From positions 195,873-259,872 of the forward strand of contig NZ_JALXFV010000003.1 in NCBI RefSeq assembly GCF_023699475.1: a stretch of 64,000 bases of DNA, given 5' to 3'. Both the position numbers and the translations under genes were made by a program. The first letter of the stretch is position 1. Each line of letters opens with the position of its first letter. Below, one piece after another: positions 1 through 64,000 of this stretch. The DNA comes from Halomarina rubra. Its GTDB lineage: Archaea > Halobacteriota > Halobacteria > Halobacteriales > Haloarculaceae. The notes below the pieces were generated by a model. The model saw nothing but the letters and a program-made list of their open reading frames with translations. It had not been told where the DNA came from and made no database searches.

Positions 1-113
1 GCCGACGCGCCGCCCGCGTCGGCGAACGTCTCGGCGAGGATGCGCGTCTTCTCGTTGGTGGAGGCGGTCGCCTCCAGTCGCTGGTAGACGTCGACCAGCG
101 CGGCGTACTCCAT
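1..113 (-). CDS. ATP-dependent DNA ligase, N-terminal fragment (runs off left edge)
   Basis: Only the first 37 codons lie inside the window. The start is the ATG complementary to 111-113, and the peptide opens MEYAALVDVYQRLEATAS, continues through a Glu-Lys-Thr segment and reaches the window edge in an alanine-rich helix. This pattern matches my memory of the N-terminal DNA-binding domain of archaeal ATP-dependent DNA ligases, which open with a helical Phe/Tyr-x-x-Leu-x-x-x-Tyr-x-x-Leu-Glu segment and a Thr-x-x-Lys-Thr turn. The catalytic Lys motif would lie outside the window, so the assignment rests on the N-terminus alone. Confidence 0.6.
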   Translation of the reverse strand, partial: MEYAALVDVYQRLEATASTNEKTRILAETFADAGGAS

Positions 114-193
114 TACTTCGAACGAGAGGTCGCGGACGCAAAAGCGCACACCCGGCCAGCGACACGCGTCGGTTCGGACGCCCGTACGGCCGT

Positions 194-562
194 TCAGACC
201 GTCTCCAGGACGCCCCGCATCGCCGTCGCCACCTCCGAGAACTCCGCGATGGGCATCCGGTCGGTCGTCGCGAACGCGCCGTGCCCGTCGGCGATGACCC
301 GAATCAGGTAGCCGTTCGAGAACGCCCGTACCGTGAACGCGTACTCGCCGAGTTCGGAGTTACCGTAGTCGCCGACGGCGTCGAACCAGAGGCGTTCGAA
401 CGCGACGAACCGTTCGACGTCCGCGTCCCGTTCGAGGTCCGACCGTAGATACAGCTGTTCGTGGTCGGTCGGCGAGAACGAGACGAGGCTCCGCAGGTCG
501 TCGCCGATGGCCGTCCGGGCGGCGGACACCAGCGGCTCTCGAAGTGATTCGTAGTCGGCCAT
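194..562 (-). CDS. conserved haloarchaeal hypothetical protein
   Basis: A 122-residue acidic protein starting MADYESLREPL. An upstream in-frame start would add 16 residues, but these lack the acidic bias, so the inner ATG at 562 is preferred. The chain is predicted alpha/beta, with an N-terminal helix, a Tyr-Leu-Arg-Ser-Asp turn near residue 41 and a Gly-Tyr-Leu-Ile-Arg-Val strand near residue 82. There is no signal peptide, membrane segment or Cys motif. It resembles small cytosolic haloarchaeal families that sit beside unrelated housekeeping genes; I do not recognise a function. Confidence 0.7.
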   Translation of the reverse strand: MADYESLREPLVSAARTAIGDDLRSLVSFSPTDHEQLYLRSDLERDADVERFVAFERLWFDAVGDYGNSELGEYAFTVRAFSNGYLIRVIADGHGAFATTDRMPIAEFSEVATAMRGVLETV

Positions 563-683
563 GGACGGCGGTAGGTCGCCGACGAGCATACCCGTGACGC
601 ACCGTGACACACCCGTCGAGCGGCCGCCACCGGCCGACAGTCACCGAACCCTCGGCCACGCCCGACCGTCCACCGACGCCGCC

Positions 684-1943
684 TCACCACTCGGTGAGCG
701 CGCCGCGGCCGTGGGTCCACGAGAGAACGCCGAGGAACGTCGCCACCGCCGACAGCGCCGCGGCCCCGCCCAGGAAGAACACCCAGTCGATACCGGGGCC
801 GGCGGTGAGCAACCCGGCCGCGAGCGGTGCGAGGACGCTCCCCGGCCGCCAGACGAGTTCGCGGATACCGAAACTGGAGGCGACGCCGCCGTCGTCGGTT
901 CCCTCGTCGGCGAACAGCGCCATGCTGGCGGGTTCGCGGACGGAGTCGGCGACCCCGAGCAGGCCGTTACAGACGACCAGCGGGACGAACGCCGGCGAGA
1001 GGTCGCCGAGGTACGGCACCTGCGTCGGCGCGCCGAGCGCGAGGCCGATGTCGGGGGTGAACGGCACGGCCAACGCGACCAGCCCGTACGCGCCGCCGCC
1101 GAGGAAGACGAACAGCGCGCGGCCGTAGCGGTCCGAGAGCGACCCGCTGTAGGGTTGGCAGAGCATGTTCGTCAGCTTCTCGGCGACGGCGACGACGCCG
1201 ACGACGAGCGCGGCGTAGCCCAACCCACCGTTGGCGACTTCGAGGCCCGCGTAGACGAGCACCCAACTGCGCACGAGCGTCACCGCGACGGAGTACTGTG
1301 CGCGAAACGAGGTGAGCGTCAACAGCCGCTCGTTGAGCGCGAGGCCCGCGAACGGGTTGCCGCGGATGCGCGTCCCGTCGCGCTCGACGAAGCCGTAGAC
1401 GCCGAGCGTGGCGACGACCAACAGCCCGACGAGTACGCCGTACACCACGTCGAAGCCGTACTGCTGGTAGAGGAAACCCGCCGAGAGCGCCCCGCCGACC
1501 CCCGCCGCCAGTCGGAAGGCGTTGGCCCGCCCGATGCGGTTGGCGCGCTCGTCGTCGGGTGCGAGTTCCCCGACCATCGCCAGCGAGAGGATGCCCGTCG
1601 CCGTCGCGCCCAGCCCCTGCAACCCGCGAGCGACGACCAGCCCGAGACTCCCGCTCGCCAGCGAGAACGAGGCGTACGCCAGCACCGAGAGCACCAGCCC
1701 CACGAGCAGCACGTCGCGTTTGTCGTAGCGGTCACCCGCCCACGCGACGGGGACGACGGCGGCCGTCTGGGCGACGGTGAACCCGGTGTAGAACAGTCCG
1801 AGGACGAGGCCGGAGGGGTCGTAGAGGTTGATGTACGTCGGCAGGAGGGTGGCGAGCGTCGCGAAACCGAAGCCCGCGGCGAACCGCGTCAGATACAGCG
1901 CACCGAACTGCAACCTGTCGTCGACACCCGCCCCATCCTTCAT
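684..1943 (-). CDS. MFS transporter
   Basis: A 419-residue polytopic membrane protein with about 12 hydrophobic segments. The start is taken at the ATG at 1943 (MKDGAGVDDRLQFG), because the 41 codons upstream are Arg-rich and unlike the acidic proteome. The loop GDRYDKRDVLL after the second segment is the MFS motif A (G-x-x-x-D-R-x-x-R/K-R), and the sequence YSGSLSDRYGRAL in the second half is its partner copy. This fits the drug or sugar efflux branch of the family. The substrate cannot be told from sequence, and the neighbours give no pathway context. Confidence 0.85.
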   Translation of the reverse strand: MKDGAGVDDRLQFGALYLTRFAAGFGFATLATLLPTYINLYDPSGLVLGLFYTGFTVAQTAAVVPVAWAGDRYDKRDVLLVGLVLSVLAYASFSLASGSLGLVVARGLQGLGATATGILSLAMVGELAPDDERANRIGRANAFRLAAGVGGALSAGFLYQQYGFDVVYGVLVGLLVVATLGVYGFVERDGTRIRGNPFAGLALNERLLTLTSFRAQYSVAVTLVRSWVLVYAGLEVANGGLGYAALVVGVVAVAEKLTNMLCQPYSGSLSDRYGRALFVFLGGGAYGLVALAVPFTPDIGLALGAPTQVPYLGDLSPAFVPLVVCNGLLGVADSVREPASMALFADEGTDDGGVASSFGIRELVWRPGSVLAPLAAGLLTAGPGIDWVFFLGGAAALSAVATFLGVLSWTHGRGALTEW

Positions 1944-2147
1944 ACGAGCGCTCCGGCCAGCGCGCGAAAAGGGCTTGCGAACCGTGACCGTCGGCCTGAG
2001 CGACCGATGCGGGACGTCTCGCTCGCGTAGCGTGCGGGAGTCGCGCGACTCACGGTTCGGTTCCACTCACCGTCCGCTGCTCTGCGACGCTCGCTCCCTC
2101 CGGTCGCTCCGGAAGGCTCGCGCTGCTCGCGGGAACTCCGAATCGCG
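1944..2147. repeat. intergenic spacer with GC-rich CGCTCGCTCC-type repeat
   Basis: The spacer between the MFS gene and the EthD-like gene holds, at about 2085-2140, a run of imperfect palindromic CTCGCT/CGGTCGCTCC/GGAAGGCTCGCG units. It is a degenerate member of the dispersed intergenic repeat seen near 3850, 8731-9004, 10611-10720 and 39770-39970. No gene is evident in it. Confidence 0.4.
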
Positions 2148-2471
2148 CTACTCGGCCTCGTCCCCGACCACGACGTGCTCCTCGACGACCATCTGGAGCA
2201 TCCGGTCGCCGGTGAACTCGGCGATGTTCCGGGCGGTCTCCGCGCCCTCGGGGGAGTCCATCGCCGCGTTCAGCGCCGCCTCGTCGTCGAAGTACAGCTG
2301 TGCGAACCCGTCGTACTGCGAGCGGCCGGGGTCCGAGGGGAAGGAGACGGTGTAGCGTCGCAACCCCGGGAGTTCGCTCGCGACCGGCGCGTGGTCGTCG
2401 AGCCAGTAGTCACGGAACTCCTCGAAGGACATCCCGTCGGCACGGGAGAGCCCGAAGACGAGTTTGTGCAT
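2148..2471 (-). CDS. EthD-domain protein (dimeric alpha/beta barrel)
   Basis: A 107-residue protein starting MHKLVFGLSR at the ATG at 2471. The longer reading frame upstream is Pro/Ser-rich and antisense to the neighbouring gene, so it is rejected. Residues 15-40 carry the EthD signature: Ser-Phe-Glu-Glu-Phe-Arg-Asp-Tyr-Trp, then Asp-His-Ala-Pro, then Leu-Pro-Gly-Leu-Arg-Arg-Tyr. A Phe-Asp-Asp-Glu-Ala-Ala strand/helix junction and a second Pro-Glu-Gly helix follow, as in this ferredoxin-like family. EthD was named from ether degradation, but most relatives are small dimeric enzymes of unknown substrate. Confidence 0.8.
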   Translation of the reverse strand: MHKLVFGLSRADGMSFEEFRDYWLDDHAPVASELPGLRRYTVSFPSDPGRSQYDGFAQLYFDDEAALNAAMDSPEGAETARNIAEFTGDRMLQMVVEEHVVVGDEAE

Positions 2472-2574
2472 GGCGCGAGTGGGAGACGACCCGACGTAAC
2501 TGTTCGGGGCCGTGACACCCTCGCTGCCGCGTAGTCCGGCGAATTGATAAGCACCCCCCGAGAACCGGCGAGCA

Positions 2575-2955
2575 ATGGAGTGTGACAGACGCACGTTCGT
2601 TCGAGCGACCGTGGCGGCCGGTGCGGCCGCCGCAGGGACGACCGGCGCAGCCGTCGCCGGAGCACAGGAGACCGAAGGCGGCAACGAGTCACAGAACGGG
2701 ACCGAGAGCGGTGGCGCGGGCAACCAGAGCGGCAACGCCAGCGGTGAGGGCGGCGAAGGCGAGGGGGCCGGCCCGGAGTCGGAAGCGCCGCCCATCGACA
2801 TGCAGTCGTTGACGGTCATCTTCGGGGCGGCCGTGATGGCCGCGCTGTCGCCCATCGTGTTCGGGGCGCTGTTGCTCCTTCGCGGGCGCGGCGGGAGCGA
2901 CGGCGACGACGAGACGCCGAGCGGCGGGAAGCGCTACGGCGGCGGCTCCTCGTGA
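2575..2955 (+). CDS. Tat-type secreted protein with C-terminal membrane anchor
   Basis: A 126-residue protein with three parts. Residues 1-31 look like a twin-arginine signal: Asp-Arg-Arg-Thr-Phe-Val-Arg followed by an Ala/Gly-rich hydrophobic core ending Ala-Val-Ala-Gly-Ala-Gln. Residues 32-75 are a Gly/Asn/Glu/Ser linker, probably extracellular and possibly glycosylated (several Asn-x-Ser/Thr sites). Residues 82-105 form one transmembrane helix followed by Arg-Gly-Arg and a short cytosolic tail. There is no catalytic domain. A TATA-like element (gataagc) lies close upstream. The function is unknown; a small surface protein is the safest reading. Confidence 0.7.
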   Translation: MECDRRTFVRATVAAGAAAAGTTGAAVAGAQETEGGNESQNGTESGGAGNQSGNASGEGGEGEGAGPESEAPPIDMQSLTVIFGAAVMAALSPIVFGALLLLRGRGGSDGDDETPSGGKRYGGGSS

Positions 2956-3022
2956 GCGACTGCGGGAGGTGGGGAGACCGCACCACCCGCGACGTTAAGC
3001 GCGCGCCGACCCACTGCCGGGT

Positions 3023-3844
3023 ATGAGCGGCCTGTCGCTCGACCCCGAGCAGTTGGACCGGTACTCCCGACACATCATCATGGACGAAGTGGGGCCGGAG
3101 GGCCAACAGCGACTGCTCGACTCGCGCATCCTCTGTCTCGGCGCGGGCGGCCTCGGCTCCCCTGTCATCCAGTACCTCGCGGCGGCGGGCGTCGGCACCA
3201 TCGGTATCGCCGACGACGACGTCGTCGAGCGCTCGAACCTCCAGCGGCAGGTCGTCCACGGCGAGAGCGACATCGGCCGCCCGAAGGTCGACTCCGCCGC
3301 CGACTTCGTCGCCGAGCAGAACCCCGACGTGGCAGTCGAGCGCCACGAGACGCGGGTCACCAGCGAGAACGTCGAGGACCTCGTCGCGGAGTACGACGTC
3401 GTCGTCGACGGCTCGGACAACTTCTCGACGCGCTACCTCGTCAACGACGCCTGCACGCTCGCGGGCGTCCCGTTCTCCCACGGCGCTATCCTCAAGTTCG
3501 AAGGCCAGGTGACGACGTTCGAGGCCCGCGAGGAGTCGCCGTGTTATCGCTGTATCTTCCCCGAAGCGCCACCGGCCGGCAGCGTCCCCTCCTGTGCCGA
3601 AGCGGGCGTGCTGGGCGTCCTCCCCGGCACCGTCGGCTGCATCCAGGCGACCGAAGCCGTCAAACTCGCGATGGGCTACGGCGAGACCCTCGACGGCCGT
3701 CTCGTGCTCTACGACGCCGCCGACATGACGTTCGACACCGCCGAAATCCGCAAGAACCCGAACTGCCCGGTGTGTGGCGAGAACCCCGACATCGGGTCGG
3801 TCCACGACGTCGAGTACACGGACACCTGCGCCATCGGTGACTGA
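3023..3844 (+). CDS. ubaA: SAMP-activating E1-like enzyme (UbaA / MoeB-ThiF family)
   Basis: A 273-residue E1-like enzyme. It is expected to adenylate the C-terminal glycine of ubiquitin-like SAMPs, for protein sampylation and for sulfur transfer to tRNA and molybdopterin. Residues 40-46 (GAGGLGS) form the nucleotide-binding loop, and SNLQRQ at 71-76 and the Asp-Gly-Ser-Asp-Asn-Phe turn at 129-134 are family hallmarks. CxxC pairs at 174/177 and 248/251 bind zinc, and Cys191 in PSCAEAG is the likely catalytic Cys. Length and motifs match haloarchaeal UbaA, the single E1 of Haloferax volcanii. It faces a JAMM desampylase gene 104 nt away. Confidence 0.92.
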   Translation: MSGLSLDPEQLDRYSRHIIMDEVGPEGQQRLLDSRILCLGAGGLGSPVIQYLAAAGVGTIGIADDDVVERSNLQRQVVHGESDIGRPKVDSAADFVAEQNPDVAVERHETRVTSENVEDLVAEYDVVVDGSDNFSTRYLVNDACTLAGVPFSHGAILKFEGQVTTFEAREESPCYRCIFPEAPPAGSVPSCAEAGVLGVLPGTVGCIQATEAVKLAMGYGETLDGRLVLYDAADMTFDTAEIRKNPNCPVCGENPDIGSVHDVEYTDTCAIGD

Positions 3845-3948
3845 GTGCGCGGTTCGGAACGAACGCAGTGAGCGAGAACCGCGGGGAACGCGAACGGCGA
3901 AGGAGAACCGCACGAGTGCGACCGACGGGGAAGCGAGCCGCGACCCCG
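3845..3948. repeat. short dispersed repeat between convergent genes
   Basis: The spacer between ubaA and the convergent JAMM gene contains GAACGCAGTGAGCGAGAACC-like sequence (about 3859-3879) and a second degenerate copy (about 3896-3945). The same core, or its reverse complement, recurs at 8829-8856, 8974-9001, 10690-10720 and 39885-39900. Confidence 0.45.
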
Positions 3949-4371
3949 TCACTCGACGCTGACGACCAACGAGTCGAAGCGCTCGCCCGTCCAGCGCCAC
4001 GCGCCGAGTCGTGGCTCCGCCTCGGCCAGCGAGACGATGCAGTACACCGCGTCGGGCCACGTCGCCTGAGCCTCGTCGGTCGCGCTCGGCCCCGCCGGTC
4101 CCCGCGGGTGGGAGTGGTAGAACCCGACGACGTCGTCGCCGTCGTCCTCGACGGTCTGGAGCGCCTCGAACTGCGCCGCCGGGTCGAGCTGGTAGCGCGT
4201 CTCGGGCGTCGCCGCGACGTTCGGCACGCGCTCGACGCGGGTGACACGGGCCGGGTCGCCGTCGCGCCGCTCGCGCCCGCCGAGGACGCCACACACCTCC
4301 TCGGGGGACCCCTCGCGAGCGTGTGTCACCAACGCGTCGCGGACCGCGGGGGTGAGGACGAATCGCTCCAT
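3949..4371 (-). CDS. JAMM/MPN+ metalloprotease, likely desampylase
   Basis: A 140-residue single-domain MPN+ protein. The JAMM zinc motif is complete: Glu25 in PEEVCG, His86 and His88 in HSHP, then seven residues to Ser96 and Asp99 (H-x-H-x7-S-x2-D). The size and motif match haloarchaeal JAMM1, the enzyme that removes SAMP modifiers from lysines. Its ATG overlaps the stop of the upstream BtuF-like gene (TGATG), so both are probably co-transcribed and translationally coupled. It lies convergent to ubaA, so activator and remover of the same modifier are neighbours. The fold and zinc site are secure; the substrate is inferred. Confidence 0.88.
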   Translation of the reverse strand: MERFVLTPAVRDALVTHAREGSPEEVCGVLGGRERRDGDPARVTRVERVPNVAATPETRYQLDPAAQFEALQTVEDDGDDVVGFYHSHPRGPAGPSATDEAQATWPDAVYCIVSLAEAEPRLGAWRWTGERFDSLVVSVE

Positions 4372-5303
4372 CAGTCGCCCGCGGCCGGTTCGGCGCGCAA
4401 CTCGTCGAGCGGCCGGGCGACGTCAGCGGGGGGCGACTCGAACCGGTCGGGGTGGAGCAGCCCAGCGAGGTGTTCGAGCGTGTCGACGAGTCGCGGCCCG
4501 GGACGGTTGACGTAGTGGTGGCCGTCCATCGCGAACGCGCGACCCTCCCGAACTGCTGGGAGGTCGTCGAACCCGTCGCGGTCGGTGAGGTCCGCGAGGT
4601 TCTCGCGGGTCTGGTCGAGTTCGAACCCACACGGCGCGGCGACGAGGACGTCGGGGGCGGTCTCACGCACCGTCTCCCACTCGCGGGGCGTCGACGCCTC
4701 GGCGGCCAACAGGAACTCCCCACCCGCGTACTCGACCAGTTCGGGCGTCCAGTGGCCCGCCGTCATCACGGGGTCGAGCCAGTCGAGGACGACGGTTCGC
4801 GGCCGCTCGGACGTGGAGAGTCCGTCGGTTCGCTCGCGGACCGCCGCGACGCGCGCTCGCAGGTCCGCGACGACTCGCTCGGCGCGCTCCTCGCGGCCCG
4901 TCGCCCGCCCGAGTCGCTGGAGGTCGTCGAACACGTCGTCGAGGCCGTGGGGGTCGAGCGTCAGCACCTCGCAGTCCAGGTCGAGGGCGGCGATGGCGTC
5001 GTGGACGACCACCTCGTCGACCGCACAGACGTCGCACAACCCCTGCGTGACGACGAGGTCCGGGTCCGCCTCTCGGAGCACGTCGCGGTCGATGGCGTAG
5101 ACGCCCTCGCCGGCCGCTTCGACGGCCCGTACCTGCGTGTCGATGTCGCCGCTCGACGCCGCGGCGTCGACACGTGTCCCGACGACCGACGGCTTCTCGG
5201 TCGCCGCGGGGGGCCAGTCGCACTCGTGGGAGACCGCCACCGGGTCGAGACCGAGCGCGTAGACGAGTTCCGTCGCCGACGGAAGCAACGAGACGATGTT
5301 CAT
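4371..5303 (-). CDS. BtuF-like cobalamin-binding protein without signal peptide
   Basis: A 310-residue protein of the helical-backbone (class III) substrate-binding family. It starts MNIVSLLPSATELVYALG; the SLLPSATE opening and the later VVTQGLCDVCAV and HVYAID-type segments are typical of the BtuF-like group annotated as cobalamin-binding. The 17 upstream codons are Arg-rich and rejected. There is no signal peptide or lipobox, so it is probably cytosolic, unlike true ABC binding proteins, and no BtuC or BtuD gene lies nearby. It overlaps the JAMM gene by TGATG. The ligand is not established; iron-siderophore or corrinoid binding are both possible. Confidence 0.75.
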   Translation of the reverse strand: MNIVSLLPSATELVYALGLDPVAVSHECDWPPAATEKPSVVGTRVDAAASSGDIDTQVRAVEAAGEGVYAIDRDVLREADPDLVVTQGLCDVCAVDEVVVHDAIAALDLDCEVLTLDPHGLDDVFDDLQRLGRATGREERAERVVADLRARVAAVRERTDGLSTSERPRTVVLDWLDPVMTAGHWTPELVEYAGGEFLLAAEASTPREWETVRETAPDVLVAAPCGFELDQTRENLADLTDRDGFDDLPAVREGRAFAMDGHHYVNRPGPRLVDTLEHLAGLLHPDRFESPPADVARPLDELRAEPAAGD

Positions 5304-5390
5304 ACCTCGCCTACGGCGCTCACGTCCGTAAATCCGAGCGCCCCACCGACCCATCCGTTTCGAGTAGAGAGACAGTCACACCGAGAGAAA

Positions 5391-5420
5391 GTATTTACCG
5401 TCGTGTACGAAAGGACGAGT
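5391..5420 (+). promoter_or_regulatory. TATA-like element for leaderless small ORF
   Basis: The sequence gtatttaccg at 5391-5400 is centred about 26 nt before the ATG at 5421, the spacing expected when the transcript starts at or next to the start codon, as in most haloarchaeal genes. Confidence 0.45.
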
Positions 5421-5525
5421 ATGCAGTCCCTCCAGACCACCGAGACTCGCGCCGCCGTTCGGGCCGCCGCCGAAGATGGCGTCCGAGCGTACCTCGCGGC
5501 CCGCCGCCGGGACCGAGACCGCTGA
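5421..5525 (+). CDS. small 34-residue ORF, function unknown
   Basis: A short ORF starting MQSLQTTETRAAVRAAAEDG and ending in an Arg-rich tail. A TATA-like element lies at leaderless spacing before its ATG, and the peptide forms one amphipathic helix with an acidic N-terminal half. It is divergent from the BtuF-like gene and 51 nt upstream of the DUF1232 gene. Small leaderless proteins of this size are common in haloarchaea, but the strongly basic C-terminus is atypical. It could be a real microprotein or a leader; I cannot decide from the sequence alone. Confidence 0.4.
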   Translation: MQSLQTTETRAAVRAAAEDGVRAYLAARRRDRDR

Positions 5526-5576
5526 GCGACCGCCGCTACCCTCAATCTCGCTGCGCGCCTACCACCAGCGATCGCG

Positions 5577-5921
5577 ATGACTCGTCTCCGACTCGGGGTG
5601 GTTCCCGAAGCGTACACGCTCGTCCGCGTCGCGTTCGACGAACGCACACCACGGCGGGTGACCGCACTCGTCCTCGCGCTGGTCGCGTACCTGCTCGTCC
5701 CGGTCGACCTGATTCCGGACGTCGCGCTCGGAGTGGGGTGGCTCGACGACCTCGCACTGGGCGTCGCCGTCCACCGACTCGTCCTCGGTCGCGTCCCCGA
5801 AACGGTGGTCGCCGAACATCGGGCCGCGGCCCGTGAGCACGCGTTCGCGGCCGGGGCCGTCGCACTCGGTGCGCTCCTGGCGGTCGGCGTACTCGCGGCG
5901 TGGAGTCTCGGCTTCGTCTGA
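5577..5921 (+). CDS. YkvA/DUF1232 family membrane protein
   Basis: A 114-residue protein. Residues 25-60 hold the DUF1232 core: Thr-Pro-Arg-Arg-Val, a hydrophobic helix, and the diagnostic VPVDLIPDVAL turn followed by Gly-Trp-Leu-Asp-Asp. A second hydrophobic helix near residues 88-112 ends the chain. The family is widespread (YkvA in Bacillus) and membrane-associated, without a firm function. The start ATG follows a purine-rich stretch. It could be co-transcribed with the small ORF just upstream. Confidence 0.82.
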   Translation: MTRLRLGVVPEAYTLVRVAFDERTPRRVTALVLALVAYLLVPVDLIPDVALGVGWLDDLALGVAVHRLVLGRVPETVVAEHRAAAREHAFAAGAVALGALLAVGVLAAWSLGFV

Positions 5922-5999
5922 GCGGGGCACGCGTCACCGGCACCGAGCGACCGCCGCCGAACCGACGCACCTACCCCACCCGCCGGCCTAGCACCGCCG

Positions 6000-6548
6000 A
6001 TGGAGGAGTACCGCGTCCTCGCGAGCCCCCGCGACCCCGACGAACGCCTGTTGCTCGACACCGCGGCCGACCCGACGTTCGTCCCCGCGTCGGCGCTCGA
6101 CGGCGTCGACCCGGGCAACCGCGTCAGGGCGGCACTCGACTGGACCACCGGAAGGGAGGACGGCCCCGCCGTGACCGAGTTCGAGGTCGTCGACTCGACC
6201 CGGTTTCGCTTCCGACGGGACGTGACGCCGCTGTTCGAAGCCGCCGCCGACTGCTGGCAGCGCGCGATGGCCGACGGCGAGGCGATGGACACCCGCGTGC
6301 TCCGGAACACCGACGCCGACCCCGTGGGCCTCGTCGTCGTCTTCGCCGAGCAACCCGGCGCGCGCGACCTGTTCGGCGAGTTCGAGGACGGGACGAAGCC
6401 ACTCGACCCACTGTTGGAGGGTGTGCCATCCGAACCGCCGTACGAGGTGTTCGTCCTCGACCCCGCGGAGCACCGCTGTGTCGCCGTCACCGTCGCGTTC
6501 GACCCCCAGGGACGGTTCGCGGACACGATGCGCGACACGTACTGCTGA
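6000..6548 (+). CDS. conserved haloarchaeal hypothetical protein
   Basis: A 182-residue soluble acidic protein starting MEEYRVLASPRDPDERLLLD. It has no signal peptide or membrane helix. Notable segments are a Phe-Arg-Phe-Arg-Arg strand near 70, a helix with Cys-Trp near 84-86, a Leu-Val-Val-Val-Phe-Ala-Glu strand near 112 and a C-terminal Asp-Thr-Tyr-Cys. The pattern fits an alpha/beta domain known to me only as a haloarchaeal unknown. The next gene lies 69 nt downstream on the same strand and may share its transcript. I assign no function. Confidence 0.75.
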   Translation: MEEYRVLASPRDPDERLLLDTAADPTFVPASALDGVDPGNRVRAALDWTTGREDGPAVTEFEVVDSTRFRFRRDVTPLFEAAADCWQRAMADGEAMDTRVLRNTDADPVGLVVVFAEQPGARDLFGEFEDGTKPLDPLLEGVPSEPPYEVFVLDPAEHRCVAVTVAFDPQGRFADTMRDTYC

Positions 6549-6617
6549 GTCGTCGGGGCCGCACACACCGACGGCCTCGCCCGCGGCGCTTTTTACCCCT
6601 CCCGACGTGCTCGGAGT

Positions 6618-6986
6618 ATGCCCCGGCCCATCGACGAGGCGCTCTACCACCACCTGGAGAGCCAACTGATGAGTCGGAACGTCTACCTCACCGCGGCGGG
6701 CGTCGTCGACGGCACGCTCGAACTCGTCTACGAGACGGTGATGCCCGAAGGTGGGATGGACCCCCGACAGGTGGGAAGCGTCGTCGTCATCCTCCGCGAG
6801 TTCGAGGGGTGGGAGCCACGGGACGTCGCCGCGACGGCGACCAACGCCGACGGCGTCGTCCACGGGACGTGGTTCGTCGACGAGTCGTGGCTGCGCGACC
6901 TGGAGGCGGGCGACCTCTCGGAGGAGGAGTTCTCGACGCTCGCCATCGACGCGGTGCGGTCGTGGGGACCACGAACCGAGGGGTGA
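6618..6986 (+). CDS. conserved haloarchaeal hypothetical protein
   Basis: A 122-residue acidic protein starting MPRPIDEALYHHLESQLMSRN. The first helix is followed by beta-strand patterns around Leu-Glu-Leu-Val-Tyr-Glu-Thr (near 34-41) and Ser-Val-Val-Val-Ile-Leu-Arg-Glu-Phe (near 53-63), then a Trp-rich half (Gly-Trp, Gly-Thr-Trp-Phe, Ser-Trp-Leu). There is no signal peptide, transmembrane segment or metal motif. A TTTTTA TATA-like element lies 20-30 nt before the ATG (about 6590-6596), supporting this start. I do not recognise a function. Confidence 0.75.
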   Translation: MPRPIDEALYHHLESQLMSRNVYLTAAGVVDGTLELVYETVMPEGGMDPRQVGSVVVILREFEGWEPRDVAATATNADGVVHGTWFVDESWLRDLEAGDLSEEEFSTLAIDAVRSWGPRTEG

Positions 6987-7100
6987 CGGGACCGCTCCGC
7001 GAGCGCCAGTGAGGGCCAACTACCGGACGGAACGCGTGACACTCACCGCAGTCGACGGCTCGGCCCCTCCGGTTATCTCGCTCGGACGTGACAGCAGTGC

Positions 7101-7937
7101 ATGGATTTCGAGTCGACCGTCTCGCGGGCGAAAGCGACCTTGGCCCTGTTCAGCGAGAAGAACGTCACGTTCCTCGCCGGGAGCATCGCCTACAGCGCGT
7201 TCGTCTCGCTGGTGCCGCTGGTGATGTTCTTCTTCCTCGCGGTCTCGGTGGCCGGCGCGCCCGAACTCCAGGACCGAATCGTCGAGGTCGCCACGAACAG
7301 CGTCTCGCCCTCCGTCGGCGAGATAATCGGCGTGATGATCGACTCACAGAGCAGTTCCGGGACCGGGTCGACCGTCGGCGCGTCCATCATCGGGGTGCTC
7401 ACGCTCACCTGGGGTGCGATCAAGGTGTTCCGCGGGCTCGACACCGCGTTCTCGGAGATCTACGAGACGACCGCCAAGGAGTCGTTCGTCGGCCAGCTCA
7501 AGAAGAGCCTGCTGATACTCGTCGTCCTCACGGTCGGTATCGTCGCGATGGTCGGGGCGACCAGCGTCGTCGCGTTCCTCTCGTTCGTCCCGCTCATCCA
7601 CGTCGTCGTTCCGCTGTTGCTCGTCGTCGGCCTCGCCCTCGCGTTCCTCCCGATGTACTACCTGTTCCCCGACGTCGACCACAGCCCACGGGACGTGCTC
7701 CCCGGGACGGTGTTCGCGGCCGTCGGCTGGACGCTGTTGCAGGTGCTGTTCCAGGTGTACGTCGGCCTCACCGAGGGCGACGGGAACCTCATCGCGAGCA
7801 TCCTCCTGTTCGTCACGTGGCTCTACTTCACCGGCGTCGTGCTGTTGCTCGGCGCGACGCTCAACGCGGTCGTGCTCGGCCGCGCCGAGGAGGCCGTCGG
7901 GCGGAGCGCGGACACTGCCAGCGGCGCACGGACGTGA
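7101..7937 (+). CDS. YihY/BrkB family inner-membrane protein
   Basis: A 278-residue polytopic membrane protein. An N-terminal amphipathic segment (AKATLALFSEKNVTFLAGS) precedes six hydrophobic segments. The motif Ile-Ala-Tyr-Ser-Ala-Phe-Val-Ser-Leu-Val-Pro-Leu near residue 28 and the central Trp-Gly-Ala-Ile-Lys-Val-Phe-Arg-Gly-Leu are family marks, as is the later YYLFPDVDH segment. The family was once called ribonuclease BN by mistake; its members are now treated as membrane proteins of uncertain role, possibly transport. The acidic loop Gly-Leu-Thr-Glu-Gly-Asp faces outside in the predicted topology. Confidence 0.85.
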   Translation: MDFESTVSRAKATLALFSEKNVTFLAGSIAYSAFVSLVPLVMFFFLAVSVAGAPELQDRIVEVATNSVSPSVGEIIGVMIDSQSSSGTGSTVGASIIGVLTLTWGAIKVFRGLDTAFSEIYETTAKESFVGQLKKSLLILVVLTVGIVAMVGATSVVAFLSFVPLIHVVVPLLLVVGLALAFLPMYYLFPDVDHSPRDVLPGTVFAAVGWTLLQVLFQVYVGLTEGDGNLIASILLFVTWLYFTGVVLLLGATLNAVVLGRAEEAVGRSADTASGART

Positions 7938-8007
7938 GCCACGGTCGGAACGCCACCGCTCGGAGTGACCGGACGCGACGCCAGTGTCTCCGACGCGGGC
8001 CGGCGAC

Positions 8008-8649
8008 TCAACAGACGGGCTTCGGGTCGACGCCCATCCCCTCCAGGGTCTCGGCGTACGCCTCGTAGGCGACCGCGACGGTCTCGACGGCGGCGGTCTC
8101 GGCGCGCTCCCAGTCGGCGTCGCTCTCACACAGCGGTTCGAGCAGTTCCGCCCCCTCGTCCGCCATCGCCTCGGTCTCGGCGCGGAGGTCGCGGAACACG
8201 TTCGCGCTGGACTCGTCCGCCTCGTTGATGAAGAAGTTGATGACCTGCAGCAGCGAGCGGGAGGCGACCAGCGGCCGGGCGACCATCCCGGCCGCGACGC
8301 GCTCGACGGTGTCGTCGAGGCCGCGCAGGTGCTCGTGGAGCGGGTCCACGTCGGCGGCGGTGGCGACGCTCGCCGACTCGTCGAGGTGGGCGACGATGCG
8401 CTCGCGGTGGTCGCGTTCGGCGTCGGCGACCCGGCCGAATGTGGTCCGGACCGTCTCGTCGGACTCGTCGCCAGCCCACTGCTCGAACGTCTCGGCGGCG
8501 CGTGCCTCCGAGCGGGCGGCGGCCGCGAGGACGTGCTCGGTGTCGAGACGAGCGTTCGTCGAGGCGACCAGCGACTTCTCGCTGCCGAGGCGGTCGAGTT
8601 CGGTCGCGGTGGCGCGCTCGACGGCGGCGGTGAACTCAGAAGCGTCCAT
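8008..8649 (-). CDS. ferritin-like/rubrerythrin-like four-helix protein
   Basis: A 213-residue helical protein starting MDASEFTAAVERATATELDR at the ATG at 8649; the longer frame upstream runs into repeats and is rejected. The helix pattern contains Thr-Glu-His (about 37-39), Glu-Ala-Arg-Ala-Ala-Glu-Thr-Phe-Glu, and Ala-Glu-Arg-Asp-His-Arg-Glu, which resemble the E-x-x-H carboxylate/His ligands of ferritin-like diiron proteins. The second half is helical with Phe-Ile-Asn-Glu-Ala-Asp-Glu and ends with a Cys. No rubredoxin CxxC domain is present. A stress or iron role is possible but unproven. Confidence 0.6.
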   Translation of the reverse strand: MDASEFTAAVERATATELDRLGSEKSLVASTNARLDTEHVLAAAARSEARAAETFEQWAGDESDETVRTTFGRVADAERDHRERIVAHLDESASVATAADVDPLHEHLRGLDDTVERVAAGMVARPLVASRSLLQVINFFINEADESSANVFRDLRAETEAMADEGAELLEPLCESDADWERAETAAVETVAVAYEAYAETLEGMGVDPKPVC

Positions 8650-8730
8650 GCGCCGACGACTCGCGCCGTGGCTATCAACCGTTCGCCCGGCTTCGGGTGT
8701 CGGTGCCCGTTCGCGTCGAACCGCACCGCT

Positions 8731-9004
8731 CGTCTTCCGTGCTCCCGCTCGTTCCTGCTCGTCCGGCACCGAATCACGCACACCCGCCCGCGCCGCTCGC
8801 GGCTCACGTCCGTTCACCGCTCGCAATCGCGCGATTCTCGTTCGCTGTGCTCACTCCGAAATACTCACCAGGCTCGTCTTCCGTGCTCTCTGCTCGTCTC
8901 TACTCGTCCGGCACCGAATCACGCACATCCGCCCGCGCCGCTCGCGGCTCACATCCGTTCACCGCTCGCAATCGCGCGATTCTCGTTCGCTGCGCTCACT
9001 CGAA
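8731..9004. repeat. tandem direct duplication, two ~130-bp copies, period about 145 bp
   Basis: Copy A is 8731-8860 and copy B 8875-9004. Both run CGTCTTCCGTGCT, then a CT-rich variable stretch, then CTCGTCCGGCACCGAATCAC, a CCGCTCGCGGCTCAC segment, CAATCGCGCGATTCTCGTTC and CGCTCACTC. They differ by scattered substitutions and a few single-base indels. The block fills most of the 401-nt gap between the divergent ferritin-like gene and the rhodanese/MBL gene. It ends about 45 nt before the latter's ATG, so it may carry or displace promoter elements. No gene is supported in this gap. Confidence 0.85.
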
Positions 9005-9050
9005 TCGCGCCGCCGAGGGGCTTATCAGACCGCCCATCGTTCGCCGAACC

Positions 9051-10199
9051 ATGACACGGACCGACGGGGGAACGCCGTCGTTGACGGCCGAGGAACTCAA
9101 GACGCGCCTCGACGCCGACGAGTCGCTCAGGGTCCTCGACGTCAGGAACCGCGAGGAGGTCGAGGCGTGGTCGATTCCCGCGGCCGACCACGTCACCGTC
9201 CCGTACATGAAGTTCGTCGCCGCGGGCGCGACGGGCGACGTCGCGACCCTCGCCGCGGACAACGGTCTCGACGACGGTACCGACCTCGTCGTCGTCTGTG
9301 CGGAGGGGAAGGCGAGCGCGGAGGTGGCGGACTCGCTGCGCGAGGCGGGCGTCGACGCCGTCAACCTCGCCGACGGGATGGAGGGGTGGGCACGCCTCTA
9401 CGAAGCGACGCCGTTCGAGGAGACCCCGCGACTGGTCCAGTACGTCCGCCCCTCCTCGGGGTGTCTCTCCTATCTCGTCGTCTCGGGCGAGGAGGCGGTC
9501 GTCGTCGACCCGCTGCGGGCGTTCACCGACCGGTATTTCGCCGACGCCGCCGAGTTGGGCGCAGAACTGCGCTACGCTATCGACACGCACGTCCACGCCG
9601 ACCACGTCAGCGGCCTCCGGACGCTCGCCGACGAGGGCGTCGAGGCGGTCCTCCCGAGCGGGGCGACCGACCGCGGTCTCGCGGACCCCGAGCGGTTCAC
9701 GCTCCTCCCACCCGGCGGGACGCTCACCGTCGGCCGGACTGAGCTCGAAGCGGTCGCCACGCCCGGCCACACCAGCGAGATGACCGCCTACCGCGTCGGC
9801 GACGTGTTGCTCACCGGCGACGGCGTGTTCGCCGAGCGCGTCCCGCGGCCGGACCTCGAAGCCGGCGCAGCGGGCGCGACCGACCACGCTCGCGACCTCC
9901 ACCGGACGCTCACCCAGCGGCTCAGCGTCCTCCCCGACGCGATGCGTGTCGCACCGGGCCACTACGACCCCGACGACGGCGACGGTGAGAACGCCCACAT
10001 CTCGACGCTCGGACGGGTCCGCGCACTCCCCGTCTTCGACATGGACGCCGAGGCGTTCGTCGACTACGTCACCGACCGGATGGGCGCGCGGCCCGCGAAC
10101 TACGAGCGTATTATCGCCGTGAACCTCGGGCAGGAGACCGTCGACGACGAAGAGGCGTTCGAACTCGAACTCGGTCCGAACAACTGCGCGGCGGGATGA
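9051..10199 (+). CDS. rhodanese-metallo-beta-lactamase fusion, persulfide-dioxygenase-like
   Basis: A 382-residue fusion. Residues 10-120 form a rhodanese domain (LRVLDVRNREEVEAWSIP at 26-43) with active-site loop Cys83-Ala-Glu-Gly-Lys-Ala. Residues 125-310 form a metallo-beta-lactamase domain with THVHADHVSG (His180, His182, Asp184, His185) and a later TPGHTSEM and LLTGDG. The order and motifs resemble ETHE1/BlhA-like persulfide dioxygenases of sulfide oxidation, though here the rhodanese domain comes first. The ATG at 9051 is chosen because the longer frame upstream lies in the tandem repeat. The next gene overlaps its stop by ATGA, so they are coupled. Confidence 0.85.
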   Translation: MTRTDGGTPSLTAEELKTRLDADESLRVLDVRNREEVEAWSIPAADHVTVPYMKFVAAGATGDVATLAADNGLDDGTDLVVVCAEGKASAEVADSLREAGVDAVNLADGMEGWARLYEATPFEETPRLVQYVRPSSGCLSYLVVSGEEAVVVDPLRAFTDRYFADAAELGAELRYAIDTHVHADHVSGLRTLADEGVEAVLPSGATDRGLADPERFTLLPPGGTLTVGRTELEAVATPGHTSEMTAYRVGDVLLTGDGVFAERVPRPDLEAGAAGATDHARDLHRTLTQRLSVLPDAMRVAPGHYDPDDGDGENAHISTLGRVRALPVFDMDAEAFVDYVTDRMGARPANYERIIAVNLGQETVDDEEAFELELGPNNCAAG

Positions 10200-10603
10200 G
10201 CGAGCGACCCGAGGTGGACGTCGACGCCGCGACCGTCCGGGAGTACCTGCTGGCCGAGCGCCACGCGGTCTGGCAGGCGACCCTCGACTGCGCCGACGCG
10301 CTCGCCGAGACGGGCGACACCAGCGCCGACCGCTTCGAGCGGGTGCTTCGGGAGTACGGCGTCGTCGACGCGCTCCCCGGCGTGTTGGCCGGAGCGGTCG
10401 AGGCGCTGGGAGCACAGTTGCCCGCCGAACCGGTCGCCGCCCCGCCGTACGTCGTCGTGACGCGGGCGGGGCCGGTCGCTCGTGCGACGCTTCCCGACCG
10501 CGGCCGACTCGTCCTCAGCGTCGAGGCGTTCGAACGACGCGACGGTGAGTGGGTCCGGGCCGGCGAGACGCCCGAGGAGGCGTTGACGGTCGAACTGCGG
10601 TAG
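10196..10603 (+). CDS. conserved haloarchaeal hypothetical protein coupled to the MBL enzyme
   Basis: A 135-residue acidic protein whose ATG overlaps the stop of the rhodanese/MBL gene (ATGA), so it is almost certainly translated from the same transcript. The first half is helical (ATVREYLLAERHAVWQATLD near 12-31, with one Cys just after). The second half is beta-rich with Tyr-Val-Val-Val-Thr-Arg-Ala and Gly-Arg-Leu-Val-Leu-Ser-Val. There is no signal or metal motif. Coupling suggests a role linked to the sulfur enzyme, but the fold is not one I can name. Confidence 0.72.
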   Translation: MSERPEVDVDAATVREYLLAERHAVWQATLDCADALAETGDTSADRFERVLREYGVVDALPGVLAGAVEALGAQLPAEPVAAPPYVVVTRAGPVARATLPDRGRLVLSVEAFERRDGEWVRAGETPEEALTVELR

Positions 10604-10714
10604 GTCGGGGGTCGCTGGACAGTGAGCACACTCGCTCGCCGTCGCTCGCTCGCGTGAATCGCGCGAGACTCGTCGCCCTCGTCTCGCTGATTCTCGTTCA
10701 CTCACTCCGTTCGC
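10604..10714. repeat. dispersed GTGAGCGAACG-type repeat between convergent genes
   Basis: The spacer holds CACTCGCTCGCCGTCGCTC, then CGCGCGAGACTCG and GATTCTCGTTCACTCACTCC, a degenerate copy of the sequence duplicated at 8731-9004. It lies between two convergent genes, as does the copy at 3845-3948. Confidence 0.5.
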
Positions 10715-11476
10715 TCACGAGAACAGTTCGTACTTGTCGCGGTTGTACAGGTCGAGTTCGGCGACCATCGACGGCGACTGTTTCGCGGCGAAGACGATGG
10801 CGTCGGCCACCTCCTCGGGTTCGACGGCCTCGCCGGGGACGAACTGCTCGGCGAACGACTCGGTGCTGAACTCGGCGTCGTCGTCGCTGCTGCCGACCGA
10901 GAACTCCGTCCGAACGGCGGCGGGGTTGACGACGGTGACGGCCACCTCGCCCTCCAACTGGCCGGCGAGACTCAGCGCGAACCCGCGCGTCCACCACTTC
11001 GTCGCGGCGTAGACGGGGTTGAACGGCCGCGGGTACTGGCCCGCGAAACTGCCGACGAACACGCACACCCCGCCGGACTCCCGGAGGTGGGGCAGGGCCG
11101 CCCGCGTCGTGAGGAACATCCCGTCGACGTTCGTGTCCATCATCGTCCGGTAGTCCGCGGTGCTCATCGTCTCGACGTCCGACCCACGGGCGAGGCCGGC
11201 GTTGTTGACGAGCAGGTCGAGGCCACCGAAGCGCTCGACGGTCGCCTCGACGAGCGCCTCGACGGCGTCCTCCTCGCGCACGTCCGTCGGGACCGTCGCC
11301 GTCTCGACGTCGTGGCTCCCCTCGATAGCGTCGGCCAGTTCGTTCAGGCGCTCCTCGCGGCGTGCGGCGAGGACGACGTTCGTCCCCTCGGCAGCCAGCG
11401 CCTCCGCGGTGGCCGCTCCGATTCCAGAACTCGCACCCGTGACGATGGCGACCGACCCGCCGATGTCCTGTGACAT
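10715..11476 (-). CDS. SDR family NAD(P)-dependent oxidoreductase
   Basis: A 253-residue classical short-chain dehydrogenase. The cofactor loop TGASSGIG is at 13-20, the Asn-Asn-Ala-Gly structural motif at 91-94, and the catalytic Tyr156-x-x-x-Lys160 in YAATK. The segment after strand beta-2 reads Ala-Ala-Arg-Arg, which suggests NADP preference. The C-terminal part resembles YdfG/serine-3-dehydrogenase-like members. The substrate cannot be inferred. The neighbouring peroxiredoxin gene lies 68 nt upstream on the same strand and could be co-transcribed. Confidence 0.88.
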   Translation of the reverse strand: MSQDIGGSVAIVTGASSGIGAATAEALAAEGTNVVLAARREERLNELADAIEGSHDVETATVPTDVREEDAVEALVEATVERFGGLDLLVNNAGLARGSDVETMSTADYRTMMDTNVDGMFLTTRAALPHLRESGGVCVFVGSFAGQYPRPFNPVYAATKWWTRGFALSLAGQLEGEVAVTVVNPAAVRTEFSVGSSDDDAEFSTESFAEQFVPGEAVEPEEVADAIVFAAKQSPSMVAELDLYNRDKYELFS

Positions 11477-11544
11477 ACGCCAACGCTCGGCGTGGAGGAG
11501 CGTCGTTCTTTCGGCGAAGACGAGAGGCAGAGTCTCGGTTCGCG

Positions 11545-11991
11545 TTACGGCAGTTCCGCCAGCACCTCCTCGGCGTGGCCGTCCGGGGAGACGCCGTCGA
11601 ACACCGCGACGACTTCGCCGTCGTGGACGACGAACGTGTTGCGGAACGTGCCGTCGAACGTCTTGCCGAACATGTTCTTCTCGCCGTAGGAGTCGTAGGC
11701 GCTCGCGACCGCACCGTCGGGGTCCGACAGCAGCGTGAACGGCAGGTCGTACTTCTCGGCGAAGTCGTCGAGGTCCTCGACCGGGTCGTCGGAGATGCCG
11801 AAGACGGGCACGTCGCGCTCGGCGAACGCCTCCCAGGAGTCACGGAAGCCACACGCCTCCGTCGTACATCCGGGCGTGTCCGCCCGCGGGTAGAAGTAGA
11901 CGACCGCGGTCCCCTCCTCGGGGAGCGCGACCCACTCGCCGTGCTGGTCTCGCAGTTCGAACGTCGGGGCGTCGTCGCCGACCGAGAGCAT
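11545..11991 (-). CDS. peroxiredoxin, Bcp/PrxQ type
   Basis: A 148-residue thiol peroxidase starting MLSVGDDAPTFELRDQHGEW at the ATG at 11991; the longer Arg/Pro-rich frame upstream is rejected. The peroxidatic motif Asp-Thr-Pro-Gly-Cys42-Thr-Thr-Glu-Ala-Cys47-Gly-Phe-Arg carries both Cys of the PrxQ subfamily, five residues apart, which form an intramolecular disulfide. The Phe-Arg-Asn-Thr-Phe-Val segment near 124 is conserved in the family. It reduces peroxides in the cytosol using a thioredoxin-like donor. Confidence 0.92.
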   Translation of the reverse strand: MLSVGDDAPTFELRDQHGEWVALPEEGTAVVYFYPRADTPGCTTEACGFRDSWEAFAERDVPVFGISDDPVEDLDDFAEKYDLPFTLLSDPDGAVASAYDSYGEKNMFGKTFDGTFRNTFVVHDGEVVAVFDGVSPDGHAEEVLAELP

Positions 11992-12125
11992 GGCCGGGAG
12001 TTCGCCGGGACGGCCAAAGCCCTCCCGGTTCCGGAACCAGGGGCCACCCCGGGTACCGACCGGTCGCGACCGACGACACCCCTCCCGGAGTCCGGTTTTA
12101 TGTCGGGGCCGCCCGACCCCGTACC

Positions 12126-12887
12126 ATGCGACTGGAAGACAAGACGGCGTTCGTGACGGGGGCGGGACAGGGTATCGGCGAATCGACCGCGCTGCGGTTC
12201 GCCGAGGAGGGTGCGCACGTCGTCGCCTCGGACGTGAACACCGAGAGCGTGCAGGAGACCGCCGAGACCATCGAGGCCGCCGGCGGGTCGGCGGAGGCAC
12301 ACGACCTCGACGTCACCGACGCCGACCGGTTCCACGAGTTGGTCGACCAGGTCGCCGAGGAGCGAGGACTCGACGTCGTCGTCAACAACGCCGGCATCGG
12401 CCACCCGCCCGAGTGGATCGAGGACACCGACGAGAGCGTCTTCGACTACGTGGTGAACGTGAACGTCAAGGGCGTCTGGAACGGCTGTCACGCCGCGCTC
12501 CCCCACCTCAAGGAGCAGGGCTCGGGAGCCATCGTCAACGTCGCTTCCCTCGCTGCTATCTTCGGCCTGCCCCGCCAGGGCGTCTACTCGCTGACGAAGG
12601 GCGCAGTGCTCAACTTCACCCGGGCGGTCTCGGCGGAGGCGGGGCCGATGGGCGTCCGCGCGAACGCGGTCTGTCCCGGCTTCGTCACGACCGACCTCGG
12701 CGAGCAGTTCTTCGCCTCACGGTCGGACCCCGAGGCGGCCCGCGAGCAGATGGAACAGCGCTACGACCTCCGCCGACTCGGCGAGGCCGAGGAGATAGCG
12801 AACGCCATCCTGTTTCTCGCCAGCGACGAGGCGTCGTGGGTGACCGGCCACGGTCTCGTCGTCGACGGCGGGTTCTCGACGTCGTAA
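12126..12887 (+). CDS. SDR family oxidoreductase (3-oxoacyl-ACP-reductase-like)
   Basis: A 253-residue short-chain dehydrogenase. TGAGQGIG at 11-18 binds the cofactor, Asp36 after beta-2 (SDVNT) favours NAD, Asn-Asn-Ala-Gly lies at 87-90, and the catalytic Ser141, Tyr154 and Lys158 are all present. The C-terminus Trp-Val-Thr-Gly-His-Gly-Leu-Val-Val-Asp-Gly-Gly is typical of FabG-like dehydrogenases. A TATA-like element (ttttatg, about 12095-12102) lies 25-30 nt before the ATG. It is divergent from the peroxiredoxin gene. Substrate unknown; sugar or acyl substrates are both usual. Confidence 0.9.
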   Translation: MRLEDKTAFVTGAGQGIGESTALRFAEEGAHVVASDVNTESVQETAETIEAAGGSAEAHDLDVTDADRFHELVDQVAEERGLDVVVNNAGIGHPPEWIEDTDESVFDYVVNVNVKGVWNGCHAALPHLKEQGSGAIVNVASLAAIFGLPRQGVYSLTKGAVLNFTRAVSAEAGPMGVRANAVCPGFVTTDLGEQFFASRSDPEAAREQMEQRYDLRRLGEAEEIANAILFLASDEASWVTGHGLVVDGGFSTS

Positions 12888-12975
12888 CCGCGGAACGGAC
12901 GGCTCCTTCGGTTACCCTGTCCTCTGCTACCAATCGTCAATCAGCTATAGGGTCGAACGGGCGGACCGTTCGGCC

Positions 12976-13699
12976 ATGAGTCACGTCGTCGCCATCGGTG
13001 GCGGGGAGATAGCCGACGTCGAGACCGAACCCCTCGACAGGTACGTTCGTGACCTCGTCGACGCGGAGACACCGACGGCGCTGTTCGTCCCGACGGCGAG
13101 CGGCGACGCCGCGGGCTACTGTGACACCTTCGATTCGTACTACGGCGACCGCCTGGGCTGTCGGACCCGGCACCTGACGCTCCACGACGACCCCGGCCCG
13201 GAGGCGGTCGAAGCCGACCTCGACTGGGCGGACCTCGTCTACGTCGGCGGCGGGAACTCCTCGCTCCTTCTCGACACCTGGCGCGCGTTCGAGTTCGGTC
13301 GGACGCTCCGGGCGGCGTACCGGGACGGTCCTCGCCGGACTCAGCGCCGGCGCGATGTGCTGGTTCGCCAGCGGCGTGACCGACGCGGTCGGAACCGACG
13401 GGGCCGACGACGGACCGCTCGCCACCGTCGACTGTCTGGGGTGGGTCGAGGACCTCGCGTGTCTGCCACACGCGACGCCCGAGCGGCGACGCGCGTTCCG
13501 TGACGTCCTGGCGAGACGGGGCCAGGCTGGGGTCGCACTCGAAGACGGCTGTGCGCTCGAACTCACCGACGGCGAGTACCGCGTCCGCTCGGTGAGCGGG
13601 ACGGAGCGAGCACACGGATACAGCTACGAGGACGGCGAACTCCGCGTCACCGAACTGGACGAGGACGGGCAGTTCCGAGACGTCGCGACGCTCCGTTGA
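12976..13699 (+). pseudogene. S51-family peptidase E-like gene with a frameshift near 13328
   Basis: The first frame (from the ATG at 12976) encodes MSHVVAIGGGEIADVE, a Tyr-Val-Gly-Gly-Gly-Asn-Ser motif, and runs to Ala-Tyr-Arg-Asp-Gly at 13327-13329. The family then continues in another frame: Thr-Val-Leu-Ala-Gly-Leu-Ser-Ala-Gly-Ala-Met-Cys-Trp-Phe, containing the nucleophile GLSAGA, then LPH (probable catalytic His) and an acidic C-terminal half ending at 13699. The junction reads cgggacggtcctc; a GGACG unit (5 nt) appears lost from a short tandem repeat. The halves together are about 240 residues, the usual length. Either a disrupted gene or a sequencing error. Confidence 0.85.
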
Positions 13700-13725
13700 G
13701 TCGGTTCGACTGAGGAGGTCGCCGC

Positions 13726-14556
13726 TCACCCGGGGGTGACGACGGTTCCGTTCCGGGCGGTCGACACCCACTCGGGGCGCTCGACGGTCGTCTCGCCGAC
13801 GTCCGTGAACCGGGTTCGGCTGGTCGCCTCGACACGGACGTCCGGGTCGGTCGCGAGGTGGCCGACGTAGTCGATGCGGTAGCCCCGGACGCGACCCTCG
13901 TCGGTCATCCGTACGGTCACGGTCTGTTCGGTCACGGAGACGGGGACGTCCACGAACGTCGCGTTCGCGCTGGCCGGCGGCCGCACGTCGATGCGGAGGG
14001 TGACGGTACCCTCGCTGGCCGACACCGTCGCCGACGTCGCTCGCTCGGGCCGGTAGTACGACTCCATCGCTCCGGGAATCCGCTCGGGGCGACCCGCGAA
14101 CGGCGGCACGAGGTACGTCGTCTCGTTCGGCCCGACGGCGCGGACGAGGGTCGCCGTCCCGTTGTACCACCGTTCGGTCCGCGTGACGGGGTGGTCGACG
14201 GGCCGCGTGTACAGTCCGCCCCCGGACGCCCGTGCCGTGCTCCGACTGTGGTTCGCCGAGACGCGCGTCACGCCGCTGCCGTCGACGAGTTCGGTTCCGT
14301 TGGCGGCGACGACGGTGGTGTTGCCGCGGAGCGTGAAACTGGTGTTCGCGAGCGCGTCGGCGTTCACCGCGGCGAGCGCAGTGGCGTTCGTGATACCCGA
14401 CGCCGAGAGACCGGGGAGGTCGTCGGCCGGCCCGTCGGTCGGGACGGCCGCGGGTGTCGGGTTGGCGGCGTCGGTCGCCGGGTCCGAGCCGGTGAACCCG
14501 CCACAGCCGGCGAGACAGACGAGTGCAGCGAGGACGAGCGGGAGGGCACGTCGCAT
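13726..14556 (-). CDS. haloarchaeal lipoprotein, function unknown
   Basis: A 276-residue exported lipoprotein. Residues 1-18 carry Met-Arg-Arg, a hydrophobic core and the lipobox Leu-Ala-Gly-Cys18, after which a Pro/Ala/Asp spacer leads to the mature domain. The mature part begins with an Ala-Leu repeat region, then has beta-strand rich segments with many Asn-x-Thr/Ser sites (for example Asn-Thr-Ser, Asn-Ala-Thr, Asn-Gly-Thr), fitting an extracellular domain. The pattern resembles haloarchaeal lipoproteins of a DUF group that I cannot name with certainty. It is encoded downstream of the MFS gene on the same strand. Confidence 0.8.
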   Translation of the reverse strand: MRRALPLVLAALVCLAGCGGFTGSDPATDAANPTPAAVPTDGPADDLPGLSASGITNATALAAVNADALANTSFTLRGNTTVVAANGTELVDGSGVTRVSANHSRSTARASGGGLYTRPVDHPVTRTERWYNGTATLVRAVGPNETTYLVPPFAGRPERIPGAMESYYRPERATSATVSASEGTVTLRIDVRPPASANATFVDVPVSVTEQTVTVRMTDEGRVRGYRIDYVGHLATDPDVRVEATSRTRFTDVGETTVERPEWVSTARNGTVVTPG

Positions 14557-14600
14557 ACGGCGTCGTTCTCCTCGACACGTGAGTACGTTGTGGTGACAGG

Positions 14601-15941
14601 TCACGCCGCGATGGCGTCCTCGAACTCCTCGCCGAAGACGAGGAAGAAGACGACGCCGAGAACGCCGACGGCGCTCGCGACCGTGAACGCCAGTTCCGGG
14701 GACCCAGCGTACAGCAGACCGCCGATGGCCGCACTCGGGACGACGACGAGGTTGCGCACGAGGTAGTACGACCCCGTGACGCGGCCGCCGGCGTCGGCCT
14801 CGGCGGGGCCGGCGATGAGCGCCTTGTGGGCGGGCAGGCCCGCGAACCGCAACCCCGAGAACGCGAACAGGAGCGTGACGACGACCGGGTCGGGCGGCGC
14901 GAAGACGAGCATGACGGGGAACACCGCGTAGACGGCGAACCCGAGCGCGACGACGGGTTTCAGCCCGACGCGCCGGGAGAGCGCCGCGACGGGAGCCATC
15001 GTCAGCAGGGCGACGGCCATCTCGACGGCGAGGAGGACGCCGAAGAACGCCGCCGGACCGAGGCGGCCGACGACGGGGAGCGTCACCCCCACTTCGAGGA
15101 ACTCGACGACGACGATAACGAAGAACGTGTACACCATCCCGTTGGCGAACCGGACCAGAGTGTCGCCGACGAGCAGCGGCGGGAGTTCCGACGGGAGCGA
15201 GCGCAGGTCGTCGCGCACGCCGCTCACGCCCGCGAACGACTTTCCGAGCGTGTCCTCGCCGGCGTCGTAGAGGCGGTGCTGGGCGACGGTGCCGACGAAC
15301 GCCACCGCGGCGGCGACGGCCAGGACGAACCGGAAGCCGTCCTCGAAGCTGTACGCCGCGAGCACGGCGGCCGCGACGAGCGGCCCGAGCAGGAACGCGA
15401 GGCGACGGACCGTCTCCGTCGAAGCGAACCCCGTCGCCAGTCGCTCGGGCGTGGTCGCTTGCTTGACGACGGCGAACGTCGCGCCGAGGCCGAACGACTT
15501 CCAGCACTGGGCGAGCAGCAGGCCGAGGAAGACGCCGACCGGAACCGTCATCTCGGGCAGCGAGACGGGGCCGAGGGCGACGGGGCCGGTCGTGACGACG
15601 CCGAACCAGTCGGCGAACAGCCAGACGAGAAAGCCCAGCGAGGAGAGCAGGCCGAACAGCGTCAGCGCCCGCCGCGAGCCGATGCGGTCGGAGACGACGC
15701 CGCCGGGGTAGGGGTACGCGAAGCTGATGACGTTGCCGAGCGTGCCGAACAGGCCGATGACGACGGCCCCGCCGCCGAGCACCCGGAGGTACTCCGGGAC
15801 GTACCGACTCGTCATCTGGAAGGCGAGGCTGAACGCGAACATCGCCGCCGAGAGGACGAGCACGTCGCGCTCGAAGGAGAGGACCTGCCGGAGCACGCCT
15901 CGGACGCTCGATTCGGCCTCCGACTCCGACCCGGTAGCCAT
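14601..15941 (-). CDS. MFS transporter
   Basis: A 446-residue membrane carrier with about 12 hydrophobic helices. The start MATGSESEAESSVRG gives a short acidic cytosolic tail before the first helix. MFS motif A is visible after the second helix as Gly-Gly-Val-Val-Ser-Asp-Arg-Ile-Gly-Ser-Arg-Arg. The linker between halves (residues 195-230) carries an Asp-Asp-Leu-Arg-Ser cluster. Similar proteins are annotated as general MFS exporters. It lies upstream of the lipoprotein gene (44-nt gap) and could be co-transcribed with it. Confidence 0.85.
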   Translation of the reverse strand: MATGSESEAESSVRGVLRQVLSFERDVLVLSAAMFAFSLAFQMTSRYVPEYLRVLGGGAVVIGLFGTLGNVISFAYPYPGGVVSDRIGSRRALTLFGLLSSLGFLVWLFADWFGVVTTGPVALGPVSLPEMTVPVGVFLGLLLAQCWKSFGLGATFAVVKQATTPERLATGFASTETVRRLAFLLGPLVAAAVLAAYSFEDGFRFVLAVAAAVAFVGTVAQHRLYDAGEDTLGKSFAGVSGVRDDLRSLPSELPPLLVGDTLVRFANGMVYTFFVIVVVEFLEVGVTLPVVGRLGPAAFFGVLLAVEMAVALLTMAPVAALSRRVGLKPVVALGFAVYAVFPVMLVFAPPDPVVVTLLFAFSGLRFAGLPAHKALIAGPAEADAGGRVTGSYYLVRNLVVVPSAAIGGLLYAGSPELAFTVASAVGVLGVVFFLVFGEEFEDAIAA

Positions 15942-16038
15942 ACTCCGCGTGAGACCGCCCGCGTCAAGAAGGCGTCTATGAAACCTCCCGAGGGCTCCGG
16001 AGTAGCGCCGCGGGCAGCAGGTCAGAGTGTGCGGTGCG

Positions 16039-17286
16039 TTACTGTGTTCGCCGGACCGCAGTGAGTGCGGTCACGGCGAGCAGTGCGAGCAGCGCCGCCA
16101 CCGACGTGAAGCCGGGACCGGTCCCCGAGGACTCGGTCGTCGTCTCGCTCGCCGTCTCGCTGGCGGTCGGTTCGGGGGCGGCCGTCCCCGTCATCGTCGA
16201 CTGCTGGGTCTGCTGGGCGCGTGCGACGCCCTCGACGACGATGGGGTCGGAGGTGACGCCGTCCTTGAGGGCGGTGACGTCGTGTTCGCCGTCGCTGTCG
16301 ATGGGGATGCGGACGCGACCCTGCGCGTCGGTGGTGCCGACGGCCTCGCCGTCGACCTGGAGGGTCGCGTTGGCGACGGTCTCGTCGTACTCGTCGGTCA
16401 CCTGGACCTCGACGGTCTGGTTGACGACGACCTGCGTGTTGGCGGGGTCGACGGTGAGCGTCGGCGTGCGCTGGATGCCGAGCACCGTCGTCTCGTCGGA
16501 CTCGCCGATGGTGACGGTCTGAGTCGTCGTCTGGTAGCCGGGCTTCGAGACCCGGACCTCGAACTGGGCGTTGACCGGCACCTCGATGGCCCGCGTGCCG
16601 TCGTCGGAGGTGTTGAACTGGCCGAGCGAGCCGACCTTCACGGTGGCTCCGGAGAGCACCGGTGGCTCCTCGAAGTGGTCGTCGACGACGCCGAAGCGGG
16701 CGGTGACACGCCCCTCCTCGACGGCGACCGTCTGGATGGCGAACGACTGCTGGAGGGTCAGCGAGCGTTCGGTCGCGTAGTAGCCGGGTTTGACGACCTC
16801 GACGGTGTACTCGCCGCGCTCGATGTCCTGGGCGCGGAACCCGCCGTTGTCGTTTGTCGTCCCCTCGGCGACGGTGTCGCCGTCGCGGCTGAGGGTGACC
16901 GTCGCACCCGAGAGCGCGCCGCCCTGTTCGGCCTCGACGCGGACCGTCGCCGAACCCTTCTTCGCCACCTCGACCGTCACGTCACCGCCGTCGGCGGAGC
17001 TGACGACCTTCGGCACGTTCCGGACGTACTCGTCGTCCTCGACGTCGAGAGAAACGTCTGCACCCTGGGGCACGTCGACGAGTGCCTGGCCGTTCGAGCG
17101 GGTCGTCTCGGTCGCTTCGCCGCCGTCCCAGCTCGCGGTCAGGGTGGCACCACCCACGCTGTCACCGCTCTGGTCGACGACCGTCACCGTCAGCGTGACC
17201 TGCTGTTGGGGCGCGGCCATCGCCGTCGGGGCGACGACGGAGAGGACCACCAACAGGGCCACGAACGGGACGTACTTCGTTCGCAT
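16039..17286 (-). CDS. secreted surface protein with carboxypeptidase-regulatory-like repeats and PGF-type C-terminal anchor
   Basis: A 415-residue exported protein. Residues 1-25 form a Sec signal ending Pro-Thr-Ala-Met-Ala. Residues 28-360 hold repeated beta-sandwich modules of the carboxypeptidase-regulatory/Ig-like kind, with recurring Gly-Ala-Thr-Val/Leu strands and Gly-Tyr-Tyr/Gly-Tyr-Gln turns (about 38-100, 112-185, 205-275, 282-355). A Thr/Ser/Glu-rich stalk (370-392) precedes Gly-Pro-Gly-Phe, one hydrophobic helix and a terminal Arg-Arg. This matches PGF-CTERM tails processed by archaeosortase A and lipid-anchored. A TATA-like gattagta lies about 25 nt before the ATG. Confidence 0.85.
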   Translation of the reverse strand: MRTKYVPFVALLVVLSVVAPTAMAAPQQQVTLTVTVVDQSGDSVGGATLTASWDGGEATETTRSNGQALVDVPQGADVSLDVEDDEYVRNVPKVVSSADGGDVTVEVAKKGSATVRVEAEQGGALSGATVTLSRDGDTVAEGTTNDNGGFRAQDIERGEYTVEVVKPGYYATERSLTLQQSFAIQTVAVEEGRVTARFGVVDDHFEEPPVLSGATVKVGSLGQFNTSDDGTRAIEVPVNAQFEVRVSKPGYQTTTQTVTIGESDETTVLGIQRTPTLTVDPANTQVVVNQTVEVQVTDEYDETVANATLQVDGEAVGTTDAQGRVRIPIDSDGEHDVTALKDGVTSDPIVVEGVARAQQTQQSTMTGTAAPEPTASETASETTTESSGTGPGFTSVAALLALLAVTALTAVRRTQ

Positions 17287-17423
17287 ACAGTTCGCTGAGG
17301 AGGTTGGTTACTAATCAGTATCGTCTCACATTATTCCCCCCTCGCCCTGGGCGGTCACCGCGTGTCCGGCCGGCGTCGTCGTGAACGGGAGGCAGACGAC
17401 CGCGAGTCGCGTTCTGGCGGCGC

Positions 17424-18368
17424 TCAGCGCAGGTCGTCCATCGCCGCGACCGTCGCGCGGTACTCCTCGTCGCTGGCGGTGAGGGTGGGACCGGCGACGG
17501 TGCGTGCGAGCGTCGCCCCCGCGACGCCGTAGTCGAGCGCTTCGGCGACGCTCCCGCCGTCGAGCGACCGCGAGAGGAACGCCCCCGCGAAGGCGTCGTG
17601 CGACCCGCTGGGGTCGGTGACGGGCGTCTCGACGGCACGCCGCTCGTGGACCGTCGACGCCTCCCAGACGATGGCCCCCAACTCCCCGCGGGTGATGGCG
17701 ACCCGCTCGACGTCGTACCGCGAGGCCAGCGTGTGGGCCATCTCGCGGGGCGTCTGGTCGGGACGGTCGACCAGTCGCGCGGCGTCGGCCTCACGGGCGA
17801 CCAGCACGTCGACGTCGGGCAACACGCGGTCTGCGGCCTCGCGAGCCATCGTCTCGGTCCAGCGGCCGCGGTCGGTCAGCGAGAACGCCGTCCGCACGTC
17901 GTTGTTCGCGGCCGTCTTCATCAGCGTCGCGCAGGTCCGCGCGAGGTCACCGGAGAGCGCCATCGTCGCCGCCGAGGTGTAGAACGCGGCGGCCCCGGCC
18001 AGTCGACGGACGGCGAGTTCCTCCGCCGAGACGTTCGTGACCGCGGCGTCGGCCGCGTCGTCGACGGCGCTGTCCGCACGGGGGCCGCTCCCGCGCTCGA
18101 AGAAGCGGACGCCCTGTCGGCCTTCGACGGCCCACGTCACGTCCACGTCGACGCCGTGCCCTCGGAGCGCACCCGCGATGCGCCGGCCGAGCGCGTTCTC
18201 GGGGAGCTTCGACAGCCACACCGCGTCGGTGCCGAGCGCCGCCGCCGCGACGGCCGCGTTGCTCTCGACGCCGTCGACGCGGACCCGCAGGCGGTCGGCG
18301 TTCGCCAGTCGGTCGCCCGTCGGCGGGGCGAGCCACAACGACGCCTCGCCGAACGTGACGAGCGTCAC
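17424..18368 (-). CDS. PfkB-family sugar kinase (KDG-kinase-like)
   Basis: A 314-residue carbohydrate kinase. It opens MTLVTFGEASLWLAPPTGDR and continues with Gly-Val-Glu-Ser-Asn-Ala-Ala-Val-Ala (about 33-41), the PfkB sugar-binding segment usually written G-G-x-x-x-N. The later catalytic block reads Asp-Pro-Ser-Gly-Ser-His-Asp-Ala-Phe-Ala-Gly, where the canonical GAGD is GSHD; the base Asp is kept. Overall pattern recalls haloarchaeal 2-keto-3-deoxygluconate kinases of the semi-phosphorylative Entner-Doudoroff route. Substrate remains an inference, because no dehydratase or aldolase gene is adjacent. Confidence 0.8.
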   Translation of the reverse strand: MTLVTFGEASLWLAPPTGDRLANADRLRVRVDGVESNAAVAAAALGTDAVWLSKLPENALGRRIAGALRGHGVDVDVTWAVEGRQGVRFFERGSGPRADSAVDDAADAAVTNVSAEELAVRRLAGAAAFYTSAATMALSGDLARTCATLMKTAANNDVRTAFSLTDRGRWTETMAREAADRVLPDVDVLVAREADAARLVDRPDQTPREMAHTLASRYDVERVAITRGELGAIVWEASTVHERRAVETPVTDPSGSHDAFAGAFLSRSLDGGSVAEALDYGVAGATLARTVAGPTLTASDEEYRATVAAMDDLR

Positions 18369-18528
18369 GGTCGGCCCCCCGGGGTGCGGACGGCCGAACT
18401 ATCCGATTCTCGAACGGTCATGCTACCGGCAAAGGAGTGGGGGGAGAAAGTCGTTCCGCAGCGAGCGACGACGAACGACCCACCGACTGCCGCGTCGAAC
18501 GGAGTCGCGACGAGCGACCGGGGCGGCG

Positions 18529-20763
18529 CTACAGGTCGTCTCGCCGGCCCCCGTGACCGGGGTAGTCGCGCTCGAACCGGTCCTCGATGTCGCCGCGGTC
18601 GAACGCGACGATAGTGGGCCGCCCGTGGGGGCAGGCGTAGGGGTTCTCGCAGTCGTCGAGCGCCGACAGCAGGTCGACGACGGTGCCCTCTCGGAGCGAC
18701 GTGTTGCCTTTGATAGAGGGGTAGCAGGCGAGGTCCGCGAGCAGTTCGTCGGCCGCCTCGCTCACCGTCGCCGCGCCGTCGCCCGCGACGAACGCCGTCA
18801 GCAGGTCCCGAACCAGGTCCTCGTGGCCGGTCAACAGCGCGGGCACCGACTCCACGCGGACCGTCCGGTCGTCGGCCAGCGTGGCGTCGAACCCCAACTC
18901 CGCGAGCGCCTCGCGGTACGAGTCGAACAGCGTCGCCTCCCGCGCGGTGAGTTCGAGGTCGACCGGTTCGGCGAGCGTCTGGGCCGTCACGCCCGCAGCG
19001 AACTGTTCGCGCAGGCGCTCGTAGTTGATGCGCTCGTCGGCGGCGTGCTGGTCGACCAGCAGGAGGCCGTCGTCCGCCTCCGCGACCAGATACGTCTCGT
19101 CGTACTGGCCGAGCACCCGCAACGTCGGCAACCGCTCGTACTCGGCCTCGGGCGGGCGCTCCGAGAGACGGGTCTGTTCGACCGGCCCGCGGAACTTCCG
19201 GTCCGCCGTCGAAGGAGCCTCGGTCGACCGGTCTCCACCGGAAACGAAGGGGGTTCGTGACGGAGTGTCATCCCCACCCGTCGTCGAGGGTCCGTCCTCG
19301 CGCTCGGTCACCCCACTGTCGTCCGGTGCAGTGGCCCGGCTAGTCCCCTCGTCGGTCGTCCCGTTCGACTCGCCGGCCGAGGCGCTCGTTCGGGACGCGG
19401 CCGGACGACGCCGACCGGGACGTGACCGCGTCGTCGGCGTCTCGGGGACGTCGCGCGGATCGGCCCCCGTCCGGGGCCGGCGCGCTCGGGACGGGCAGGA
19501 GGTGGCACCGTCGCCCGTCGCGGCGTCGCTGGACGAGCGGTCGTCGGCCGAGCGGTCGCCTGCTCGTTGGTCGTCGCCAGCCCCGACACCCGTACGCTCG
19601 CTCTCGGTCTCGGGAGTCGCCGACGACTCGTCCCTCGCTTCGGTGGTCCGTTCGGGACTGATCTCGGTCTGCTCGGGGGCCGACCGACCTCGTGGGGCGC
19701 GCGAGCGAATCAGGCCGGCGTCGAGCAGCGCGCGTTCGACGCTCGTCTCGACCTGCTCGCGGACGCCCGCCTCGTCGGCGAACCGAACCTCCAGTTTCCT
19801 GGGGTGGACGTTGACGTCGGTCTCGGCGGGGTCGATGTCGAGGAAGACGACCGCGAACGGGTAGCGGTCGGGCGCGAGTTGCCCGCCGTAGGCGTCGACG
19901 ACCGCCTCTCGGACCGCCCGCGCGGTGACCCACCGCCCGTTGACGAACGTCGCGACGTACTCCGAACTCGCTCTGGTCGTCTCGGGGTGGCTGACGAGCC
20001 CCGACACGCCCGACAGCGGGCCGTCGGGCGCGTTCGCCTCGATGGGCACCATCGCGCTCGCCACCTCGCGACCGTACACCGCCATCACCGCCGAGCGGAG
20101 GTCGCCCCGGCCCGTCGTCGCGAACCGCTCGCGGCCGTCGGTCTCGAACGTCACGGCGACGTCGGGGTTCGCCAGCGCGTAGCCCGTCACGACCCGCTGG
20201 ACGTTGTCGACCTCCGTGGTCGGCTGTTTCAGGTACTTCCGGCGCGCGGGGACGTTGTAGAACAGGTCGTCGACGGCGACGGTGGTGCCCGTCGGACAGC
20301 CTGCGGGACCCACGTGAGCCGTCTCGCCACCCTCGACGCGGACCTCGGTGCCGCGCCCGCCCGAACGGGGTCTGGTCGTGACGGTCAGCCGCGACACCGC
20401 GCCGATGGCGTACAGCGCCTCCCCGCGGAAGCCGAGCGTGCTGACGCCCGCTTCGAGGTCCTCGATGTCGCGAATCTTCGAGGTGGTGTGTTTCTCGACG
20501 GCGCGACGGGCCGCGGCCTCGGCCATCCCGTGGCCGTCGTCCTCGACACGGATGCCGTCGATACCGCCGTTCTCGACGCTCACTCGCACGCGCGAAGCGT
20601 CGGCGTCGATGGCGTTCTCGACGAGTTCCTTCACGACCGAGGCGGGCCGTTCGACCACCTCGCCGGCCGCGATGCGCTCGATGGTCGTCGCGTCGAGTTC
20701 GCGAATCTCGGGGCTCGCCGCCGCCTCGTCGCCCACGTCGCTCCCGTCGCTCTCGTCGCTCAT
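18529..20763 (-). CDS. mutL: DNA mismatch repair protein MutL
   Basis: A 744-residue MutL. The N-terminal GHKL ATPase shows Glu-Leu-Val-Glu-Asn-Ala-Ile-Asp-Ala (motif I), Asp-Asp-Gly-His-Gly-Met and Gly-Phe-Arg-Gly-Glu-Ala-Leu; the transducer domain ends near residue 335. Residues about 350-530 are a Ser/Thr/Arg/Asp-rich flexible linker. The C-terminal domain has the endonuclease motif DQHAADERINYE from Asp571 (D-Q-H-A-x2-E-x4-E) and a Cys-Pro-His-Gly-Arg-Pro metal site near 710. It therefore looks like a nicking MutL. The ATG overlaps the upstream Nudix stop (TGATG). Confidence 0.96.
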   Translation of the reverse strand: MSDESDGSDVGDEAAASPEIRELDATTIERIAAGEVVERPASVVKELVENAIDADASRVRVSVENGGIDGIRVEDDGHGMAEAAARRAVEKHTTSKIRDIEDLEAGVSTLGFRGEALYAIGAVSRLTVTTRPRSGGRGTEVRVEGGETAHVGPAGCPTGTTVAVDDLFYNVPARRKYLKQPTTEVDNVQRVVTGYALANPDVAVTFETDGRERFATTGRGDLRSAVMAVYGREVASAMVPIEANAPDGPLSGVSGLVSHPETTRASSEYVATFVNGRWVTARAVREAVVDAYGGQLAPDRYPFAVVFLDIDPAETDVNVHPRKLEVRFADEAGVREQVETSVERALLDAGLIRSRAPRGRSAPEQTEISPERTTEARDESSATPETESERTGVGAGDDQRAGDRSADDRSSSDAATGDGATSCPSRARRPRTGADPRDVPETPTTRSRPGRRRPAASRTSASAGESNGTTDEGTSRATAPDDSGVTEREDGPSTTGGDDTPSRTPFVSGGDRSTEAPSTADRKFRGPVEQTRLSERPPEAEYERLPTLRVLGQYDETYLVAEADDGLLLVDQHAADERINYERLREQFAAGVTAQTLAEPVDLELTAREATLFDSYREALAELGFDATLADDRTVRVESVPALLTGHEDLVRDLLTAFVAGDGAATVSEAADELLADLACYPSIKGNTSLREGTVVDLLSALDDCENPYACPHGRPTIVAFDRGDIEDRFERDYPGHGGRRDDL

Positions 20764-21170
20764 CGGTCGGTCTCCAGCGCCCGCTCGACGGCGACGCCGA
20801 GTCGCTCCCCGCGGACCCGCTCGACGGCTTCGGACGGGGCGAACCAGCGGTAGTCGTCGTGTTCCTCGTTGAGCGTCACCGCCCGGTCGTCGCTCTCACA
20901 GCGGTACACCACGGTGAACATCGGGTCGCCGTCGTCGTTGACCCAGAGGTCCGTCCCGGTCAACACCGGCCGACCGACCGCCACGTCGAGGCCCGTCTCC
21001 TCGCGCATCTCGCGTTCGAGCGCCGCCTCGGCGGCCTCCCCCTCGTTGATGCGTCCGCCGGGGACGACCCACGTCCCGCGCGGGTGCTGGACGAGCAACA
21101 CGTCGCCGCGCGGACCGACCGTCACCGCCTTCTGGGTGACGTTGCACAGGAAGTGCGTCTCCTCGGTCAC
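20760..21170 (-). CDS. Nudix hydrolase
   Basis: A 136-residue Nudix protein. The Nudix box is complete: Gly-Gly-Arg-Ile-Asn-Glu-Gly-Glu, seven residues, then Arg-Glu-Met-Arg-Glu-Glu-Thr-Gly-Leu (G-x5-E-x7-REUxEExGU). It cleaves a nucleoside-diphosphate-linked compound with a divalent metal; a MutT-like or ADP-ribose-type substrate is possible. Its stop overlaps the start of mutL, so both are probably made from one message; a nucleotide-pool role alongside mismatch repair is attractive but not shown. Confidence 0.92.
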   Translation of the reverse strand: MTEETHFLCNVTQKAVTVGPRGDVLLVQHPRGTWVVPGGRINEGEAAEAALEREMREETGLDVAVGRPVLTGTDLWVNDDGDPMFTVVYRCESDDRAVTLNEEHDDYRWFAPSEAVERVRGERLGVAVERALETDR

Positions 21171-21307
21171 GTCCGCCCCCTCCGGCGGTCGCCCGGCGTC
21201 GGGGCGACCGCTCGCGTTCGGTTCCGTGAAATCATTGGCCTCATCTCAGTCCGTGGCCGTATCAATCCGGCGTTGCTCGACGTTCGAGAACCGAACGCCG
21301 ACCGCGC

Positions 21308-21610
21308 TCACATCAACTGCGTCGAGTCCGCCACCTCGTACTTGTACAGTTCGACCTCGCCGCCGGCGAAGCCGGGCACCTTCCCCTGGAACGCCTCGAA
21401 GTGGTCGCTCGTCATGTGGGCCTCGACGCCCGCCTCGTCCTCGTACTGCTCGATGATGCGGACGGTGTGCTCGTCGTCGACGTCGGTCGTGACGCGGTAG
21501 TCGACGACGCCCTCCTCGGCGCGCGAGCGCTCGCCGAGTTCGGTCAGCGCCTCGATGGCCTCCTCGCGGCTGTCGGGGTCGACGGGGATGATGGCGTACT
21601 GGAGTATCAT
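21308..21610 (-). CDS. antibiotic biosynthesis monooxygenase (ABM) domain protein
   Basis: A 100-residue dimeric alpha/beta-barrel protein starting MILQYAIIPVDPDSREEAIE; a GTG two codons upstream is a weaker alternative. The pattern (strand, Arg-Glu-Glu-Ala-Ile-Glu-Ala-Leu helix, Gly-Val-Val-Asp-Tyr-Arg strand, Val-Arg-Ile-Ile-Glu-Gln-Tyr-Glu-Asp strand, Glu-Ala-His-Met-Thr-Ser-Asp-His-Phe helix) is characteristic of the YgiN-like ABM family. Such proteins oxidise quinols or other small substrates, but many have unknown ligands. Confidence 0.82.
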   Translation of the reverse strand: MILQYAIIPVDPDSREEAIEALTELGERSRAEEGVVDYRVTTDVDDEHTVRIIEQYEDEAGVEAHMTSDHFEAFQGKVPGFAGGEVELYKYEVADSTQLM

Positions 21611-21682
21611 CGCCACACACTGCTCCCCGCGAGGACAAAAGTCCGACCCCGTGGCGAGCGGGGCGTACTCGGTCGAGTTCGC

Positions 21683-22834
21683 TCAGACGCGCTCGACGAG
21701 CGTCGCGATACCCTGGCCGAAGCCGATGCACATCGTCGAGACGCCGTACTTGCCGCCGCACTCTTCGAGCTGGTACGGCAGTTTGCCGAGCAGCGCCGCG
21801 CCGGTCGCACCGAGCGGGTGGCCGTGGGCGATGGCTCCACCCCAGACGTTCGTCCGGCCCCAGTCCGCGCCGGTCTCTTCGAGCCACGCCGCGACGACGG
21901 AGGCGAACGCCTCGTTGACCTCGAAGCGGTCGACGTCGTCGACCGTCATGTCGTTCTGGTCGAGCAGTTCGTTGGTGGCCGGGATGGGTCCGCGGAGCAT
22001 GGTCAACGGGTCGACGCCGACGACGTGCGTGTCGACGATGCGCGCGATGGGGTCCCAGCCGTGTTCCTCACAGGCCTCGCCGGAGGCGACGAGCGTCGCG
22101 GCCGACCCGTCGACGATGCCCGAGGCGTTGCCGGCGTGGATGACGCCCTCGCCCTCCTGGCGGAACGCGAGCGGGATGCCCCCGAGCGTCTCCAGGTCGG
22201 TCCCGGGGCGCGGGTGTTCGTCCTCCTCCAGCACGACGTGCTCGCCGTCGAGTTCGACCTCGCTCTGGACGACCTGCGGGTCGTACTTCCCCGCCTCGGC
22301 GGCCTCGTGCCAGCGCCGCTGGGAGTCGACCGCTATCTCGTCGAGGTCCTGGCGGCTGAACCCGCCGTTCTCGGCGATGCGTTCCGCACCCTCGCCCTGC
22401 GTCGTCAGCTCCGAGAAGTGCTCGAAGTAGGTGTCGGTGATGCTGCTGCCCGCAGAGCCCATCGGAACGCGGGTCATGTGCTCGACGCCACCGCCGACGA
22501 GGACGTCGTGGAAACCCGCTCGAATCTGGGCCGCCGCGAAGTTGACCGCCTGCTGGCCCGAGCCACACATCCGGTCGAGTTGGACGCCGGGGACGTCGTC
22601 GCCCCACCCGGCGACCATCGGCGCGAGACGGGCGATGTTGTTCGCCTGTTCGTCGGTCGGGGTGACACAGCCGTAGATGACGTCCTCGATGTCGTCGGGC
22701 CCGGAGAAGCCGTTGCGTTCTTCGAGCGCGAGCAGCGGTTTCGCCGCGAGGTCCTGCGGGTGCGTGTCGCGGAACGAGCCGTCACGCTTCCCGAACGGGG
22801 TCCGAACCGCGTCGACGATGTACGCGTCGGTCAT
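21683..22834 (-). CDS. thiolase family protein (acetyl-CoA C-acyltransferase)
   Basis: A 383-residue thiolase, starting MTDAYIVDAVRTPFGKRDGS at the ATG at 22834. The acyl-accepting Cys90 sits in Arg-Met-Cys-Gly-Ser-Gly-Gln-Gln-Ala; the catalytic pair at the end is His339 in Gly-His-Pro-Leu-Gly-Ala and Cys369 in Met-Cys-Ile-Gly-Phe-Gly-Gln-Gly; the oxyanion Asn-Glu-Ala-Phe is present. All residues needed for degradative or condensing thiolase are intact. It acts in the cytosol on acyl-CoA, in beta-oxidation or acetoacetyl-CoA formation. No hydroxyacyl-CoA dehydrogenase is adjacent. Confidence 0.93.
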   Translation of the reverse strand: MTDAYIVDAVRTPFGKRDGSFRDTHPQDLAAKPLLALEERNGFSGPDDIEDVIYGCVTPTDEQANNIARLAPMVAGWGDDVPGVQLDRMCGSGQQAVNFAAAQIRAGFHDVLVGGGVEHMTRVPMGSAGSSITDTYFEHFSELTTQGEGAERIAENGGFSRQDLDEIAVDSQRRWHEAAEAGKYDPQVVQSEVELDGEHVVLEEDEHPRPGTDLETLGGIPLAFRQEGEGVIHAGNASGIVDGSAATLVASGEACEEHGWDPIARIVDTHVVGVDPLTMLRGPIPATNELLDQNDMTVDDVDRFEVNEAFASVVAAWLEETGADWGRTNVWGGAIAHGHPLGATGAALLGKLPYQLEECGGKYGVSTMCIGFGQGIATLVERV

Positions 22835-22925
22835 GACAGATGATACCGATGGACGGGTATGAGTGTTCGGTTCGGACGGTGTGGCAGGGGTGTCGCCCAG
22901 CGGTCGTGACGCCGTGAGCACCCGG

Positions 22926-25586
22926 TCAGGAGTCGTCCAGTCGTCGCTGCCACTCCTGGACGGTCGAGACGAGGTCGATGGGCGAGGTGGCGGTGAGGTC
23001 GGTGTCCCGGAGCTCCGCCAGCACGGCCTCGGTGTCGGCGTCGAGTGCCGTGGCCGGCGGGTCGTCGGTCGCCGTCCCCCCGTCGGCGCTGGCCGGCCCC
23101 TCGAACGACCCGGAGCCGAGGTCGAAGACGGCCTGTACCGGCTCGCCACCACCCGATTCCGACCCTTTCGCCTCGATGGCCTTCTCCTCGCGCAGGCGGT
23201 CGAGCACGTCACCCGCGCGCTGGACGACGGGCTCCGGGACGCCAGCGAGGTCCGCGACGTGGACGCCGTACGAGCGGTTCGTCGCTCCCTCCTCGACGGT
23301 GCGGAGGAAGGTGACGTCTCCGTCGGACTCGTCGACCGAGACGTGGACGTTGGCGACCCGTGGGAGGTGTTCGGCGAGGCCCGTCAACTCGTGGTAGTGG
23401 GTCGCGAACAGCGTCTTCGCGCCGACGGTGTTGTGGAGGTACTCGGTGGCGGCCCAGGCGATGGAGATGCCGTCGTACGTCGCCGTCCCGCGCCCGACTT
23501 CGTCCAGAATCACCAGCGAGTCCTCGGTGGCGCTGTGGAGGATGTTCGACAGCTCCTGCATCTCGACCATGAACGTCGACCGGCCCTGCGCGAGTTCGTC
23601 GAGCGCGCCGACGCGGGTGTAGATGCCGTCGACCATCCCGACCGTCGCCGCACGCGCGGGGACGAAACTCCCCACCTGCGCGAGCAGCGTCACGAGCGCT
23701 GCCTGGCGCATGTACGTGGACTTCCCGCTCATGTTCGGGCCGGTGACGATGAGGAACTGTCGTTCGGCGTCGAGGTGCAGGTCGTTGGGGACGAAGTTGA
23801 CGTCCGTCTCGACGACCGGGTGTCGTCCGGCTTCGACGTGGAGCGGCCCCGACTCGACGAGTTCGGGCCGCGTCCAGTCGTGCTTGACGGCGTGGGTGGC
23901 GAGGCTCGCCAGCGTGTCGAGTTCCGCGAGCGCCCGGCCCACGTCCTGGAGCAGTTCGGCCCGAGCGGCGACCGTCTCGCGCAACTCGCCGAACAGTTCG
24001 TACTCCAACTCGCCGCGGCGTTCTTCGAGGCGGAGGACCTCGCGTTCGCGTTCGCGGAGTTCGTCGGTGACGTATCGCTGGGCGTTCTTCAGCGTCTTGA
24101 TGCCCTCGTAGCGGTCGGGGGCGGCGTCGGCCTCGGACTTCGCGACCTGGATGTAGTAGCCGTCGGTCTTGTTGCGGTCCACCGAGAGCCGCGAGATGCC
24201 CGTCTCGCGCTGTTCGCGTTCGGCGAGCGTCTCGAACCACTCGGCACAGTCCTCGTGGCGCGCGATGAGGTCCGCGAGTTCCTCGTCGAAGGCCGGGCGC
24301 AGGAGTCCGCCCTGTGTGACGGTGTTCGGCGGGTCCTCGGCGAGCGCCTCGTCGAGCGTCGTCCGGAGGTCGGTGACCGCCTCGCGGTCGAGGTGGGCGA
24401 GCACGTCGGCGACGGGCGACTCCGAGAGTCGCGGCGTCCCCTCCAGCAGGTCCGCGAGCGGGTCGAGCAGCGCCAGCGTCTCCTCGACGCGGAGCAGGTC
24501 GTCCGCGTCGGCGCTGCCCGACACGGTCTTGCTGGCGAGTCGTTCGAGGTCGTAGGCGTCGGCGAGCGTCTCACGAAGCTCCTCGCGAGCGAGCGCGGCC
24601 TCACAGAACGCGCCGACACACGCCTGGCGGCGCTCCAGTTCCCCCCGGGCGCGGCGGGGCCGACCGAGCCACTGTTTGAGCAGACGGCGTCCGGCGCTCG
24701 TCTCGGTGTGGTCGACTGTCGCGAACAGCGAGCGCCCCGCCCCGGTCATCGTCTCGGTGAGTTCGAGGTTGCGCTGGGTCGTCGCGTCGACGGCGACGTG
24801 GTCGTCGGGCGTGTACGTCCCGAGGCGCGTCACCGACGCCAGCGCGCCCGTACCCGTCTCGGCGAGGTAGTCGAGCGCGCCACCCGCCGCCTGTACCGCG
24901 AGCGTCGAGTCGAGGTCGAGGGCGTCCTCGACGTCGCCGAACTGCTCGCGCAGCGTGTGGCGGGCGCGCCCCGGCGCGAACGCGTCGGTCGCGTGCAGCG
25001 TCAGCGTCGCGTCGGTGCGCTCGCGAATCGTCGCGAGCAGGTCGTCGTCGGTCCGCACCGCCGGTCCCGGCGCGATCTCGGTCGGCGCGAAGCGGTACAA
25101 CTCGGTGAGCACCGCCGGCGCGTCGCCGACCGCCGTGACGTGAAAGCGCCCCGTGGTCACGTCGACGAACGCGAGGCCGTAGCCGTCGACGCTCCCCGCC
25201 GTCTCGCTCCCCTCGCCCGCGACGACGCTGGCGAGATAGCGGGCGTCGGCGTCGCTCGTTTCGAGGAGCGTGCCGGGCGTGACGACCCGCTCGATGCGCC
25301 GTGCGTGACCGTCGTCGGTCTCGTACTGGTCGGCGACCGCCACTCGATAGCCGCGTTCGACCAGCGCGCTCAGGTACGGTGTCAGGTCCGCGAGCGGGAC
25401 GCCCGCCATCTTGTACGCGTCGCCGCCCGAGGAGCGTTCGGAGACCTTGAGGTCCAGTTCGCGCCCGACCAACTCGGCGTCCTCGTGGAAGAACTCGTAG
25501 AAGTCGCCCATCTGCATCGCCAGCACGTCCGCGTCGCTCTCGGCTTTGAGCGCGAGGTACTGCCCGACGATACCCTCCGCAGTCAT
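22926..25586 (-). CDS. mutS: DNA mismatch repair protein MutS
   Basis: An 886-residue MutS1-type protein starting MTAEGIVGQYLALKAESDAD. The mismatch-probing Phe29-Tyr-Glu31 is in Gly-Asp-Phe-Tyr-Glu-Phe-Phe. Connector, core and clamp domains follow; the ATPase has Walker A Thr-Gly-Pro-Asn-Met-Ser-Gly-Lys-Ser-Thr near 614, the Asp-Glu-Val-Gly-Arg-Gly-Thr Walker B near 690, and Ala-Thr-His-Tyr-His-Glu-Leu. A Ser/Gly-rich linker near 800-830 precedes a short C-terminal helical dimerisation segment. It binds mispairs and recruits MutL, which lies 2 kb away but in a different transcription unit. Confidence 0.96.
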   Translation of the reverse strand: MTAEGIVGQYLALKAESDADVLAMQMGDFYEFFHEDAELVGRELDLKVSERSSGGDAYKMAGVPLADLTPYLSALVERGYRVAVADQYETDDGHARRIERVVTPGTLLETSDADARYLASVVAGEGSETAGSVDGYGLAFVDVTTGRFHVTAVGDAPAVLTELYRFAPTEIAPGPAVRTDDDLLATIRERTDATLTLHATDAFAPGRARHTLREQFGDVEDALDLDSTLAVQAAGGALDYLAETGTGALASVTRLGTYTPDDHVAVDATTQRNLELTETMTGAGRSLFATVDHTETSAGRRLLKQWLGRPRRARGELERRQACVGAFCEAALAREELRETLADAYDLERLASKTVSGSADADDLLRVEETLALLDPLADLLEGTPRLSESPVADVLAHLDREAVTDLRTTLDEALAEDPPNTVTQGGLLRPAFDEELADLIARHEDCAEWFETLAEREQRETGISRLSVDRNKTDGYYIQVAKSEADAAPDRYEGIKTLKNAQRYVTDELREREREVLRLEERRGELEYELFGELRETVAARAELLQDVGRALAELDTLASLATHAVKHDWTRPELVESGPLHVEAGRHPVVETDVNFVPNDLHLDAERQFLIVTGPNMSGKSTYMRQAALVTLLAQVGSFVPARAATVGMVDGIYTRVGALDELAQGRSTFMVEMQELSNILHSATEDSLVILDEVGRGTATYDGISIAWAATEYLHNTVGAKTLFATHYHELTGLAEHLPRVANVHVSVDESDGDVTFLRTVEEGATNRSYGVHVADLAGVPEPVVQRAGDVLDRLREEKAIEAKGSESGGGEPVQAVFDLGSGSFEGPASADGGTATDDPPATALDADTEAVLAELRDTDLTATSPIDLVSTVQEWQRRLDDS

Positions 25587-25663
25587 GGTTCGGGAGTGTC
25601 GCGGCGGCGGTGAAAACGGTGTGGGTTCGTCGGTGGAGTGGGGTGCAGTCGCGACCGCTTCGC

Positions 25664-26011
25664 TCAGGCCGACAGCGTCTCGTCGGTGTGGGTCTCGAGG
25701 AACTCGACCACCGACTCCGCGCCCTGGAACCCGTCGGCCATCCGCGCGACCTCCTCGCCGTCCTCGACCAGCACGAGCGTCGGCACCGACCGCACGTCCC
25801 AGTCCTCGACCAACCGGATGTCGTCGCCGGGGTTGACCATCGCGACGGTGACGTCGGTGGCGCGCTGGACGGTCCCGAGGACGGGTTCCATCGCCTGGCA
25901 CATCGAACAGCCGGCGGTGTAGAACTCGACGAGCACGCGGTCGTGACCGGCGAGCACGTCGTCGAGGTCGTCGCCGTCGGCGGGTCGGAGTGGCTTGGCG
26001 GTGAGAGTCAC
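25664..26011 (-). CDS. thioredoxin family protein
   Basis: A 115-residue thioredoxin-fold protein if translation starts at the GTG at 26011; an upstream TTG would add 10 residues of non-acidic sequence. The redox site is Cys35-Ser-Met-Cys38 in Tyr-Thr-Ala-Gly-Cys-Ser-Met-Cys, followed by Ala-Met-Glu-Pro and later the cis-proline segment Ser-Val-Pro-Thr-Leu-Val-Leu. It probably exchanges disulfides in the cytosol. The CSMC centre differs from the usual CGPC, which would shift its redox potential. Confidence 0.88.
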   Translation of the reverse strand: MTLTAKPLRPADGDDLDDVLAGHDRVLVEFYTAGCSMCQAMEPVLGTVQRATDVTVAMVNPGDDIRLVEDWDVRSVPTLVLVEDGEEVARMADGFQGAESVVEFLETHTDETLSA

Positions 26012-26130
26012 ACTGGTCGAGAGGAACTGGAGGGGTTTCAACCGACCGGGCGTGTGCGCGCCGCGAGCAGTGACGCGGCGCGTCGGCCCGACCTCGTGAC
26101 ACTTACCACGAGGGCCGATGAGAGAGCGCC

Positions 26131-27312
26131 ATGGACGGCGACGCGGCCACCGACGACGCCACCGACATCGACCCCGCGACGGCGCTCGACGACGTCGACG
26201 TGGCGCTCGCCCACTGGGGGATGGCCGCTCGCGGCGGGGCCGAGACCGTCGTCGCCGCGATGGCCGACGCCCTCGACCTCGACCGGGTGTTCACCGTCGG
26301 CGAACCCGCCCCCGAGGTCCGGACGACGTACCCCGACGTCGAGTTCTACGACGTGCTCGCCGACGCCGCGTTCGAACCCGCCCGCCGCCTCCAGGCGCGC
26401 GCCGACCGTGTCTTCGAGTACGCGCTGTGGGAGGACGTCGACTGGACCGACTACGGCAGCCCCGACGTCCTGCTCACCTCCGGGGCGACGACGCGGGCGG
26501 TCATCACGCCCGACGAGACCCTCCACGTCAACTACTGCCACACGACGCCGCGCTGGCTCTACGACCGCTACCACGCCCGTATCGAGGAGTTACGCTGGCC
26601 GACGGAACTGGCTGCCCGCGTGGCGCTGCGCTACCTCCGGACCCGCGACGCCGCCGTCGACGACCGTGTCGACGACTACCTCGTCAACAGCCCCGTCATC
26701 GCCCGTCGGCTCTGGAAGTTCTACGACCGCGAGTCGACGGTGCTCTACCCGCCGGTCGACGTCGGCGCGTTCGAACCACGCGACTCGACCGAGGGCGACT
26801 TCTACCTCCACGCGGGCCGACTCGACCGCGAGAAAGGCGTCCGCGCGGTCGTCGAGGCGTTCGCCGACGGCGACCGCTCGCTCGTTCTCATCGGTCCGGA
26901 GGGCGACGACACCGAGCGCGTGCTGGCGGCCGTCGAACGCCACCCGAACGTCGAGTACCGCGGGTTCGTCTCGCTCGACGAGAAACGCGACCTGTACGAA
27001 CGCGCTCGGGCCGTGGTGTTCAACGGCGTCGCCGAGGACTTCGGCATCGTCCCCGTCGAGGCCGTCGCCGCCGGCACCGCCTGTCTCGCCCGCGAGGAGG
27101 GGTTCCCGGCGCTGTTCGTCGACGACCGAACGGGACTGTTCCACGACGGGTCGGTCGCGGGCATCCGCGACGCGCTCGACCGGTTCGAGGCCGACCCGTT
27201 CGCCGCCGAGTACGAGCGTGCCGAGCGGTTCGCACGCGAGCGCTTCGCCGACGAGCTGCGCGTCCACCTCGCCGAGCGCTACCGGGCGTTCGAACGTCGG
27301 TTCCGAGTCTGA
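26131..27312 (+). CDS. GT4-family glycosyltransferase
   Basis: A 393-residue glycosyltransferase starting MDGDAATDDATDIDPATALD. The N-terminal Rossmann domain (about 22-200) has the acceptor loop Trp-Gly-Met-Ala-Ala-Arg-Gly-Gly-Ala-Glu. The C-terminal domain (about 205-393) starts at Tyr-Leu-His-Ala-Gly-Arg-Leu-Asp-Arg-Glu-Lys-Gly and contains Glu-Asp-Phe-Gly-Ile-Val-Pro-Val-Glu, the E-x7-E donor motif of GT-B enzymes. It transfers a sugar from a nucleotide donor, probably on a lipid-linked glycan at the cytosolic membrane face, given the cluster that follows. Confidence 0.88.
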   Translation: MDGDAATDDATDIDPATALDDVDVALAHWGMAARGGAETVVAAMADALDLDRVFTVGEPAPEVRTTYPDVEFYDVLADAAFEPARRLQARADRVFEYALWEDVDWTDYGSPDVLLTSGATTRAVITPDETLHVNYCHTTPRWLYDRYHARIEELRWPTELAARVALRYLRTRDAAVDDRVDDYLVNSPVIARRLWKFYDRESTVLYPPVDVGAFEPRDSTEGDFYLHAGRLDREKGVRAVVEAFADGDRSLVLIGPEGDDTERVLAAVERHPNVEYRGFVSLDEKRDLYERARAVVFNGVAEDFGIVPVEAVAAGTACLAREEGFPALFVDDRTGLFHDGSVAGIRDALDRFEADPFAAEYERAERFARERFADELRVHLAERYRAFERRFRV

Positions 27313-27366
27313 AGCGGTGGCTTCGGCGAGGAGCAGGGTCGTGATGGCGAGTGCGAACCGACCGCG

Positions 27367-28326
27367 TCAGCGGTAGCCGAGCGCCTGGAGGCGGCTCTCG
27401 ACTTCTTCGGAGGCGGCCTCCTCGACCGCCGTGACGCCGTCGTCGGTCACCTCGCGGCGGTCGCCGTCGAGCACGGCCCACGGCACGTCGACCAGCCCCG
27501 CCGACCGGAGCCCGCGAGGGTGGCCGTACCCACGGACCGGCAGGGGCCACATCCGCTCGCCCATGAGGTTGCCGTGGTCGCTCGTGAGCACGGTCGTGCC
27601 GCCGACGTCGGCCGCGAGGTCGAACGCCTCGTCGAGGACGTACCGGAGGTTGTCGGCGTACGCCGACAGCACCTGCTCGTGGTCGACTAACCCCATGTCG
27701 AGTGCCTGCCACGGGTCGTGAGGCCGCTCGTTCGCGTACGCGCCGTCGAGAATCTCGTCGGGCGACCAGCTCGCGTACCGGAGGTCGGGGTGGCCGACGA
27801 ACGGGTAGTGTGGCTGCATGAAGTGAACGACCAGCCGTTTGTCGGGGTGGCGTTCGTGGGCGTCGCGGGCGGCCGCCGCCACGTCCTCGGCGAGGACGGT
27901 CGCCTCCTCCTCGTCGAACCCCTCGCGCCAGACCTCGACGAGTTCGTGGAACGAGTCGCCCGCGACGGTCGAGGTGTAGGGGTTCGCCGAGACGTAGACG
28001 GTGTCGCCGAACTCGCGACCCGCGAACTGCGTCTCGGTCCACTCGGCGGTCATGCTCGCGGGGCTGCGTTCGGTGCGGTAGGCGTCGAACCGGTCGAGGT
28101 CGGTGACGGTGGCGAACAGGTCCGCCCGGCAGGCGTCGAGGACGAACAGCGAGTCCCAGTCCTCGTCCATCACCCGGACGCCCCGGTCGCCGTACAGTCG
28201 GCGGTGGGTCGGGACGGCGACGCGCTGGACGAGGCGCTGTTTCCACCAGAGCCGGTCGGCGGCGTGTTCCCGGAGTTCGTCGACGACGTAGCGAAGGGTG
28301 TCGAACGGAGCCACGACTACCGACAC
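27367..28326 (-). CDS. sulfatase/alkaline-phosphatase-superfamily protein
   Basis: A 319-residue protein of the alkaline phosphatase fold. The first metal site is visible as Leu-Phe-Val-Leu-Asp-Ala-Cys-Arg-Ala-Asp (near 60) and the second as Leu-Thr-Ser-Asp-His-Gly-Asn-Leu-Met-Gly-Glu (near 240). The chain lacks the formylglycine motif CxPxR. The C-terminus Leu-Gln-Ala-Leu-Gly-Tyr-Arg is a typical ending of haloarchaeal members of this family. No signal peptide is seen, so it may act on a cytosolic lipid-linked sugar. Its stop lies 54 nt from the preceding convergent gene. Confidence 0.8.
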   Translation of the reverse strand: MSVVVAPFDTLRYVVDELREHAADRLWWKQRLVQRVAVPTHRRLYGDRGVRVMDEDWDSLFVLDACRADLFATVTDLDRFDAYRTERSPASMTAEWTETQFAGREFGDTVYVSANPYTSTVAGDSFHELVEVWREGFDEEEATVLAEDVAAAARDAHERHPDKRLVVHFMQPHYPFVGHPDLRYASWSPDEILDGAYANERPHDPWQALDMGLVDHEQVLSAYADNLRYVLDEAFDLAADVGGTTVLTSDHGNLMGERMWPLPVRGYGHPRGLRSAGLVDVPWAVLDGDRREVTDDGVTAVEEAASEEVESRLQALGYR

Positions 28327-28381
28327 ACTCCACCGGAGCGCGGCATAAACGTTGATACGTCGGCCGGGGCAGGTTCAGACA

Positions 28382-29323
28382 GTGACGCCCGACGTCGACC
28401 TGCCGGCATCGCTGCGCGGGGACGGGACGCTCGTCTCGGTCGTCGTGCCGACGTACGAGGACGCCCGGTTCCTCCCCGCAGCCCTGGAGAGCATCGCCGC
28501 CCAGACCCACGGCAACGTCGAGATCGTCGTCGTCGACAGCTCCGGCGTCGACTGGCTGCGCGACCTCGCCGCCGACGTCGAGGGCCTGACGTACGTCTAC
28601 CAGGAGCCGAGCGGCCTGTCGGCGGCACGGAACGCCGGCATCGACGCCGCGAGCGGCGACGTCGTCGGGTTCCTCGACGCGGACGACCGCTGGGTTCCCG
28701 AGAAACTGGAGAAACAACTCGCGGCACTGGACGCCGGCGCGGACGTCGTCTACGGCGACGTCTACCTCCTCGAGGACGGTACGACACGCTACCAGTCGTC
28801 GCTCCCCGTCTCCGACCCCGAGCGCCACCACCTCGACTTCCTGTTCGAGGGCGGCGTGCCGATGCCGACCGTCGTCGCGCGCCGCGCGTGTTTCGACGAC
28901 GAACGGTTCGACGAGTCGCTCCCCGCCGTCGAGGACCGCCACATGTGGGCGCGACTGTTCGCCCGCTATCGACCCGCGCGCATCGCCGAACCGCTGGCGT
29001 ACTACGCCGTCCGCGAGGCGTCGATGAGTTCGGACGCCGACGTGATGTACGACGCCGAGCTGACGGTGCTCGCCGACCTCGCCGAACGGTACCCCGAGGT
29101 GGCCGAGGCGTACCCCGCCCTCGAACGGAAGGCCGCGTACAAACACGGCAAACGACTGCTTCGGGGCGGCGACGGGCGAGCCGCCCGCGAACCGCTCCGC
29201 CGCGCCGTCGCGGAGGGGATGACCGACCCGCGTGCGCTGGCCGCGCTCGCCGTCGCGTACGCCCCCGCTGGACACGCACGGCTGCTCGGACTGCTCGAAC
29301 GGGCGCAGGAACGACTGCGGTGA
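28382..29323 (+). CDS. GT2-family glycosyltransferase
   Basis: A 313-residue GT-A enzyme. A GTG at 28382 is chosen; a TTG 10 codons upstream is less likely. The catalytic domain opens Val-Ser-Val-Val-Val-Pro-Thr-Tyr-Glu-Asp, with Ala-Arg-Asn-Ala-Gly-Ile-Asp near 83-89 and the DxD-like Phe-Leu-Asp-Ala-Asp-Asp-Arg-Trp (about 97-104) that binds the nucleotide-sugar metal. The remainder is helical. It probably adds a sugar to a lipid-linked oligosaccharide. It is divergent from the sulfatase gene, with only 55 nt between the start codons. Confidence 0.9.
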   Translation: MTPDVDLPASLRGDGTLVSVVVPTYEDARFLPAALESIAAQTHGNVEIVVVDSSGVDWLRDLAADVEGLTYVYQEPSGLSAARNAGIDAASGDVVGFLDADDRWVPEKLEKQLAALDAGADVVYGDVYLLEDGTTRYQSSLPVSDPERHHLDFLFEGGVPMPTVVARRACFDDERFDESLPAVEDRHMWARLFARYRPARIAEPLAYYAVREASMSSDADVMYDAELTVLADLAERYPEVAEAYPALERKAAYKHGKRLLRGGDGRAAREPLRRAVAEGMTDPRALAALAVAYAPAGHARLLGLLERAQERLR

Positions 29324-29357
29324 GGAGCGCCGGTGACGCGACGGCGCGCCGCCGGAC

Positions 29358-30614
29358 TCAGAGGTAGCCCAGGTCGTGGAGGCGTTCGTCGATGTCGAGA
29401 CGTTCGGAGTCGACGGCGTCGAGACGGGGGAACTGTCGGCGCATCGCCCGTCGCCGGTCGGCGGCCGCCTCCCCGAGCGGTCGCCGTTCGTCGCGGTCGC
29501 GGTCGAGGTCGTAGAGGTCCGGCGACCAGTCCCGAGCGGGGTACTCGACGTACTTCTCCTCGCAGGTTCGGACCGCACGCTGCCAGTTCTCGTGCCCCCG
29601 GAGCGCCGCCCCGCAGGCCCGGATGTACGCCGTCCGGTCGTCGAACCCACCCAGCAGCGACGCGCCGTCGACGGTCGACTCGTCGAGGGGGACGCCGAGC
29701 AGGTCACAGAGCGTCGGCGCGACGTCCACCTGGCGACAGACCCCCGACTCGGTACCCGCGTCGACGCCCGGTCCCGACAGCACGAACGGGACGTTCGCGG
29801 TGGTGTCGTAGACGGTCTCGCCGTGGCCCGCTTCGAGGAAGTGGTCGGGGACGCCCGCCGGGACGAGGCGGTCGACGACGCGGTTGACCGCCCGTTCGAC
29901 GCGGCGGGTGTCGACCCCGCGCTCGTAGCGGAGTTTGTCCCGGAGGGTCTTCGCGGCCTCGTGGGCCGGGTGGCCACGCCAGGTGACGCTCTCGCCGTGG
30001 TCGCCGTGGAGGGCGACGACCGTGTCGTCGGGGAGGCGCTCGACGAGAGCTTCGAGGCGGGCGTCGAGCGCCGACAGCGCACGTTCGTACGGCCAGCGAC
30101 CGTACCGGCGCTCGTCGTACCCCTCGGGGACCGAGATGGGTTCGTGGAGCTCCCAGAGGTGGAGGTAACAGAAGAACGGGTCGTCGAGTTCGTCGAGACG
30201 CTCGCCGGCGGTGCGCTCCCACGGGCCGAACAGGGACGCCTCCTTCTCGCGGTAGTGGTACGCGTCGAACCCGCGGTCGAGGTCGGTCTCCTCGACCAGC
30301 GGGCCGGTCACCATCGCACAGGTGTCGTAGCCCGCCGCGGAGAGGCGCTCGGCGAGCGTCGTCGTCTCGGCGTTCAGTCGCGCCTCGCGCAGCGACGTGA
30401 CGCCGTTGTGTTCGGAGTACTGGCCCGTCATCAGCCCCGCGACGCATGGCGTCGTCGTCGTCGCGGTGGCGAACAGGTCGGTGTAGACGCGACCGTCGGC
30501 ACGCAGCGAGTCGAGAAACGGCGTCTCGCCCCAGCCGTCGACGACGGCGTCGTTCCGGAGACAGTCGACACAGACGAACAGCAGGTTCGGGGGGGAGGAC
30601 TGCGAGTCGGTCAT
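29358..30614 (-). CDS. sulfatase-fold protein lacking the formylglycine Cys
   Basis: A 418-residue protein starting MTDSQSSPPNLLFVCVDCLR. The metal site Asp-Cys-Leu-Arg-Asn-Asp, the later Leu-His-Gly-Asp-His-Gly-Glu-Ser and the closing Leu-His-Asp-Leu-Gly-Tyr-Leu mark the sulfatase superfamily. At the place of the catalytic CxPxR stands Thr-Thr-Pro-Cys-Val followed by Ala-Gly-Leu-Met-Thr-Gly-Gln-Tyr-Ser-Glu-His-Asn-Gly. The nucleophile position is therefore Thr, as in phosphoglycerol or phosphoethanolamine transferases, and Arg is missing. Its substrate may be a phosphate or phospholipid rather than sulfate ester. Confidence 0.85.
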   Translation of the reverse strand: MTDSQSSPPNLLFVCVDCLRNDAVVDGWGETPFLDSLRADGRVYTDLFATATTTTPCVAGLMTGQYSEHNGVTSLREARLNAETTTLAERLSAAGYDTCAMVTGPLVEETDLDRGFDAYHYREKEASLFGPWERTAGERLDELDDPFFCYLHLWELHEPISVPEGYDERRYGRWPYERALSALDARLEALVERLPDDTVVALHGDHGESVTWRGHPAHEAAKTLRDKLRYERGVDTRRVERAVNRVVDRLVPAGVPDHFLEAGHGETVYDTTANVPFVLSGPGVDAGTESGVCRQVDVAPTLCDLLGVPLDESTVDGASLLGGFDDRTAYIRACGAALRGHENWQRAVRTCEEKYVEYPARDWSPDLYDLDRDRDERRPLGEAAADRRRAMRRQFPRLDAVDSERLDIDERLHDLGYL

Positions 30615-30758
30615 CGGGGGAGTTCGGTCACCACTTGGTGACGCTGGCCAATAGTGTGACGGTCCGGAATCGGAGACGGTCGGTCGCGAGGGCGTCACCG
30701 CCGGTGGGTCGGACGCACGGTCGGCGAGACGACGAGTCGGCCACCGTGCCGGGAGCCG

Positions 30759-32186
30759 TCAGCGTGCGGTCGGGAGATTGCGCTGGACCGTCGCCCGGAA
30801 CCGCTGTGAGAGCCCCGACAGCACGAGGAAGTAGACGCTCGCGCCGACACCGATGAGGACGAACGTCAGCACGGTGTTCGTCGGGTCGAGCGCGATGGCC
30901 TCCCGTGCGGCGTAGACGACGACGGCCATCGCCACCGCAGCGCCCACCTGGTTTGCGAGTTCACGGCGGGGGACCGGGAGGGCGACGTACCGCCGGAGGA
31001 AGACGTAGCCGAGCACCAGCCCGACGACGGCGGAGGTCGTGGTGGCGACGGCGGCTCCCAGCCAGCCGAACGCGGCGACGAGGACGACGTTCAACACGAG
31101 GTTCGTCCCGACGAACGCGACGTTGACCCGGAAGGCGACGTCGGGGTGGTCGAGCGCCGCCAGCACGGAGGTGAACTGTGACTCGTAGACGTACACCAGT
31201 CGCGCGAACACGAGCACGACGAGCACCAGCCACCCCTTCGTGAACTCCGCGCCGTAGACGCCGAGGACGGCGTCGCCGAGGACGACACAGCCCGCGAGGC
31301 CGGGGATGACGAACAGTCCGGAGTACGCGAGGCTGTCCTCGACCAGACCGCTGATGGCCTCCGGGTCGTCCTCGTTGTCGAGCTTGCTGATGGCCGGGAA
31401 CAGCGTCGTCGCGATGGACGCGCCGAACACCGCGAGGATGGAAGCGAGGTTCCACGCGATCTCGTAGACGCCGATGAGTCCCGAGGAGACCGCGAACGCG
31501 CCGAGGACGAGCGTGTCCATCGAGGCGAACGTCCGGGACTCGATGCCGCTGAACCACGAGTAGCGGGCGTAGTCGACCACGTCCACGACCTGCTCGCGGG
31601 TCGGCAGGCGCGGGCGCAACGACAGGAGCGCGAGACCGACGACGGACGTGACCAGCTCCGCGACGGCGTAGCCCGTCAGCAGCCACCACACCGTGCCGAA
31701 CCCGGCGACGACGACCGCGACCTGCAGCCCGCTGCGGAGCGTCCGGTCGAGCGGGCGTAACAGCGAGGCGACGTGGACGCGGTGGTCGCCCTCCAGCGCC
31801 GCCATCACCTGCCAGAGCAGGAGACCGGTGAACAGCAACGCGACCAGCGGGAGGGCCGCGCCGTCGACCCGGACGAACGCGTCGACCTGCTCGCGGAAGG
31901 CGAGCACGCCGGTCGCGACGACGACGAACGCGAGCAGTTGCAGGCCGAACCCCGCTCCGAGGAACTGCCGGCGACGCTCGCCCTCGCTGATGCGCTTGCG
32001 GACCGCCATCTGGATGCCCTGGCCGCTGAGCACCTTCAGCCACACCAGCACCGCGACGACGAGGAAGTAGTTCCCGAGCAGTTCGCTGCCGAGTTCCCGG
32101 GCGAGGTACACCGTCACCACGAACCCGAGCAGCGACGTGAGGACCTGCGAGACGAAGTGGACGACCGAGGTCTGGCCTATCCGCAT
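30759..32186 (-). CDS. oligosaccharide flippase (Wzx/AglR-like)
   Basis: A 475-residue polytopic protein with 12-14 hydrophobic helices and short polar loops. It opens MRIGQTSVVHFVSQVLTSLL, a conserved start of archaeal polysaccharide flippases, followed by Tyr-Leu-Ala-Arg-Glu-Leu-Gly-Ser-Glu-Leu-Leu-Gly-Asn-Tyr-Phe. The second half shows the same Tyr-Phe-Leu pattern and ends with the basic tail Gln-Arg-Asn-Leu. It is expected to move a lipid-linked glycan across the cell membrane for surface glycosylation. Sulfatase and glycosyltransferase genes flank it on both sides. Confidence 0.88.
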   Translation of the reverse strand: MRIGQTSVVHFVSQVLTSLLGFVVTVYLARELGSELLGNYFLVVAVLVWLKVLSGQGIQMAVRKRISEGERRRQFLGAGFGLQLLAFVVVATGVLAFREQVDAFVRVDGAALPLVALLFTGLLLWQVMAALEGDHRVHVASLLRPLDRTLRSGLQVAVVVAGFGTVWWLLTGYAVAELVTSVVGLALLSLRPRLPTREQVVDVVDYARYSWFSGIESRTFASMDTLVLGAFAVSSGLIGVYEIAWNLASILAVFGASIATTLFPAISKLDNEDDPEAISGLVEDSLAYSGLFVIPGLAGCVVLGDAVLGVYGAEFTKGWLVLVVLVFARLVYVYESQFTSVLAALDHPDVAFRVNVAFVGTNLVLNVVLVAAFGWLGAAVATTTSAVVGLVLGYVFLRRYVALPVPRRELANQVGAAVAMAVVVYAAREAIALDPTNTVLTFVLIGVGASVYFLVLSGLSQRFRATVQRNLPTAR

Positions 32187-32229
32187 CGTCGGACCCGTCG
32201 CGCGGGAGCGGTCGGTCGGTCGAGCATCC

Positions 32230-33582
32230 CTACTCCGCGTACCCGAGGTCCCGGAGACGGGACTTCACGTCCTCGGTCATCTCGACCTCGTCGAGGTCCT
32301 CGGCGGTCGCGGCGACGGTGTCGCGGTGGTCGTCGAGGACCGCCTCGATGCGCTCGCGCTCGTCGGAAAACTCGCCCGAGACGTCCGTGCGTTCCTCGGG
32401 GTCCGCCTCGAGGTCGTACAGCGCGGTCTCGCCCGCGAGGTCGACGAACTTCCAGCGGTCGTCGCGGTAGGCGTAGCGGAACTCGGTGCGCTCGCCGTCC
32501 GCCCAGTCCCCGACGACGTGCTCGCGGGGCCACTCGTCGTCCTCGACGAGCGCGCGGAGACTGTGGCCGTAGAACGCCTCGGACTGCTCCTGGCCGGCGT
32601 AGTCGACGAGCGTCGGCGTCACGTCGAGCATCCCGACGATGTCCTCGTGGGTCGCGCCCGCGTCGTCGCCGACGTCGACCACCAGCGGGACGTGGGTGAC
32701 CTCGTCGTGGAACGTCTGACTGTGGCTGAACCCGCCGTGTTCGCGGAACTCCTCGCCGTGGTCGGACGTGAAACAGACGACGGGGTCGTCCCACGCCGCC
32801 CGGACGCGCTCGACGAGGCGACCGACCTCGGCGTCGGTGTAGCGTATCTCGGCGTCGTAGAGGTCGATGATGGTGTCGAGTTCCTCGTCGGTGACCTCGC
32901 CGGGGTCTTCGATCATCTTCCGGCGGAGTTTGATGGACTCGCGCTCGCCGACCGGGTCGTCGCGGAACGGGCGCTGGTGTTCGGCCGGCGGGACGTACGG
33001 GTGGTGGACGTCCATGTAGTGGACCCAGAGGAACCGGGGGCCGTCGCGCTGGCGCTCGGCCCACTCGATACCCATGTCGGTCATCTCGTCGGCCCGGACG
33101 TACGCCGACCCGACGTTGACGCCCGCCTCCTTCTCGGCGGTCTCGACCGCTCGCGAGAGGAACTGGAACAGCCGACCGTCCTCGTCGAGTCGCTCCTTGA
33201 CCTCCTGTTTGAGCCGTGCGAGTCCGGAGGGGTCGGTCTTCGAGTCGAAGAACTCGTCGAAGCCACGCCCGTAGCCGAACTCCTCGGAGAGGTAGAGGTT
33301 CGAGTGGAACCCGGCCGTCGAGAACTCGGGTTTCAACGCCTCGGAGACGAGCGTCCGGCGCTCGGAGATGCGCTCGTAGCCCCCGTACATCAGAGCCGTC
33401 GAGGAGGTGAGGATGGAGGGGAACGACGGACGGGTCGCGCAGGCGTGGGAGAACGCGTTCTCGAACGTGTGGCCCTCGCCCGCGAGGTCGTCGACGTTCG
33501 GCGTCGTCGGACGGTCGTACCCGTAGCAGCCGACGTGGTCGGCGCGCAGCGAGTCGACCGTGATGAACAGCACGTCTCTCAT
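32230..33582 (-). CDS. sulfatase-fold protein lacking the formylglycine Cys
   Basis: A 450-residue protein starting MRDVLFITVDSLRADHVGCY, the standard opening of the sulfatase superfamily (metal-binding Asp10 and Asp15). The nucleophile region reads Ala-Cys-Ala-Thr-Arg-Pro-Ser-Phe-Pro-Ser-Ile-Leu-Thr-Ser: the CxPxR Cys is Thr and the Arg is Phe. Later metal ligands are in Thr-Ser-Asp-His-Gly-Glu-Glu-Phe, and the C-terminus is Arg-Leu-Arg-Asp-Leu-Gly-Tyr-Ala-Glu. The start lies 4 nt after the GT4 stop, so it is in one operon with the genes at 33587-35650. Confidence 0.88.
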   Translation of the reverse strand: MRDVLFITVDSLRADHVGCYGYDRPTTPNVDDLAGEGHTFENAFSHACATRPSFPSILTSSTALMYGGYERISERRTLVSEALKPEFSTAGFHSNLYLSEEFGYGRGFDEFFDSKTDPSGLARLKQEVKERLDEDGRLFQFLSRAVETAEKEAGVNVGSAYVRADEMTDMGIEWAERQRDGPRFLWVHYMDVHHPYVPPAEHQRPFRDDPVGERESIKLRRKMIEDPGEVTDEELDTIIDLYDAEIRYTDAEVGRLVERVRAAWDDPVVCFTSDHGEEFREHGGFSHSQTFHDEVTHVPLVVDVGDDAGATHEDIVGMLDVTPTLVDYAGQEQSEAFYGHSLRALVEDDEWPREHVVGDWADGERTEFRYAYRDDRWKFVDLAGETALYDLEADPEERTDVSGEFSDERERIEAVLDDHRDTVAATAEDLDEVEMTEDVKSRLRDLGYAE

Positions 33583-33586
33583 CTTC

Positions 33587-34573
33587 TCACCCACTCCTCG
33601 CCACGGCTTCGAGTACCTTTCCGTACGTCGCCGCCACCCGCTCGTAGTCGAACTGCTCGACGAACGCCCGGAACGCCGCGCTGTCGGCTCGTTCGCCCGC
33701 CTCGCGGACGGCACGGGCCACGTCGGGGCCGGTCGGGTCGGCGTACGCGACGTGCTCGCCGAAGCGCTCCTCCGCACGGCCCCGCGCCTGGACGACGCCC
33801 AGACCCGCCGCGCCGTACTCCAGCACCTTGAGCGTGTGCGGGTCGTCGACCAGCGAGACGCCGACGTCCGCGGCGTGGAGGTACCCCGGCACGGCCGCGT
33901 GGTCGACGGTGCCGAGGAAGACGACGTTCTCGTGTTCGCGGGCGGCCCGTTCGACGGTCGATTCGAGGCTGCCCGCGCCGAGGACGACGAACGTCCAGTC
34001 GTCGAGGTGTCGGGCCGCGTCGAGCATCGCCTCGACGTGGTAGATGGGTTCGAGGCCGCCGACGTAGACGAGGACGTTCCCCTCGACGCCCGCCTCGGCC
34101 AGTCGGGACCGAGCGCGCTCGACCACGTCTGCGGGCGGGTCGGCGAACCGCTCGAACGAGACGCCGAGGTCCGTCTTCGTCGCCGCACGTGCGTACCGTC
34201 GAACACGGCGGGCTTCCTCCTCGTAGACGTACAGCACGTGGTCGGCGACACGGAACGCGACGTTCTCGGCGAGGCGGACGCCCGTCGCCAGCCAGCGCGG
34301 GTGGGTCGTCTCGAACTGCCGGATGGGGTCGACGTGGTCGACCACCAGCGGCGTCCCGAGCGCCCTCGTGGTGAGGCCGGCGAGCGCTCCCGAGCGGGTC
34401 GTGCCGACGACGACGTCGTAGCGCGAGCGCTCGCCGAGCGTCTCGCGGAGCGTGGCGGGGGTCGTCCCTCGCAGCGTCACGTCGAAGCCGTCGGCTTCGA
34501 GACAGTCGGCGATGCGTCGTCGCCCGACGCTGATGTGCTCGGGCTTGTCGGGCGTCAGCCAGCAGACGCGCAT
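33587..34573 (-). CDS. GT4-family glycosyltransferase
   Basis: A 328-residue GT-B enzyme starting MRVCWLTPDKPEHISVGRRR. The C-terminal half begins Val-Leu-Val-Tyr-Val-Gly-Gly-Leu-Glu-Pro-Ile-Tyr-His-Val-Glu and includes Pro-Gly-Tyr-Leu-His-Ala-Ala-Asp-Val-Gly-Val-Ser-Leu and Leu-Lys-Val-Leu-Glu-Tyr-Gly-Ala-Ala-Gly, which hold the donor-binding Glu of GT4 enzymes. Its start directly abuts the stop of the WecB-like gene (34574-34576), and the sulfatase follows 4 nt later, giving a tight three-gene operon. The sugar and acceptor are unknown. Confidence 0.88.
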   Translation of the reverse strand: MRVCWLTPDKPEHISVGRRRIADCLEADGFDVTLRGTTPATLRETLGERSRYDVVVGTTRSGALAGLTTRALGTPLVVDHVDPIRQFETTHPRWLATGVRLAENVAFRVADHVLYVYEEEARRVRRYARAATKTDLGVSFERFADPPADVVERARSRLAEAGVEGNVLVYVGGLEPIYHVEAMLDAARHLDDWTFVVLGAGSLESTVERAAREHENVVFLGTVDHAAVPGYLHAADVGVSLVDDPHTLKVLEYGAAGLGVVQARGRAEERFGEHVAYADPTGPDVARAVREAGERADSAAFRAFVEQFDYERVAATYGKVLEAVARSG

Positions 34574-35650
34574 TCAGGTCTGGGCGTCGAGCACGTCGAC
34601 GATGTGTTCGCCGGCGCTGCCGTCGCCGTAGAGGTCGGGGTGGCCCGTCATCGCCTCGCGGGCGGCGTCGTCGGTGAGGAGGGTCTCCAGTCGGCCCTCC
34701 AGTTCGTCGGGTTCGACGAGTTCGTTGACGCCCGCGGCGACCGTCTCGGGGCGTTCGGTGTTCGGCCGGACCGTCAGGCAGGGCACTTCGAGGATGGAGG
34801 TCTCCTCCTGGATACCCCCCGAGTCGGTGACGGCGACGCGGGCGTGGTTCAGCAGTTGGAGGAAGTCGAGGTAGTCGAGCGGGTCGACGAGGCGGAGCGA
34901 CCCCGACGGTTCGTAGCCCATCTCGTCGAGGACGTTCGTCGTCCGGGGGTGAGCGGGCAGAATCACCGGCGCGCTCGCCGAATCGAGCACGGCCACGATC
35001 TCGCGCAGGCGCTCGGGGTCGTCGGTGTTGCTCGCGCGGTGGATGGTGGCGGCGACGTAGTCCTCGCCGGCGACGCCGAGGTCCTCGAGCACCGTCGAGC
35101 GCTCGGCCGCCATCGGTGCGTGGTCACGGCAGGCGTCGACGATGGTGTTGCCCGTCTCGTAGACGCCCGCGGTGACGCCCTCGTCTTCGAGGTGCTCGAT
35201 GGCCTTCGCCGTCGGAGCGAAGGAGAAGTCCGCGACGTGGTCCGCGACGACGCGGTTGACCTCCTCGGGCATCGTTCGGTCGAAGCTCCGCAGACCCGCC
35301 TCGACGTGGCCGAACTTCGTCGAGAGCTTCGAGGCCGCCAGCGCCGTCGAGAGCACCGCGTTCGTGTCGCCCAACGCGAGGACCGCGGCGGGTTCGCGCT
35401 CGCTCAACATCGCCTCGACGCCGACGAGTCCGGAGGCGGTCTGTTCGGCCTGGCTCCCCGAACCGATCTCGAGGTTGTCGTCGGGCGTCGGCAGGTCCAG
35501 CGACTCGAAGAACGCGCCGCTCATCTCGTCGTCGTAGTGCTGCCCGGTGTGGACCAGATGCAGGTCGAAACGGCCCTCGGCCGCCCGAATCACGGGGGCC
35601 ATCTTGATGATCTCTGGTCGGGTCCCGACGACGACCGCGAGTTCTCGCAT
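34574..35650 (-). CDS. wecB: UDP-N-acetylglucosamine 2-epimerase (non-hydrolysing)
   Basis: A 358-residue WecB-type epimerase starting MRELAVVVGTRPEIIKMAPV, with the GTRPEIIK loop at 9-16, His-Thr-Gly-Gln-His-Tyr near 36-41, Gly-Asp-Thr-Asn-Ala-Val near 93-98, and the later Val-Thr-Asp-Ser-Gly-Gly-Ile-Gln-Glu-Glu block that binds UDP. It interconverts UDP-GlcNAc and UDP-ManNAc in the cytosol, giving precursors for surface glycans. It heads an operon with the GT4 gene and the sulfatase-fold gene and is divergent from the acyl-CoA ligase gene. Confidence 0.92.
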   Translation of the reverse strand: MRELAVVVGTRPEIIKMAPVIRAAEGRFDLHLVHTGQHYDDEMSGAFFESLDLPTPDDNLEIGSGSQAEQTASGLVGVEAMLSEREPAAVLALGDTNAVLSTALAASKLSTKFGHVEAGLRSFDRTMPEEVNRVVADHVADFSFAPTAKAIEHLEDEGVTAGVYETGNTIVDACRDHAPMAAERSTVLEDLGVAGEDYVAATIHRASNTDDPERLREIVAVLDSASAPVILPAHPRTTNVLDEMGYEPSGSLRLVDPLDYLDFLQLLNHARVAVTDSGGIQEETSILEVPCLTVRPNTERPETVAAGVNELVEPDELEGRLETLLTDDAAREAMTGHPDLYGDGSAGEHIVDVLDAQT

Positions 35651-35768
35651 ACGGAGTACGCCAACGGACGACCACTTGCCTCTTTCTCCCGCGCTCGTGT
35701 CAGGAACAGTCTCACACCCGTGAACGCAGCTATATGTCCGAGAAAATCTATAACGGTTCTGAGACTCT

Positions 35769-37601
35769 ATGGCAGTCGACCACACAACGACGACCGAAGC
35801 GAGCGAGCGGCCCGTCCACGACGGGGGACCGCTCGACGTCCCGGCGGGACCGTTGGCCCGGTGGTTCCGCGACCGCGTCCAGACGTACGGTGACCTCCCG
35901 GCGACGATGCACCGTGCCAGCGACCGAGGTGGAGCGGACGGAGCGTTCGTCGCGACGACCTTCGACGCGTTCTACGACGAGGCCGTCGCCGTCGCCGGCG
36001 GCTTCCTCCAGACGATGGAGCCGGGGGACAGGCTGGGTATCCGTGCCGAGACGCGCTACGAGTGGTCGCTGGTCGACGTCGCGAGCATCCTCGCCGGACT
36101 GGTGCTCGTTCCGGTCTACCCGTCGTTCAGCCCCGAACAGGCGCGGTACGTCCTCGAAGACGCCGGCGTCCGGACGCTCGTCACCGAACGCGACCCGCCC
36201 CTCGAAGTGGCGGGAGCCGTCGAGTGGGTCGTCGACGTCGAGGACCTGCCCCGCGACGAGGGGTTCGAGGAGGACGACCTGCCAGGGTTCGACGTCGAGG
36301 ACGACGACCTCGCGACCATCATCTACACCTCGGGCACCACGGGGTTCCCGAAGGGGTGTGAACTCACCCACCGCAACTTCCTCGCCCAGCTCGCGGCGGT
36401 CGCCTCGTTCATCGACTCGGAACCCGGCGACACCTCGACGTGTTTCCTCCCGCTGAGCCACGTCTATCAGCGCATCTCGAACTACGCCGACTGGAACCAG
36501 GGCGTCGCCACCGTGTTCATCGAGGTGCCGAGACTGCTCGAGGACCTCGGCGAGACCCAGCCAAACGGGTTCGTCACCGTCCCGCGGGTGTACCGCCGGA
36601 TGTACGACGGCGTCCAGAAGCAGATTCGCGAGACGGAGGGCGCACGTGGCCGTATCGCGCGCTGGGCGGTCGGCGTCGCCCACGAGTACGGCCGCGCGGT
36701 CGACGGCGGGGGGACGCCCGGACCGGGCCTGCGCGCGCGTCACGCGCTCGCCGACCGACTGGTCTACGGGCAGTTGCGCGAGCGCCTCGGCCTGCGCGAC
36801 GTGAACTTCGCCATCACCGGCGCGGCGAGCATCGACGCCGACCTGCTGCACTTCCTGTGGGGCATCGGCGTCCCCGTCATGGAGGGGTACGGTGCGACCG
36901 AGACGGCCGCCGGCGGGACGCTCAACCGCCCCGGCGAGATGCGAGCGGGGACCGTCGGCAGACCCGTCCCCGGTATCGAGATAACGCTCGCCGACGACGG
37001 CGAGGTGCTCATCCGCGGCCCACAGGTGTTCCGCGGCTACTGGAACAATCCCGAAGCGACCGCGGAGGCCATCGACGCCGACGGCTGGTACCACACCGGC
37101 GACGTCGGCGAGTGGGACGGCGAGTTCCTGAAGATCGTCGACCGGAAGAAGCGCCTCCAAGTGCTCGACACGGGAAAGAACGTCTACCCCGGTCCCATCG
37201 AGACCGCGCTACGGCGCAGCCCCTACATCGGCGAGGCGATGGTCGTCGGCGAGGGTCGGAAGTACGTCACCGCGCTCGTCCAGCCGAACTTCGACGTGGT
37301 GGTGTCGTTCGCCGAGGAACGCGGCCTCGCGTACGACGAGGAGGCCGTCGAACGCGACGACGACGGCACGGTCGTCGCCGTCCCGACCGAACTGCTCGAC
37401 CACGAGGCGGTGCGCGACCTCCTCCAGGCGGAGGTCGACGCCGCGAACGCCGACCTCGCGGGCTACGAACAGGTCAAACGCATCGCCGTCGTCGAACGGA
37501 CGTTCACCGTCGAGAACGAGGAGTTGACGCCGACGCTGAAGAAGCGTCGCCGGAACATCGCCGAGAACTTCGGGGACCGCATCGAGGCGCTGTACGTCTG
37601 A
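35769..37601 (+). CDS. long-chain acyl-CoA ligase (AMP-forming synthetase)
   Basis: A 610-residue adenylate-forming enzyme. The ATP loop Tyr-Thr-Ser-Gly-Thr-Thr-Gly-Phe-Pro-Lys-Gly is at 186-196; Tyr-Gly-Ala-Thr-Glu-Thr follows near 375, Gly-Trp-Tyr-His-Thr-Gly-Asp near 440 and the Asp-Arg-Lys-Lys hinge near 457. A C-terminal Lys region closes the active site. It activates a fatty or aromatic acid as acyl-AMP and then acyl-CoA. Archaeal lipids are ethers, so use for degradation or for isoprenoid-related acids is more likely than membrane synthesis. Tata-like sequences lie 19-36 nt before the ATG. Confidence 0.93.
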   Translation: MAVDHTTTTEASERPVHDGGPLDVPAGPLARWFRDRVQTYGDLPATMHRASDRGGADGAFVATTFDAFYDEAVAVAGGFLQTMEPGDRLGIRAETRYEWSLVDVASILAGLVLVPVYPSFSPEQARYVLEDAGVRTLVTERDPPLEVAGAVEWVVDVEDLPRDEGFEEDDLPGFDVEDDDLATIIYTSGTTGFPKGCELTHRNFLAQLAAVASFIDSEPGDTSTCFLPLSHVYQRISNYADWNQGVATVFIEVPRLLEDLGETQPNGFVTVPRVYRRMYDGVQKQIRETEGARGRIARWAVGVAHEYGRAVDGGGTPGPGLRARHALADRLVYGQLRERLGLRDVNFAITGAASIDADLLHFLWGIGVPVMEGYGATETAAGGTLNRPGEMRAGTVGRPVPGIEITLADDGEVLIRGPQVFRGYWNNPEATAEAIDADGWYHTGDVGEWDGEFLKIVDRKKRLQVLDTGKNVYPGPIETALRRSPYIGEAMVVGEGRKYVTALVQPNFDVVVSFAEERGLAYDEEAVERDDDGTVVAVPTELLDHEAVRDLLQAEVDAANADLAGYEQVKRIAVVERTFTVENEELTPTLKKRRRNIAENFGDRIEALYV

Positions 37602-37637
37602 GTCGTCGCCCTGCGCTCGGCCCCCTCGCCGCGTTAC

Positions 37638-39410
37638 TCACTCGGCGTGTTCGCCCGGCCCCGACAGCACGTCGCCCTCGTAGACGACGCCGCGTTCGGC
37701 GTCGAGGGTGACGGTCGTCCCGTCCGGAATCGTCTCCGGGTCGAGTTCGCCACCCGAGACCATCGGTACGTCGAGTTCGCGGGCGACGATGGCCGGATAG
37801 CCCGTCAGCCCACGCTCGGCAGCGACGATGCCGCCGATGGCCGTCAGGTCGCCGTCGAACTCCGCGTCGAAGTCGCGGGGCAACGCGAGGATGGCTCCCT
37901 CGGGTGCGCCCTGCAGGTCGCCCGTGGTGTGGAAGACGGGACCGGTCACCCGCCCGGAGACGGCGCTCGTCCCGGTCGTCAGCGTCTCGGCGGCGACGTG
38001 TATCTTCAGCGTGTTCGTCGTGTCCGTCCGGACGCCGCTCATCATCCCCGAGAGCACGACGACGGTGTCGCCCGAGTCGGCGACCCCCGCGTCGAGGGCG
38101 GCGTCGACCGACCGTTCGACGAGCGAGGCGGCGTCGTCGACGGTCTCCACGTCGACCGGGGTGATGCCCCACGACAGCGCCAGTCGTCGGTGGACGGGTT
38201 CGTTCGGCGTCGTCGCCACGACGGGGACCCGCGGTCGGTACTTCGCGACCTTCCGGGCGGTGTACCCCGACTCGCTGGCGGCGACGATGGCGCTCGCGCC
38301 GACGTCCCGTGCGAGGTAGCGCGCCGCCCGCGCCAGCGAGTCGGCGCTGGTCGCGTCGGCGCTGGGGACGCGCTGTTCGCGCAACTCGGCGTACTCGTCG
38401 CTCCCCTCGACCTCCGCGACGATGGTCCGCATCGTCTCGACGACTCGCACGGGGTGGTCGCCCACCGCGGTCTCCGCCGACAGCATCACCGCGTCCGTGC
38501 CGTCGAGGACGGCGTTGGCGACGTCCGACGCCTCGGCGCGCGTCGGCCGCCGGGACTCGACCATCGAGTCGAGCATCTCCGTCGCGACGATGACGGGGAC
38601 GCCCGCGCGCTGACACTCCCGAATCGTCCGTTTCTGGATGAGCGGCACGTCCTCCAGCGGGTACTCGACGCCGAGGTCGCCGCGGGCGACCATCACGCCG
38701 TCGGCGGCCTCGACGATGGCTTCGAGGTGCTCGATGGCACCGGCACGTTCGAGTTTCGCGACGATGGGGACGTCGCCCCCGAGCGACTCGACGACGCCCG
38801 CCACCGAGAGCACGTCCGCCGCGTCGCGGACGAAACTCGCCGCGACGAAGTCGGCGTCCTCCTCGACGGCCAGGCGAATCTCCTCGCGGTCGTCGTCGGT
38901 CGGGACCGGCAGCGCGAGGTCGACACCGGGGAGGTTGACGCCCTTCCGCCCGCCCAACTCCCCGCCGGAGTCGACGCGCGCGAGCACCGCGTCGTCGTCG
39001 ACGCTGAGGACGGTCGCGGCGATGCGCCCGTCGTCGAGCAGCACGCGGTCGCCCTGGCTGGCGGCATCGATGGGGTGGGAGAGACCCACTTCCTCGGGGG
39101 TGGCGTCGTCGCCCACGACGAACCGCACGTCGCTGCCCTCGGCGAGCGTGATGGGTTCGTCGAGCGGCGCGGTGCGGACCTCCGGCCCCTGGAGGTCGAC
39201 CATCGTCGCGACGGGCGTCCCGAGGTTCTCGGCGACCGCCCGGACCCGCTGGAGCAACTCGCGGCGGTCCTCACGCGACCCGTGGCTGGCGTTGAAGCGA
39301 GCGACGCGCATCCCGCTCTCGACGAGCGCGCGAATCGTCTCGCGGTCGTCGGAGGCCGGTCCCAGGGTGCAGACCACCTTCGCGTTCGTCCGTGGCGTCG
39401 ACTCGGTCAT
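37638..39410 (-). CDS. pyk: pyruvate kinase with extra C-terminal PEP-utiliser-like domain
   Basis: A 590-residue pyruvate kinase starting MTESTPRTNAKVVCTLGPAS. The catalytic (beta/alpha)8 barrel has Asn-Ala-Ser-His-Gly (substrate-binding), Lys/Glu metal ligands in Val-Ala-Lys-Leu-Glu-Arg and Met-Val-Ala-Arg-Gly-Asp-Leu-Gly-Val-Glu, and Thr-Glu-Met-Leu-Asp-Ser. A regulatory domain follows to about residue 470. The last 110 residues resemble the swivelling phosphohistidine domain of PEP synthase, with Gly-Gly-Ile-Val-Ala-Ala-Glu-Arg-Gly-Leu-Thr-Gly-Tyr-Pro-Ala-Ile-Val-Ala-Arg-Glu, but the phospho-accepting His is Tyr. Forms pyruvate and ATP. Confidence 0.95.
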   Translation of the reverse strand: MTESTPRTNAKVVCTLGPASDDRETIRALVESGMRVARFNASHGSREDRRELLQRVRAVAENLGTPVATMVDLQGPEVRTAPLDEPITLAEGSDVRFVVGDDATPEEVGLSHPIDAASQGDRVLLDDGRIAATVLSVDDDAVLARVDSGGELGGRKGVNLPGVDLALPVPTDDDREEIRLAVEEDADFVAASFVRDAADVLSVAGVVESLGGDVPIVAKLERAGAIEHLEAIVEAADGVMVARGDLGVEYPLEDVPLIQKRTIRECQRAGVPVIVATEMLDSMVESRRPTRAEASDVANAVLDGTDAVMLSAETAVGDHPVRVVETMRTIVAEVEGSDEYAELREQRVPSADATSADSLARAARYLARDVGASAIVAASESGYTARKVAKYRPRVPVVATTPNEPVHRRLALSWGITPVDVETVDDAASLVERSVDAALDAGVADSGDTVVVLSGMMSGVRTDTTNTLKIHVAAETLTTGTSAVSGRVTGPVFHTTGDLQGAPEGAILALPRDFDAEFDGDLTAIGGIVAAERGLTGYPAIVARELDVPMVSGGELDPETIPDGTTVTLDAERGVVYEGDVLSGPGEHAE

Positions 39411-39461
39411 ACCCTCGCTCGCTCCGGGAGACGGCAAAAAAGCTCGCGTCGAGTAGTCCGT

Positions 39462-39686
39462 TCAGCGGAGCGCCGCGTCACTCACCGCACGGACGACCAG
39501 GAACGGCAGGGCCGTGACGAGCGTGACGGCGACCGCGAACCCGAACGCTCCGAGGAGGACGCCGGCCATCGCCGACGTGACCGCGAGCGTGGCGAGCACC
39601 AACAGTGCGGCGAACGCCACGGTGGCGAGCGCGAGACGGTCGAACCGGGGTCGGCTGGAGGTCGTTTCGAACGTGGTTCGGTTCAC
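39462..39686 (-). CDS. small integral membrane protein, GTG start
   Basis: A 74-residue protein, from a GTG at 39686 (VNRTTFETTSSRPRFDRLAL). The longer frame upstream is rich in Arg/Ser and lies in the repeat-rich spacer, so it is rejected. Two hydrophobic segments (about 20-40 and 44-66) predict a two-helix membrane protein with a basic N-terminal tail. A TATA-like element (tatactta, 39714-39721) is centred near 31 nt before the GTG, fitting a leaderless or near-leaderless transcript. Function unknown. Confidence 0.6.
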   Translation of the reverse strand: MNRTTFETTSSRPRFDRLALATVAFAALLVLATLAVTSAMAGVLLGAFGFAVAVTLVTALPFLVVRAVSDAALR

Positions 39687-39709
39687 ACTCGAAGCGAGGA
39701 CCCCTACGA

Positions 39710-39724
39710 GGATAAGTATAATCT
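39710..39724 (-). promoter_or_regulatory. TATA-like element for the small membrane protein
   Basis: On the minus strand the sequence reads ttatacttatc, centred about 31 nt upstream of the GTG at 39686. This supports the GTG as the true start and a near-leaderless message. Confidence 0.5.
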
Positions 39725-39970
39725 GAACTACATTTCTGTAAACTCGCTCACTGAAATCCCGTTCAGTCGGGTCGGCGACCGGTTCGTCGGTCGCTTCTTC
39801 GTGGCTCGGAGTGAGTGGTCGAGGGGAACGAGCGAGAGCCACGCGACTCGCGGGTCGCTGGGCTCCCCGCTCGCTTCTTCGGGATTCTCGCTCGCTGGCG
39901 CTCGTCACCGATGGCTTCGCCGTCGGTTTCCAGCGAGACCGAAGGTCTCGCCCGGCTCTGAATCCCGCGC
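39725..39970. repeat. GC-rich repeat-bearing spacer with a hairpin
   Basis: The spacer between the small membrane gene and dppC contains a degenerate copy of the dispersed repeat (CGAACGAGCGAGAGCCACGC, GGATTCTCGCTCGCTGGCGC). Next to the dppC stop lies a perfect hairpin, GCGAGACC (39933-39940), GAA loop, GGTCTCGC (39944-39951), which could mark the 3' end of the dppC transcript, although it has no T-run. Confidence 0.5.
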
Positions 39971-41173
39971 TCACTCCGAACCGCGTGGGTCCAACACGTC
40001 GCGCAACGCGTCACCGAGCAGGCCGAGCGACAGCACCGTGATGCCCAGGAAGATGGCCGGAATCGTCGCTATCCACCACGCCTCGGTGAACGTCGTCCAG
40101 CGGAGGATGGCCCCGATGGAGCCGCCGGCGATGAGGTCGCCGTAGGAGGGTAGGGTCGTCTTCGAGAGCCGGAGGAACGACAGCGCCGCCTCCGCGAGGA
40201 TGATAGCCGGAACCTGGAGCGTCGTCGCGGTGACGATGGTCCCCGAGATGTTCGGCAGGAGGTGGCGACGGACGACCTGGAAGTGGCTCGCGCCGGCCGA
40301 CCGCGCCGCCATGGCGTACATCTCCTCGCGACGCTGGATGACCTCCGAGCGGACCATCCGGGCGACCCCACCCCACGAGAACAGTCCGAAGATGACGACG
40401 ACGAGGAACAGCGAGCGTCCCCAGAGGAAGATGGCGATGATGTAGACGAGGAACGCGGGAATCGCCTGCTGGACGTCGACGTAGCGCATCAGCACGTCGT
40501 CGACCCAGCCGCCGACGTAGCCCGCGACGGTGCCGACGGCGGTGGCGATGGGGACGATGATGGCGGCGGCAATGACGGCCACCTGGAGGGTGATGCGCAT
40601 CGCCATGATGATCATGAGGAGGACGTCCTTGCCCTCGTAGGTCGTCCCCAGCGGGTGGGCCATGGTGCCGAAACACCGCGAGAGGAACTTCGGACCGACG
40701 CAGGTGTTCGGCGTCCGCGCGTCGATGGTGAACAGCACCGGCGGCTGGAAGGCGATCTCCTTCTGGATGACCGGCGAGCCGAGGATGATAGGCCCGAACA
40801 GACCGAGCAGGAAGAAGACGGCGAGGTAGGCGGCCGCGGCGCTCCCGAGGCGGTCCGCACGGAGCCGTCGCCAGTACTGACGCGCCCGGTCGGGGTTCTG
40901 CGCCAGCGGAATCACGACGTTGACGGCGAGCAGACCGAGCGCGATGAGGAACAGCCAGTCGGTCCGAGAGATGGGCCAGGTGAGCTCCAGCATCCCGCCC
41001 GACGGCGGGATGAGGTCGTCACTCGGCGGGAGGACGTACGTCTCGTAGACGAACGCCGCCAACCCGACGACGAGTACGGTGAGCGTCGCCTTCCCCTGCA
41101 GTCCAAGCCGCTTGCGAGACGCCTCCGTCTCCCAGTCGATGTTCTCGAAACGGTCCTCGGTATCCGTCGACAT
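39971..41173 (-). CDS. ABC transporter permease, DppC/OppC type
   Basis: A 400-residue permease with eight hydrophobic segments, longer than the usual 300: two extra helices near residues 28-90 precede the normal DppC domain, which begins with Arg-Arg-Leu-Arg-Ala-Asp-Arg-Leu-Gly-Ser. The permease signature is Arg-Ser-Ala-Gly-Ala-Ser-His-Phe-Gln-Val-Val-Arg-Arg-His-Leu-Leu-Pro-Asn, the EAA loop that docks the ATPase. A Cys-containing outer loop (FTIDARTPNTCVGPKF... Cys near 158 and 167) is unusual. It pairs with a DppB partner to import peptides or similar solutes. Divergent from the dppB trio. Confidence 0.92.
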   Translation of the reverse strand: MSTDTEDRFENIDWETEASRKRLGLQGKATLTVLVVGLAAFVYETYVLPPSDDLIPPSGGMLELTWPISRTDWLFLIALGLLAVNVVIPLAQNPDRARQYWRRLRADRLGSAAAAYLAVFFLLGLFGPIILGSPVIQKEIAFQPPVLFTIDARTPNTCVGPKFLSRCFGTMAHPLGTTYEGKDVLLMIIMAMRITLQVAVIAAAIIVPIATAVGTVAGYVGGWVDDVLMRYVDVQQAIPAFLVYIIAIFLWGRSLFLVVVIFGLFSWGGVARMVRSEVIQRREEMYAMAARSAGASHFQVVRRHLLPNISGTIVTATTLQVPAIILAEAALSFLRLSKTTLPSYGDLIAGGSIGAILRWTTFTEAWWIATIPAIFLGITVLSLGLLGDALRDVLDPRGSE

Positions 41174-41303
41174 CGGTGTCTGTCACGTTCGTGCACACTA
41201 CGGGGTTAAGGTCTGTCGGTTGAGTGAAACCGCCGTTTCAGCGATACGTCGGTTATTCGTCGTGTGGCGGCCGCCGTGGAGGTATGCTCGGAGGTGACAC
41301 CCG
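41174..41303. promoter_or_regulatory. divergent dppC/dppB1 control region
   Basis: A 130-nt region between dppC and dppB1. On the minus strand, a TATA-like cttaaccccg lies about 33 nt before the dppC ATG. On the plus strand sits the palindrome TGAAAC-N4-GTTTCA at 41225-41240 and its TATA-like element. One palindrome between two divergent genes could control both. Confidence 0.5.
41225..41257 (+). promoter_or_regulatory. promoter/operator of dppB1: TGAAAC palindrome plus TATA
   Basis: The inverted repeat TGAAAC (41225-41230) CGCC GTTTCA (41235-41240) is centred at 41232.5. The TATA-like GGTTATTCG begins about 20 nt beyond that centre, and the ATG lies 71.5 nt beyond it. The same geometry occurs before the other two DppB genes. 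The palindrome lies upstream of the TATA box, the place where archaeal activators usually bind. Confidence 0.65.
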
Positions 41304-41319
41304 ATGGCGCGGTGGCTGA
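41284..41319 (+). CDS. possible 11-residue leader ORF overlapping dppB1
   Basis: A start codon ATG at 41284 lies about 30 nt after the TATA-like element, where a leaderless message would begin. It reads MLGGDTRWRGG and stops at TGA inside dppB1. Equivalent ORFs exist before dppB2 and dppB3. A Shine-Dalgarno GGAGGTGA (41290-41297) inside it serves the dppB1 ATG, so the ORF may be only a by-product of conserved leader DNA. Confidence 0.25.
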   Translation: MLGGDTRWRGG

Positions 41320-42386
41320 CCGCGCTCCGACGGGTGGCGTTCGCCGTCCTCGCCCTGTGGCTCGTCGTCTCCGCGACGTGGCTGGTCATCAACGTGACCC
41401 GCGACCCGAACGTCGCCGTGATCCGTAACTCCGTCGCCGACGACCCCGAGACGGAGGTGAACGAAGTCGAACGGGCGGTCCGCGAGTACCGCGAACGCCG
41501 GGGGAAGGTCGGCCCGCTCCACGAACGCTACGTGGCGTGGCTCGGCGACTTCGCGACGCTCGACTGGGGTGACTCCTACAGTCTGGTGCGCGGACCGGGC
41601 GGCCGCCCGATGGAGGCCTCGACGTCCACGGTCGTCGGTGGACCCGGAGACGGCCCGGAGCGACTGTCGGTGACCGACGCGCTGGCGTACGGCCTGCCGA
41701 AGACGCTCCAGTACGTCGTCCCGTCGATACTCCTGGCGGTCGGCATCGGCGTCGCGGTCGGCACGTACGCCGCGCTCGTCCCGACGTCACGCGGGGCGCG
41801 CCTCGTCTCACAGGTCGCGTACTTCGGCGGCGGCCTGCCGAACTTCTACCTCGCCGTGGCGCTTCCCGTCCTCCTCGCCATCCCGCTCGACCTCCTCGGC
41901 TCCGACCTCACCCAGACCGTCGGAACGGGTCTGCAACAGACCGTCTTCGTCGGTAGTATCGGCCCGTTCGGCATCAACACGACCATCCTCCCCGTCTTCG
42001 TGCTGACGCTGGGCCTGCTCGGGAGCCAGGTCCGCTACGCGCGGACGGAGGCCCTGGAGTACGCCCAACGGGACTTCGTGCGCCTCGTTCGGGCGAAGGG
42101 TGCGGGACCGCTCCGCCTCGCCCGTCACGTCCTGCGGAACGCCGCGCTCCCCCTCATCGCACTGTTCGTCAGCGAGGTCCTGGCCGTGCTGTTCGTCGAG
42201 GTGTTCGTCATCGAGTACGTGTTCGGCGTCCCCGGCATCGGGTCGATGGCGTACACCGCCGTCTTCGACCGGGACTTCCCGCTCGTCGTCGGCATCACGG
42301 CGGTCGTCGTCGCCGTGGGGCTGTTCGGAACGCTGTTGCAGGACCTCGCGGCCCTCTACCTCGACCCACGGGTGGGAGACGACTGA
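41304..42386 (+). CDS. ABC transporter permease, DppB type, copy 1
   Basis: A 360-residue permease with six hydrophobic helices. It starts MARWLTALRRVAFAVLALWLV; the Shine-Dalgarno GGAGGTGA ends about 7 nt before the ATG. The outer loop between helices 1 and 2 (about 30-125) is unusually long and contains a Gly/Pro/Thr-rich insert near 94-116 absent from its paralogues. The EAA loop with Glu-Tyr-Ala-Gln-Arg-Asp-Phe-Val-Arg-Leu-Val-Arg-Ala-Lys-Gly-Ala-Gly is near 251-267. It is first of three tandem paralogues; no binding protein or ATPase lies beside it. Confidence 0.93.
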   Translation: MARWLTALRRVAFAVLALWLVVSATWLVINVTRDPNVAVIRNSVADDPETEVNEVERAVREYRERRGKVGPLHERYVAWLGDFATLDWGDSYSLVRGPGGRPMEASTSTVVGGPGDGPERLSVTDALAYGLPKTLQYVVPSILLAVGIGVAVGTYAALVPTSRGARLVSQVAYFGGGLPNFYLAVALPVLLAIPLDLLGSDLTQTVGTGLQQTVFVGSIGPFGINTTILPVFVLTLGLLGSQVRYARTEALEYAQRDFVRLVRAKGAGPLRLARHVLRNAALPLIALFVSEVLAVLFVEVFVIEYVFGVPGIGSMAYTAVFDRDFPLVVGITAVVVAVGLFGTLLQDLAALYLDPRVGDD

Positions 42387-42423
42387 CCGGTCGCGCGCGC
42401 GTCGAGAGGCGCGTTCGAGTCTG

Positions 42424-42457
42424 TGAAACGACCGTTTCAGCCACACATCGGTTATTT
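42424..42457 (+). promoter_or_regulatory. promoter/operator of dppB2: TGAAAC palindrome plus TATA
   Basis: TGAAAC (42424-42429) GACC GTTTCA (42434-42439) is centred at 42431.5. The TATA-like GTTATTTG begins about 20 nt beyond that centre and the GTG start codon lies 70.5 nt beyond it. It sits in the 115-nt gap after dppB1, so dppB2 has its own promoter. Confidence 0.65.
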
Positions 42458-42481
42458 GACCCGTCCAGGTCGCTTCGTACC

Positions 42482-42517
42482 ATGTTCGGAGGCGACGCTA
42501 CGTGGCGCGGTGGCTGA
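42482..42517 (+). CDS. possible 11-residue leader ORF overlapping dppB2
   Basis: An ATG at 42482, 30 nt beyond the TATA-like element, opens MFGGDATWRGG and ends with TGA inside dppB2. It matches the dppB1 leader ORF in position, length and most residues. The conserved DNA includes a Shine-Dalgarno-like GGAGGCGA for dppB2, so the peptide itself may not matter. Confidence 0.25.
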   Translation: MFGGDATWRGG

Positions 42518-43539
42518 CCGCCCTCCGTCACGTCGCGTTCGCGGTGGTGGCCGCGCTGGTGGTCGTCTCGCTCGCCTGGCTGGCCCTGAACGCGACCCGC
42601 GACCCGAACGTCGCCGAGATTCGCCACTTCATGGCACAGGGTGGGGCGTCGGACGCCGAGATACGACGAGCGGTCCGGGAGTACCTCGAACGCCGTGGTC
42701 GGTTCGCCCCACTCCACGAGCGCTACGTGGCGTGGCTCGGCGACTTCCTCACGCTCGACTGGGGGACCTCCTACAGTCTGACGACGGCCGGTCCGAACGG
42801 CGGGCGCGTCCCACTGCCGGTGACCGACGCGCTGGCGAACGGCCTGTCGAACACGCTCCGGTACGTCGTCCCCTCGATACTGCTGGCGGTCGGCATCGGC
42901 GTCGCGGTCGGCACGTACACCGCGTTGGTCCCGGACTCGCGACTCGGCCGGGTCGCTTCGATGGCGGCGTACTTCGGCAGCGGCGTCCCCAACTTCTACC
43001 TCGCCGTCGTCTTGCCCGTCCTCATCGCCATCCCGCTCGACCTCCTCGGCTCGGACGTCACCCGTGTCGTCGACGGTGGGAGGGTTCACGAGACCGTCAT
43101 CGAGGGGGCCGTCGGCCCGTTCGGCATCAACACGACCATCCTCCCCGTCTTCGTGCTCACCCTGGGCCTGCTCGGGAGCCAGGTCCGCTACGCGCGGACG
43201 GAGGTTCTGGAGTACGCCCAGCGGGACTTCGCGCGTCTCGTCCGCGCGAAGGGTGCGGGACCAGTTCGGCTGGCACGCCACGTCCTGCGGAACGCCGCGC
43301 TCCCCCTCGTCGCACTGTTCTCCACCGAGGTGGTGGCGGTGCTCGTCGTCGACGTGTTCGTCCTGGAGTACGTCTTCCCGGTCCGAGGCGTCGGCTCGAT
43401 GGGGGTTCGGGCGATTCTCGACCGAGACTACCCGCTGTTCGTCGGCGTCACGGCGGTCGTCGTCGCCGCCGGCGTGTTCGGAACGCTCCTGCAGGACCTC
43501 GCGGCACTCGTCCTCGACCCGCGAGTCGGGGAGGAGTAG
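42502..43539 (+). CDS. ABC transporter permease, DppB type, copy 2
   Basis: A 345-residue paralogue of copy 1, translated from a GTG at 42502 (MARWLTALRHVAFAVVAALV); no in-frame ATG lies near it. The helices, the EAA loop (Glu-Tyr-Ala-Gln-Arg-Asp-Phe-Ala-Arg-Leu-Val-Arg-Ala-Lys-Gly-Ala-Gly) and the C-terminal Leu-Asp-Pro-Arg-Val-Gly-Glu are nearly identical to copies 1 and 3. The outer loop (about 28-110) is different in sequence and carries a short Gly-Pro-Asn-Gly-Gly-Arg insert. This pattern suggests tandem duplication with divergence of the region that meets the substrate or binding protein. Confidence 0.93.
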   Translation: MARWLTALRHVAFAVVAALVVVSLAWLALNATRDPNVAEIRHFMAQGGASDAEIRRAVREYLERRGRFAPLHERYVAWLGDFLTLDWGTSYSLTTAGPNGGRVPLPVTDALANGLSNTLRYVVPSILLAVGIGVAVGTYTALVPDSRLGRVASMAAYFGSGVPNFYLAVVLPVLIAIPLDLLGSDVTRVVDGGRVHETVIEGAVGPFGINTTILPVFVLTLGLLGSQVRYARTEVLEYAQRDFARLVRAKGAGPVRLARHVLRNAALPLVALFSTEVVAVLVVDVFVLEYVFPVRGVGSMGVRAILDRDYPLFVGVTAVVVAAGVFGTLLQDLAALVLDPRVGEE

Positions 43540-43590
43540 AGCGAGTCGAGCGAACTCGGGCGAAAACTGCGGGCGGCCGTCGACGATGTG

Positions 43591-43626
43591 TGTGAAACGG
43601 TTCTTTCACAGAAACCGAGGCTATTT
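43591..43626 (+). promoter_or_regulatory. promoter/operator of dppB3: TGTGAAA palindrome plus TATA
   Basis: TGTGAAA (43591-43597), six bases, TTTCACA (43604-43610), centred at 43600.5. A TATA-like CTATTTG starts about 21 nt beyond the centre, and the preferred start codon (GTG at 43671) lies 70.5 nt beyond it. Inner arms TGAAAC and CTTTCA correspond to those of the other two promoters. Confidence 0.65.
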
Positions 43627-43650
43627 GTCACATGCGCGGCGTGTCGAACC

Positions 43651-43692
43651 ATGAGCAGAGGTGTCGTCGTGTGTCGCGCTGGCTGCTGGTGA
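43651..43692 (+). CDS. possible 13-residue leader ORF overlapping dppB3
   Basis: The ATG at 43651 lies 30 nt beyond the TATA-like element, as in the other two leaders. It encodes MSRGVVVCRAGCW and ends with TGA inside dppB3. Sequence is less like the other two, but position is conserved. Confidence 0.22.
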   Translation: MSRGVVVCRAGCW

Positions 43693-44657
43693 CTCGTCGT
43701 GTCGTGTTCGCCGTCTGTGTCGTCTGGCTCGTCGTCTCGCTGACGTGGGCGAGTATCGCCCTGACGAGAGACCCGAACGCGGCCGCCGAGCGACGCGCGA
43801 TCAACACCAACGACCAGTTGAGCGACGCGGAGAAAGAGGCTGCGCTGGAGCGACTCGAAGACGGCGGCGAACCCGCACTCGACCGCTATCTCGACTGGGC
43901 GGGCGACTTCGCGACGCTGGAGTGGGGGTACGCGAACAGTCTCCAGCGGTACGACGAGAACCGCCAACCGGTCAGAGTCACGGTCACCGACGCGCTCGCA
44001 CGCGGTCTCCCCAACACGCTCCGATACGTCGTCCCGGCCATCCTACTGGCGGTCGCACTCGGCTGGGCCATCGGCGTCTACGCCGCGCTCTCTCCCGGTT
44101 CCCGGGCCGCACGGGTCGCGTCGATGACCGCCTACTTCGGCGGTGGGTTCCCGAACTTCTACCTCGCGGTGCTCGTCCCCGTCGTGGTGTCGATTCCGCT
44201 GAACCTGCTGGGCCACGAGCTACCCCGGACGCTCGGTCCGCTCGGCGTCCAGACGACGCTCCTCCCCGTGTTCGTGTTGACGCTGGGACTCGTCGGCGGA
44301 CAGATTCGCTACGCGCGAACGGAGGCCCTGGAGTACGCCCGCGAGGACTTCGTACGCCTCGTCCGGGCGAAGGGCGCGGGGCCGACTCGCCTCGCCCGTC
44401 ACGTCCTGCGGAACGCCGCGCTCCCCCTCATCGCGCTGTTCTTCACCGAGGTGCTGGCGGTGCTCGTCGTCGACGTGTTCGTCCTGGAGTACGTCTTCCC
44501 CATCGGCGGCATCGGCTCGATGGCGCTGACGGGAATCCAGAGCCGCGACCTCCCGCTCATCGTCGGTATCACGACGGTCATCGTCGCCGCCGGCGTGTTC
44601 GGAACGCTCCTGCAAGACCTCTCGCACCACTACCTCGACCCGCGAGTCGGGGAGTAG
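43671..44657 (+). CDS. ABC transporter permease, DppB type, copy 3
   Basis: A 328-residue paralogue, best started at the GTG at 43671 (VSRWLLVTRRVVFAVCVVWL), which aligns with the starts of copies 1 and 2. An upstream in-frame ATG at 43632 sits only 10 nt after the TATA-like element and would be off the message. The core helices and the EAA loop (Glu-Tyr-Ala-Arg-Glu-Asp-Phe-Val-Arg-Leu-Val-Arg-Ala-Lys-Gly-Ala-Gly) match its paralogues; the outer loop differs again (Ala-Asn-Ser-Leu-Gln-Arg-Tyr-Asp-Glu-Asn-Arg-Gln-Pro-Val). Confidence 0.9.
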   Translation: MSRWLLVTRRVVFAVCVVWLVVSLTWASIALTRDPNAAAERRAINTNDQLSDAEKEAALERLEDGGEPALDRYLDWAGDFATLEWGYANSLQRYDENRQPVRVTVTDALARGLPNTLRYVVPAILLAVALGWAIGVYAALSPGSRAARVASMTAYFGGGFPNFYLAVLVPVVVSIPLNLLGHELPRTLGPLGVQTTLLPVFVLTLGLVGGQIRYARTEALEYAREDFVRLVRAKGAGPTRLARHVLRNAALPLIALFFTEVLAVLVVDVFVLEYVFPIGGIGSMALTGIQSRDLPLIVGITTVIVAAGVFGTLLQDLSHHYLDPRVGE

Positions 44658-44881
44658 CGCGGGTCGGAGTCCCCACGAGTACAGCGAGTCCCCCGGAGCG
44701 AACACCGCCCACGAGCGGACGCCACGGGAACGCGAACGACGACCAGCGTCGCTCGGACGGTGAGTGGTTCGGCGGTCCGTGGGAGTGACGCCACGGAGTC
44801 AGTCATCGCTGGGAGACATCCGGGTCCGCCTGCAAAAACTGTAAACGACAAGACACCATCGTCGTAGACCGGTGTGAAAAG
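44658..44881 (+). promoter_or_regulatory. 224-nt spacer with the promoter of the formaldehyde dehydrogenase gene
   Basis: Most of this spacer is featureless GC-rich sequence. Its end is A/T-rich: gcaaaaactgtaaacgacaa at about 44832-44851 and tgtgaaaag just before the ATG. The aaaaactgtaaac stretch is 35-50 nt before the start and is a plausible TATA/BRE region. No palindrome of the dppB type is present. Confidence 0.35.
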
Positions 44882-46048
44882 ATGTCAATGGACGCAGTAG
44901 TGTACAAAGGACCGAAGGAGGTCGCCGTCGAGGAGGTCGACGAACCGGAGCTGCAGCACCCGAACGACGTCGTCATCGAGATAACGACGTCCTGCATCTG
45001 CGGGTCGGACCTGCACATGTACGAGGGGCGGACGTCGGCGGAACCGGGCATCGTGTTCGGCCACGAGAACATGGGTATCGTCCAGCAGGTGGGCGACGGC
45101 GTCGACACGCTCGCGGAGGGCGACCGCGTCGTCGCGCCGTTCAACGTCGCCTGTGGCTTCTGTGAGAACTGCGAGGACGGCTACACGGGGTTCTGTACCA
45201 ACGTCAACCCCGGGTTCGCCGGCGGCGCGTACGGCTACGTCGCGATGGGGCCGTACACGGGAGGGCAAGCCGAGAAGCTCCGCATCCCGTACGCCGACTT
45301 CAACGCGCTGAAACTGCCCGAGGGGGACGACCACGAGGACTCGTTCGCGCTGCTCGCGGACATCTTCCCGACGGGTTGGCACGGCACGGAACTCGCGGGG
45401 CTTCAGCCCGGCGAGTCCATCGCCATCTTCGGGGCCGGCCCGGTCGGCCTGATGGCCGCCTACAGCGCGAAGATCAAGGGCGCGGCCGAGATATACATCG
45501 TCGACCGCGTCCCGAGTCGCCTCGACCTCGCCGAACAGCACTGTGACGCGACGACCATCAACTTCGAGGAGGGCGACCCGGTCGAACAGATCAAAGACGC
45601 CCACGGCGGGGAGGTCGACCGCGGCGTCGACGCCGTCGGCTATCAGGCCATCGACCCCGAGACCGACCCCGGGTCGGACGCCTACGACCCGGCCCGCGAG
45701 AACCCGGCGGTCGTGTTGAACCAGCTGATTCAGACCGTCCGCCCGACGGGCCAACTCGGGATTCCTGGGCTGTACGTCCCGTCGGACCCCGGCGCGCCCG
45801 ACGAGATGGCCGCCCAGGGTCGCCTCGGCATCGACTTCGGGAAGCTGTTCGAGAAGGGCCAGCGCCTCGGCACCGGGCAGTGCAACGTCAAGCAGTACAA
45901 CCGCGAGCTTCGCGACCTCATCGTCCAGGGGCGGGCGGACCCGAGTTTCGTCGTCTCCCACCGCGTGGGACTGGAGGAAGCCCCCGAGATGTACGAGAAG
46001 TTCGACAAACGCGAGGAGGGCGTGACGAAGGTGCTCCTCGAACCGTAG
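44882..46048 (+). CDS. zinc-dependent formaldehyde dehydrogenase (glutathione-independent type)
   Basis: A 388-residue medium-chain dehydrogenase; an ATG two codons later is also possible. Catalytic zinc ligands are Cys40 in Ile-Cys-Gly-Ser-Asp, and His61-Glu62. Structural zinc Cys91, 94, 97 and 105 are all present. The NAD loop Gly-Ala-Gly-Pro-Val-Gly is at 184-189. Segments PFNVACGFC, GGAYGYVAMG, TGGQAE, PYADFNALKLP and Gly-Ile-Pro-Gly-Leu-Tyr-Val closely match my memory of glutathione-independent formaldehyde dehydrogenase of Pseudomonas putida, so it probably oxidises formaldehyde to formate with NAD. Confidence 0.88.
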   Translation: MSMDAVVYKGPKEVAVEEVDEPELQHPNDVVIEITTSCICGSDLHMYEGRTSAEPGIVFGHENMGIVQQVGDGVDTLAEGDRVVAPFNVACGFCENCEDGYTGFCTNVNPGFAGGAYGYVAMGPYTGGQAEKLRIPYADFNALKLPEGDDHEDSFALLADIFPTGWHGTELAGLQPGESIAIFGAGPVGLMAAYSAKIKGAAEIYIVDRVPSRLDLAEQHCDATTINFEEGDPVEQIKDAHGGEVDRGVDAVGYQAIDPETDPGSDAYDPARENPAVVLNQLIQTVRPTGQLGIPGLYVPSDPGAPDEMAAQGRLGIDFGKLFEKGQRLGTGQCNVKQYNRELRDLIVQGRADPSFVVSHRVGLEEAPEMYEKFDKREEGVTKVLLEP

Positions 46049-46081
46049 CCGACGGACGCCCGAACCGAACGCGGGACGCGG

Positions 46082-46294
46082 TCAGACCCGGACCCAGCGT
46101 TCGGGGTGGTGCTCGCGGAGGTGGTCCCGGTACGCTCGGACCATCTCGGGGTGCGACCCGGCGAGCGTCTGCCAGTCACAGCGTTCACAGCGGCCAGTGA
46201 GCGTACACCGACTGGCGGGTGGCACGCTATCCGCCTCCGGGCGACCGTCGTCCCCCCGGGGGCTACCCTCGTCGCGGGTCGCCGAGGCCCGCAC
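46082..46294 (-). CDS. small zinc-finger-like protein
   Basis: A 70-residue protein from a GTG at 46294 (VRASATRDEGSPRGDDGRPE). The second half reads Cys-Thr-Leu-Thr-Gly-Arg-Cys-Glu-Arg-Cys-Asp-Trp, then His, then His-Leu-Arg-Glu-His-His-Pro, a C-x2-C plus His-x-His pattern of small zinc fingers found in haloarchaea. The first half is disordered and basic. It may bind nucleic acid or protein. It is convergent with the formaldehyde dehydrogenase gene; no partner is evident. Confidence 0.6.
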   Translation of the reverse strand: MRASATRDEGSPRGDDGRPEADSVPPASRCTLTGRCERCDWQTLAGSHPEMVRAYRDHLREHHPERWVRV

Positions 46295-46297
46295 AAG

Positions 46298-46328
46298 CGT
46301 TAACAGCCGACATCGCGAAGGACGGGCG
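46298..46328 (+). promoter_or_regulatory. TATA-like element for leaderless 48-residue gene
   Basis: The sequence cgttaacag (46298-46306) lies about 27 nt before the ATG at 46329, the leaderless spacing seen elsewhere in the window. Confidence 0.45.
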
Positions 46329-46475
46329 ATGTGCCTCTACTGTACGATGAACGAGGGCTGGTCGGCGCTGCTCCAGTACGACGAGGTGTACCAGTCCGCG
46401 ATGGGAGCCACGAGCGAGTCGACCTACGGCTTCCACGAGTCGTACGACGAACTGCGCGAGCAGGTCGGGCCGTAG
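46329..46475 (+). CDS. 48-residue CxxC-type small protein
   Basis: A leaderless small ORF starting MCLYCTMNEGWSALLQYDEV and ending with acidic Glu-Leu-Arg-Glu-Gln. A Cys2-x-x-Cys5 pair sits at the very N-terminus, followed by an aromatic, acidic chain with Tyr and Glu residues typical of haloarchaeal microproteins. The TATA-like element at leaderless spacing supports expression. It lies between the formaldehyde dehydrogenase and CobW genes on the plus strand; one Cys pair and a His could bind a metal. No known family comes to mind. Confidence 0.6.
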   Translation: MCLYCTMNEGWSALLQYDEVYQSAMGATSESTYGFHESYDELREQVGP

Positions 46476-46514
46476 CACGCGACGGTACCGACTGCGCCCA
46501 CCCCGACCGTGTCG

Positions 46515-47690
46515 TCACTCCTGGACCGTCTCGCGCGGGAACGGGTCGGCCGCGGCGTCGGGTGGGTCGGCCCGCTCCTCGTCGGTCGCGAGACAGTCGT
46601 CGAGTGTCGCGGCGAGGCGCTCGCTGTCCAGGTCCCGACCGATGAACACGAGTCGCGTCTCCGGGTCGTCCTCGCCCCACTCGCCGATGGGACCGACGCG
46701 AACCGACGGCCCGGCCCGACTCATGCCGACGACCGTCTCGGGACGGCTCGACAGCCAGCAGAAACCCTTCGCACGGACCACGCTCCCGTCCCAGTCGTCG
46801 AGCCACGCGTCGAACCGCTCGGGGTCGAACGGTCGGTCGCGCCGGTAGACGACCGACTCGACGCCGTGGACCGCGGCGGCCGAGTCGTCGTGCGTGTGGT
46901 CGTGTTCGTCGCGGCCATCCCCTCCGTGGCCGTGCCCGTCGTGGCCGTGCGCGTGATTCTCGTCGGCTTCGGCTCCGCCGGCCAGTTCCCGTTTCCAGCC
47001 CTGCTCGCGACTTGCGGCCGCGAAGTCGAATCGACCGGTGTCGAGCACCGCGTCGGCCGGCACGTCACACTCGACGGTCCGGTAGCGCGTCGCCCGCGGT
47101 TGGAGGCGGTCGACGACCGACTCCATCCCGTCGAGGACGTCGTCGGGGACGAGGTCACTCTTGTTCAACAGGAGGACGTCACAGAACTCGATGCCGTCGA
47201 CGAGTACGTCCGCCAGCGGGCGTTGGGGGTCGTGGCTCGCAGGCAGGGACTCCCCGGCGTCGAACTCCTTCCAGAACCCGTAGGCGTCGACGACGGTCAC
47301 CATCGTGTCGAGGCGGTAGGTCGCGGGCGCGTCGCGTTCGTCGTCGCCGGTCGTCAGCGTGCGGGCGATAGGCACCGGTTCGGAGATGCCCGACGCCTCG
47401 ACGACGACGGCGTCGAACTCGCGTTCCTCGGCGAGGCGCTCCAGGGAGGTCAGCAGGTCACCTTGGAGCCGACAGCAGATACAGCCGTTCGAGAGGTCGA
47501 CGATGCCGTCCTCCCTCCGGCCGAGCAGTTCGGCGTCGACGTTGAGTTCGCCCATGTCGTTGACGACGACGGCGAGGTCACGCTCGCCCGGGTCCCGGAG
47601 CAGGCGGTTGACGAGCGTCGTCTTGCCCGCACCCAGCACGCCCGTGACGACGGTGATGGGGGTTCGGTCGTCGCGCTGTGTGTCACTCAT
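46515..47690 (-). CDS. CobW/G3E-family GTPase metallochaperone with His-rich loop
   Basis: A 391-residue COG0523 protein starting MSDTQRDDRTPITVVTGVLG. The P-loop Gly-Val-Leu-Gly-Ala-Gly-Lys-Thr is at 17-24, the metal motif Gly-Cys70-Ile-Cys-Cys73 follows, and Asn-Lys-Ser-Asp near 180 binds the guanine. Residues about 238-262 are a loop with a dozen His alternating with Asp/Gly. The CobW C-terminal domain closes the chain. Such proteins deliver zinc, nickel or cobalt to target enzymes with GTP. It is divergent from the formate dehydrogenase genes, and zinc enzymes lie nearby. Confidence 0.9.
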   Translation of the reverse strand: MSDTQRDDRTPITVVTGVLGAGKTTLVNRLLRDPGERDLAVVVNDMGELNVDAELLGRREDGIVDLSNGCICCRLQGDLLTSLERLAEEREFDAVVVEASGISEPVPIARTLTTGDDERDAPATYRLDTMVTVVDAYGFWKEFDAGESLPASHDPQRPLADVLVDGIEFCDVLLLNKSDLVPDDVLDGMESVVDRLQPRATRYRTVECDVPADAVLDTGRFDFAAASREQGWKRELAGGAEADENHAHGHDGHGHGGDGRDEHDHTHDDSAAAVHGVESVVYRRDRPFDPERFDAWLDDWDGSVVRAKGFCWLSSRPETVVGMSRAGPSVRVGPIGEWGEDDPETRLVFIGRDLDSERLAATLDDCLATDEERADPPDAAADPFPRETVQE

Positions 47691-47846
47691 ACACGACCAC
47701 TCGTCACCGAACGTACATGAACTCCGCGTCGGTTCGGACCGAGTCGCGGTGGACTCGGAGACGGCGGGTAGATTCGTGGTCGGAAGTCGGACATATAACC
47801 TCCGCCGGGGCGTCGCTTTTGTGGGTAGCCGTCGCACAGTTCACCG
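47691..47846. promoter_or_regulatory. divergent control region between CobW-like and formate dehydrogenase genes
   Basis: 156 nt. Plus-strand TATA-like elements are catataacc (47790-47798) and gcttttgtgg (47813-47822); the latter is about 30 nt before the ATG at 47847 and so suits a leaderless transcript. The former is about 100 nt from the CobW start and could instead serve a longer leader. No clear palindrome was seen. Confidence 0.4.
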
Positions 47847-49352
47847 ATGGAGGAGACGAGAGAGGAGGGAGCGTCCTCCGTACTCAGAGTCCCGGCGGAT
47901 TCGTCGCTGGTCGGGCCCGCACACGACGTCGAGGGAGTGACGGTCGTCGAAGTCGGGCCGACCGGCGCGCGAGCGCTCGCACCGCTCGTGACGGCGACCG
48001 TCGACGGACGGACCGCGTTCGCGACGAACGCCGACACCGAGACGGTCCGGGCGCTCGCCGAGGGACTCGCCGACGGCGACCTGCCGGACGACGCGGACGC
48101 ACTCGTCGACCACGAGGAGAGTCGCGAGACGCTCCCGACACCCGAGAAAGGACCGCTGTCGGTCGGCCGGCGGCGCGTGCTCGGCCCGTGTGGCTGGGTC
48201 GCCCCCGACGACGTCGACGCGGTCGGCGGACTGACGCGTGGAGACCCACGCGAGACGGTCCGCGACACCGGACTGCTCGGCCGAGGACGGGGGGACGGGG
48301 CACCGGACCGACGAATCGCCGACGAGTGGGACCGCGCGACCGACGCCGACGGCGACAGCGTGGTCGTCGTCAACGCCAACGAGGCCGACCACCGCGTCGA
48401 GGGCGACCGCCTGTTGCTGGAGAGCGCACCGCTGACGGTGCTCGACGGAGCACTGCTCGTCGCCCGCGCCGTCGAGGCCACCGACGTCGTCGTCTACCTC
48501 AACGAGGACGACGACGTCGCTCGAACGCGCGTCGAGAGCGCCGTCGCGGCGCTCGCCGACAGCGACGAGCGAGTCGACGGCGAGCACTCGGTCGTCGCCG
48601 GCCCCGACCGCTACATCGCCGGCGAGATGACGATGGCGCTGGAGGCGATGGAGGGTGCCGACCGCATCGAGGCGCGCTTGCGCCCGCCGTACCCCAGCGA
48701 ACACGGACTGTACGGCCGCCCGACGGTCGTCCACACGCCGCGGACGCTCGCGCAGGTTCGCTCGTGCGTTCGTGACCCCGAGGCGTTCGGGTCGCACTCG
48801 GAGAGCGACGACCCCGGCACCCGCCTCGTCAGCGTGGGCGGCGATGTCGCCCACCGCACGACCGTCGAGTTGCCGACGGGCGCGTCGCTGGCACGGGTCC
48901 GCGACGCCGTCGACGTCGAGGGGCGGTTCAAGATGGCCTGCGTCGGCGGGCAGTTCGGCGGGTTCGCCCGCTCGCTCGACGTACCGGCGAGCGCTCCCGC
49001 CCTGCTGGCGGCCGACCTCGGCACGGCGGGCGTCGTCGAACTGTTCGACACCGACCAGTGTGCGGTCGCCACCGCCGGCAAACGCGCTCGCTTCGCTCGC
49101 GACGAGAACTGCGGGCGCTGCGTGCCGTGTCGCGAGGGGACCAAACAGCTCCTCGACCTGCTGCGCGACGTCTACGACGGGAGCTACGAGGCCGACATGC
49201 TCCGGGAGCTGACCCGGACGATGGCGACGACGAGCACCTGTGCGTTCGGGGCGGACGCGACCCGCCCCGTCACGACCGCGATGGACGACTTCGAGACCGA
49301 GTTCCGCGCCCACGCCGAGGGACGCTGTCCCAGCGGGACCTGCGAGTTCTGA
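47847..49352 (+). CDS. NuoF-like flavoprotein subunit, formate-dehydrogenase beta type
   Basis: A 501-residue member of the 51-kDa NADH dehydrogenase/FdsB family. C-terminal iron-sulfur Cys422, 425 and 428 (Cys-Gly-Arg-Cys-Val-Pro-Cys) with a fourth Cys near 462 form the N3-type cluster; an SLBB-like domain precedes it. The FMN/NADH region is diverged: where the family has GRGGAGFP stands Gly-Arg-Gly-Arg-Gly-Asp-Gly-Ala-Pro near 145-152, and where it has NADEGDPG stands Asn-Ala-Asn-Glu-Ala-Asp-His. Its stop is 3 nt before the fdhA start. No NuoE-type partner is present, so electron transfer may not end on NAD. Confidence 0.85.
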   Translation: MEETREEGASSVLRVPADSSLVGPAHDVEGVTVVEVGPTGARALAPLVTATVDGRTAFATNADTETVRALAEGLADGDLPDDADALVDHEESRETLPTPEKGPLSVGRRRVLGPCGWVAPDDVDAVGGLTRGDPRETVRDTGLLGRGRGDGAPDRRIADEWDRATDADGDSVVVVNANEADHRVEGDRLLLESAPLTVLDGALLVARAVEATDVVVYLNEDDDVARTRVESAVAALADSDERVDGEHSVVAGPDRYIAGEMTMALEAMEGADRIEARLRPPYPSEHGLYGRPTVVHTPRTLAQVRSCVRDPEAFGSHSESDDPGTRLVSVGGDVAHRTTVELPTGASLARVRDAVDVEGRFKMACVGGQFGGFARSLDVPASAPALLAADLGTAGVVELFDTDQCAVATAGKRARFARDENCGRCVPCREGTKQLLDLLRDVYDGSYEADMLRELTRTMATTSTCAFGADATRPVTTAMDDFETEFRAHAEGRCPSGTCEF

Positions 49353-49354
49353 CA

Positions 49355-52300
49355 ATGAGTACCGAACAACGAGACACCACGAACGAACCGACACCGCTGC
49401 CACGCGTCCCGACCGTCGAGGACCCGACCCACGAGACGCCGTTGACCGAGGACTTCGAACCCGGCACGGCCAACGACCCGACCGTCCGGGCGACCGACGA
49501 GGTGACCGTCACCGTCGACGGCCACAGCGTCGTCGTCCCGGAGGGCCGGACGCTGATGGACGTCGTCGACGACCTGGAGACCGAGGAGAACGTCCCCGCG
49601 CTCTGTTACTACGACCGCGAGACCGAGGCCGCCGAACACATCGGGCCGCGTTCGGAGTGTCGCACCTGCATGGTCGACACGGAGGAACACGGCACCGTCC
49701 CCGCCTGTTCGTTCCCCGTCGAGGAGGGACTGACCGTCCACACCGACGGGGCCGACGCGAGCGAGGCACGGGACGTCAACCTCGACCTGGTCCTCTCGAA
49801 CCACAACCTGCGCTGTACGACGTGTAACGCCAACGGCGACTGCGAGTTGCAGGAGGCATCCATCGAGAACGACGTCTGGGAGCCACGCTACGGCGTGTTC
49901 GACGAGCGCTCGGAGTACGAACCGCTCGACGACACCTCCTCGTTCATCCAGATCGACCGCAACAAGTGCATCCTCTGTAACCGCTGTGTCGAGGCGTGCA
50001 ACGACGTGCAGGTCTCCGGCGTCCTGCGCATCGAGAACCACGAGGGCGAACCGCGCATCGCGTTCCAGAACGGCGCGGAGACGATGGCGTCCTCGACGTG
50101 TGTCTCCTGTGGGCACTGTTCGACGGTCTGTCCGACCGGCGCGCTCACCGAGAAACACATGGGTGGCGTGGCGACGCTGCCGATTCCGGGGTTCAACCAG
50201 AAGAACTCCATCGGGAAGAGCTACGACCACGAACCCACCGAGACCACCTCCGAGACCGTCGCGGCCAACCGCGGCCGACTCGACGCCGGCGTCGACCCGA
50301 GCGAGAAGCGAGGGGTCGCCCGCTACATGACGAAGGCCCGACAGAAGGCCGGCGTCTCCGTGAAGGACGCCGGCAAGAAGGCGTGGCAGCAGGTCGAACA
50401 CGCCGCGGAGGACGTCGCGGCGAGCACGATGCCCGAGGGCGTCCTGTTCGGCATCGCCGACACGTGGTCGGACCACCAGTGGAAGAAGGTCGACAAGACC
50501 GAGACGACCTGTGGCTACTGCGCCGTGGGCTGTCGGTTCGACGTCTACACGAAAGACGACGACTTCCTCGCCGTCCAGCCGACCGAAGCCGAGAACGCCC
50601 CGGCCAACGACTTCTCGACGTGCGTGAAGGGGAAGTTCGGCTACGAGTTCGTCGACGACGAGGCCCGACTGGAGAAGCCGCTCGTCCGCATCAGCGAGGA
50701 GCGCCCGCTGCCGGCGGGCCAGAAAGAGTCCGAGGAGTACCCCGGCTTCCGCGAGGTGTCGTGGGACGAGGCGCTGGACGTCGTCGCCGACGGCCTGCAG
50801 GACATCCGCTCGGAGACCGGCCCCGACTCGCTGGCGTGTTTCGCCTCCTCGAAGGGGACCAATGAGGAGGCGTACCTCGTCCAGAAGTTCGCTCGCAGCG
50901 TCGTCGGGACGAAGAACATCGACAACTGCGCGCGGCTCTGTCACTCCTCGACGGTCGCGGCGCTCCAGCAGACCGTCGGTTACGGCGCGATGACCAACCG
51001 CATCAACGAGGACATCGCCGAGGCCGACGCCTACCTCATCACCGGGTCGAACACCACCGAGTCCCACCCGGTGCTGTCGACGCGCATCAAGCAGAACCTC
51101 CGCGACGGCGCGGAGCTGTACGTCTTCGACCCCCGGAAGGTCGAGATCGCCGAACACGCCACCCAGTACGCCCGGACGAAGCCGGGCTACGACGTGGCGT
51201 GGCTGAACGGCCTGACACGATACGTCATCGAACACGACCTCCACGACCGGGCGTTCATCGAGGAGCGCACGAAGAACTTCGAGGAGCTGAAAGAGAAGAT
51301 CGAACCGTTCACGCCCGAGGAGGTCGAACGGCTCGCGGGCGTCTCCCCCGAGGAACTGGAGACGGCCGCCCGCGCCATCGCCGAGGCCGACAAGGTCGTG
51401 TTCGGGTGGGCGATGGGGATGACCCAGCACGCCCACGGGACGCAGAACTGTCTGGCCCTCGCCAACCTCGCGCTCGTGACGGGCAACGTCGGCAAGCAGG
51501 GTGCGGGGCTCTCGCCGTTCCGCGGGCAGAACAACGTCCAGGGCGGTGGCGGCGACATGGGGACGCTCCCGACGAGTCTGCCGGGCTACCAGGACCTCAC
51601 CGACCCCGACGTGCTCGACAAGTTCGAAGACGAGTGGGGCGTCCGCCCGCCCGACGAGGAGGGCCTGAAGGTGCCCCAGGTGTTCGACGAGGCGCTCGAG
51701 GGCAACGTCGAGGGGATGTACATCGTCGGGGAGAACCCGGCGCTGTCGGAACCCGACATCGACCACGCCACGCAGGCACTGGAGGAGTTGTCGTTCCTCG
51801 TCGTCCAGGACATCTTCATGACCGAGACGGCGGAGTTCGCCGACGTCATCCTGCCGGCGGCGACGTTCCCCGAGAAGGACGGCACGTTCACCAACACCGA
51901 ACGGCGCGTCCAGCGCGTCCGCAAGGCGATGAACGCGCCCGGGGAGGCACGCACGGACATGGACATCCTCTGTGACCTCGCGGGCCGGTTCGGTCACGAG
52001 TGGGACTACGACTCCTCGGCGGACGTGATGGACGAGATATCGCGGCTCGTCCCCATCTACGGCGGGATGAGCCACGACCGTCTGGACGACCTCGGCGGCA
52101 TCCAGTGGCCCTGCTGGGACGACGAACACCCCGGCACCGACTTCCTCTACGAGGAGGAGTTCAACTTCGACGACGGTCTCGCACGGTTCGTCCCCGCCGA
52201 CATGGGGAAACCCGGCGAACTCCCGGACGAGGAGTTCCCGCTGACGATGACCAGCGGTCGGGTGCTGTACCACTGGCACACCGGGACGCTCACCCGCCGT

Positions 52301-52636
52301 GTCGAGGGACTGATGCACCACGTCGGCGAGAGCTTCGTCGAACTCCACCCGACGACCGCCGAGCGTCTCGGCGTCGCCGACGGCGAGTACGTCCGCGTCA
52401 CCTCGAAGCGCGGCGACATCGTCGTGAAGGCGGAGGTGACCGACCGCGTCGGGGAGGGCGTCGTCTTCGTCCCGATGCACTTCGCGGCGGGCGCGGTCAA
52501 CAAACTCACCCAGGAGAAGTTCGACCCCCAGAGCGGCATCCCCGAGTACAAGGTCGCCAGCGTCCGTGTCGACGCGCTCGGTCCAGAGCCCGACGAGGAC
52601 CCGTTCGACTCGACGGCCGTGGCGGGCGACGACTGA
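49355..52636 (+). CDS. fdhA: formate dehydrogenase alpha subunit (Mo/W-bisPGD, NuoG-like N-terminus)
   Basis: A 1093-residue molybdenum enzyme. Residues 45-130 are a 2Fe-2S ferredoxin-like domain; Cys/His ligands and two 4Fe-4S ferredoxin sites (Cys-Ile-Leu-Cys-Asn-Arg-Cys, and Cys-Val-Ser-Cys-Gly-His-Cys) extend to about 270. After a helical linker, Cys386-Gly-Tyr-Cys-Ala-Val-Gly-Cys binds the cluster of the catalytic domain, and Cys529 in Ala-Arg-Leu-Cys-His-Ser-Ser is the metal ligand, so it is a Cys and not a Sec enzyme. His530 follows as expected. A molybdopterin dinucleotide-binding domain ends the chain. It oxidises formate; the electron acceptor is uncertain. Confidence 0.92.
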   Translation: MSTEQRDTTNEPTPLPRVPTVEDPTHETPLTEDFEPGTANDPTVRATDEVTVTVDGHSVVVPEGRTLMDVVDDLETEENVPALCYYDRETEAAEHIGPRSECRTCMVDTEEHGTVPACSFPVEEGLTVHTDGADASEARDVNLDLVLSNHNLRCTTCNANGDCELQEASIENDVWEPRYGVFDERSEYEPLDDTSSFIQIDRNKCILCNRCVEACNDVQVSGVLRIENHEGEPRIAFQNGAETMASSTCVSCGHCSTVCPTGALTEKHMGGVATLPIPGFNQKNSIGKSYDHEPTETTSETVAANRGRLDAGVDPSEKRGVARYMTKARQKAGVSVKDAGKKAWQQVEHAAEDVAASTMPEGVLFGIADTWSDHQWKKVDKTETTCGYCAVGCRFDVYTKDDDFLAVQPTEAENAPANDFSTCVKGKFGYEFVDDEARLEKPLVRISEERPLPAGQKESEEYPGFREVSWDEALDVVADGLQDIRSETGPDSLACFASSKGTNEEAYLVQKFARSVVGTKNIDNCARLCHSSTVAALQQTVGYGAMTNRINEDIAEADAYLITGSNTTESHPVLSTRIKQNLRDGAELYVFDPRKVEIAEHATQYARTKPGYDVAWLNGLTRYVIEHDLHDRAFIEERTKNFEELKEKIEPFTPEEVERLAGVSPEELETAARAIAEADKVVFGWAMGMTQHAHGTQNCLALANLALVTGNVGKQGAGLSPFRGQNNVQGGGGDMGTLPTSLPGYQDLTDPDVLDKFEDEWGVRPPDEEGLKVPQVFDEALEGNVEGMYIVGENPALSEPDIDHATQALEELSFLVVQDIFMTETAEFADVILPAATFPEKDGTFTNTERRVQRVRKAMNAPGEARTDMDILCDLAGRFGHEWDYDSSADVMDEISRLVPIYGGMSHDRLDDLGGIQWPCWDDEHPGTDFLYEEEFNFDDGLARFVPADMGKPGELPDEEFPLTMTSGRVLYHWHTGTLTRRVEGLMHHVGESFVELHPTTAERLGVADGEYVRVTSKRGDIVVKAEVTDRVGEGVVFVPMHFAAGAVNKLTQEKFDPQSGIPEYKVASVRVDALGPEPDEDPFDSTAVAGDD

Positions 52637-52974
52637 GGTCGACCGGCGGTACCCCCTTTCGACCGCCCGTCTACACCGTGCGTCACACGAGTAGTACGAT
52701 TCACGCCATAGTATTACGAAATAAACACATCGCACCACGGCGGACGACCCCTCGGTAAACGTTCAGTTTCAGTCATCAAAGATAAGCGACAATACTCATG
52801 GGACTGGCCGACGTTGGTAGCAGTAGCTCGTAAGACATCAGCGCAGAGAAAGGGGTCCGTGGTGGTACACGCCCTTCTTCTCTCCCAGCCGACATAAGCG
52901 TTGGCCCGAGTGGCGACGCCGTCGGCGGGCGGACGGCCGTGTACCGGCGCACACACGGCCTACGAGTCACACCC
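52637..52974. other. 338-nt spacer, no gene assigned; A/T-rich segment and hairpin
   Basis: 52690-52800 is A/T-rich by local standards (agtattacgaaataaacaca, then tcatcaaagataagcgac). A short ORF, MGLADVGSSSS, begins at 52798 but its TATA spacing is poor. A hairpin with arms gagaaagggg/cccttcttctc (about 52847-52883) follows. An ORF on the minus strand (52714-52956) lacks acidic bias. This could hold the fdhA 3' end, a promoter for the HalOD1-like gene and perhaps a small RNA; none is established. Confidence 0.3.
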
Positions 52975-53265
52975 ATGCCAACCGACAACGCACCCTGTGA
53001 CTGGGAGTCGACGGTGGTCGTCGTCCACGAGTGGGGCGGCGACGTGCCGCTGGAACGCTCGATAGCGAGCGGCATCGTCGACCTCGGTCCACCGACCCCG
53101 CCTCGCCCCGCCGCCGACGAGTCCGAGCGCGTCCGGACCATCGACGGCGTGTTCTCCAGCACCCACCGCCTCGGCGGCGAACTCTCCCTGCGGTACGCCG
53201 GCTACGACGTCACCGTCAAGAGCAACGGCGTCGTCCACATCGAGGGCCCGCCCGGCCGGACGTGA
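52975..53265 (+). CDS. HalOD1-like output-domain protein
   Basis: A 96-residue protein starting MPTDNAPCDWESTVVVVHEW at the ATG at 52975. Residues 17-93 look like the haloarchaeal output domain found after receiver modules: Pro-Leu-Glu-Arg-Ser-Ile, a Leu-Gly-Pro-Pro turn, Ile-Asp-Gly-Val-Phe, and the closing Leu-Arg-Tyr-Ala-Gly-Tyr-Asp-Val-Thr-Val-Lys-Ser-Asn-Gly-Val. Stand-alone copies are frequent in haloarchaea and are thought to be regulatory, but their partners are unknown. It lies between fdhA and mobA on the same strand and may be co-expressed. Confidence 0.7.
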   Translation: MPTDNAPCDWESTVVVVHEWGGDVPLERSIASGIVDLGPPTPPRPAADESERVRTIDGVFSSTHRLGGELSLRYAGYDVTVKSNGVVHIEGPPGRT

Positions 53266-53335
53266 GCGCGACGACGGCGGTCCCCGGACCCGCGGCCGCC
53301 GAGTGACTTTCCCTCGGGGGCGCGAACACACGACC

Positions 53336-53947
53336 ATGCCAGCAGCCGTGATTCTCGCGGGCGGGCGGTCGACGCGCTTCGGCGAGACCGACAAGGCCGT
53401 CGCACCGCTCGCGGGCGTCCCGATGGTCCGACGGGTCGCCGACCGCCTCGAACCGGTCGCCGACACGCTCGTCGTCAACTGCCGGGCCGACCAGCGCGAG
53501 GCCGTCGCCGCGGCGATGGCGGACTCCCCACTTCCCGTCACCTACGCCGTCGACCCCGACCCCGACGAGGGGCCGATGGCCGGCATCCGCACCGGTCTTC
53601 GGGCCGTCGACGACGAGTACGCGTTCGTCTGCGCCTGCGACATGCCGTTTCTCGACTCCGGCGTCGTCGACCTGCTCGTCGAGCGTGCACAGGGCCACGA
53701 CGCCGCCGTCCCGAAACTCGACGACGGCTGGTACCAGACGACCCACGCCGTCTACCGGGCCGACGCGATGGCCGACGCCTGCGACCGGGCGCTGGCGCGC
53801 GACGCCCACAAGATACTCGCGCCGCTGGAGGAGTTGGACTGGGTCGTCGTCGAGGAGGACGCGGTCCGTGCCCGCGGGTCGGTCGAGACGTTCGAGAACC
53901 TCAACACCCGCGAGGAGTTCGAGCGGGCGGCGAAGCGGTTCTCCTAA
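53336..53947 (+). CDS. mobA: molybdenum cofactor guanylyltransferase
   Basis: A 203-residue nucleotidyltransferase starting MPAAVILAGGRSTRFGETDK; the GTP loop Leu-Ala-Gly-Gly-Arg-Ser-Thr-Arg-Phe-Gly is at 7-16 with Lys20. Cys-Asp-Met-Pro-Phe-Leu near 100 is the metal/nucleotide strand, and Asp-Glu-Gly-Pro-Met-Ala-Gly-Ile near 79-86 closes the site. MobA adds GMP to molybdopterin, giving the dinucleotide cofactor needed by enzymes such as the neighbouring formate dehydrogenase. Its end overlaps the convergent yqeC-like gene by four bases. Confidence 0.9.
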   Translation: MPAAVILAGGRSTRFGETDKAVAPLAGVPMVRRVADRLEPVADTLVVNCRADQREAVAAAMADSPLPVTYAVDPDPDEGPMAGIRTGLRAVDDEYAFVCACDMPFLDSGVVDLLVERAQGHDAAVPKLDDGWYQTTHAVYRADAMADACDRALARDAHKILAPLEELDWVVVEEDAVRARGSVETFENLNTREEFERAAKRFS

Positions 53948-54678
53948 ACCGTCTCCACCAGTCGCCCCTCGCGTAGACACGTCAGCGCGACGTACGGCAC
54001 CGAGCAGCGGTCGTGGATCTCCTCGGCGATCTCGCGGGCGACGCCCTCCCACTCCTCGTCGTCGACCTTGTTGAGCGTCGGAACGACCTGCGCGCCCGTC
54101 GGGACGCGCTTGCGCCCGCCGCGCTCGCTGGCGAGCACTCGGGCGACGTGGACCGGTTCGACGGTGTCGCCGAGGTCGAGGTCGGCGACGTCGGCGACCA
54201 GTTCGGGGCGGTGGACGTGCTCGTCGGTGAGCGGTTCGCCGACGACCTGGACGCTCGCCAGCGCGACGACCGACGTGGTGCTGTCCGGGAGCTGCGGTTC
54301 GCGCTCGGCGGGCGCTTTGAACGAGCGATTGCGTGCGCCGTCGGCCTTGACGAGCACCGGGTCGTCGGCCGCCGCCGCGATGGCGTCGACCGTCTCCGTG
54401 TCGTAGCCCGCGTATCGCGGGTCGTCGGGGGCGGCGCGCTCCGGGACGAGACCCAGCGGTCGTTCCTCGCGGTCGTGCAGGGCCGCCACGGGGTCGGACG
54501 TGACGGCGACGGGCATCTTCTCGTCGAAGACGGGGATGCGGACGCTCGCGGTGACGAGCGCGGGGTGGCGCTCGGCGAGTCGCCAGAGCGTCGTCTTCTT
54601 GCCGCCCGCGCCGACGACGCAGACGACGGGCGTCCGGTCGTCCTCGCGCGTCGCGCCGAGGGCCGTCGAGAGGTCCAT
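53944..54678 (-). CDS. yqeC: YqeC-like molybdenum hydroxylase accessory protein
   Basis: A 244-residue protein with the P-loop Val-Gly-Ala-Gly-Gly-Lys-Lys-Thr-Thr at 22-30, close to the VGAGGKTT opening of YqeC proteins. Val-Lys-Ala-Asp-Gly-Ala near 110-115 (the conserved E/K-A-D-G-A turn) and Asn-Lys-Val-Asp near 202 follow. Family members assist maturation of selenium-dependent or other molybdenum hydroxylases. It overlaps the convergent mobA end by 4 nt. It is grouped here with formate dehydrogenase and mobA, which suggests a role in the same cofactor system. Confidence 0.82.
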   Translation of the reverse strand: MDLSTALGATREDDRTPVVCVVGAGGKKTTLWRLAERHPALVTASVRIPVFDEKMPVAVTSDPVAALHDREERPLGLVPERAAPDDPRYAGYDTETVDAIAAAADDPVLVKADGARNRSFKAPAEREPQLPDSTTSVVALASVQVVGEPLTDEHVHRPELVADVADLDLGDTVEPVHVARVLASERGGRKRVPTGAQVVPTLNKVDDEEWEGVAREIAEEIHDRCSVPYVALTCLREGRLVETV

Positions 54679-54792
54679 GGCGGGAGTGCTCGGGGCGAGC
54701 GGTTAGGCGTGTCGCCGGGCGTGACGGGAACGCCGTCGCTCGGCGGTCGTGAAAACGTGAAGATGCCGCGAGCGTTCGCGTGACGCCCGGCG

Positions 54793-55383
54793 TTACTTGC
54801 CGCGGTGGTCGTTCGCGCTGATGGACGGTCGGACCTTCTCGGCGCCGGTGCCGCGGTTGTTGAGCCCGCGACCCTTCTGGCCGGCGGCGGTCTTGCCGCG
54901 GAACGCGCGACCCTTCTGGGAGTCCGCACAGATCCAGTTGAGGTCGTCGTCGTTCTCGATAGCGGGGTGGTTGGGGTCGAGGAGGATCACCTCGAACCAC
55001 TTCTGCGAGCCGTCCTCGCCGACCCAGTAGCTGTTGAGGACGCGCAGGTTGCGGTAGCGGCGCTGGGAACGCTCCTCGGCGATGCGCTGGAGGTTCTTGT
55101 TCCGGGTGATCTTGTTGACACCCTGGCGCTTCGACCGGCGACCGGCCTTGAAGCGCTGTTTGCGCGCGCCGCCCTTGCGGACGGAGACGCGGGCGACGAC
55201 GACGCCCTGTTTCGCCTTGTATCCCAGTTCGCGGGCGCGGTCGAGACGGGTGGGGCGCTCGACGCGCTCGATAGCGCCCTGACGTCGCCACTCCTGCTGT
55301 CGCTGCCACTGCAGCTCTGCGAGCTTCCCCTCCTTCGGGGTCTCCCAGGCTTCCTTGATGTGTGAGTAGAAGCTTCGTGCCAT
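54793..55383 (-). CDS. rpl15e: 50S ribosomal protein L15e
   Basis: A 196-residue archaeal/eukaryotic-type ribosomal protein. It starts MARSFYSHIKEAWETPKEGK and is strongly basic, unlike its neighbours, as expected for rRNA binding. Tyr-Lys-Ala-Lys-Gln-Gly-Val-Val-Val-Ala-Arg, Gly-Arg-Arg-Ser-Lys-Arg, Arg-Val-Leu-Asn-Ser-Tyr-Trp-Val-Gly and the Gly-Lys-Thr-Ala-Ala-Gly-Gln-Lys-Gly-Arg-Gly C-terminal segment are all L15e hallmarks. The chain is complete. The start ATG is at 55383. It probably has its own promoter in the 180-nt region upstream. Confidence 0.96.
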   Translation of the reverse strand: MARSFYSHIKEAWETPKEGKLAELQWQRQQEWRRQGAIERVERPTRLDRARELGYKAKQGVVVARVSVRKGGARKQRFKAGRRSKRQGVNKITRNKNLQRIAEERSQRRYRNLRVLNSYWVGEDGSQKWFEVILLDPNHPAIENDDDLNWICADSQKGRAFRGKTAAGQKGRGLNNRGTGAEKVRPSISANDHRGK

Positions 55384-55563
55384 TGGTTTCACCGACGGGC
55401 GTTGGCGGTTCAGTCGGAACGCGACTCCGTCAGAGTCACGTCGACCACATTCCGGCCTGCCGTAGCAGGTGCCCACTGGTGCCCGTCCGTCCAGCGAGTT
55501 GTCCGAGCTACTTCCGTGGCCTACTTGAGGGCTTCGAAGCCCCACGAGCGAGCGTGTCGCGTG
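55384..55563 (-). promoter_or_regulatory. 180-nt hairpin-rich leader region upstream of rpl15e
   Basis: Three inverted repeats are visible: GACTC (55423-55427) with GAGTC (55433-55437), CCTGC (55456-55460) with GCAGG (55465-55469), and the perfect 14-bp palindrome GGGCTTCGAAGCCC (55529-55542). The last lies 21 nt past the stop of the APC permease gene and may end that transcript; the others could form an L15e mRNA leader. No open reading frame or tRNA cloverleaf was found. Confidence 0.4.
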
Positions 55564-57747
55564 TCAGAACACGACACGTTCGAGCAGTCGTTTGACGACG
55601 CCCGGCCGCCGGGACTCGTGAGGGAACACCGTGAGCTCCGTGCAGACCGGTGGGCTGGCGGGGTCGCGGTCGAACAGCGCTCCCCGGAGTCGGTGGTCGA
55701 CGCCGCGGCGGACGACGATGTCCGGGGCGGCCGGTCCGCCACCGTCGGTGCGAAACGGCGTGGCGACGACCGGAGACGAGCAGAGCGCGGCCAGTTCCTC
55801 CTGGTAGGCGGTCAGCGTCCCCACGGCGCGTTCGGGCGGGTCGGCCGTCGCGCCGAACCGGAAGACCACCTGGCCGCCGTTCGCTCCCGCGATGGCGTCC
55901 GCGACACCGACGGTGCCGGGGTCGAACGGACCGTCGTCGCTCTCCAGCACGACCGTCCGGGGCGTGTCGTAGCCACGGTTCTCGACGAGGACGACGTCAC
56001 ACGGCGCGTGGCGGACGACCCAATCGATCGGGTCGCCGACGACACGCGAACGCAGTCGAAGCCGTTCGTGCTCGGCGACGACGGTGTCGACGCTCCGGTC
56101 GGCCGCGTGGTTGACGACGGCGTGTTTGGTGTCGTGACTGACGATTTCACCCGTCTCGACCGGTACGTCGAGGTCGGCGGCGAGCGCGGCGATGCGTGAC
56201 TCGAAGGCAAGGTCCGACGACGACTGTGCGGTCGCCGTCTCGTCGAGCGGTGCCTGGTCCGGGACCTCTTCGAAACGGACGACCTCGACCCGACCACCCC
56301 GTCCGCGGACGAGGTCGGCGGCGAGGCGGACGAGTGCTGCTTCGCGGTCGGTCGAGTGCTGTCGGGTGAGCGCGACGAGCACCTCGGGTGCGCCGTCGTC
56401 CGCGACGACCGCTTCGGTCGCGTCGAGCGCGTCTCGACCGACTTTTCGCCGGACGATGTCCGTCGCCGCTCCCTCGCGGTGGACGCGAGGGCGAGCGTAG
56501 AGGACGTACCACGCCACGCTCCCGAGGACGATGAGGAGCGCGCCGACGAGCGGGACCGTCCCCATCTGTGTGAGCAGGAGAAGGCCGCTCAGTACGCCGA
56601 ACCCCTGTATCCAGGGGTAGAACGGTGACTCGAACTCGGGATCGTACGTCGCGCTCCCTTCCCGGAAGGCGACGACGGCGGCGTTGACGAGGACGAACAC
56701 GAGCAACTGGAACGCGCTCGCGAGCTTCGCGATGTCGAGGATGGGGACGAACGCGATGAGCGCGAGCATCACCACGCCAGTGACGGTGATGGCCTGTGTC
56801 GGCGTGCCGAACCGGTCGTGGATAGACCCCAGCGACGGCGGGGCGAGGCGGTCGCGACTCATCGCGAAGGGGTAGCGCGACGACGAGAGGATGCCGGCGT
56901 TGGCCGTCGAGACCAGTGCGAGCATCGCCGCGCCGACGACGGCCCACAGACCGAACGTCCCGAGCGTGACTTCGGCGGCCTCCGCGACCGGCGTCTCCGA
57001 GCCGGCGACGGTGCCGGGGTCGGTGACGCCGACGATGACCGCCACGATGCCGACGTACAGCAGCGTCGTGAACACGAGCGAGCCGAGGATACCGAGCGGG
57101 ATGTTCCGACCGGGGTTCTCCACCTCCTCGGCGACGCTCGCCACCTTCGTCACCCCCGCGTACGAGACGAAGACGAGACCGGTCGCGGCGAGCAGGCCAC
57201 CCAGCCCGTCGGTGAGGAACGGCTGGAAGTTGGCCTGTTCGACGCTCCCGGCGCTGCCGACGACGAACCACGACAGCGCCGCCAGCATGGCGACGACGAT
57301 GACGACCTGCAGTCGCCCGGTCTGTTTCGCGCCGAGTAGATTGACGACGACGAGCACGGCGGCCAACCCGAGCGCGACCGGTTGAACCGGCAGGTCGAAC
57401 AGGAGAACGAGGTACGGAACGCCACCGACGAGCGCCAGCGCGCTCTTGAACGACAGCGAGAACCACGTCCCGATACCGGCGATGGTCCCGAGGAGCGGTC
57501 CCATCCCGCGTTCGATGAAGATGTAGGTCCCGCCCGCCTCGGGCATCGCCGTCGCCATCTCGGACTTCGAGAGCGCAGCGGGGACCACGAGCAGACCCGC
57601 CAGCAGGTAGGCGACGACGACGGCGGGTCCGGCGACGCTCAACGCCAGTGCTGGCAGGATGAAGATGCCGCTCCCTACCATCGCGCCGACGCTGATGGCG
57701 AGGACCGCACCGAGTCCGAGGTCTCGTTCGAGGGTCTTGCCCGTCAT
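55564..57747 (-). CDS. APC-family amino acid permease with fused Usp-like domains
   Basis: A 727-residue fusion. Residues 1-430 hold about 12 hydrophobic helices with the APC signature Ile-Ser-Val-Gly-Ala-Met-Val-Gly-Ser-Gly-Ile-Phe-Ile-Leu-Pro near 18-32 and Glu-Ala-Gly-Gly-Thr-Tyr-Ile-Phe near 70. Residues 440-727 hold two alpha/beta domains of UspA type (Glu-Val-Leu-Val-Ala-Leu-Thr-Arg, Asp-Val-Val-Leu-Val-Glu-Asn-Arg-Gly-Tyr), probably cytosolic nucleotide-binding regulators. The TrkA-N gene upstream overlaps its start by 4 nt (ATGA). It may import amino acids under energy or stress control. Confidence 0.9.
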   Translation of the reverse strand: MTGKTLERDLGLGAVLAISVGAMVGSGIFILPALALSVAGPAVVVAYLLAGLLVVPAALSKSEMATAMPEAGGTYIFIERGMGPLLGTIAGIGTWFSLSFKSALALVGGVPYLVLLFDLPVQPVALGLAAVLVVVNLLGAKQTGRLQVVIVVAMLAALSWFVVGSAGSVEQANFQPFLTDGLGGLLAATGLVFVSYAGVTKVASVAEEVENPGRNIPLGILGSLVFTTLLYVGIVAVIVGVTDPGTVAGSETPVAEAAEVTLGTFGLWAVVGAAMLALVSTANAGILSSSRYPFAMSRDRLAPPSLGSIHDRFGTPTQAITVTGVVMLALIAFVPILDIAKLASAFQLLVFVLVNAAVVAFREGSATYDPEFESPFYPWIQGFGVLSGLLLLTQMGTVPLVGALLIVLGSVAWYVLYARPRVHREGAATDIVRRKVGRDALDATEAVVADDGAPEVLVALTRQHSTDREAALVRLAADLVRGRGGRVEVVRFEEVPDQAPLDETATAQSSSDLAFESRIAALAADLDVPVETGEIVSHDTKHAVVNHAADRSVDTVVAEHERLRLRSRVVGDPIDWVVRHAPCDVVLVENRGYDTPRTVVLESDDGPFDPGTVGVADAIAGANGGQVVFRFGATADPPERAVGTLTAYQEELAALCSSPVVATPFRTDGGGPAAPDIVVRRGVDHRLRGALFDRDPASPPVCTELTVFPHESRRPGVVKRLLERVVF

Positions 57748-58205
57748 CGGAGTCGACTCGCGAGCGCCGTCCCGACGTTCTCCGTGACACAGACCGTCTC
57801 GTAGTCGAGGGATTCGAACGTCTCGACGTGGTCGGGGTCGTTCACGCGGACGACGACTGCCGAGACGCCGAACCGTGCGCGAGCGAGTTGCGCGACGAGT
57901 AGGTTCGCCCGGTCGCTCGTCGTCGCGGCGACGACGGTATCTGCGTCGGCGAGGCCGGCCGCGTCGAGCGTCGACGGGTCGGTCGGGTCACCGTCGACGA
58001 CCGGCACACCGGCGGCTGCGGCCGCAGCGACGACTTTCGGCGTGTCGTCCACGAGGCGGGCGTCGGCACCGTCGGCGAGGAGGCGTTCGACCAGCGAGCG
58101 GCCGACGTGACCGCCACCGACGACGGAGACGGTTCGGCCGTGTTCGGACCCGCTGGGCGGGTCGGACGAGCGACGGATGTCCGGGGTCGATGTCGAAGAC
58201 GTCAT
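57744..58205 (-). CDS. TrkA-N (RCK-like) NAD-binding protein
   Basis: A 153-residue Rossmann protein. A disordered acidic/Ser-rich tail (1-24) precedes Thr-Val-Ser-Val-Val-Gly-Gly-Gly-His-Val-Gly, with the Gly-x-Gly-x-x-Gly dinucleotide loop at 30-35 and Val-Asp-Asp-Thr-Pro after strand 2. No TrkA-C domain follows. Such RCK-N domains sense NAD or ATP and gate potassium or other transporters. It overlaps the APC-Usp gene by 4 nt, so its likely partner is that permease. A minus-strand TATA-like tttttatcg lies about 27 nt before the ATG. Confidence 0.85.
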   Translation of the reverse strand: MTSSTSTPDIRRSSDPPSGSEHGRTVSVVGGGHVGRSLVERLLADGADARLVDDTPKVVAAAAAAGVPVVDGDPTDPSTLDAAGLADADTVVAATTSDRANLLVAQLARARFGVSAVVVRVNDPDHVETFESLDYETVCVTENVGTALASRLR

Positions 58206-58282
58206 CGCCCGGCGTTAGGAGACAGAACGATAAAAACTAGCCCATTTCGAAATCAGAACGAGAAAATAAGAAGCATAATTTG
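58206..58282 (-). promoter_or_regulatory. A/T-rich promoter region of the TrkA-N/APC operon
   Basis: A 77-nt A/T-rich gap. On the minus strand, ctagtttttatcgttctg places a TATA-like element about 27 nt before the TrkA-N ATG. A second A/T stretch, gcaaattatgcttcttattt on the minus strand, sits 45-75 nt away and could be an operator, given the Lrp gene beside it. Confidence 0.45.
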
Positions 58283-58750
58283 CTAATCTGTCCTGTCGAA
58301 GCGGTGGTACGGGTGGAAGAAGTCGTTGCGGATGAGGTCCTCGTCGACGATTTCGAACCCGAGGTCGTTCAGCTCCCGGCCGATTTGGCTCAAGTCGTCG
58401 CCGTCGACGCCGACGACGCCGATGTGGACGTTCTCGGTGCCGGTCATCACCTCCCGGACGGAGACGACCCCCTCGATGTCGAGTGCCCGTCGAGCGAGTT
58501 GCTCGCGTTCGGGAATCGGCGCGGTGCAGACGATGAGGGTGTACAACTGGTAGCCCGCACGTTCGTAGTCCACGTCGGCGTGGTAGCCACGGATGATGCC
58601 CTCGCGTTCGAGTCGTGCGATGCGGTTTCGAACGGTGCTCGCGGAGACGTCGGTCTTCTCGGCGATGTCGGACGACGACGTGTGACGGGCCTCCGCCTGG
58701 AGCGCGTGGATGATGGTTCTGTCGAGGTCGTCGAGGTCCGTCTCTGTCAT
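58283..58750 (-). CDS. Lrp/AsnC-family transcription regulator
   Basis: A 155-residue regulator starting MTETDLDDLDRTIIHALQAE at the ATG at 58750. Residues 5-55 form the HTH domain, with Ala-Ser-Thr-Val-Arg-Asn-Arg-Ile-Ala-Arg-Leu-Glu as recognition helix. Residues 65-145 form the RAM/AsnC ligand-binding fold, ending with Gly-Thr-Glu-Asn-Val-His-Ile-Gly-Val-Val-Gly. It lies directly upstream of the TrkA-N and APC-Usp genes on the same strand, so it may control the operon in response to an amino acid. DNA targets are not known. Confidence 0.9.
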   Translation of the reverse strand: MTETDLDDLDRTIIHALQAEARHTSSSDIAEKTDVSASTVRNRIARLEREGIIRGYHADVDYERAGYQLYTLIVCTAPIPEREQLARRALDIEGVVSVREVMTGTENVHIGVVGVDGDDLSQIGRELNDLGFEIVDEDLIRNDFFHPYHRFDRTD

Positions 58751-58865
58751 ACAGGTTCCAACGGCCAACGAGCGAAATAACCCCCCGGTCGGAACAGCAG
58801 GGACACACCGACAAACGAGACGGGAGTGAGAGCGAAGCGCAGAACGAGAGGTGAGAACGAGGCGA

Positions 58866-60092
58866 CTACGGGGACGGCGACTCTCGCAGACTGGCGACGG
58901 CCGCGAACGCGCGGTCGAGGTCCGCGACGAGGTCGTCGACGTGTTCGATGCCCACCGAAACGCGAATCAGCGTGTCGCTGATGCCGACGGCCTCGCGTTC
59001 CTCCTTGGGCAGCGGTTCGTGGGTCATCGCCGCGGGACACTCGATGAGGCTCTCGACGCCGCCGAGGCTCACCGCGAGCGTGAACTCTTCGAGGTGACCC
59101 ATGAACTCGACGACGTCGTCCATGTCGCCGTCGAGTTCGAACGAGAGGACGCCGCCGAAGCCGGTCATCTGCTCGCAGGCGAGTTCGTGCTGTGGGTGGG
59201 ATTCGAGACCGGGGTAGAGCACCCGCGAGACGCCGTCGTGTGCTTCGAGGAACTCGGCGATGTGCTGGGCGTTGGCCTCGTGCTGGCGCATCCTGACGGG
59301 CAACGTCTTCGTCCCGCGCAGGAGGAGGTAGCTGTCGAACGGTGCGAGCATGTTTCCCAGAGCGATCTGCTGGAGGAAGCCGAGTGACTCCGCGAGGTCG
59401 TCGCAGTCGGTGACGAGCGCGCCGCCGACGCTGTCGGAGTGACCGTTGAGGTACTTCGTCGTCGAGTGGGCGACGAGGTCGGCACCGAGCGCGAGCGGGC
59501 GCTGACAGAGCGGACTCATGAACGTGTTGTCGACGCCGAGCAACGCGCCCCGTTCGTGGGCGAGGCTGGCGATCGCTCCGACGTCACACAGCTTCATCAG
59601 TGGGTTCGTCGGCGTCTCCATCCAGACGAGGGCGGTGTCCTCGCGCATCGCGGCCGCGACGGTCTCGGTGTCGGTGGCGTCGACGAACGAGACGTCGACG
59701 TTCAGACGCTTGACGAACAGTTCCTCGAGCATCCGGCGAGTCCCGGCGTAGAGGTCGTCGAACGCGACGACGTGGTCGCCCGGTTCGACCGTCGCGAGCA
59801 TCGCGGTGACGATAGCCGCCGTCCCCGAGGAGAACGCGAACCCGTGGGTGCCGCCTTCGAGCGTGGCGAGGCGCTGCTCGACGGCGTGGCGCGTCGGGTT
59901 CGACAGCCGCGAGTAGAGGAACTCGCCGCGGTCGGGGTCGACGTCTTCGAGCGACAGACCGGTGTCGAGCGCCGGGAGCGCGAACGTCGACGCGAGGTGG
60001 ATGGGCGAGACCACGTCGCCGCGACCCTCCTCGGGCGACGGCTTCTCCCCGTGGCTGACCGCGCGCGTCTCGACGTGCGAGTCGTGATTCAT
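58866..60092 (-). CDS. cystathionine gamma-synthase/lyase family PLP enzyme
   Basis: A 408-residue Cys/Met-metabolism PLP enzyme starting MNHDSHVETRAVSHGEKPSP; the upstream frame is rejected. The Schiff-base Lys213 is in His-Ser-Thr-Thr-Lys-Tyr-Leu-Asn-Gly-His; Ser-Arg-Leu-Ser-Asn-Pro-Thr, Gly-Leu-Asp-type phosphate loops and Glu-Thr-Pro-Thr-Asn-Pro are present. It acts in transsulfuration (cystathionine, homocysteine or methionine conversion) in the cytosol. Which reaction it catalyses cannot be decided from motifs alone. A minus-strand TATA-like tttattatc is about 45 nt before the ATG. Confidence 0.92.
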   Translation of the reverse strand: MNHDSHVETRAVSHGEKPSPEEGRGDVVSPIHLASTFALPALDTGLSLEDVDPDRGEFLYSRLSNPTRHAVEQRLATLEGGTHGFAFSSGTAAIVTAMLATVEPGDHVVAFDDLYAGTRRMLEELFVKRLNVDVSFVDATDTETVAAAMREDTALVWMETPTNPLMKLCDVGAIASLAHERGALLGVDNTFMSPLCQRPLALGADLVAHSTTKYLNGHSDSVGGALVTDCDDLAESLGFLQQIALGNMLAPFDSYLLLRGTKTLPVRMRQHEANAQHIAEFLEAHDGVSRVLYPGLESHPQHELACEQMTGFGGVLSFELDGDMDDVVEFMGHLEEFTLAVSLGGVESLIECPAAMTHEPLPKEEREAVGISDTLIRVSVGIEHVDDLVADLDRAFAAVASLRESPSP

Positions 60093-60217
60093 ACCCGAAC
60101 GTCCGCGCAAACCGCGAAACATCTTTCGGGAATCTGATAATAAACCGTGTCGCAAGAATTACCGGAGTTAATCACACTGGCACGGTGACCAGTGTCGCTG
60201 TCAGGTTCGGGGTCGGA

Positions 60218-60679
60218 CTACCGCTTGCCGGCCCGGACGAGGAACGCGAGCGCACCGCCCAGCATGGCGACGTTCTTGAGGAACGCGTTGAGTTCGGTCT
60301 GTTTCTGCTCCTCGTCGGCGTTCCAGAAGTCGTGCATCGTCGGGGTCGCGGCGACGAGGAACGTCGCGGCCGCGCCGGCGGCGAGTTTGGGGACGCGCCA
60401 GAACGCGATTCCCAGACCACTGAACACGAGCAGGCCGCCGGAGACCGGGACCATCGTCTCGGCGTTCGGAATCCCCTTCGCCTCGGCGTACTGCGCCATC
60501 CCCTCGGTGTTCTGGAAGTGGTTCAGGCCCGTGAACACGAGCACCGCACCGAACAGCAGACGGGCCATCCGGAAGAACGAATCGTCGTCCGGGACGCGTT
60601 CGGTGGCGTCCTCGGCCGACTCTTCGGCCGGCACGTCGTCGAGGCTGTCGGCACCGGTCGTCTCTGTGGTCGTTGCCAT
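60218..60679 (-). CDS. DoxX-family membrane protein
   Basis: A 153-residue integral membrane protein starting MATTTETTGADSLDDVPAEE. A long acidic N-terminal tail (1-34) precedes four helices; the helix Gly-Ala-Val-Leu-Val-Phe-Thr-Gly-Leu-Asn-His-Phe near 43-54 and Ala-Lys-Gly-Ile-Pro near 66-70 (as in Thr-Gly-x-x-K family marks) fit DoxX. A TATA-like gatattctc is about 27 nt before the ATG (leaderless). DoxX proteins take part in quinone or thiosulfate oxidation in some archaea; no such partner is seen here. Confidence 0.82.
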   Translation of the reverse strand: MATTTETTGADSLDDVPAEESAEDATERVPDDDSFFRMARLLFGAVLVFTGLNHFQNTEGMAQYAEAKGIPNAETMVPVSGGLLVFSGLGIAFWRVPKLAAGAAATFLVAATPTMHDFWNADEEQKQTELNAFLKNVAMLGGALAFLVRAGKR

Positions 60680-60861
60680 GCTTCGGCGGACGGGCGTCGG
60701 GAGAATATCGGTTGGTGAGGCGGCGAGGCCCTCCGCTATGAGTTACACGAGTGTTACCGCGTGCGGTGACAGGTAGCGCTCTCGTTATCAGCGTGTGAGG
60801 CTTACCCGAGGTGAATGAGAACACACCCGAGCGCCGCCTGTCCCGACGCGCAGGAGGGTGA
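60680..60861. promoter_or_regulatory. divergent control region of DoxX and ABC exporter genes
   Basis: 182 nt. The DoxX side has gatattctc at leaderless spacing. On the ABC side, tcgttatcagc (about 60782-60792) is a TATA-like element; a transcript starting near 60815 would carry a 45-nt leader. A Shine-Dalgarno GGAGGGTGA is seen at 60853-60861, just before the GTG start at 60862. Confidence 0.5.
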
Positions 60862-62766
<1,905 letters not shown>

Positions 62767-62842
62767 CGTCGACCACCACCACGAGAGGGTCCGAGAAGCC
62801 GACCGACGGCGTGCTCATCCTCGCTGCCCGCGTCCCCGTCGT

Positions 62843-63883
62843 ATGCGGTACAGACTGCTCGGGAACAGTGGCCTACGGGTGAGCGAACTCGCGCTCGGGA
62901 CGATGACGTTCGGCGAGGACTGGGGATGGGGTGCGGGCGAGGACGCCTGCCGAGAGATGTTCGAGCGGTACGTCGAGGCGGGCGGCAACGTCGTCGATAC
63001 CGCGAACAACTACACGAACGGGACCAGCGAGCGTATCGTCGGCGACCTGCTCGACGGCCGCCGCGACGAGTTCGTCGTCGCCACGAAGTACAGCCTCAGC
63101 ACGCGCGACGGCGACCCGAACGCCTCGGGCAACGGCCGCAAGAACCTGTTCCAGTCGGTCGACGCCTCCCTCGAACGGCTGGACACCGACTACCTCGACC
63201 TGCTGTGGGTCCACGCCTGGGACGGCGTCACCCCCGTCGAGGAGACGATGCGCGCACTGGACGACGTAGTCTCCTCGGGGCGAGTCCACTACGTCGGCTT
63301 CTCGGACGCCCCGGCGTGGGTCGTCGCCCGCGCCCAGACGCTCGCCGCGGAGCGTGGCTGGACGCCGTTCTCGGCCATCCAGGTCAAGTACGCGCTCACC
63401 GAGCGCACCGTCGAACGCGAACTGCTGCCGATGGCTCGTGCCCTCGACCTCGGCGTCCTCGTCTGGAGTCCGCTCGACGGCGGTGTGTTGACCGGGAAGT
63501 ACGTCGACGGCCAGAGGGAGGGTGACGGCCGGGTGACGACGACCGGTCGCGACCTGACGGAGTATCAAGAGCGCGTCGCTCGCGAGGTAGTCGACGTCGC
63601 CGCGGATCTGGACGTGACGCCTGCGCAGGTCGCCATCGCGTGGGTCCGCGCACAGGGCGACCGGTACGTCCCCATCCTCGGGGCGCGAACGCTCGACCAA
63701 CTCGACGACAACCTCGCCGCGCTGGACGTGTCGCTCACCGACGACCACCTCGCACGTCTCGACGAGGCGAGTGCCGTCGAGATGGGCTTCCCCCACGACT
63801 TCCTCGCGCGGCCTGCCATCCGGAACATCCTGTTCGGGGGGACGTACGACCAGTTGGACGCGCCGAACGACTACGTCGAGTAG
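62843..63883 (+). CDS. aldo/keto reductase
   Basis: A 346-residue TIM-barrel oxidoreductase starting MRYRLLGNSGLRVSELALGT at the ATG at 62843. The catalytic tetrad is complete: Asp52 and Tyr57 (Asp-Thr-Ala-Asn-Asn-Tyr), Lys82 (Val-Ala-Thr-Lys-Tyr) and His124 (Trp-Val-His-Ala-Trp). The C-terminal nucleotide segment Val-Pro-Ile-Leu-Gly-Ala-Arg-Thr near 270 is standard. It is a YajO/voltage-channel-beta-like type that reduces aldehydes or ketones with NADPH. It is not clearly linked to the ABC gene. Confidence 0.93.
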   Translation: MRYRLLGNSGLRVSELALGTMTFGEDWGWGAGEDACREMFERYVEAGGNVVDTANNYTNGTSERIVGDLLDGRRDEFVVATKYSLSTRDGDPNASGNGRKNLFQSVDASLERLDTDYLDLLWVHAWDGVTPVEETMRALDDVVSSGRVHYVGFSDAPAWVVARAQTLAAERGWTPFSAIQVKYALTERTVERELLPMARALDLGVLVWSPLDGGVLTGKYVDGQREGDGRVTTTGRDLTEYQERVAREVVDVAADLDVTPAQVAIAWVRAQGDRYVPILGARTLDQLDDNLAALDVSLTDDHLARLDEASAVEMGFPHDFLARPAIRNILFGGTYDQLDAPNDYVE

Positions 63884-64000
63884 TCGCCCAGGGGCGGTCG
63901 CCGGAGAGAGCGACCCCGGACCGACCGGACGGACCATCGGGACCTCGTCGAAGGTGCCCGAGCACGCGGGCGAGTTCGGTGGGGGCGGCCGAGCGGCCAG
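63884..64000. other. right edge, no gene assigned
   Basis: The last 117 nt are GC-rich. Minus-strand frames remain open to the edge, but none shows an acidic or recognisable protein, so I assign no gene. Confidence 0.3.

Follow-up and report, generated by a model that had tools for sequence, protein, structure and literature searches.

The window analysed here is a stretch of 64,000 nt from Halomarina rubra (NZ_JALXFV010000003.1; genome label G000), and all coordinates refer to positions in that stretch. It contains three open reading frames, A, B, and C, at the places where an earlier prediction had located three sulfatase-fold genes, all on the minus strand (Table 1). As that prediction also described, the three are interspersed with glycosyltransferases and a flippase. 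The neighbours are GT4, GT2, flippase, GT4, and WecB. The trio also occurs in relatives of the G044/G208 type.

Table 1. Genes in and around the A/B/C cluster, with putative site residues and C-terminal ends of the three sulfatase-fold proteins
Feature	Positions	Strand	Basis	Residues
GT4-family glycosyltransferase, opposite cluster edge	26131..27312	+	PF00534 E 2.7e-19	
A, 319-aa VNG1063H-type sulfatase-fold protein	27367..28326	-	sequence, fold model, profile alignment	DxxRxD 64-69; Thr93 at nucleophile place; HxxQPH 168-173; DHG 250-252; His269; end LQALGYR
GT2-family glycosyltransferase	28352..29323	+	PF00535 E 1e-30	
B, 418-aa sulfatase-fold protein	29358..30614	-	PF00884, fold model	Asp17, Arg20, Asp22, Thr54 (TTPCV), His157, Asp205-His206, His264; end LHDLGYL
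Polysaccharide/oligosaccharide flippase	30759..32186	-	PF01943 E 5e-21	
C, 450-aa sulfatase-fold protein	32230..33582	-	PF00884	Asp10, Arg13, Asp15, Thr50 (TRPSF), DHG 274-276; end LRDLGYAE
GT4-like glycosyltransferase	33587..34573	-	closest match in genome G044 adjoins a C homologue	
WecB, non-hydrolysing UDP-GlcNAc 2-epimerase	34574..35785	-	TIGR00236 above cut-off	

All three proteins can be assigned to the sulfatase fold, B and C by Pfam and A by its model. B (E 6.4e-26) and C (E 5.6e-45) match PF00884 above the cut-off, and A is the weakest sequence match of the three (E 6.4e-4, under the curated cut-off). Models were made for A and B; the fold of C follows from the PF00884 match. The fold of A is supported because its AlphaFold2 model (pLDDT 91.4, pTM 0.88) matches EptA-type and sulfatase chains with Z scores of 13-16 among the best 50 matches listed. 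Within this list EptA, EptC, and MCR stand on top (Z 15.7-14.6) and the best sulfatase scores Z 14.5, so that on the predicted structure EptA and sulfatase are near a tie. The model of B (pLDDT 92.0, pTM 0.93) finds its best structural matches among sulfatases (Z up to 35.5 among the matches listed); EptA-type chains do not appear in the best 50 matches listed for B, which does not exclude them. In the comparison with phosphoethanolamine transferases that had been proposed as a check, the model of A is nearest to EptA by a small margin and that of B nearest to sulfatases.

The residue at the nucleophile position distinguishes these proteins from formylglycine-dependent sulfatases (S1). No CxPxR was found in A, B, or C, and the window proteins have Thr where the [C/S]xPxR motif of these sulfatases has the Cys or Ser that is converted to formylglycine. 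Thr at the place of the Cys, as originally claimed for B and C, was confirmed by alignment: the TTPCV segment of B falls on the STPSR stretch of 7lha, and the TRPSF segment of C on the AGPSR stretch of 4upi. A indeed lacks CxPxR, yet profile comparison adds a hydroxyl residue at the same position. When hhalign is used to compare family A with family B (Prob 98.4, E 4.2e-15), Thr93 of A falls under Thr54 of B, and each of these residues opens a helix in its model (93-101 and 54-63). Placed in this way, Thr93, Thr54, and Thr50 of C would correspond to the Thr that serves as nucleophile in the EptA, MCR, and LtaS families.

This hydroxyl residue is conserved within each family. Position 93 of A is Ser in 35 and Thr in 26 of 61 alignment rows, position 54 of B is Thr in 62 and Ser in 1 of 63, and position 50 of C is Thr in 140, Ser in 3, and Cys in 2 of 145. 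Over the three partly overlapping alignments this amounts to Thr or Ser in 267 of 269 rows, which include the window protein and a copy from its own genome and are in part common to the B and C sets. The first metal ligand is Asp in all three proteins and in 61/61 (A), 61/63 (B), and 138/145 (C) rows, the remainder having Glu. In the A family the putative site residues Asp64, Asp250, His251, His173, and His269 are invariant (61/61 rows), as are His168, Gln171, and Pro172. A regular-expression scan for the site in relatives returned many open reading frames without a clear site (frame-extended or with odd spacing), and these were excluded from the counts of that scan. The missing formylglycine motif and the conservation of Thr/Ser within each family support the original statement that these proteins are probably not sulfatases; the arrangement named as counter-evidence, a Cys or Ser nucleophile with Arg, was not found at the sequence level.

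A functional reading of B and C can be drawn from Halobacterium (Hbt.) salinarum. Agl30 (VNG1056C, UniProt Q9HQQ3) and Agl31 (VNG1057C, UniProt Q9HQQ2) are sulfatase-fold proteins from the aglB cluster of this organism and are required for most N-glycan sulfation, a basal level of which persists without them (PMC11980604). Either protein, expressed singly in Haloferax (Hfx.) volcanii, gives rise to a sulfated Hfx. volcanii glycan (PMC11980604); the published assignment of sulfate is also based on NMR. Agl30 is membrane-associated, and Agl31 is soluble (PMC11980604). A passage in PMC3871713 says that Agl7 of Hfx. volcanii contributes to sulfation.

Translation of the cloning primers from PMC11980604 gives the C-termini HLEDLGYL for VNG1056C and LEELGYT for VNG1057C. 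The LxxLGY pattern of these ends recurs in A, B, and C, and the link of B and C to Agl30/31 is made through these primer-encoded ends rather than through full-length Hbt. salinarum protein sequences. An S-layer peptide of Hbt. salinarum found a best match of 83% in the 391 genomes searched, and the species is also not among the 13 Halobacterium genomes. In Halomarina rubra the tail occurs in 7/7 PF00884 proteins without CxPxR and in none of the five with CxPxR, which occupy a separate island. Among 13 PF00884 hits from three Halobacterium genomes, 12 have the tail and none has CxPxR. Since many bacterial Thr-type relatives with unassigned function also carry LxxLGY, we regard the tail as the mark of a wide clan and not of a reaction. 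Agl30/31 share with A, B, and C the alkaline-phosphatase superfamily, a glycan gene cluster, and the LxxLGY end; they differ in the membrane association of Agl30 and in that the Halomarina rubra cluster lies away from aglB. The highest 19-residue hydropathy is 1.05 for A, 1.03 for B, and 0.64 for C, which leaves no strongly hydrophobic stretch. By this crude measure the three proteins appear to lack a membrane segment and in this resemble the soluble Agl31. We also considered B as the orthologue of Agl31, as suggested by eight Halobacterium genomes in which an A-like gene has a B-like one after it, resembling the VNG1056C-VNG1057C pair; this idea was dropped because the neighbourhoods fetched are not the aglB cluster.

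Homologues of A and C lie near aglB in some other genomes. After the aglB of G137 come the genes that best match the glycosyltransferase at 33587 (53%), A (57%), the glycosyltransferase at 28352 (59%), the flippase (47%), and C (59%). The aglB of G221 occurs together with C (56%), A (56%), and the glycosyltransferase at 28352 (59%). These are two of seven non-Halobacterium genomes with a located aglB; no B homologue was found beside aglB in the regions examined. Among eight Halobacterium aglB regions, A- and C-type genes lie within ~10 kb in G067, G035, and G376 and 12-19 kb away in G245, and they are absent from the stretch fetched around aglB in G018, G012, G003, and G319. In Halomarina rubra, aglB lies on C15, and the 19.9 kb fetched around it contain no gene resembling A, B, or C.

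With modest confidence, we favour the reading that this cluster serves a surface glycan of the N-glycosylation kind and that B and C act in the cytosol as glycan sulfotransferases of the Agl30/31 type. A is probably a transferase, given the catalytic frame and the cluster that it has in common with B and C; the group it transfers is left unassigned. We infer for B and C the same reaction as for Agl30/31, as well as the Thr chemistry and site of action that follow. Like Agl30 and Agl31, B and C would sulfate the lipid-linked glycan in the cytosol, ahead of flipping. The conserved Thr would replace formylglycine next to a metal bound by the Asp of DxxRxD and the Asp-His of DHG, and activated sulfate would be passed to a sugar hydroxyl either via sulfo-threonine or by direct in-line transfer. 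Since there would be no formylglycine hydrate, sulfate would not be released to water as in sulfatases, and transfer would be favoured. In the open-licence papers searched, we found no description of Thr chemistry of this kind.

The assignment of A draws on VNG1063H (UniProt Q9HQP7), the deletion of which leaves sulfation in Hbt. salinarum unchanged (PMC11980604). A qPCR primer for this gene encodes VHYFQPH and, with 3/22 mismatches and in the same frame, matches two A-like genes of Halobacterium; another VNG1063H primer gives KELGYIE in one of its open frames. Judged by this primer match rather than by a full sequence, A belongs to the VNG1063H family, with the HxxQPH motif and an A-type sequence. 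Because the deletion is without effect on sulfation, we assign no function to A from it. The best DALI match for both VNG1056C and VNG1063H is 5G2U (PMC11980604); the same structure matches the model of A with Z 14.1, not in the top row, and is decisive neither way. An identification of A with Agl30 was tempting, owing to a possible membrane stretch at residues 24-42 of the A-like protein in G018 compared with 21-39 in VNG1056C. It was dropped because primer translation groups VNG1063H with the A-type proteins, and one frame of a VNG1056C primer reads DFGHLDM, not an A-type motif. A-like proteins are present in 219/242 haloarchaeal genomes.

The original prediction favoured phospho- or glycerophosphotransferases. 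In the version weighed here, phosphoglycerol, phosphoethanolamine, or a different phosphodiester would move from a donor, either a nucleotide or a lipid, to the Thr nucleophile and on to the glycan, as in EptA, MCR, and LtaS. We consider it unlikely for the cluster as a whole. EptA, EptC, and MCR-1 share the fold and the Thr nucleophile with the window proteins and rank first for A, for which alone phosphate transfer remains a candidate reading, but the Z scores are nearly equal. The first metal ligand is mostly Asp in our families, whereas it is Glu in EptA and LtaS. In bacteria, the phosphoethanolamine and LTA enzymes are anchored in the membrane and work outside the cell with phospholipid donors; no corresponding N-terminal membrane domain was found in A, B, or C by 19-residue hydropathy, a measure cruder than a topology predictor. 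C gives weak matches to NCBIfam phosphoethanolamine transferases (best E 9.5e-11, all far under cut-off), but the sequences of B and C and the model of B are nearest to sulfatases. The rarity of APS kinase among haloarchaea and the A-type VNG1063H without sulfation phenotype are in line with phosphate transfer. For B and C this reading is nevertheless less well supported than sulfotransfer, because Agl30/31 sulfate glycans, the tail is common to all, and a strongly hydrophobic stretch is missing. Sulfate (+79.957) and phosphate (+79.966) differ in mass by 9.5 mDa, and a mass shift alone can therefore not tell them apart.

A hydrolase (sulfatase, phosphatase, or phosphodiesterase) that trims or recycles glycan intermediates by way of a Thr nucleophile seems improbable to us. 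Thr-type hydrolases such as NPP and PafA do occur in the superfamily, B exceeds the Phosphodiest cut-off (36.6 vs 23 bits), and the PehA profile picks up both B and C, with scores far short of its cut-off. The phosphonate monoester hydrolases RlPMH and SpPMH match B and C in sequence and B in fold, but carry formylglycine, unlike B and C. Likewise, the formylglycine sulfatases (PF00884, S1) share the fold and DHG frame and are the best structural matches of B, but the window proteins have Thr for Cys, the LxxLGY tail, and a biosynthetic setting among glycosyltransferases and a flippase. Agl30/31 also add sulfate rather than remove it, and the five CxPxR sulfatases of Halomarina rubra are encoded elsewhere. 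That some of the three, chiefly A, are non-catalytic partners retaining the fold would fit the weak sequence match of A and its Hbt. salinarum family member without phenotype; the invariant site residues of A, with Ser or Thr in every row at position 93, make this very improbable.

Sulfotransfer by B and C would call for an activated sulfate donor. APS kinase is above cut-off in 15/242 haloarchaeal genomes, and canonical sulfate activation appears to be rare in this group as judged by profile searches. In Halomarina rubra we found no apsK match at E 1e-10 and no PF01747 match; its CysN matches are all sub-cut-off, and two of three weak PF01583 hits were scanned and proved to be FtsY and a P-loop kinase. 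PF01507 hits that were scanned correspond to NcsA (G018), to DndC (G137), and, in G000 and G018, to a protein that resembles CysD but scores well short of the CysD cut-offs. Given the scarcity of APS kinase, we leave the donor without assignment.

Only tentatively, and with more doubt than conviction, we suggest that haloarchaeal glycans may be sulfated by this Thr/Ser-type LxxLGY clan without PAPS from the canonical route through ATP sulfurylase and APS kinase. The clan, also widespread in bacteria, would then represent a second type of sulfotransferase that has so far escaped recognition, with a fold unrelated to that of PAPS sulfotransferases. If B and C are indeed glycan sulfotransferases, Thr in place of formylglycine together with the LxxLGY tail would distinguish, within a single fold, enzymes that form sulfate esters from those that remove them, glycan sulfation would become predictable from genomes, and the haloarchaeal sulfate donor would become a testable question. 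Plasmid records label such proteins as sulfatase, sulfatase-like, LTA synthase family, or hypothetical, names that would direct readers to the wrong reaction.

The window lies on contig C10 of the haloarchaeal genome G000 (Halomarina rubra). As originally predicted, its three sulfatase-fold proteins, here A, B, and C, are placed among glycosyltransferases and a flippase, which profile searches identified together with WecB.

Sulfatase-fold proteins and neighboring glycan genes of the window
Feature	Coordinates	Strand	Evidence
GT4 glycosyltransferase	26131-27312		profile searches
A, sulfatase-fold protein	27367-28326	minus	Pfam Sulfatase E 6.4e-4, below cut-off
GT2 glycosyltransferase (GT 28352)	28352-29323		profile searches
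B, sulfatase-fold protein	29358-30614	minus	Pfam Sulfatase E 6.4e-26
Flippase	30759-32186		profile searches
C, sulfatase-fold protein	32230-33582	minus	Pfam Sulfatase E 5.6e-45
GT4 glycosyltransferase (GT 33587)	33587-34573		profile searches
WecB	34574-35785		profile searches

A motif scan confirmed that none of the three proteins contains the formylglycine motif CxPxR. Alignment with a solved sulfatase placed Thr54 of B (TTPCV) and Thr50 of C (TRPSF) under the formylglycine position, in agreement with the original prediction. For A, the prediction had correctly noted the missing motif but overlooked a hydroxyl residue, Thr93, which occupies the nucleophile place opposite Thr54 of B in an alignment of the A and B family profiles (Prob 98.4). 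Both residues begin a helix in AlphaFold2 models. In family alignments of relatives picked at phmmer E 1e-20, which also count the protein from the window itself together with its copy in G000, and with some rows shared between the B and C sets, position 93 of A is Ser in 35 and Thr in 26 of 61 sequences, position 54 of B is Thr in 62 and Ser in 1 of 63, and position 50 of C is Thr in 140, Ser in 3, and Cys in 2 of 145. Asp-x-x-Arg-x-Asp and DHG are also conserved, as are two more histidines in A (H173, H269) and in B (H157, H264). Since relatives retain these residues, the putative site of A, B, and C is, as judged from the alignments, conserved and not decayed.

The predicted models of A (pLDDT 91.4, 53 sequences) and B (pLDDT 92.0, 33 sequences) both adopt the sulfatase fold. 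The chains closest to the B model are sulfatases (6hr5: Z 35.5, rmsd 2.6, 326 aligned; 4upl: Z 34.5; phosphonate monoester hydrolases: Z 29.9). Those closest to the A model are phosphoethanolamine transferases of the EptA type (5fgn: Z 15.7, rmsd 5.5, 242 aligned; 4kav: Z 15.7, rmsd 3.5, 209 aligned), with sulfatases narrowly behind (9koq: 14.5; 6hhm: 14.4; 5g2u: 14.1).

A, B, and C all terminate in LxxLGY (LQALGYR, LHDLGYL, and LRDLGYAE), and A is a member of the same clan as B and C. The published cloning primers for two Halobacterium salinarum proteins, with the tag boundary taken from the StrepII sequence, encode the ends HLEDLGYL (VNG1056C, Agl30) and LEELGYT (VNG1057C, Agl31); both thus carry the clan-wide tail. 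For a third protein, VNG1063H, a validation primer reads KELGYIE in one open frame, and the qPCR primer encodes VHYFQPH, the hallmark of the A family, and matches two A-like Halobacterium genes in the same frame (3/22 mismatches). By these primer-encoded segments, A groups with VNG1063H. All three are sulfatase-fold proteins studied in the aglB (N-glycosylation) cluster of Hbt. salinarum (PMC11980604): most N-glycan sulfation there depends on Agl30 and Agl31, Haloferax volcanii expressing either the membrane protein Agl30 or the soluble Agl31 alone produced sulfated glycan, basal glycan sulfation persisted in the absence of both, and deletion of VNG1063H left sulfation unaltered. We found no discussion of the nucleophile in the part of this study examined. 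In Halorubrum sp. PV6, aglB lies two tags away from a sulfatase gene, and the glycan contains a hexuronic acid that is sulfated or phosphorylated (PMC6137143), which is consistent with the glycan sulfotransferase reading of B and C. The open-licence literature searched yielded no discussion of Thr replacing formylglycine within the LxxLGY clan.

Sulfatases with a Cys-to-Ser substitution trap sulfate on the enzyme. By this token, an enzyme with Thr in place of formylglycine would be a poor hydrolase and suited to transfer. We somewhat favor B and C as candidate glycan sulfotransferases of the Agl30/Agl31 type, with confidence slightly reduced because aglB is often located elsewhere. The scarcity of canonical sulfate-activation genes is equally compatible with transfer of phosphate instead of sulfate, above all by A. 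APS kinase exceeded the cut-off in 15 of 242 haloarchaeal genomes (16 at E 1e-10), with no match in G000 and, assuming that both searches used the same genome set (which the genome numbering suggests), none in Halobacterium. ATP sulfurylase (PF01747) was found in 0/8 genomes, three of them Halobacterium, and CysN exceeded the cut-off in 0/14, the weaker matches in all 14 being taken for elongation factors. Two of three weak PF01583 matches in G000 were scanned and correspond to FtsY and a P-loop kinase. Hbt. salinarum nevertheless has sulfated glycans: either PAPS is produced by another route or the donor is a different one. G000 also encodes two copies of a CysD-like PP-loop protein (PF01507) flanking an opposite-strand 329-aa ORF (C11:67215-70277, L276); matches with this pattern recur in other genomes searched (two proteins scanned).

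Among the 12 PF00884 matches of G000, the tail ends 7/7 proteins without CxPxR and 0/5 with it. The latter five (L001, L002, L003, L005, L008; CCPTR, CSPSR, CAPSR, CAPAR, CLPSR) form an island at C9:13702-36980 that may be a locus for degrading sulfated polysaccharide. In three Halobacterium genomes, 12 of 13 matches carry the tail and none CxPxR. Counting only relatives outside the A family with an automatically readable site, the tail occurs in 39/41 Thr-type, 3/4 Ser-type, and 0/3 Cys-type archaeal proteins (a small Cys sample); among 66 bacterial Thr-type proteins it is terminal in 19, precedes an extension in 28, and is missing from 19, and it is terminal in one of two bacterial Ser-type proteins. 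The A family has it in 61/63. Bacterial Thr-type relatives (among L036-L112) show TLPSHxSxxTG and similar site motifs, and in many the extension spans at least 200 residues.

Two of the seven non-Halobacterium genomes with aglB located link it to this cluster: in G137, the closest matches of GT 33587 (53%), A (57%), GT 28352 (59%), the flippase (47%), and C (59%) come after aglB, and in G221 aglB accompanies those of C (56%), A (56%), and GT 28352 (59%). Homologues of C, B, GT 28352, and A cluster in G044 and G208, with aglB on a different contig. In G000, aglB is on contig C15, with no A-, B-, or C-like gene in the 19.9 kb fetched around it. Among eight Halobacterium aglB regions, A- and C-type genes lie within ~10 kb in G067, G035, and G376, and at 12-19 kb in G245; none was found in the stretches fetched from G018, G012, G003, and G319. 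Overall, A-like proteins occur in 219 (E 1e-5) and B matches in 118 (E 1e-10) of 242 haloarchaeal genomes, including 16 near full-length B matches (40-68% identity) in 15 genomes besides G000. Halobacterium has a conserved tandem of A-like and B-like genes (e.g., G067:C1:1464200-1465995; also G012, G035, G003, G094, G234, G127, and G023), apart from aglB in the regions fetched. Across the 25 listed plasmid records, the A-like family is mostly annotated as hypothetical, once as LTA synthase family and once as sulfatase-like. The glycan cluster of G245 also encodes a PF01663 phosphodiesterase-type protein (L210:2413-3897), from another branch of the alkaline-phosphatase superfamily.

Follow-up and report, generated by a model that had tools for sequence, protein, structure and literature searches.

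The regulators ArnR and ArnR1 of Sulfolobus acidocaldarius are one-component proteins composed of an N-terminal HTH domain and two C-terminal membrane helices, and under nutrient limitation they act on inverted repeats located upstream of the BRE of surface-structure genes (PMC6396743). The GvpE upstream activating sequences of haloarchaeal gas-vesicle promoters are two-part elements of about 20 nt with an unimportant 4-nt centre (8-N4-8), found near the BRE of gvpA and gvpD. Their distance to the BRE matters, and they can serve divergent promoters (PMC4390858). A third element, SPS1, is present in the promoter of the halolysin gene sptA of Natrinema sp. J7-2; it is a semi-palindromic positive element, GAAAT-N7-ATTTC, located upstream of the TATA box (PMC6085418). 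Here we describe a palindrome from a 64,000-nt stretch of Halomarina rubra DNA (the window) that shares features with all three. It resembles the GvpE elements in geometry, as judged by layout and not by sequence, and it resembles SPS1 in being semi-palindromic and upstream of a haloarchaeal TATA box. GvpE is a leucine zipper-like protein rather than a winged helix and controls gas-vesicle genes, of which there was no sign among the operator targets that we identified, while SPS1 has another sequence and spacer, a single protease gene as target and no known regulator. ArnR boxes are paired TCGAC-N5-GTCGA repeats, in contrast to the one TGAAAC-N4-GTTTCA found per promoter here. The candidate binder proposed below, a member of the HVO_1552_C family (PF24267), is predicted to have an N-terminal HTH and two membrane helices in a layout similar to that of ArnR; ArnR has HAMP and sensor domains that the HVO_1552-type layout does not have, and its targets are the archaellum and pili.

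The locus includes four DppB/DppC-type permease genes, one dppC-type gene on the minus strand (39971-41173) and, divergent from it, three dppB genes on the plus strand: dppB1 (41304-42386), dppB2 (42502-43539) and dppB3 (43671-44657). The BPD_transp_1 domain (PF00528) was identified in the four products with 80.6, 80.5, 88.8 and 103.4 bits (cut-off 26.4), and the dppC-type product also showed a weak OppC_N match. A Shine-Dalgarno-like sequence, GGAGGTGA, lies just 5′ of dppB1, and dppB2 starts with GTG. A mechanical list of open reading frames places the start of dppB3 at ATG 43632; GTG 43671, the start assumed in the first-pass annotation, is favoured because the N-terminal alignment with relatives and the position of the promoter agree with it. 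The eight PF00496 (family-5) substrate-binding protein genes of the genome are all outside the window, and neither dppD nor dppF was found among the predicted genes beside the permeases. Since the permeases at 39971-44657 are thus orphans, with no binding protein or ATPase genes nearby, the substrate of the dppC/dppB products is uncertain. In four Halomarina, the orphan permeases share a conserved neighbourhood that includes genes for pyruvate kinase, a zinc-type alcohol dehydrogenase and a CobW-like protein.

Each dppB gene is preceded by an inverted repeat at the position given in the first-pass annotation. The core palindromes are TGAAACCGCCGTTTCA (41225-41240) before dppB1 and TGAAACGACCGTTTCA (42424-42439) before dppB2, both exact matches, and TGTGAAACGGTTCTTTCACA (43591-43610) before dppB3; the last has the form TGTGAAA-N6-TTTCACA and carries one mismatch with respect to the strict motif TGAAAC-N4-GTTTCA. 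As extended palindromes, to which no strand was assigned, the putative operators 1, 2 and 3 occupy 41221-41244 (between the divergent dppC and dppB1), 42420-42443 and 43589-43612. The plus-strand TATA-like elements TTATTC (41253-41258), TTATTT (42452-42457) and CTATTT (43621-43626) all begin 20.5 nt from the operator centre, within the 20-21 nt described at first, and the distances from centre to start codon are the previously noted 71.5 nt for dppB1, 70.5 nt for dppB2 and 70.5 nt for dppB3. The exact motif occurs only twice in the whole 4.07-Mb genome, both times at these operators, and shuffling the window sequence 60 times with dinucleotides preserved gave no match; a chance origin is therefore excluded. 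When the window was scored with a 24-nt matrix, whose training sites include the three window operators, the scores were 29.9, 27.0 and 21.3 for operators 1 to 3. The highest score at any other position of the window was 11.8 and the maximum in ten shuffles was 10.8, so the element is absent elsewhere in the window, as the first-pass annotation had it.

The equal spacing had been taken as a sign of function. The spacing is real, but it is not independent evidence, because the three genes are old tandem duplicates (61-73% identical) in which it was inherited and is not convergent. In a phylogenetic tree dppB1 and dppB2 form a fully supported pair, and dppB3 groups, with moderate support (93/96), with the single-copy dppB genes of genomes G002 (H. 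oriensis) and G007. The duplication separating dppB1/dppB2 from dppB3 thus appears to be older than the split of these species. A functionless relic of tandem duplication, which would leave three paralogues with an inherited spacing, is nevertheless a very improbable explanation for the palindromes. Between the upstream regions of the paralogues, the palindrome arms are 94% identical and their five-base cores 100%, and the TATA block is 83% identical, compared to 37% for the upstream flank and 33% for the palindrome centre; in addition, the element is conserved in other species, at dppA of other genera and at unrelated genes. The putative operator, which dppB2 and dppB3 carry as duplicate copies, was inherited with the duplications yet retained while its surroundings diverged. 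Equally improbable is an RNA hairpin such as a transcription terminator between tandem genes. Operators 2 and 3 do lie about 40-55 nt after the stop codons of dppB1 and dppB2, but the stem is not followed by a T-run, operator 1 is located between divergent genes and upstream of a TATA box where neither neighbour need transcribe it, and many related sites are found before unrelated first genes.

Comparison with other Halomarina addressed the possibility, named beforehand as the observation that would count against a transcription-factor site, that orthologous promoters have no palindrome. Genomes G001, G002 and G007 each have a single dppB divergent from dppC, with the arrangement seen in the window, and in all three the operator is present between the two genes at the same distance from TATTTG, the G007 copy being weakened (TCAAACCCCGTTTTCA). 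No such palindrome is present upstream of the dppB relatives that are further removed (L044-L047, about 45% identical). The conservation in G001, G002 and G007 supports the initial proposal of a transcription-factor binding site upstream of the TATA box. Operator 1 also fits the divergent dppC promoter. A candidate TATA-like element of dppC, CCTTAACCCC, is located on the minus strand at 41203-41212, about 21 nt from the operator 1 centre, and the dppC start is 59.5 nt from that centre. The model R2 described below matches the minus strand of operator 1 (22.7 bits) and of the H. oriensis operator (18.7 bits), and a distance of about 59 nt separates the dppC start from the operator centre in G002 and G007 as it does in the window; one operator could therefore serve both directions. 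In a separate observation, 11-codon frames begin at an ATG near the expected transcript start and overlap the dppB start out of frame at 41285-41320 (MLGGDTRWRGG) and 42482-42517 (MFGGDATWRGG). The corresponding ATG in G001 and G002 is in frame with dppB, so the dppB translation start seems to have shifted.

The search of related haloarchaea suggested in the first-pass annotation, upstream of peptide permease genes, recovered operators at dppB in Halomarina and at dppA in other genera. The H. rubra genome has a complete dppABCDF operon (C10:480-489 kb) with an operator upstream of dppA, and the same was found in all seven Halomarina having this operon, H. rubra included. The dppA orthologues of two Halorarius species, Halocatena marina and genome G054 also carry it. 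These operators, some of them degenerate, are located 165-209 nt before the dppA start, and their TATA-like element is spaced almost as it is at dppB; given the distance to the dppA start, they may serve a distal promoter. A separate collection of named genomes gave 67 loci that were not part of the hand-aligned training set, and 8 of them scored at least 12 (Halocatena pleomorpha, strain YIM A00010, two Halogranum species, three Halobium salinum loci and a second Halorarius gene), compared to none of 67 coding controls, and many other dppA paralogues and genera in the collection had no operator. From these scores, the predicted operator is a conserved feature of one group of dppA genes but not of dppA genes in general. 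The module described originally as preceding three genes does precede the dppB genes, but the set of operator-bearing genes is wider and includes dppA and probably dppC. At the loci L069-L077, about 100-130 nt before dppA, the upstream regions share GTGTGGACGYATGTCACAC and a proximal promoter-like stretch, ACAACGGCARTTTTATC; because these are shared in addition to the operator, two promoters at dppA are suggested. Divergent from dppA, the same loci have a DUF502 gene and a conserved gene whose product is about 52 residues long. A conserved leader peptide before dppA was considered and rejected, the frame being open in several species and broken in others. We regard the palindrome as a real, conserved putative protein-binding site beside the promoter, because the arms and the TATA element are conserved while the surroundings diverged and because it recurs at dppB and dppA elsewhere.

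Two further models were used for genome-wide scans. Model R1, derived from 17 dpp sites, matched the H. rubra genome only at dpp loci, namely the three window operators, the dppA operator and, weakly (E about 0.4), one site immediately upstream of each of two other substrate-binding protein genes. Model R2, built from 42 sites of which some were R1 matches, found related sites with E of at most 0.005 in 169 of 392 haloarchaeal genomes of the order, where about 2 genomes would be expected if the E-values, which are rough, held. In genera other than Halomarina, many of the sites are found about 40-60 nt upstream of genes for secreted proteins or lipoproteins, including SIMPL/DUF541, serpin, VWA, PQQ-repeat, DUF4349, DUF7537 and DUF7490 proteins and Tat-type lipoproteins, and some model matches had no plausible target gene. 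As for simple motif matches, a one-mismatch match in the H. rubra genome (C14:199042) was discarded as lying inside a permease coding sequence; several exact matches in other species were inside predicted genes and none was at a dppBC locus, the relevant one being that of genome G003, upstream of the dppA operon. The small genomes G057 and G042 (family f9) have unusually many sites (e.g., L147, L152-L159), mostly before secreted-protein or lipoprotein genes, which suggests a larger regulon. Another observation concerns an operator-type promoter conserved in many genera (L200:1990-2130, L202:2295-2560, L205:2570-2740) that drives no evident protein gene. A phosphoesterase gene adjoins it, and a gene for a threonine aldolase or an HVO_1552-type regulator is close by. 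The short region after this promoter may encode a small RNA, since no protein gene is evident and a GCTTCGG-C-CCTCC-like sequence is shared. An Rfam search of this region gave no match, and the haloarchaeal small RNA s479, which is encoded between a CRISPR locus and a cas gene, was for that reason dismissed as the product.

The first clue to a binder was a site adjoining a PF24267 (HVO_1552_C) regulator gene, and several more sites coincide with genes of this family, which is present in 52 of the 59 genomes searched. The flanks of 54 family genes were scanned, 32 of them taken regardless of operator (L294-L305, L351-L370). Twenty of these 32 are flanked by a site scoring at least 14, centred 49-74 nt before the start in 8 cases and within 100 nt after the stop in 12; one of the 20 (L298) belonged to the matrix training set. 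Genes neighbouring the regulators have these sites in common with them and so make a poor control; 393 background genes were used instead. Among these, all upstream scores of at least 14 were at dpp loci, and downstream 9 of 460 reached that value, most of them being dpp operators picked up from an adjacent gene. Each of the eight Halomarina has one family member with a related palindrome centred about 51 nt ahead of its start (in G001 it was read by eye, as the matrix prefers a site at -116). In H. rubra this palindrome is AGCATCAAAACTCCGTTTGAGCCT, upstream of G000:C15:437167-438066, with a matrix score of only 9.8. The product of this gene is above the Pfam cut-off (PF24267, 29.0 bits, cut-off 27; HTH_20, 46.9 bits). 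A paralogue, G000:C1:163227-163814, reaches 45.2 bits for PF24267 and has no convincing operator in its flanks. In the family alignment a conserved ArsR-like winged helix is followed by two hydrophobic segments, the second at the C-terminus, which are separated by a variable loop rich in small residues. In a simple hydropathy scan of the C15 protein the second segment was clear (2.61) and the first borderline (1.75). Judged by sequence, the closest proteins of known structure are regulators of the ArsR family. Paralogues of 202-207 residues (L331, L333-L337, L348, L369) have upstream regions without a TGAAA/TCAAA operator; what these promoters have in common is CCGCAAATATTTGTA or a near variant of it, which may be another operator or a core element.

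Looking for a co-occurring regulator, as had been recommended, thus yielded a candidate: because related palindromes adjoin its genes, the HVO_1552-type family is the likely binder, and the C15 gene is the best candidate in H. rubra. We infer the link between regulator and dpp operators from motif similarity and gene association. Regulator genes usually have TCAAA as the half-site and dpp genes TGAAA, and specificity may accordingly differ between the two kinds of site. This one-base difference, together with the many winged-helix regulators of haloarchaea and an Lrp-type gene in the window (58283-58768), leaves room for a genuine operator recognized by another dimeric regulator of the ArsR, MarR or Lrp type, the HVO_1552-type genes merely carrying a similar site for their own control. 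We consider this unlikely: the sites flanking regulators and those of the dpp type share the N6 core, the CCTACG-like stretch that follows and the TATA spacing, the regulator operator of G003 consists of one half-site of each kind, and no other regulator family was repeatedly found beside the operator. The literature searched, with most subscription journals outside coverage, contained no paper naming HVO_1552 and no description of a function, target or operator for PF24267. Nor did it contain a haloarchaeal operator of this sequence, in line with the first-pass annotation, although this is weak evidence of absence.

We propose that a dimeric HVO_1552-type winged-helix regulator would bind the 24-nt palindrome just upstream of a weak TATA box and probably recruit the basal factors TFB/TBP, switching on peptide-transport genes; operator 1 would probably serve both dppC and dppB1. 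The predicted protein, with an N-terminal cytoplasmic ArsR-like winged helix and a variable loop enclosed by two membrane helices at the C-terminus, would be a membrane-tethered one-component regulator that may sense the state of the envelope or of nutrients. We infer binding, activation rather than repression, and the signal sensed. ArsR-type winged-helix proteins are often repressors, and this general knowledge, with an operator edge only 12-13 nt from the TATA element such that a dimer could cover the BRE, argues for a repressor site at which the bound dimer blocks access of TFB/TBP and the genes are on when it leaves. The TATA elements fit the haloarchaeal TTWT motif and the consensus of the BRE positions does not include CGAAA, both motifs as described in PMC4983044. 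Such a BRE, as expected of activator-dependent promoters, and a centre-to-TATA distance kept at about 20-21 nt speak against repression, as do the archaeal analogues of similar geometry, the GvpE elements and ArnR boxes, which are activating; repression is somewhat unlikely. The explanation as a whole, an operator for an HVO_1552-type membrane-tethered winged-helix regulator that probably activates peptide-transport genes, is in our judgement reasonably probable on the sequence evidence.

Few archaeal operators have been tied to a regulator family, and these observations offer a candidate DNA site and candidate targets for PF24267, a widespread, uncharacterised family of probable membrane-bound regulators. 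They make a signalling route from the membrane to the promoter in archaea directly testable, and they explain how joint control could extend to peptide-transport genes at scattered places in the genome. More tentatively, and with somewhat less than even confidence, we suggest that haloarchaea may share a regulon of membrane-tethered winged-helix regulators that pass a signal from the envelope or on nutrients directly to a palindromic element of the promoter. In some lineages this regulon would govern peptide uptake; in others its targets would be lipoproteins, secreted proteins and perhaps a small RNA. If true, this would be an archaeal counterpart of bacterial envelope-response systems.
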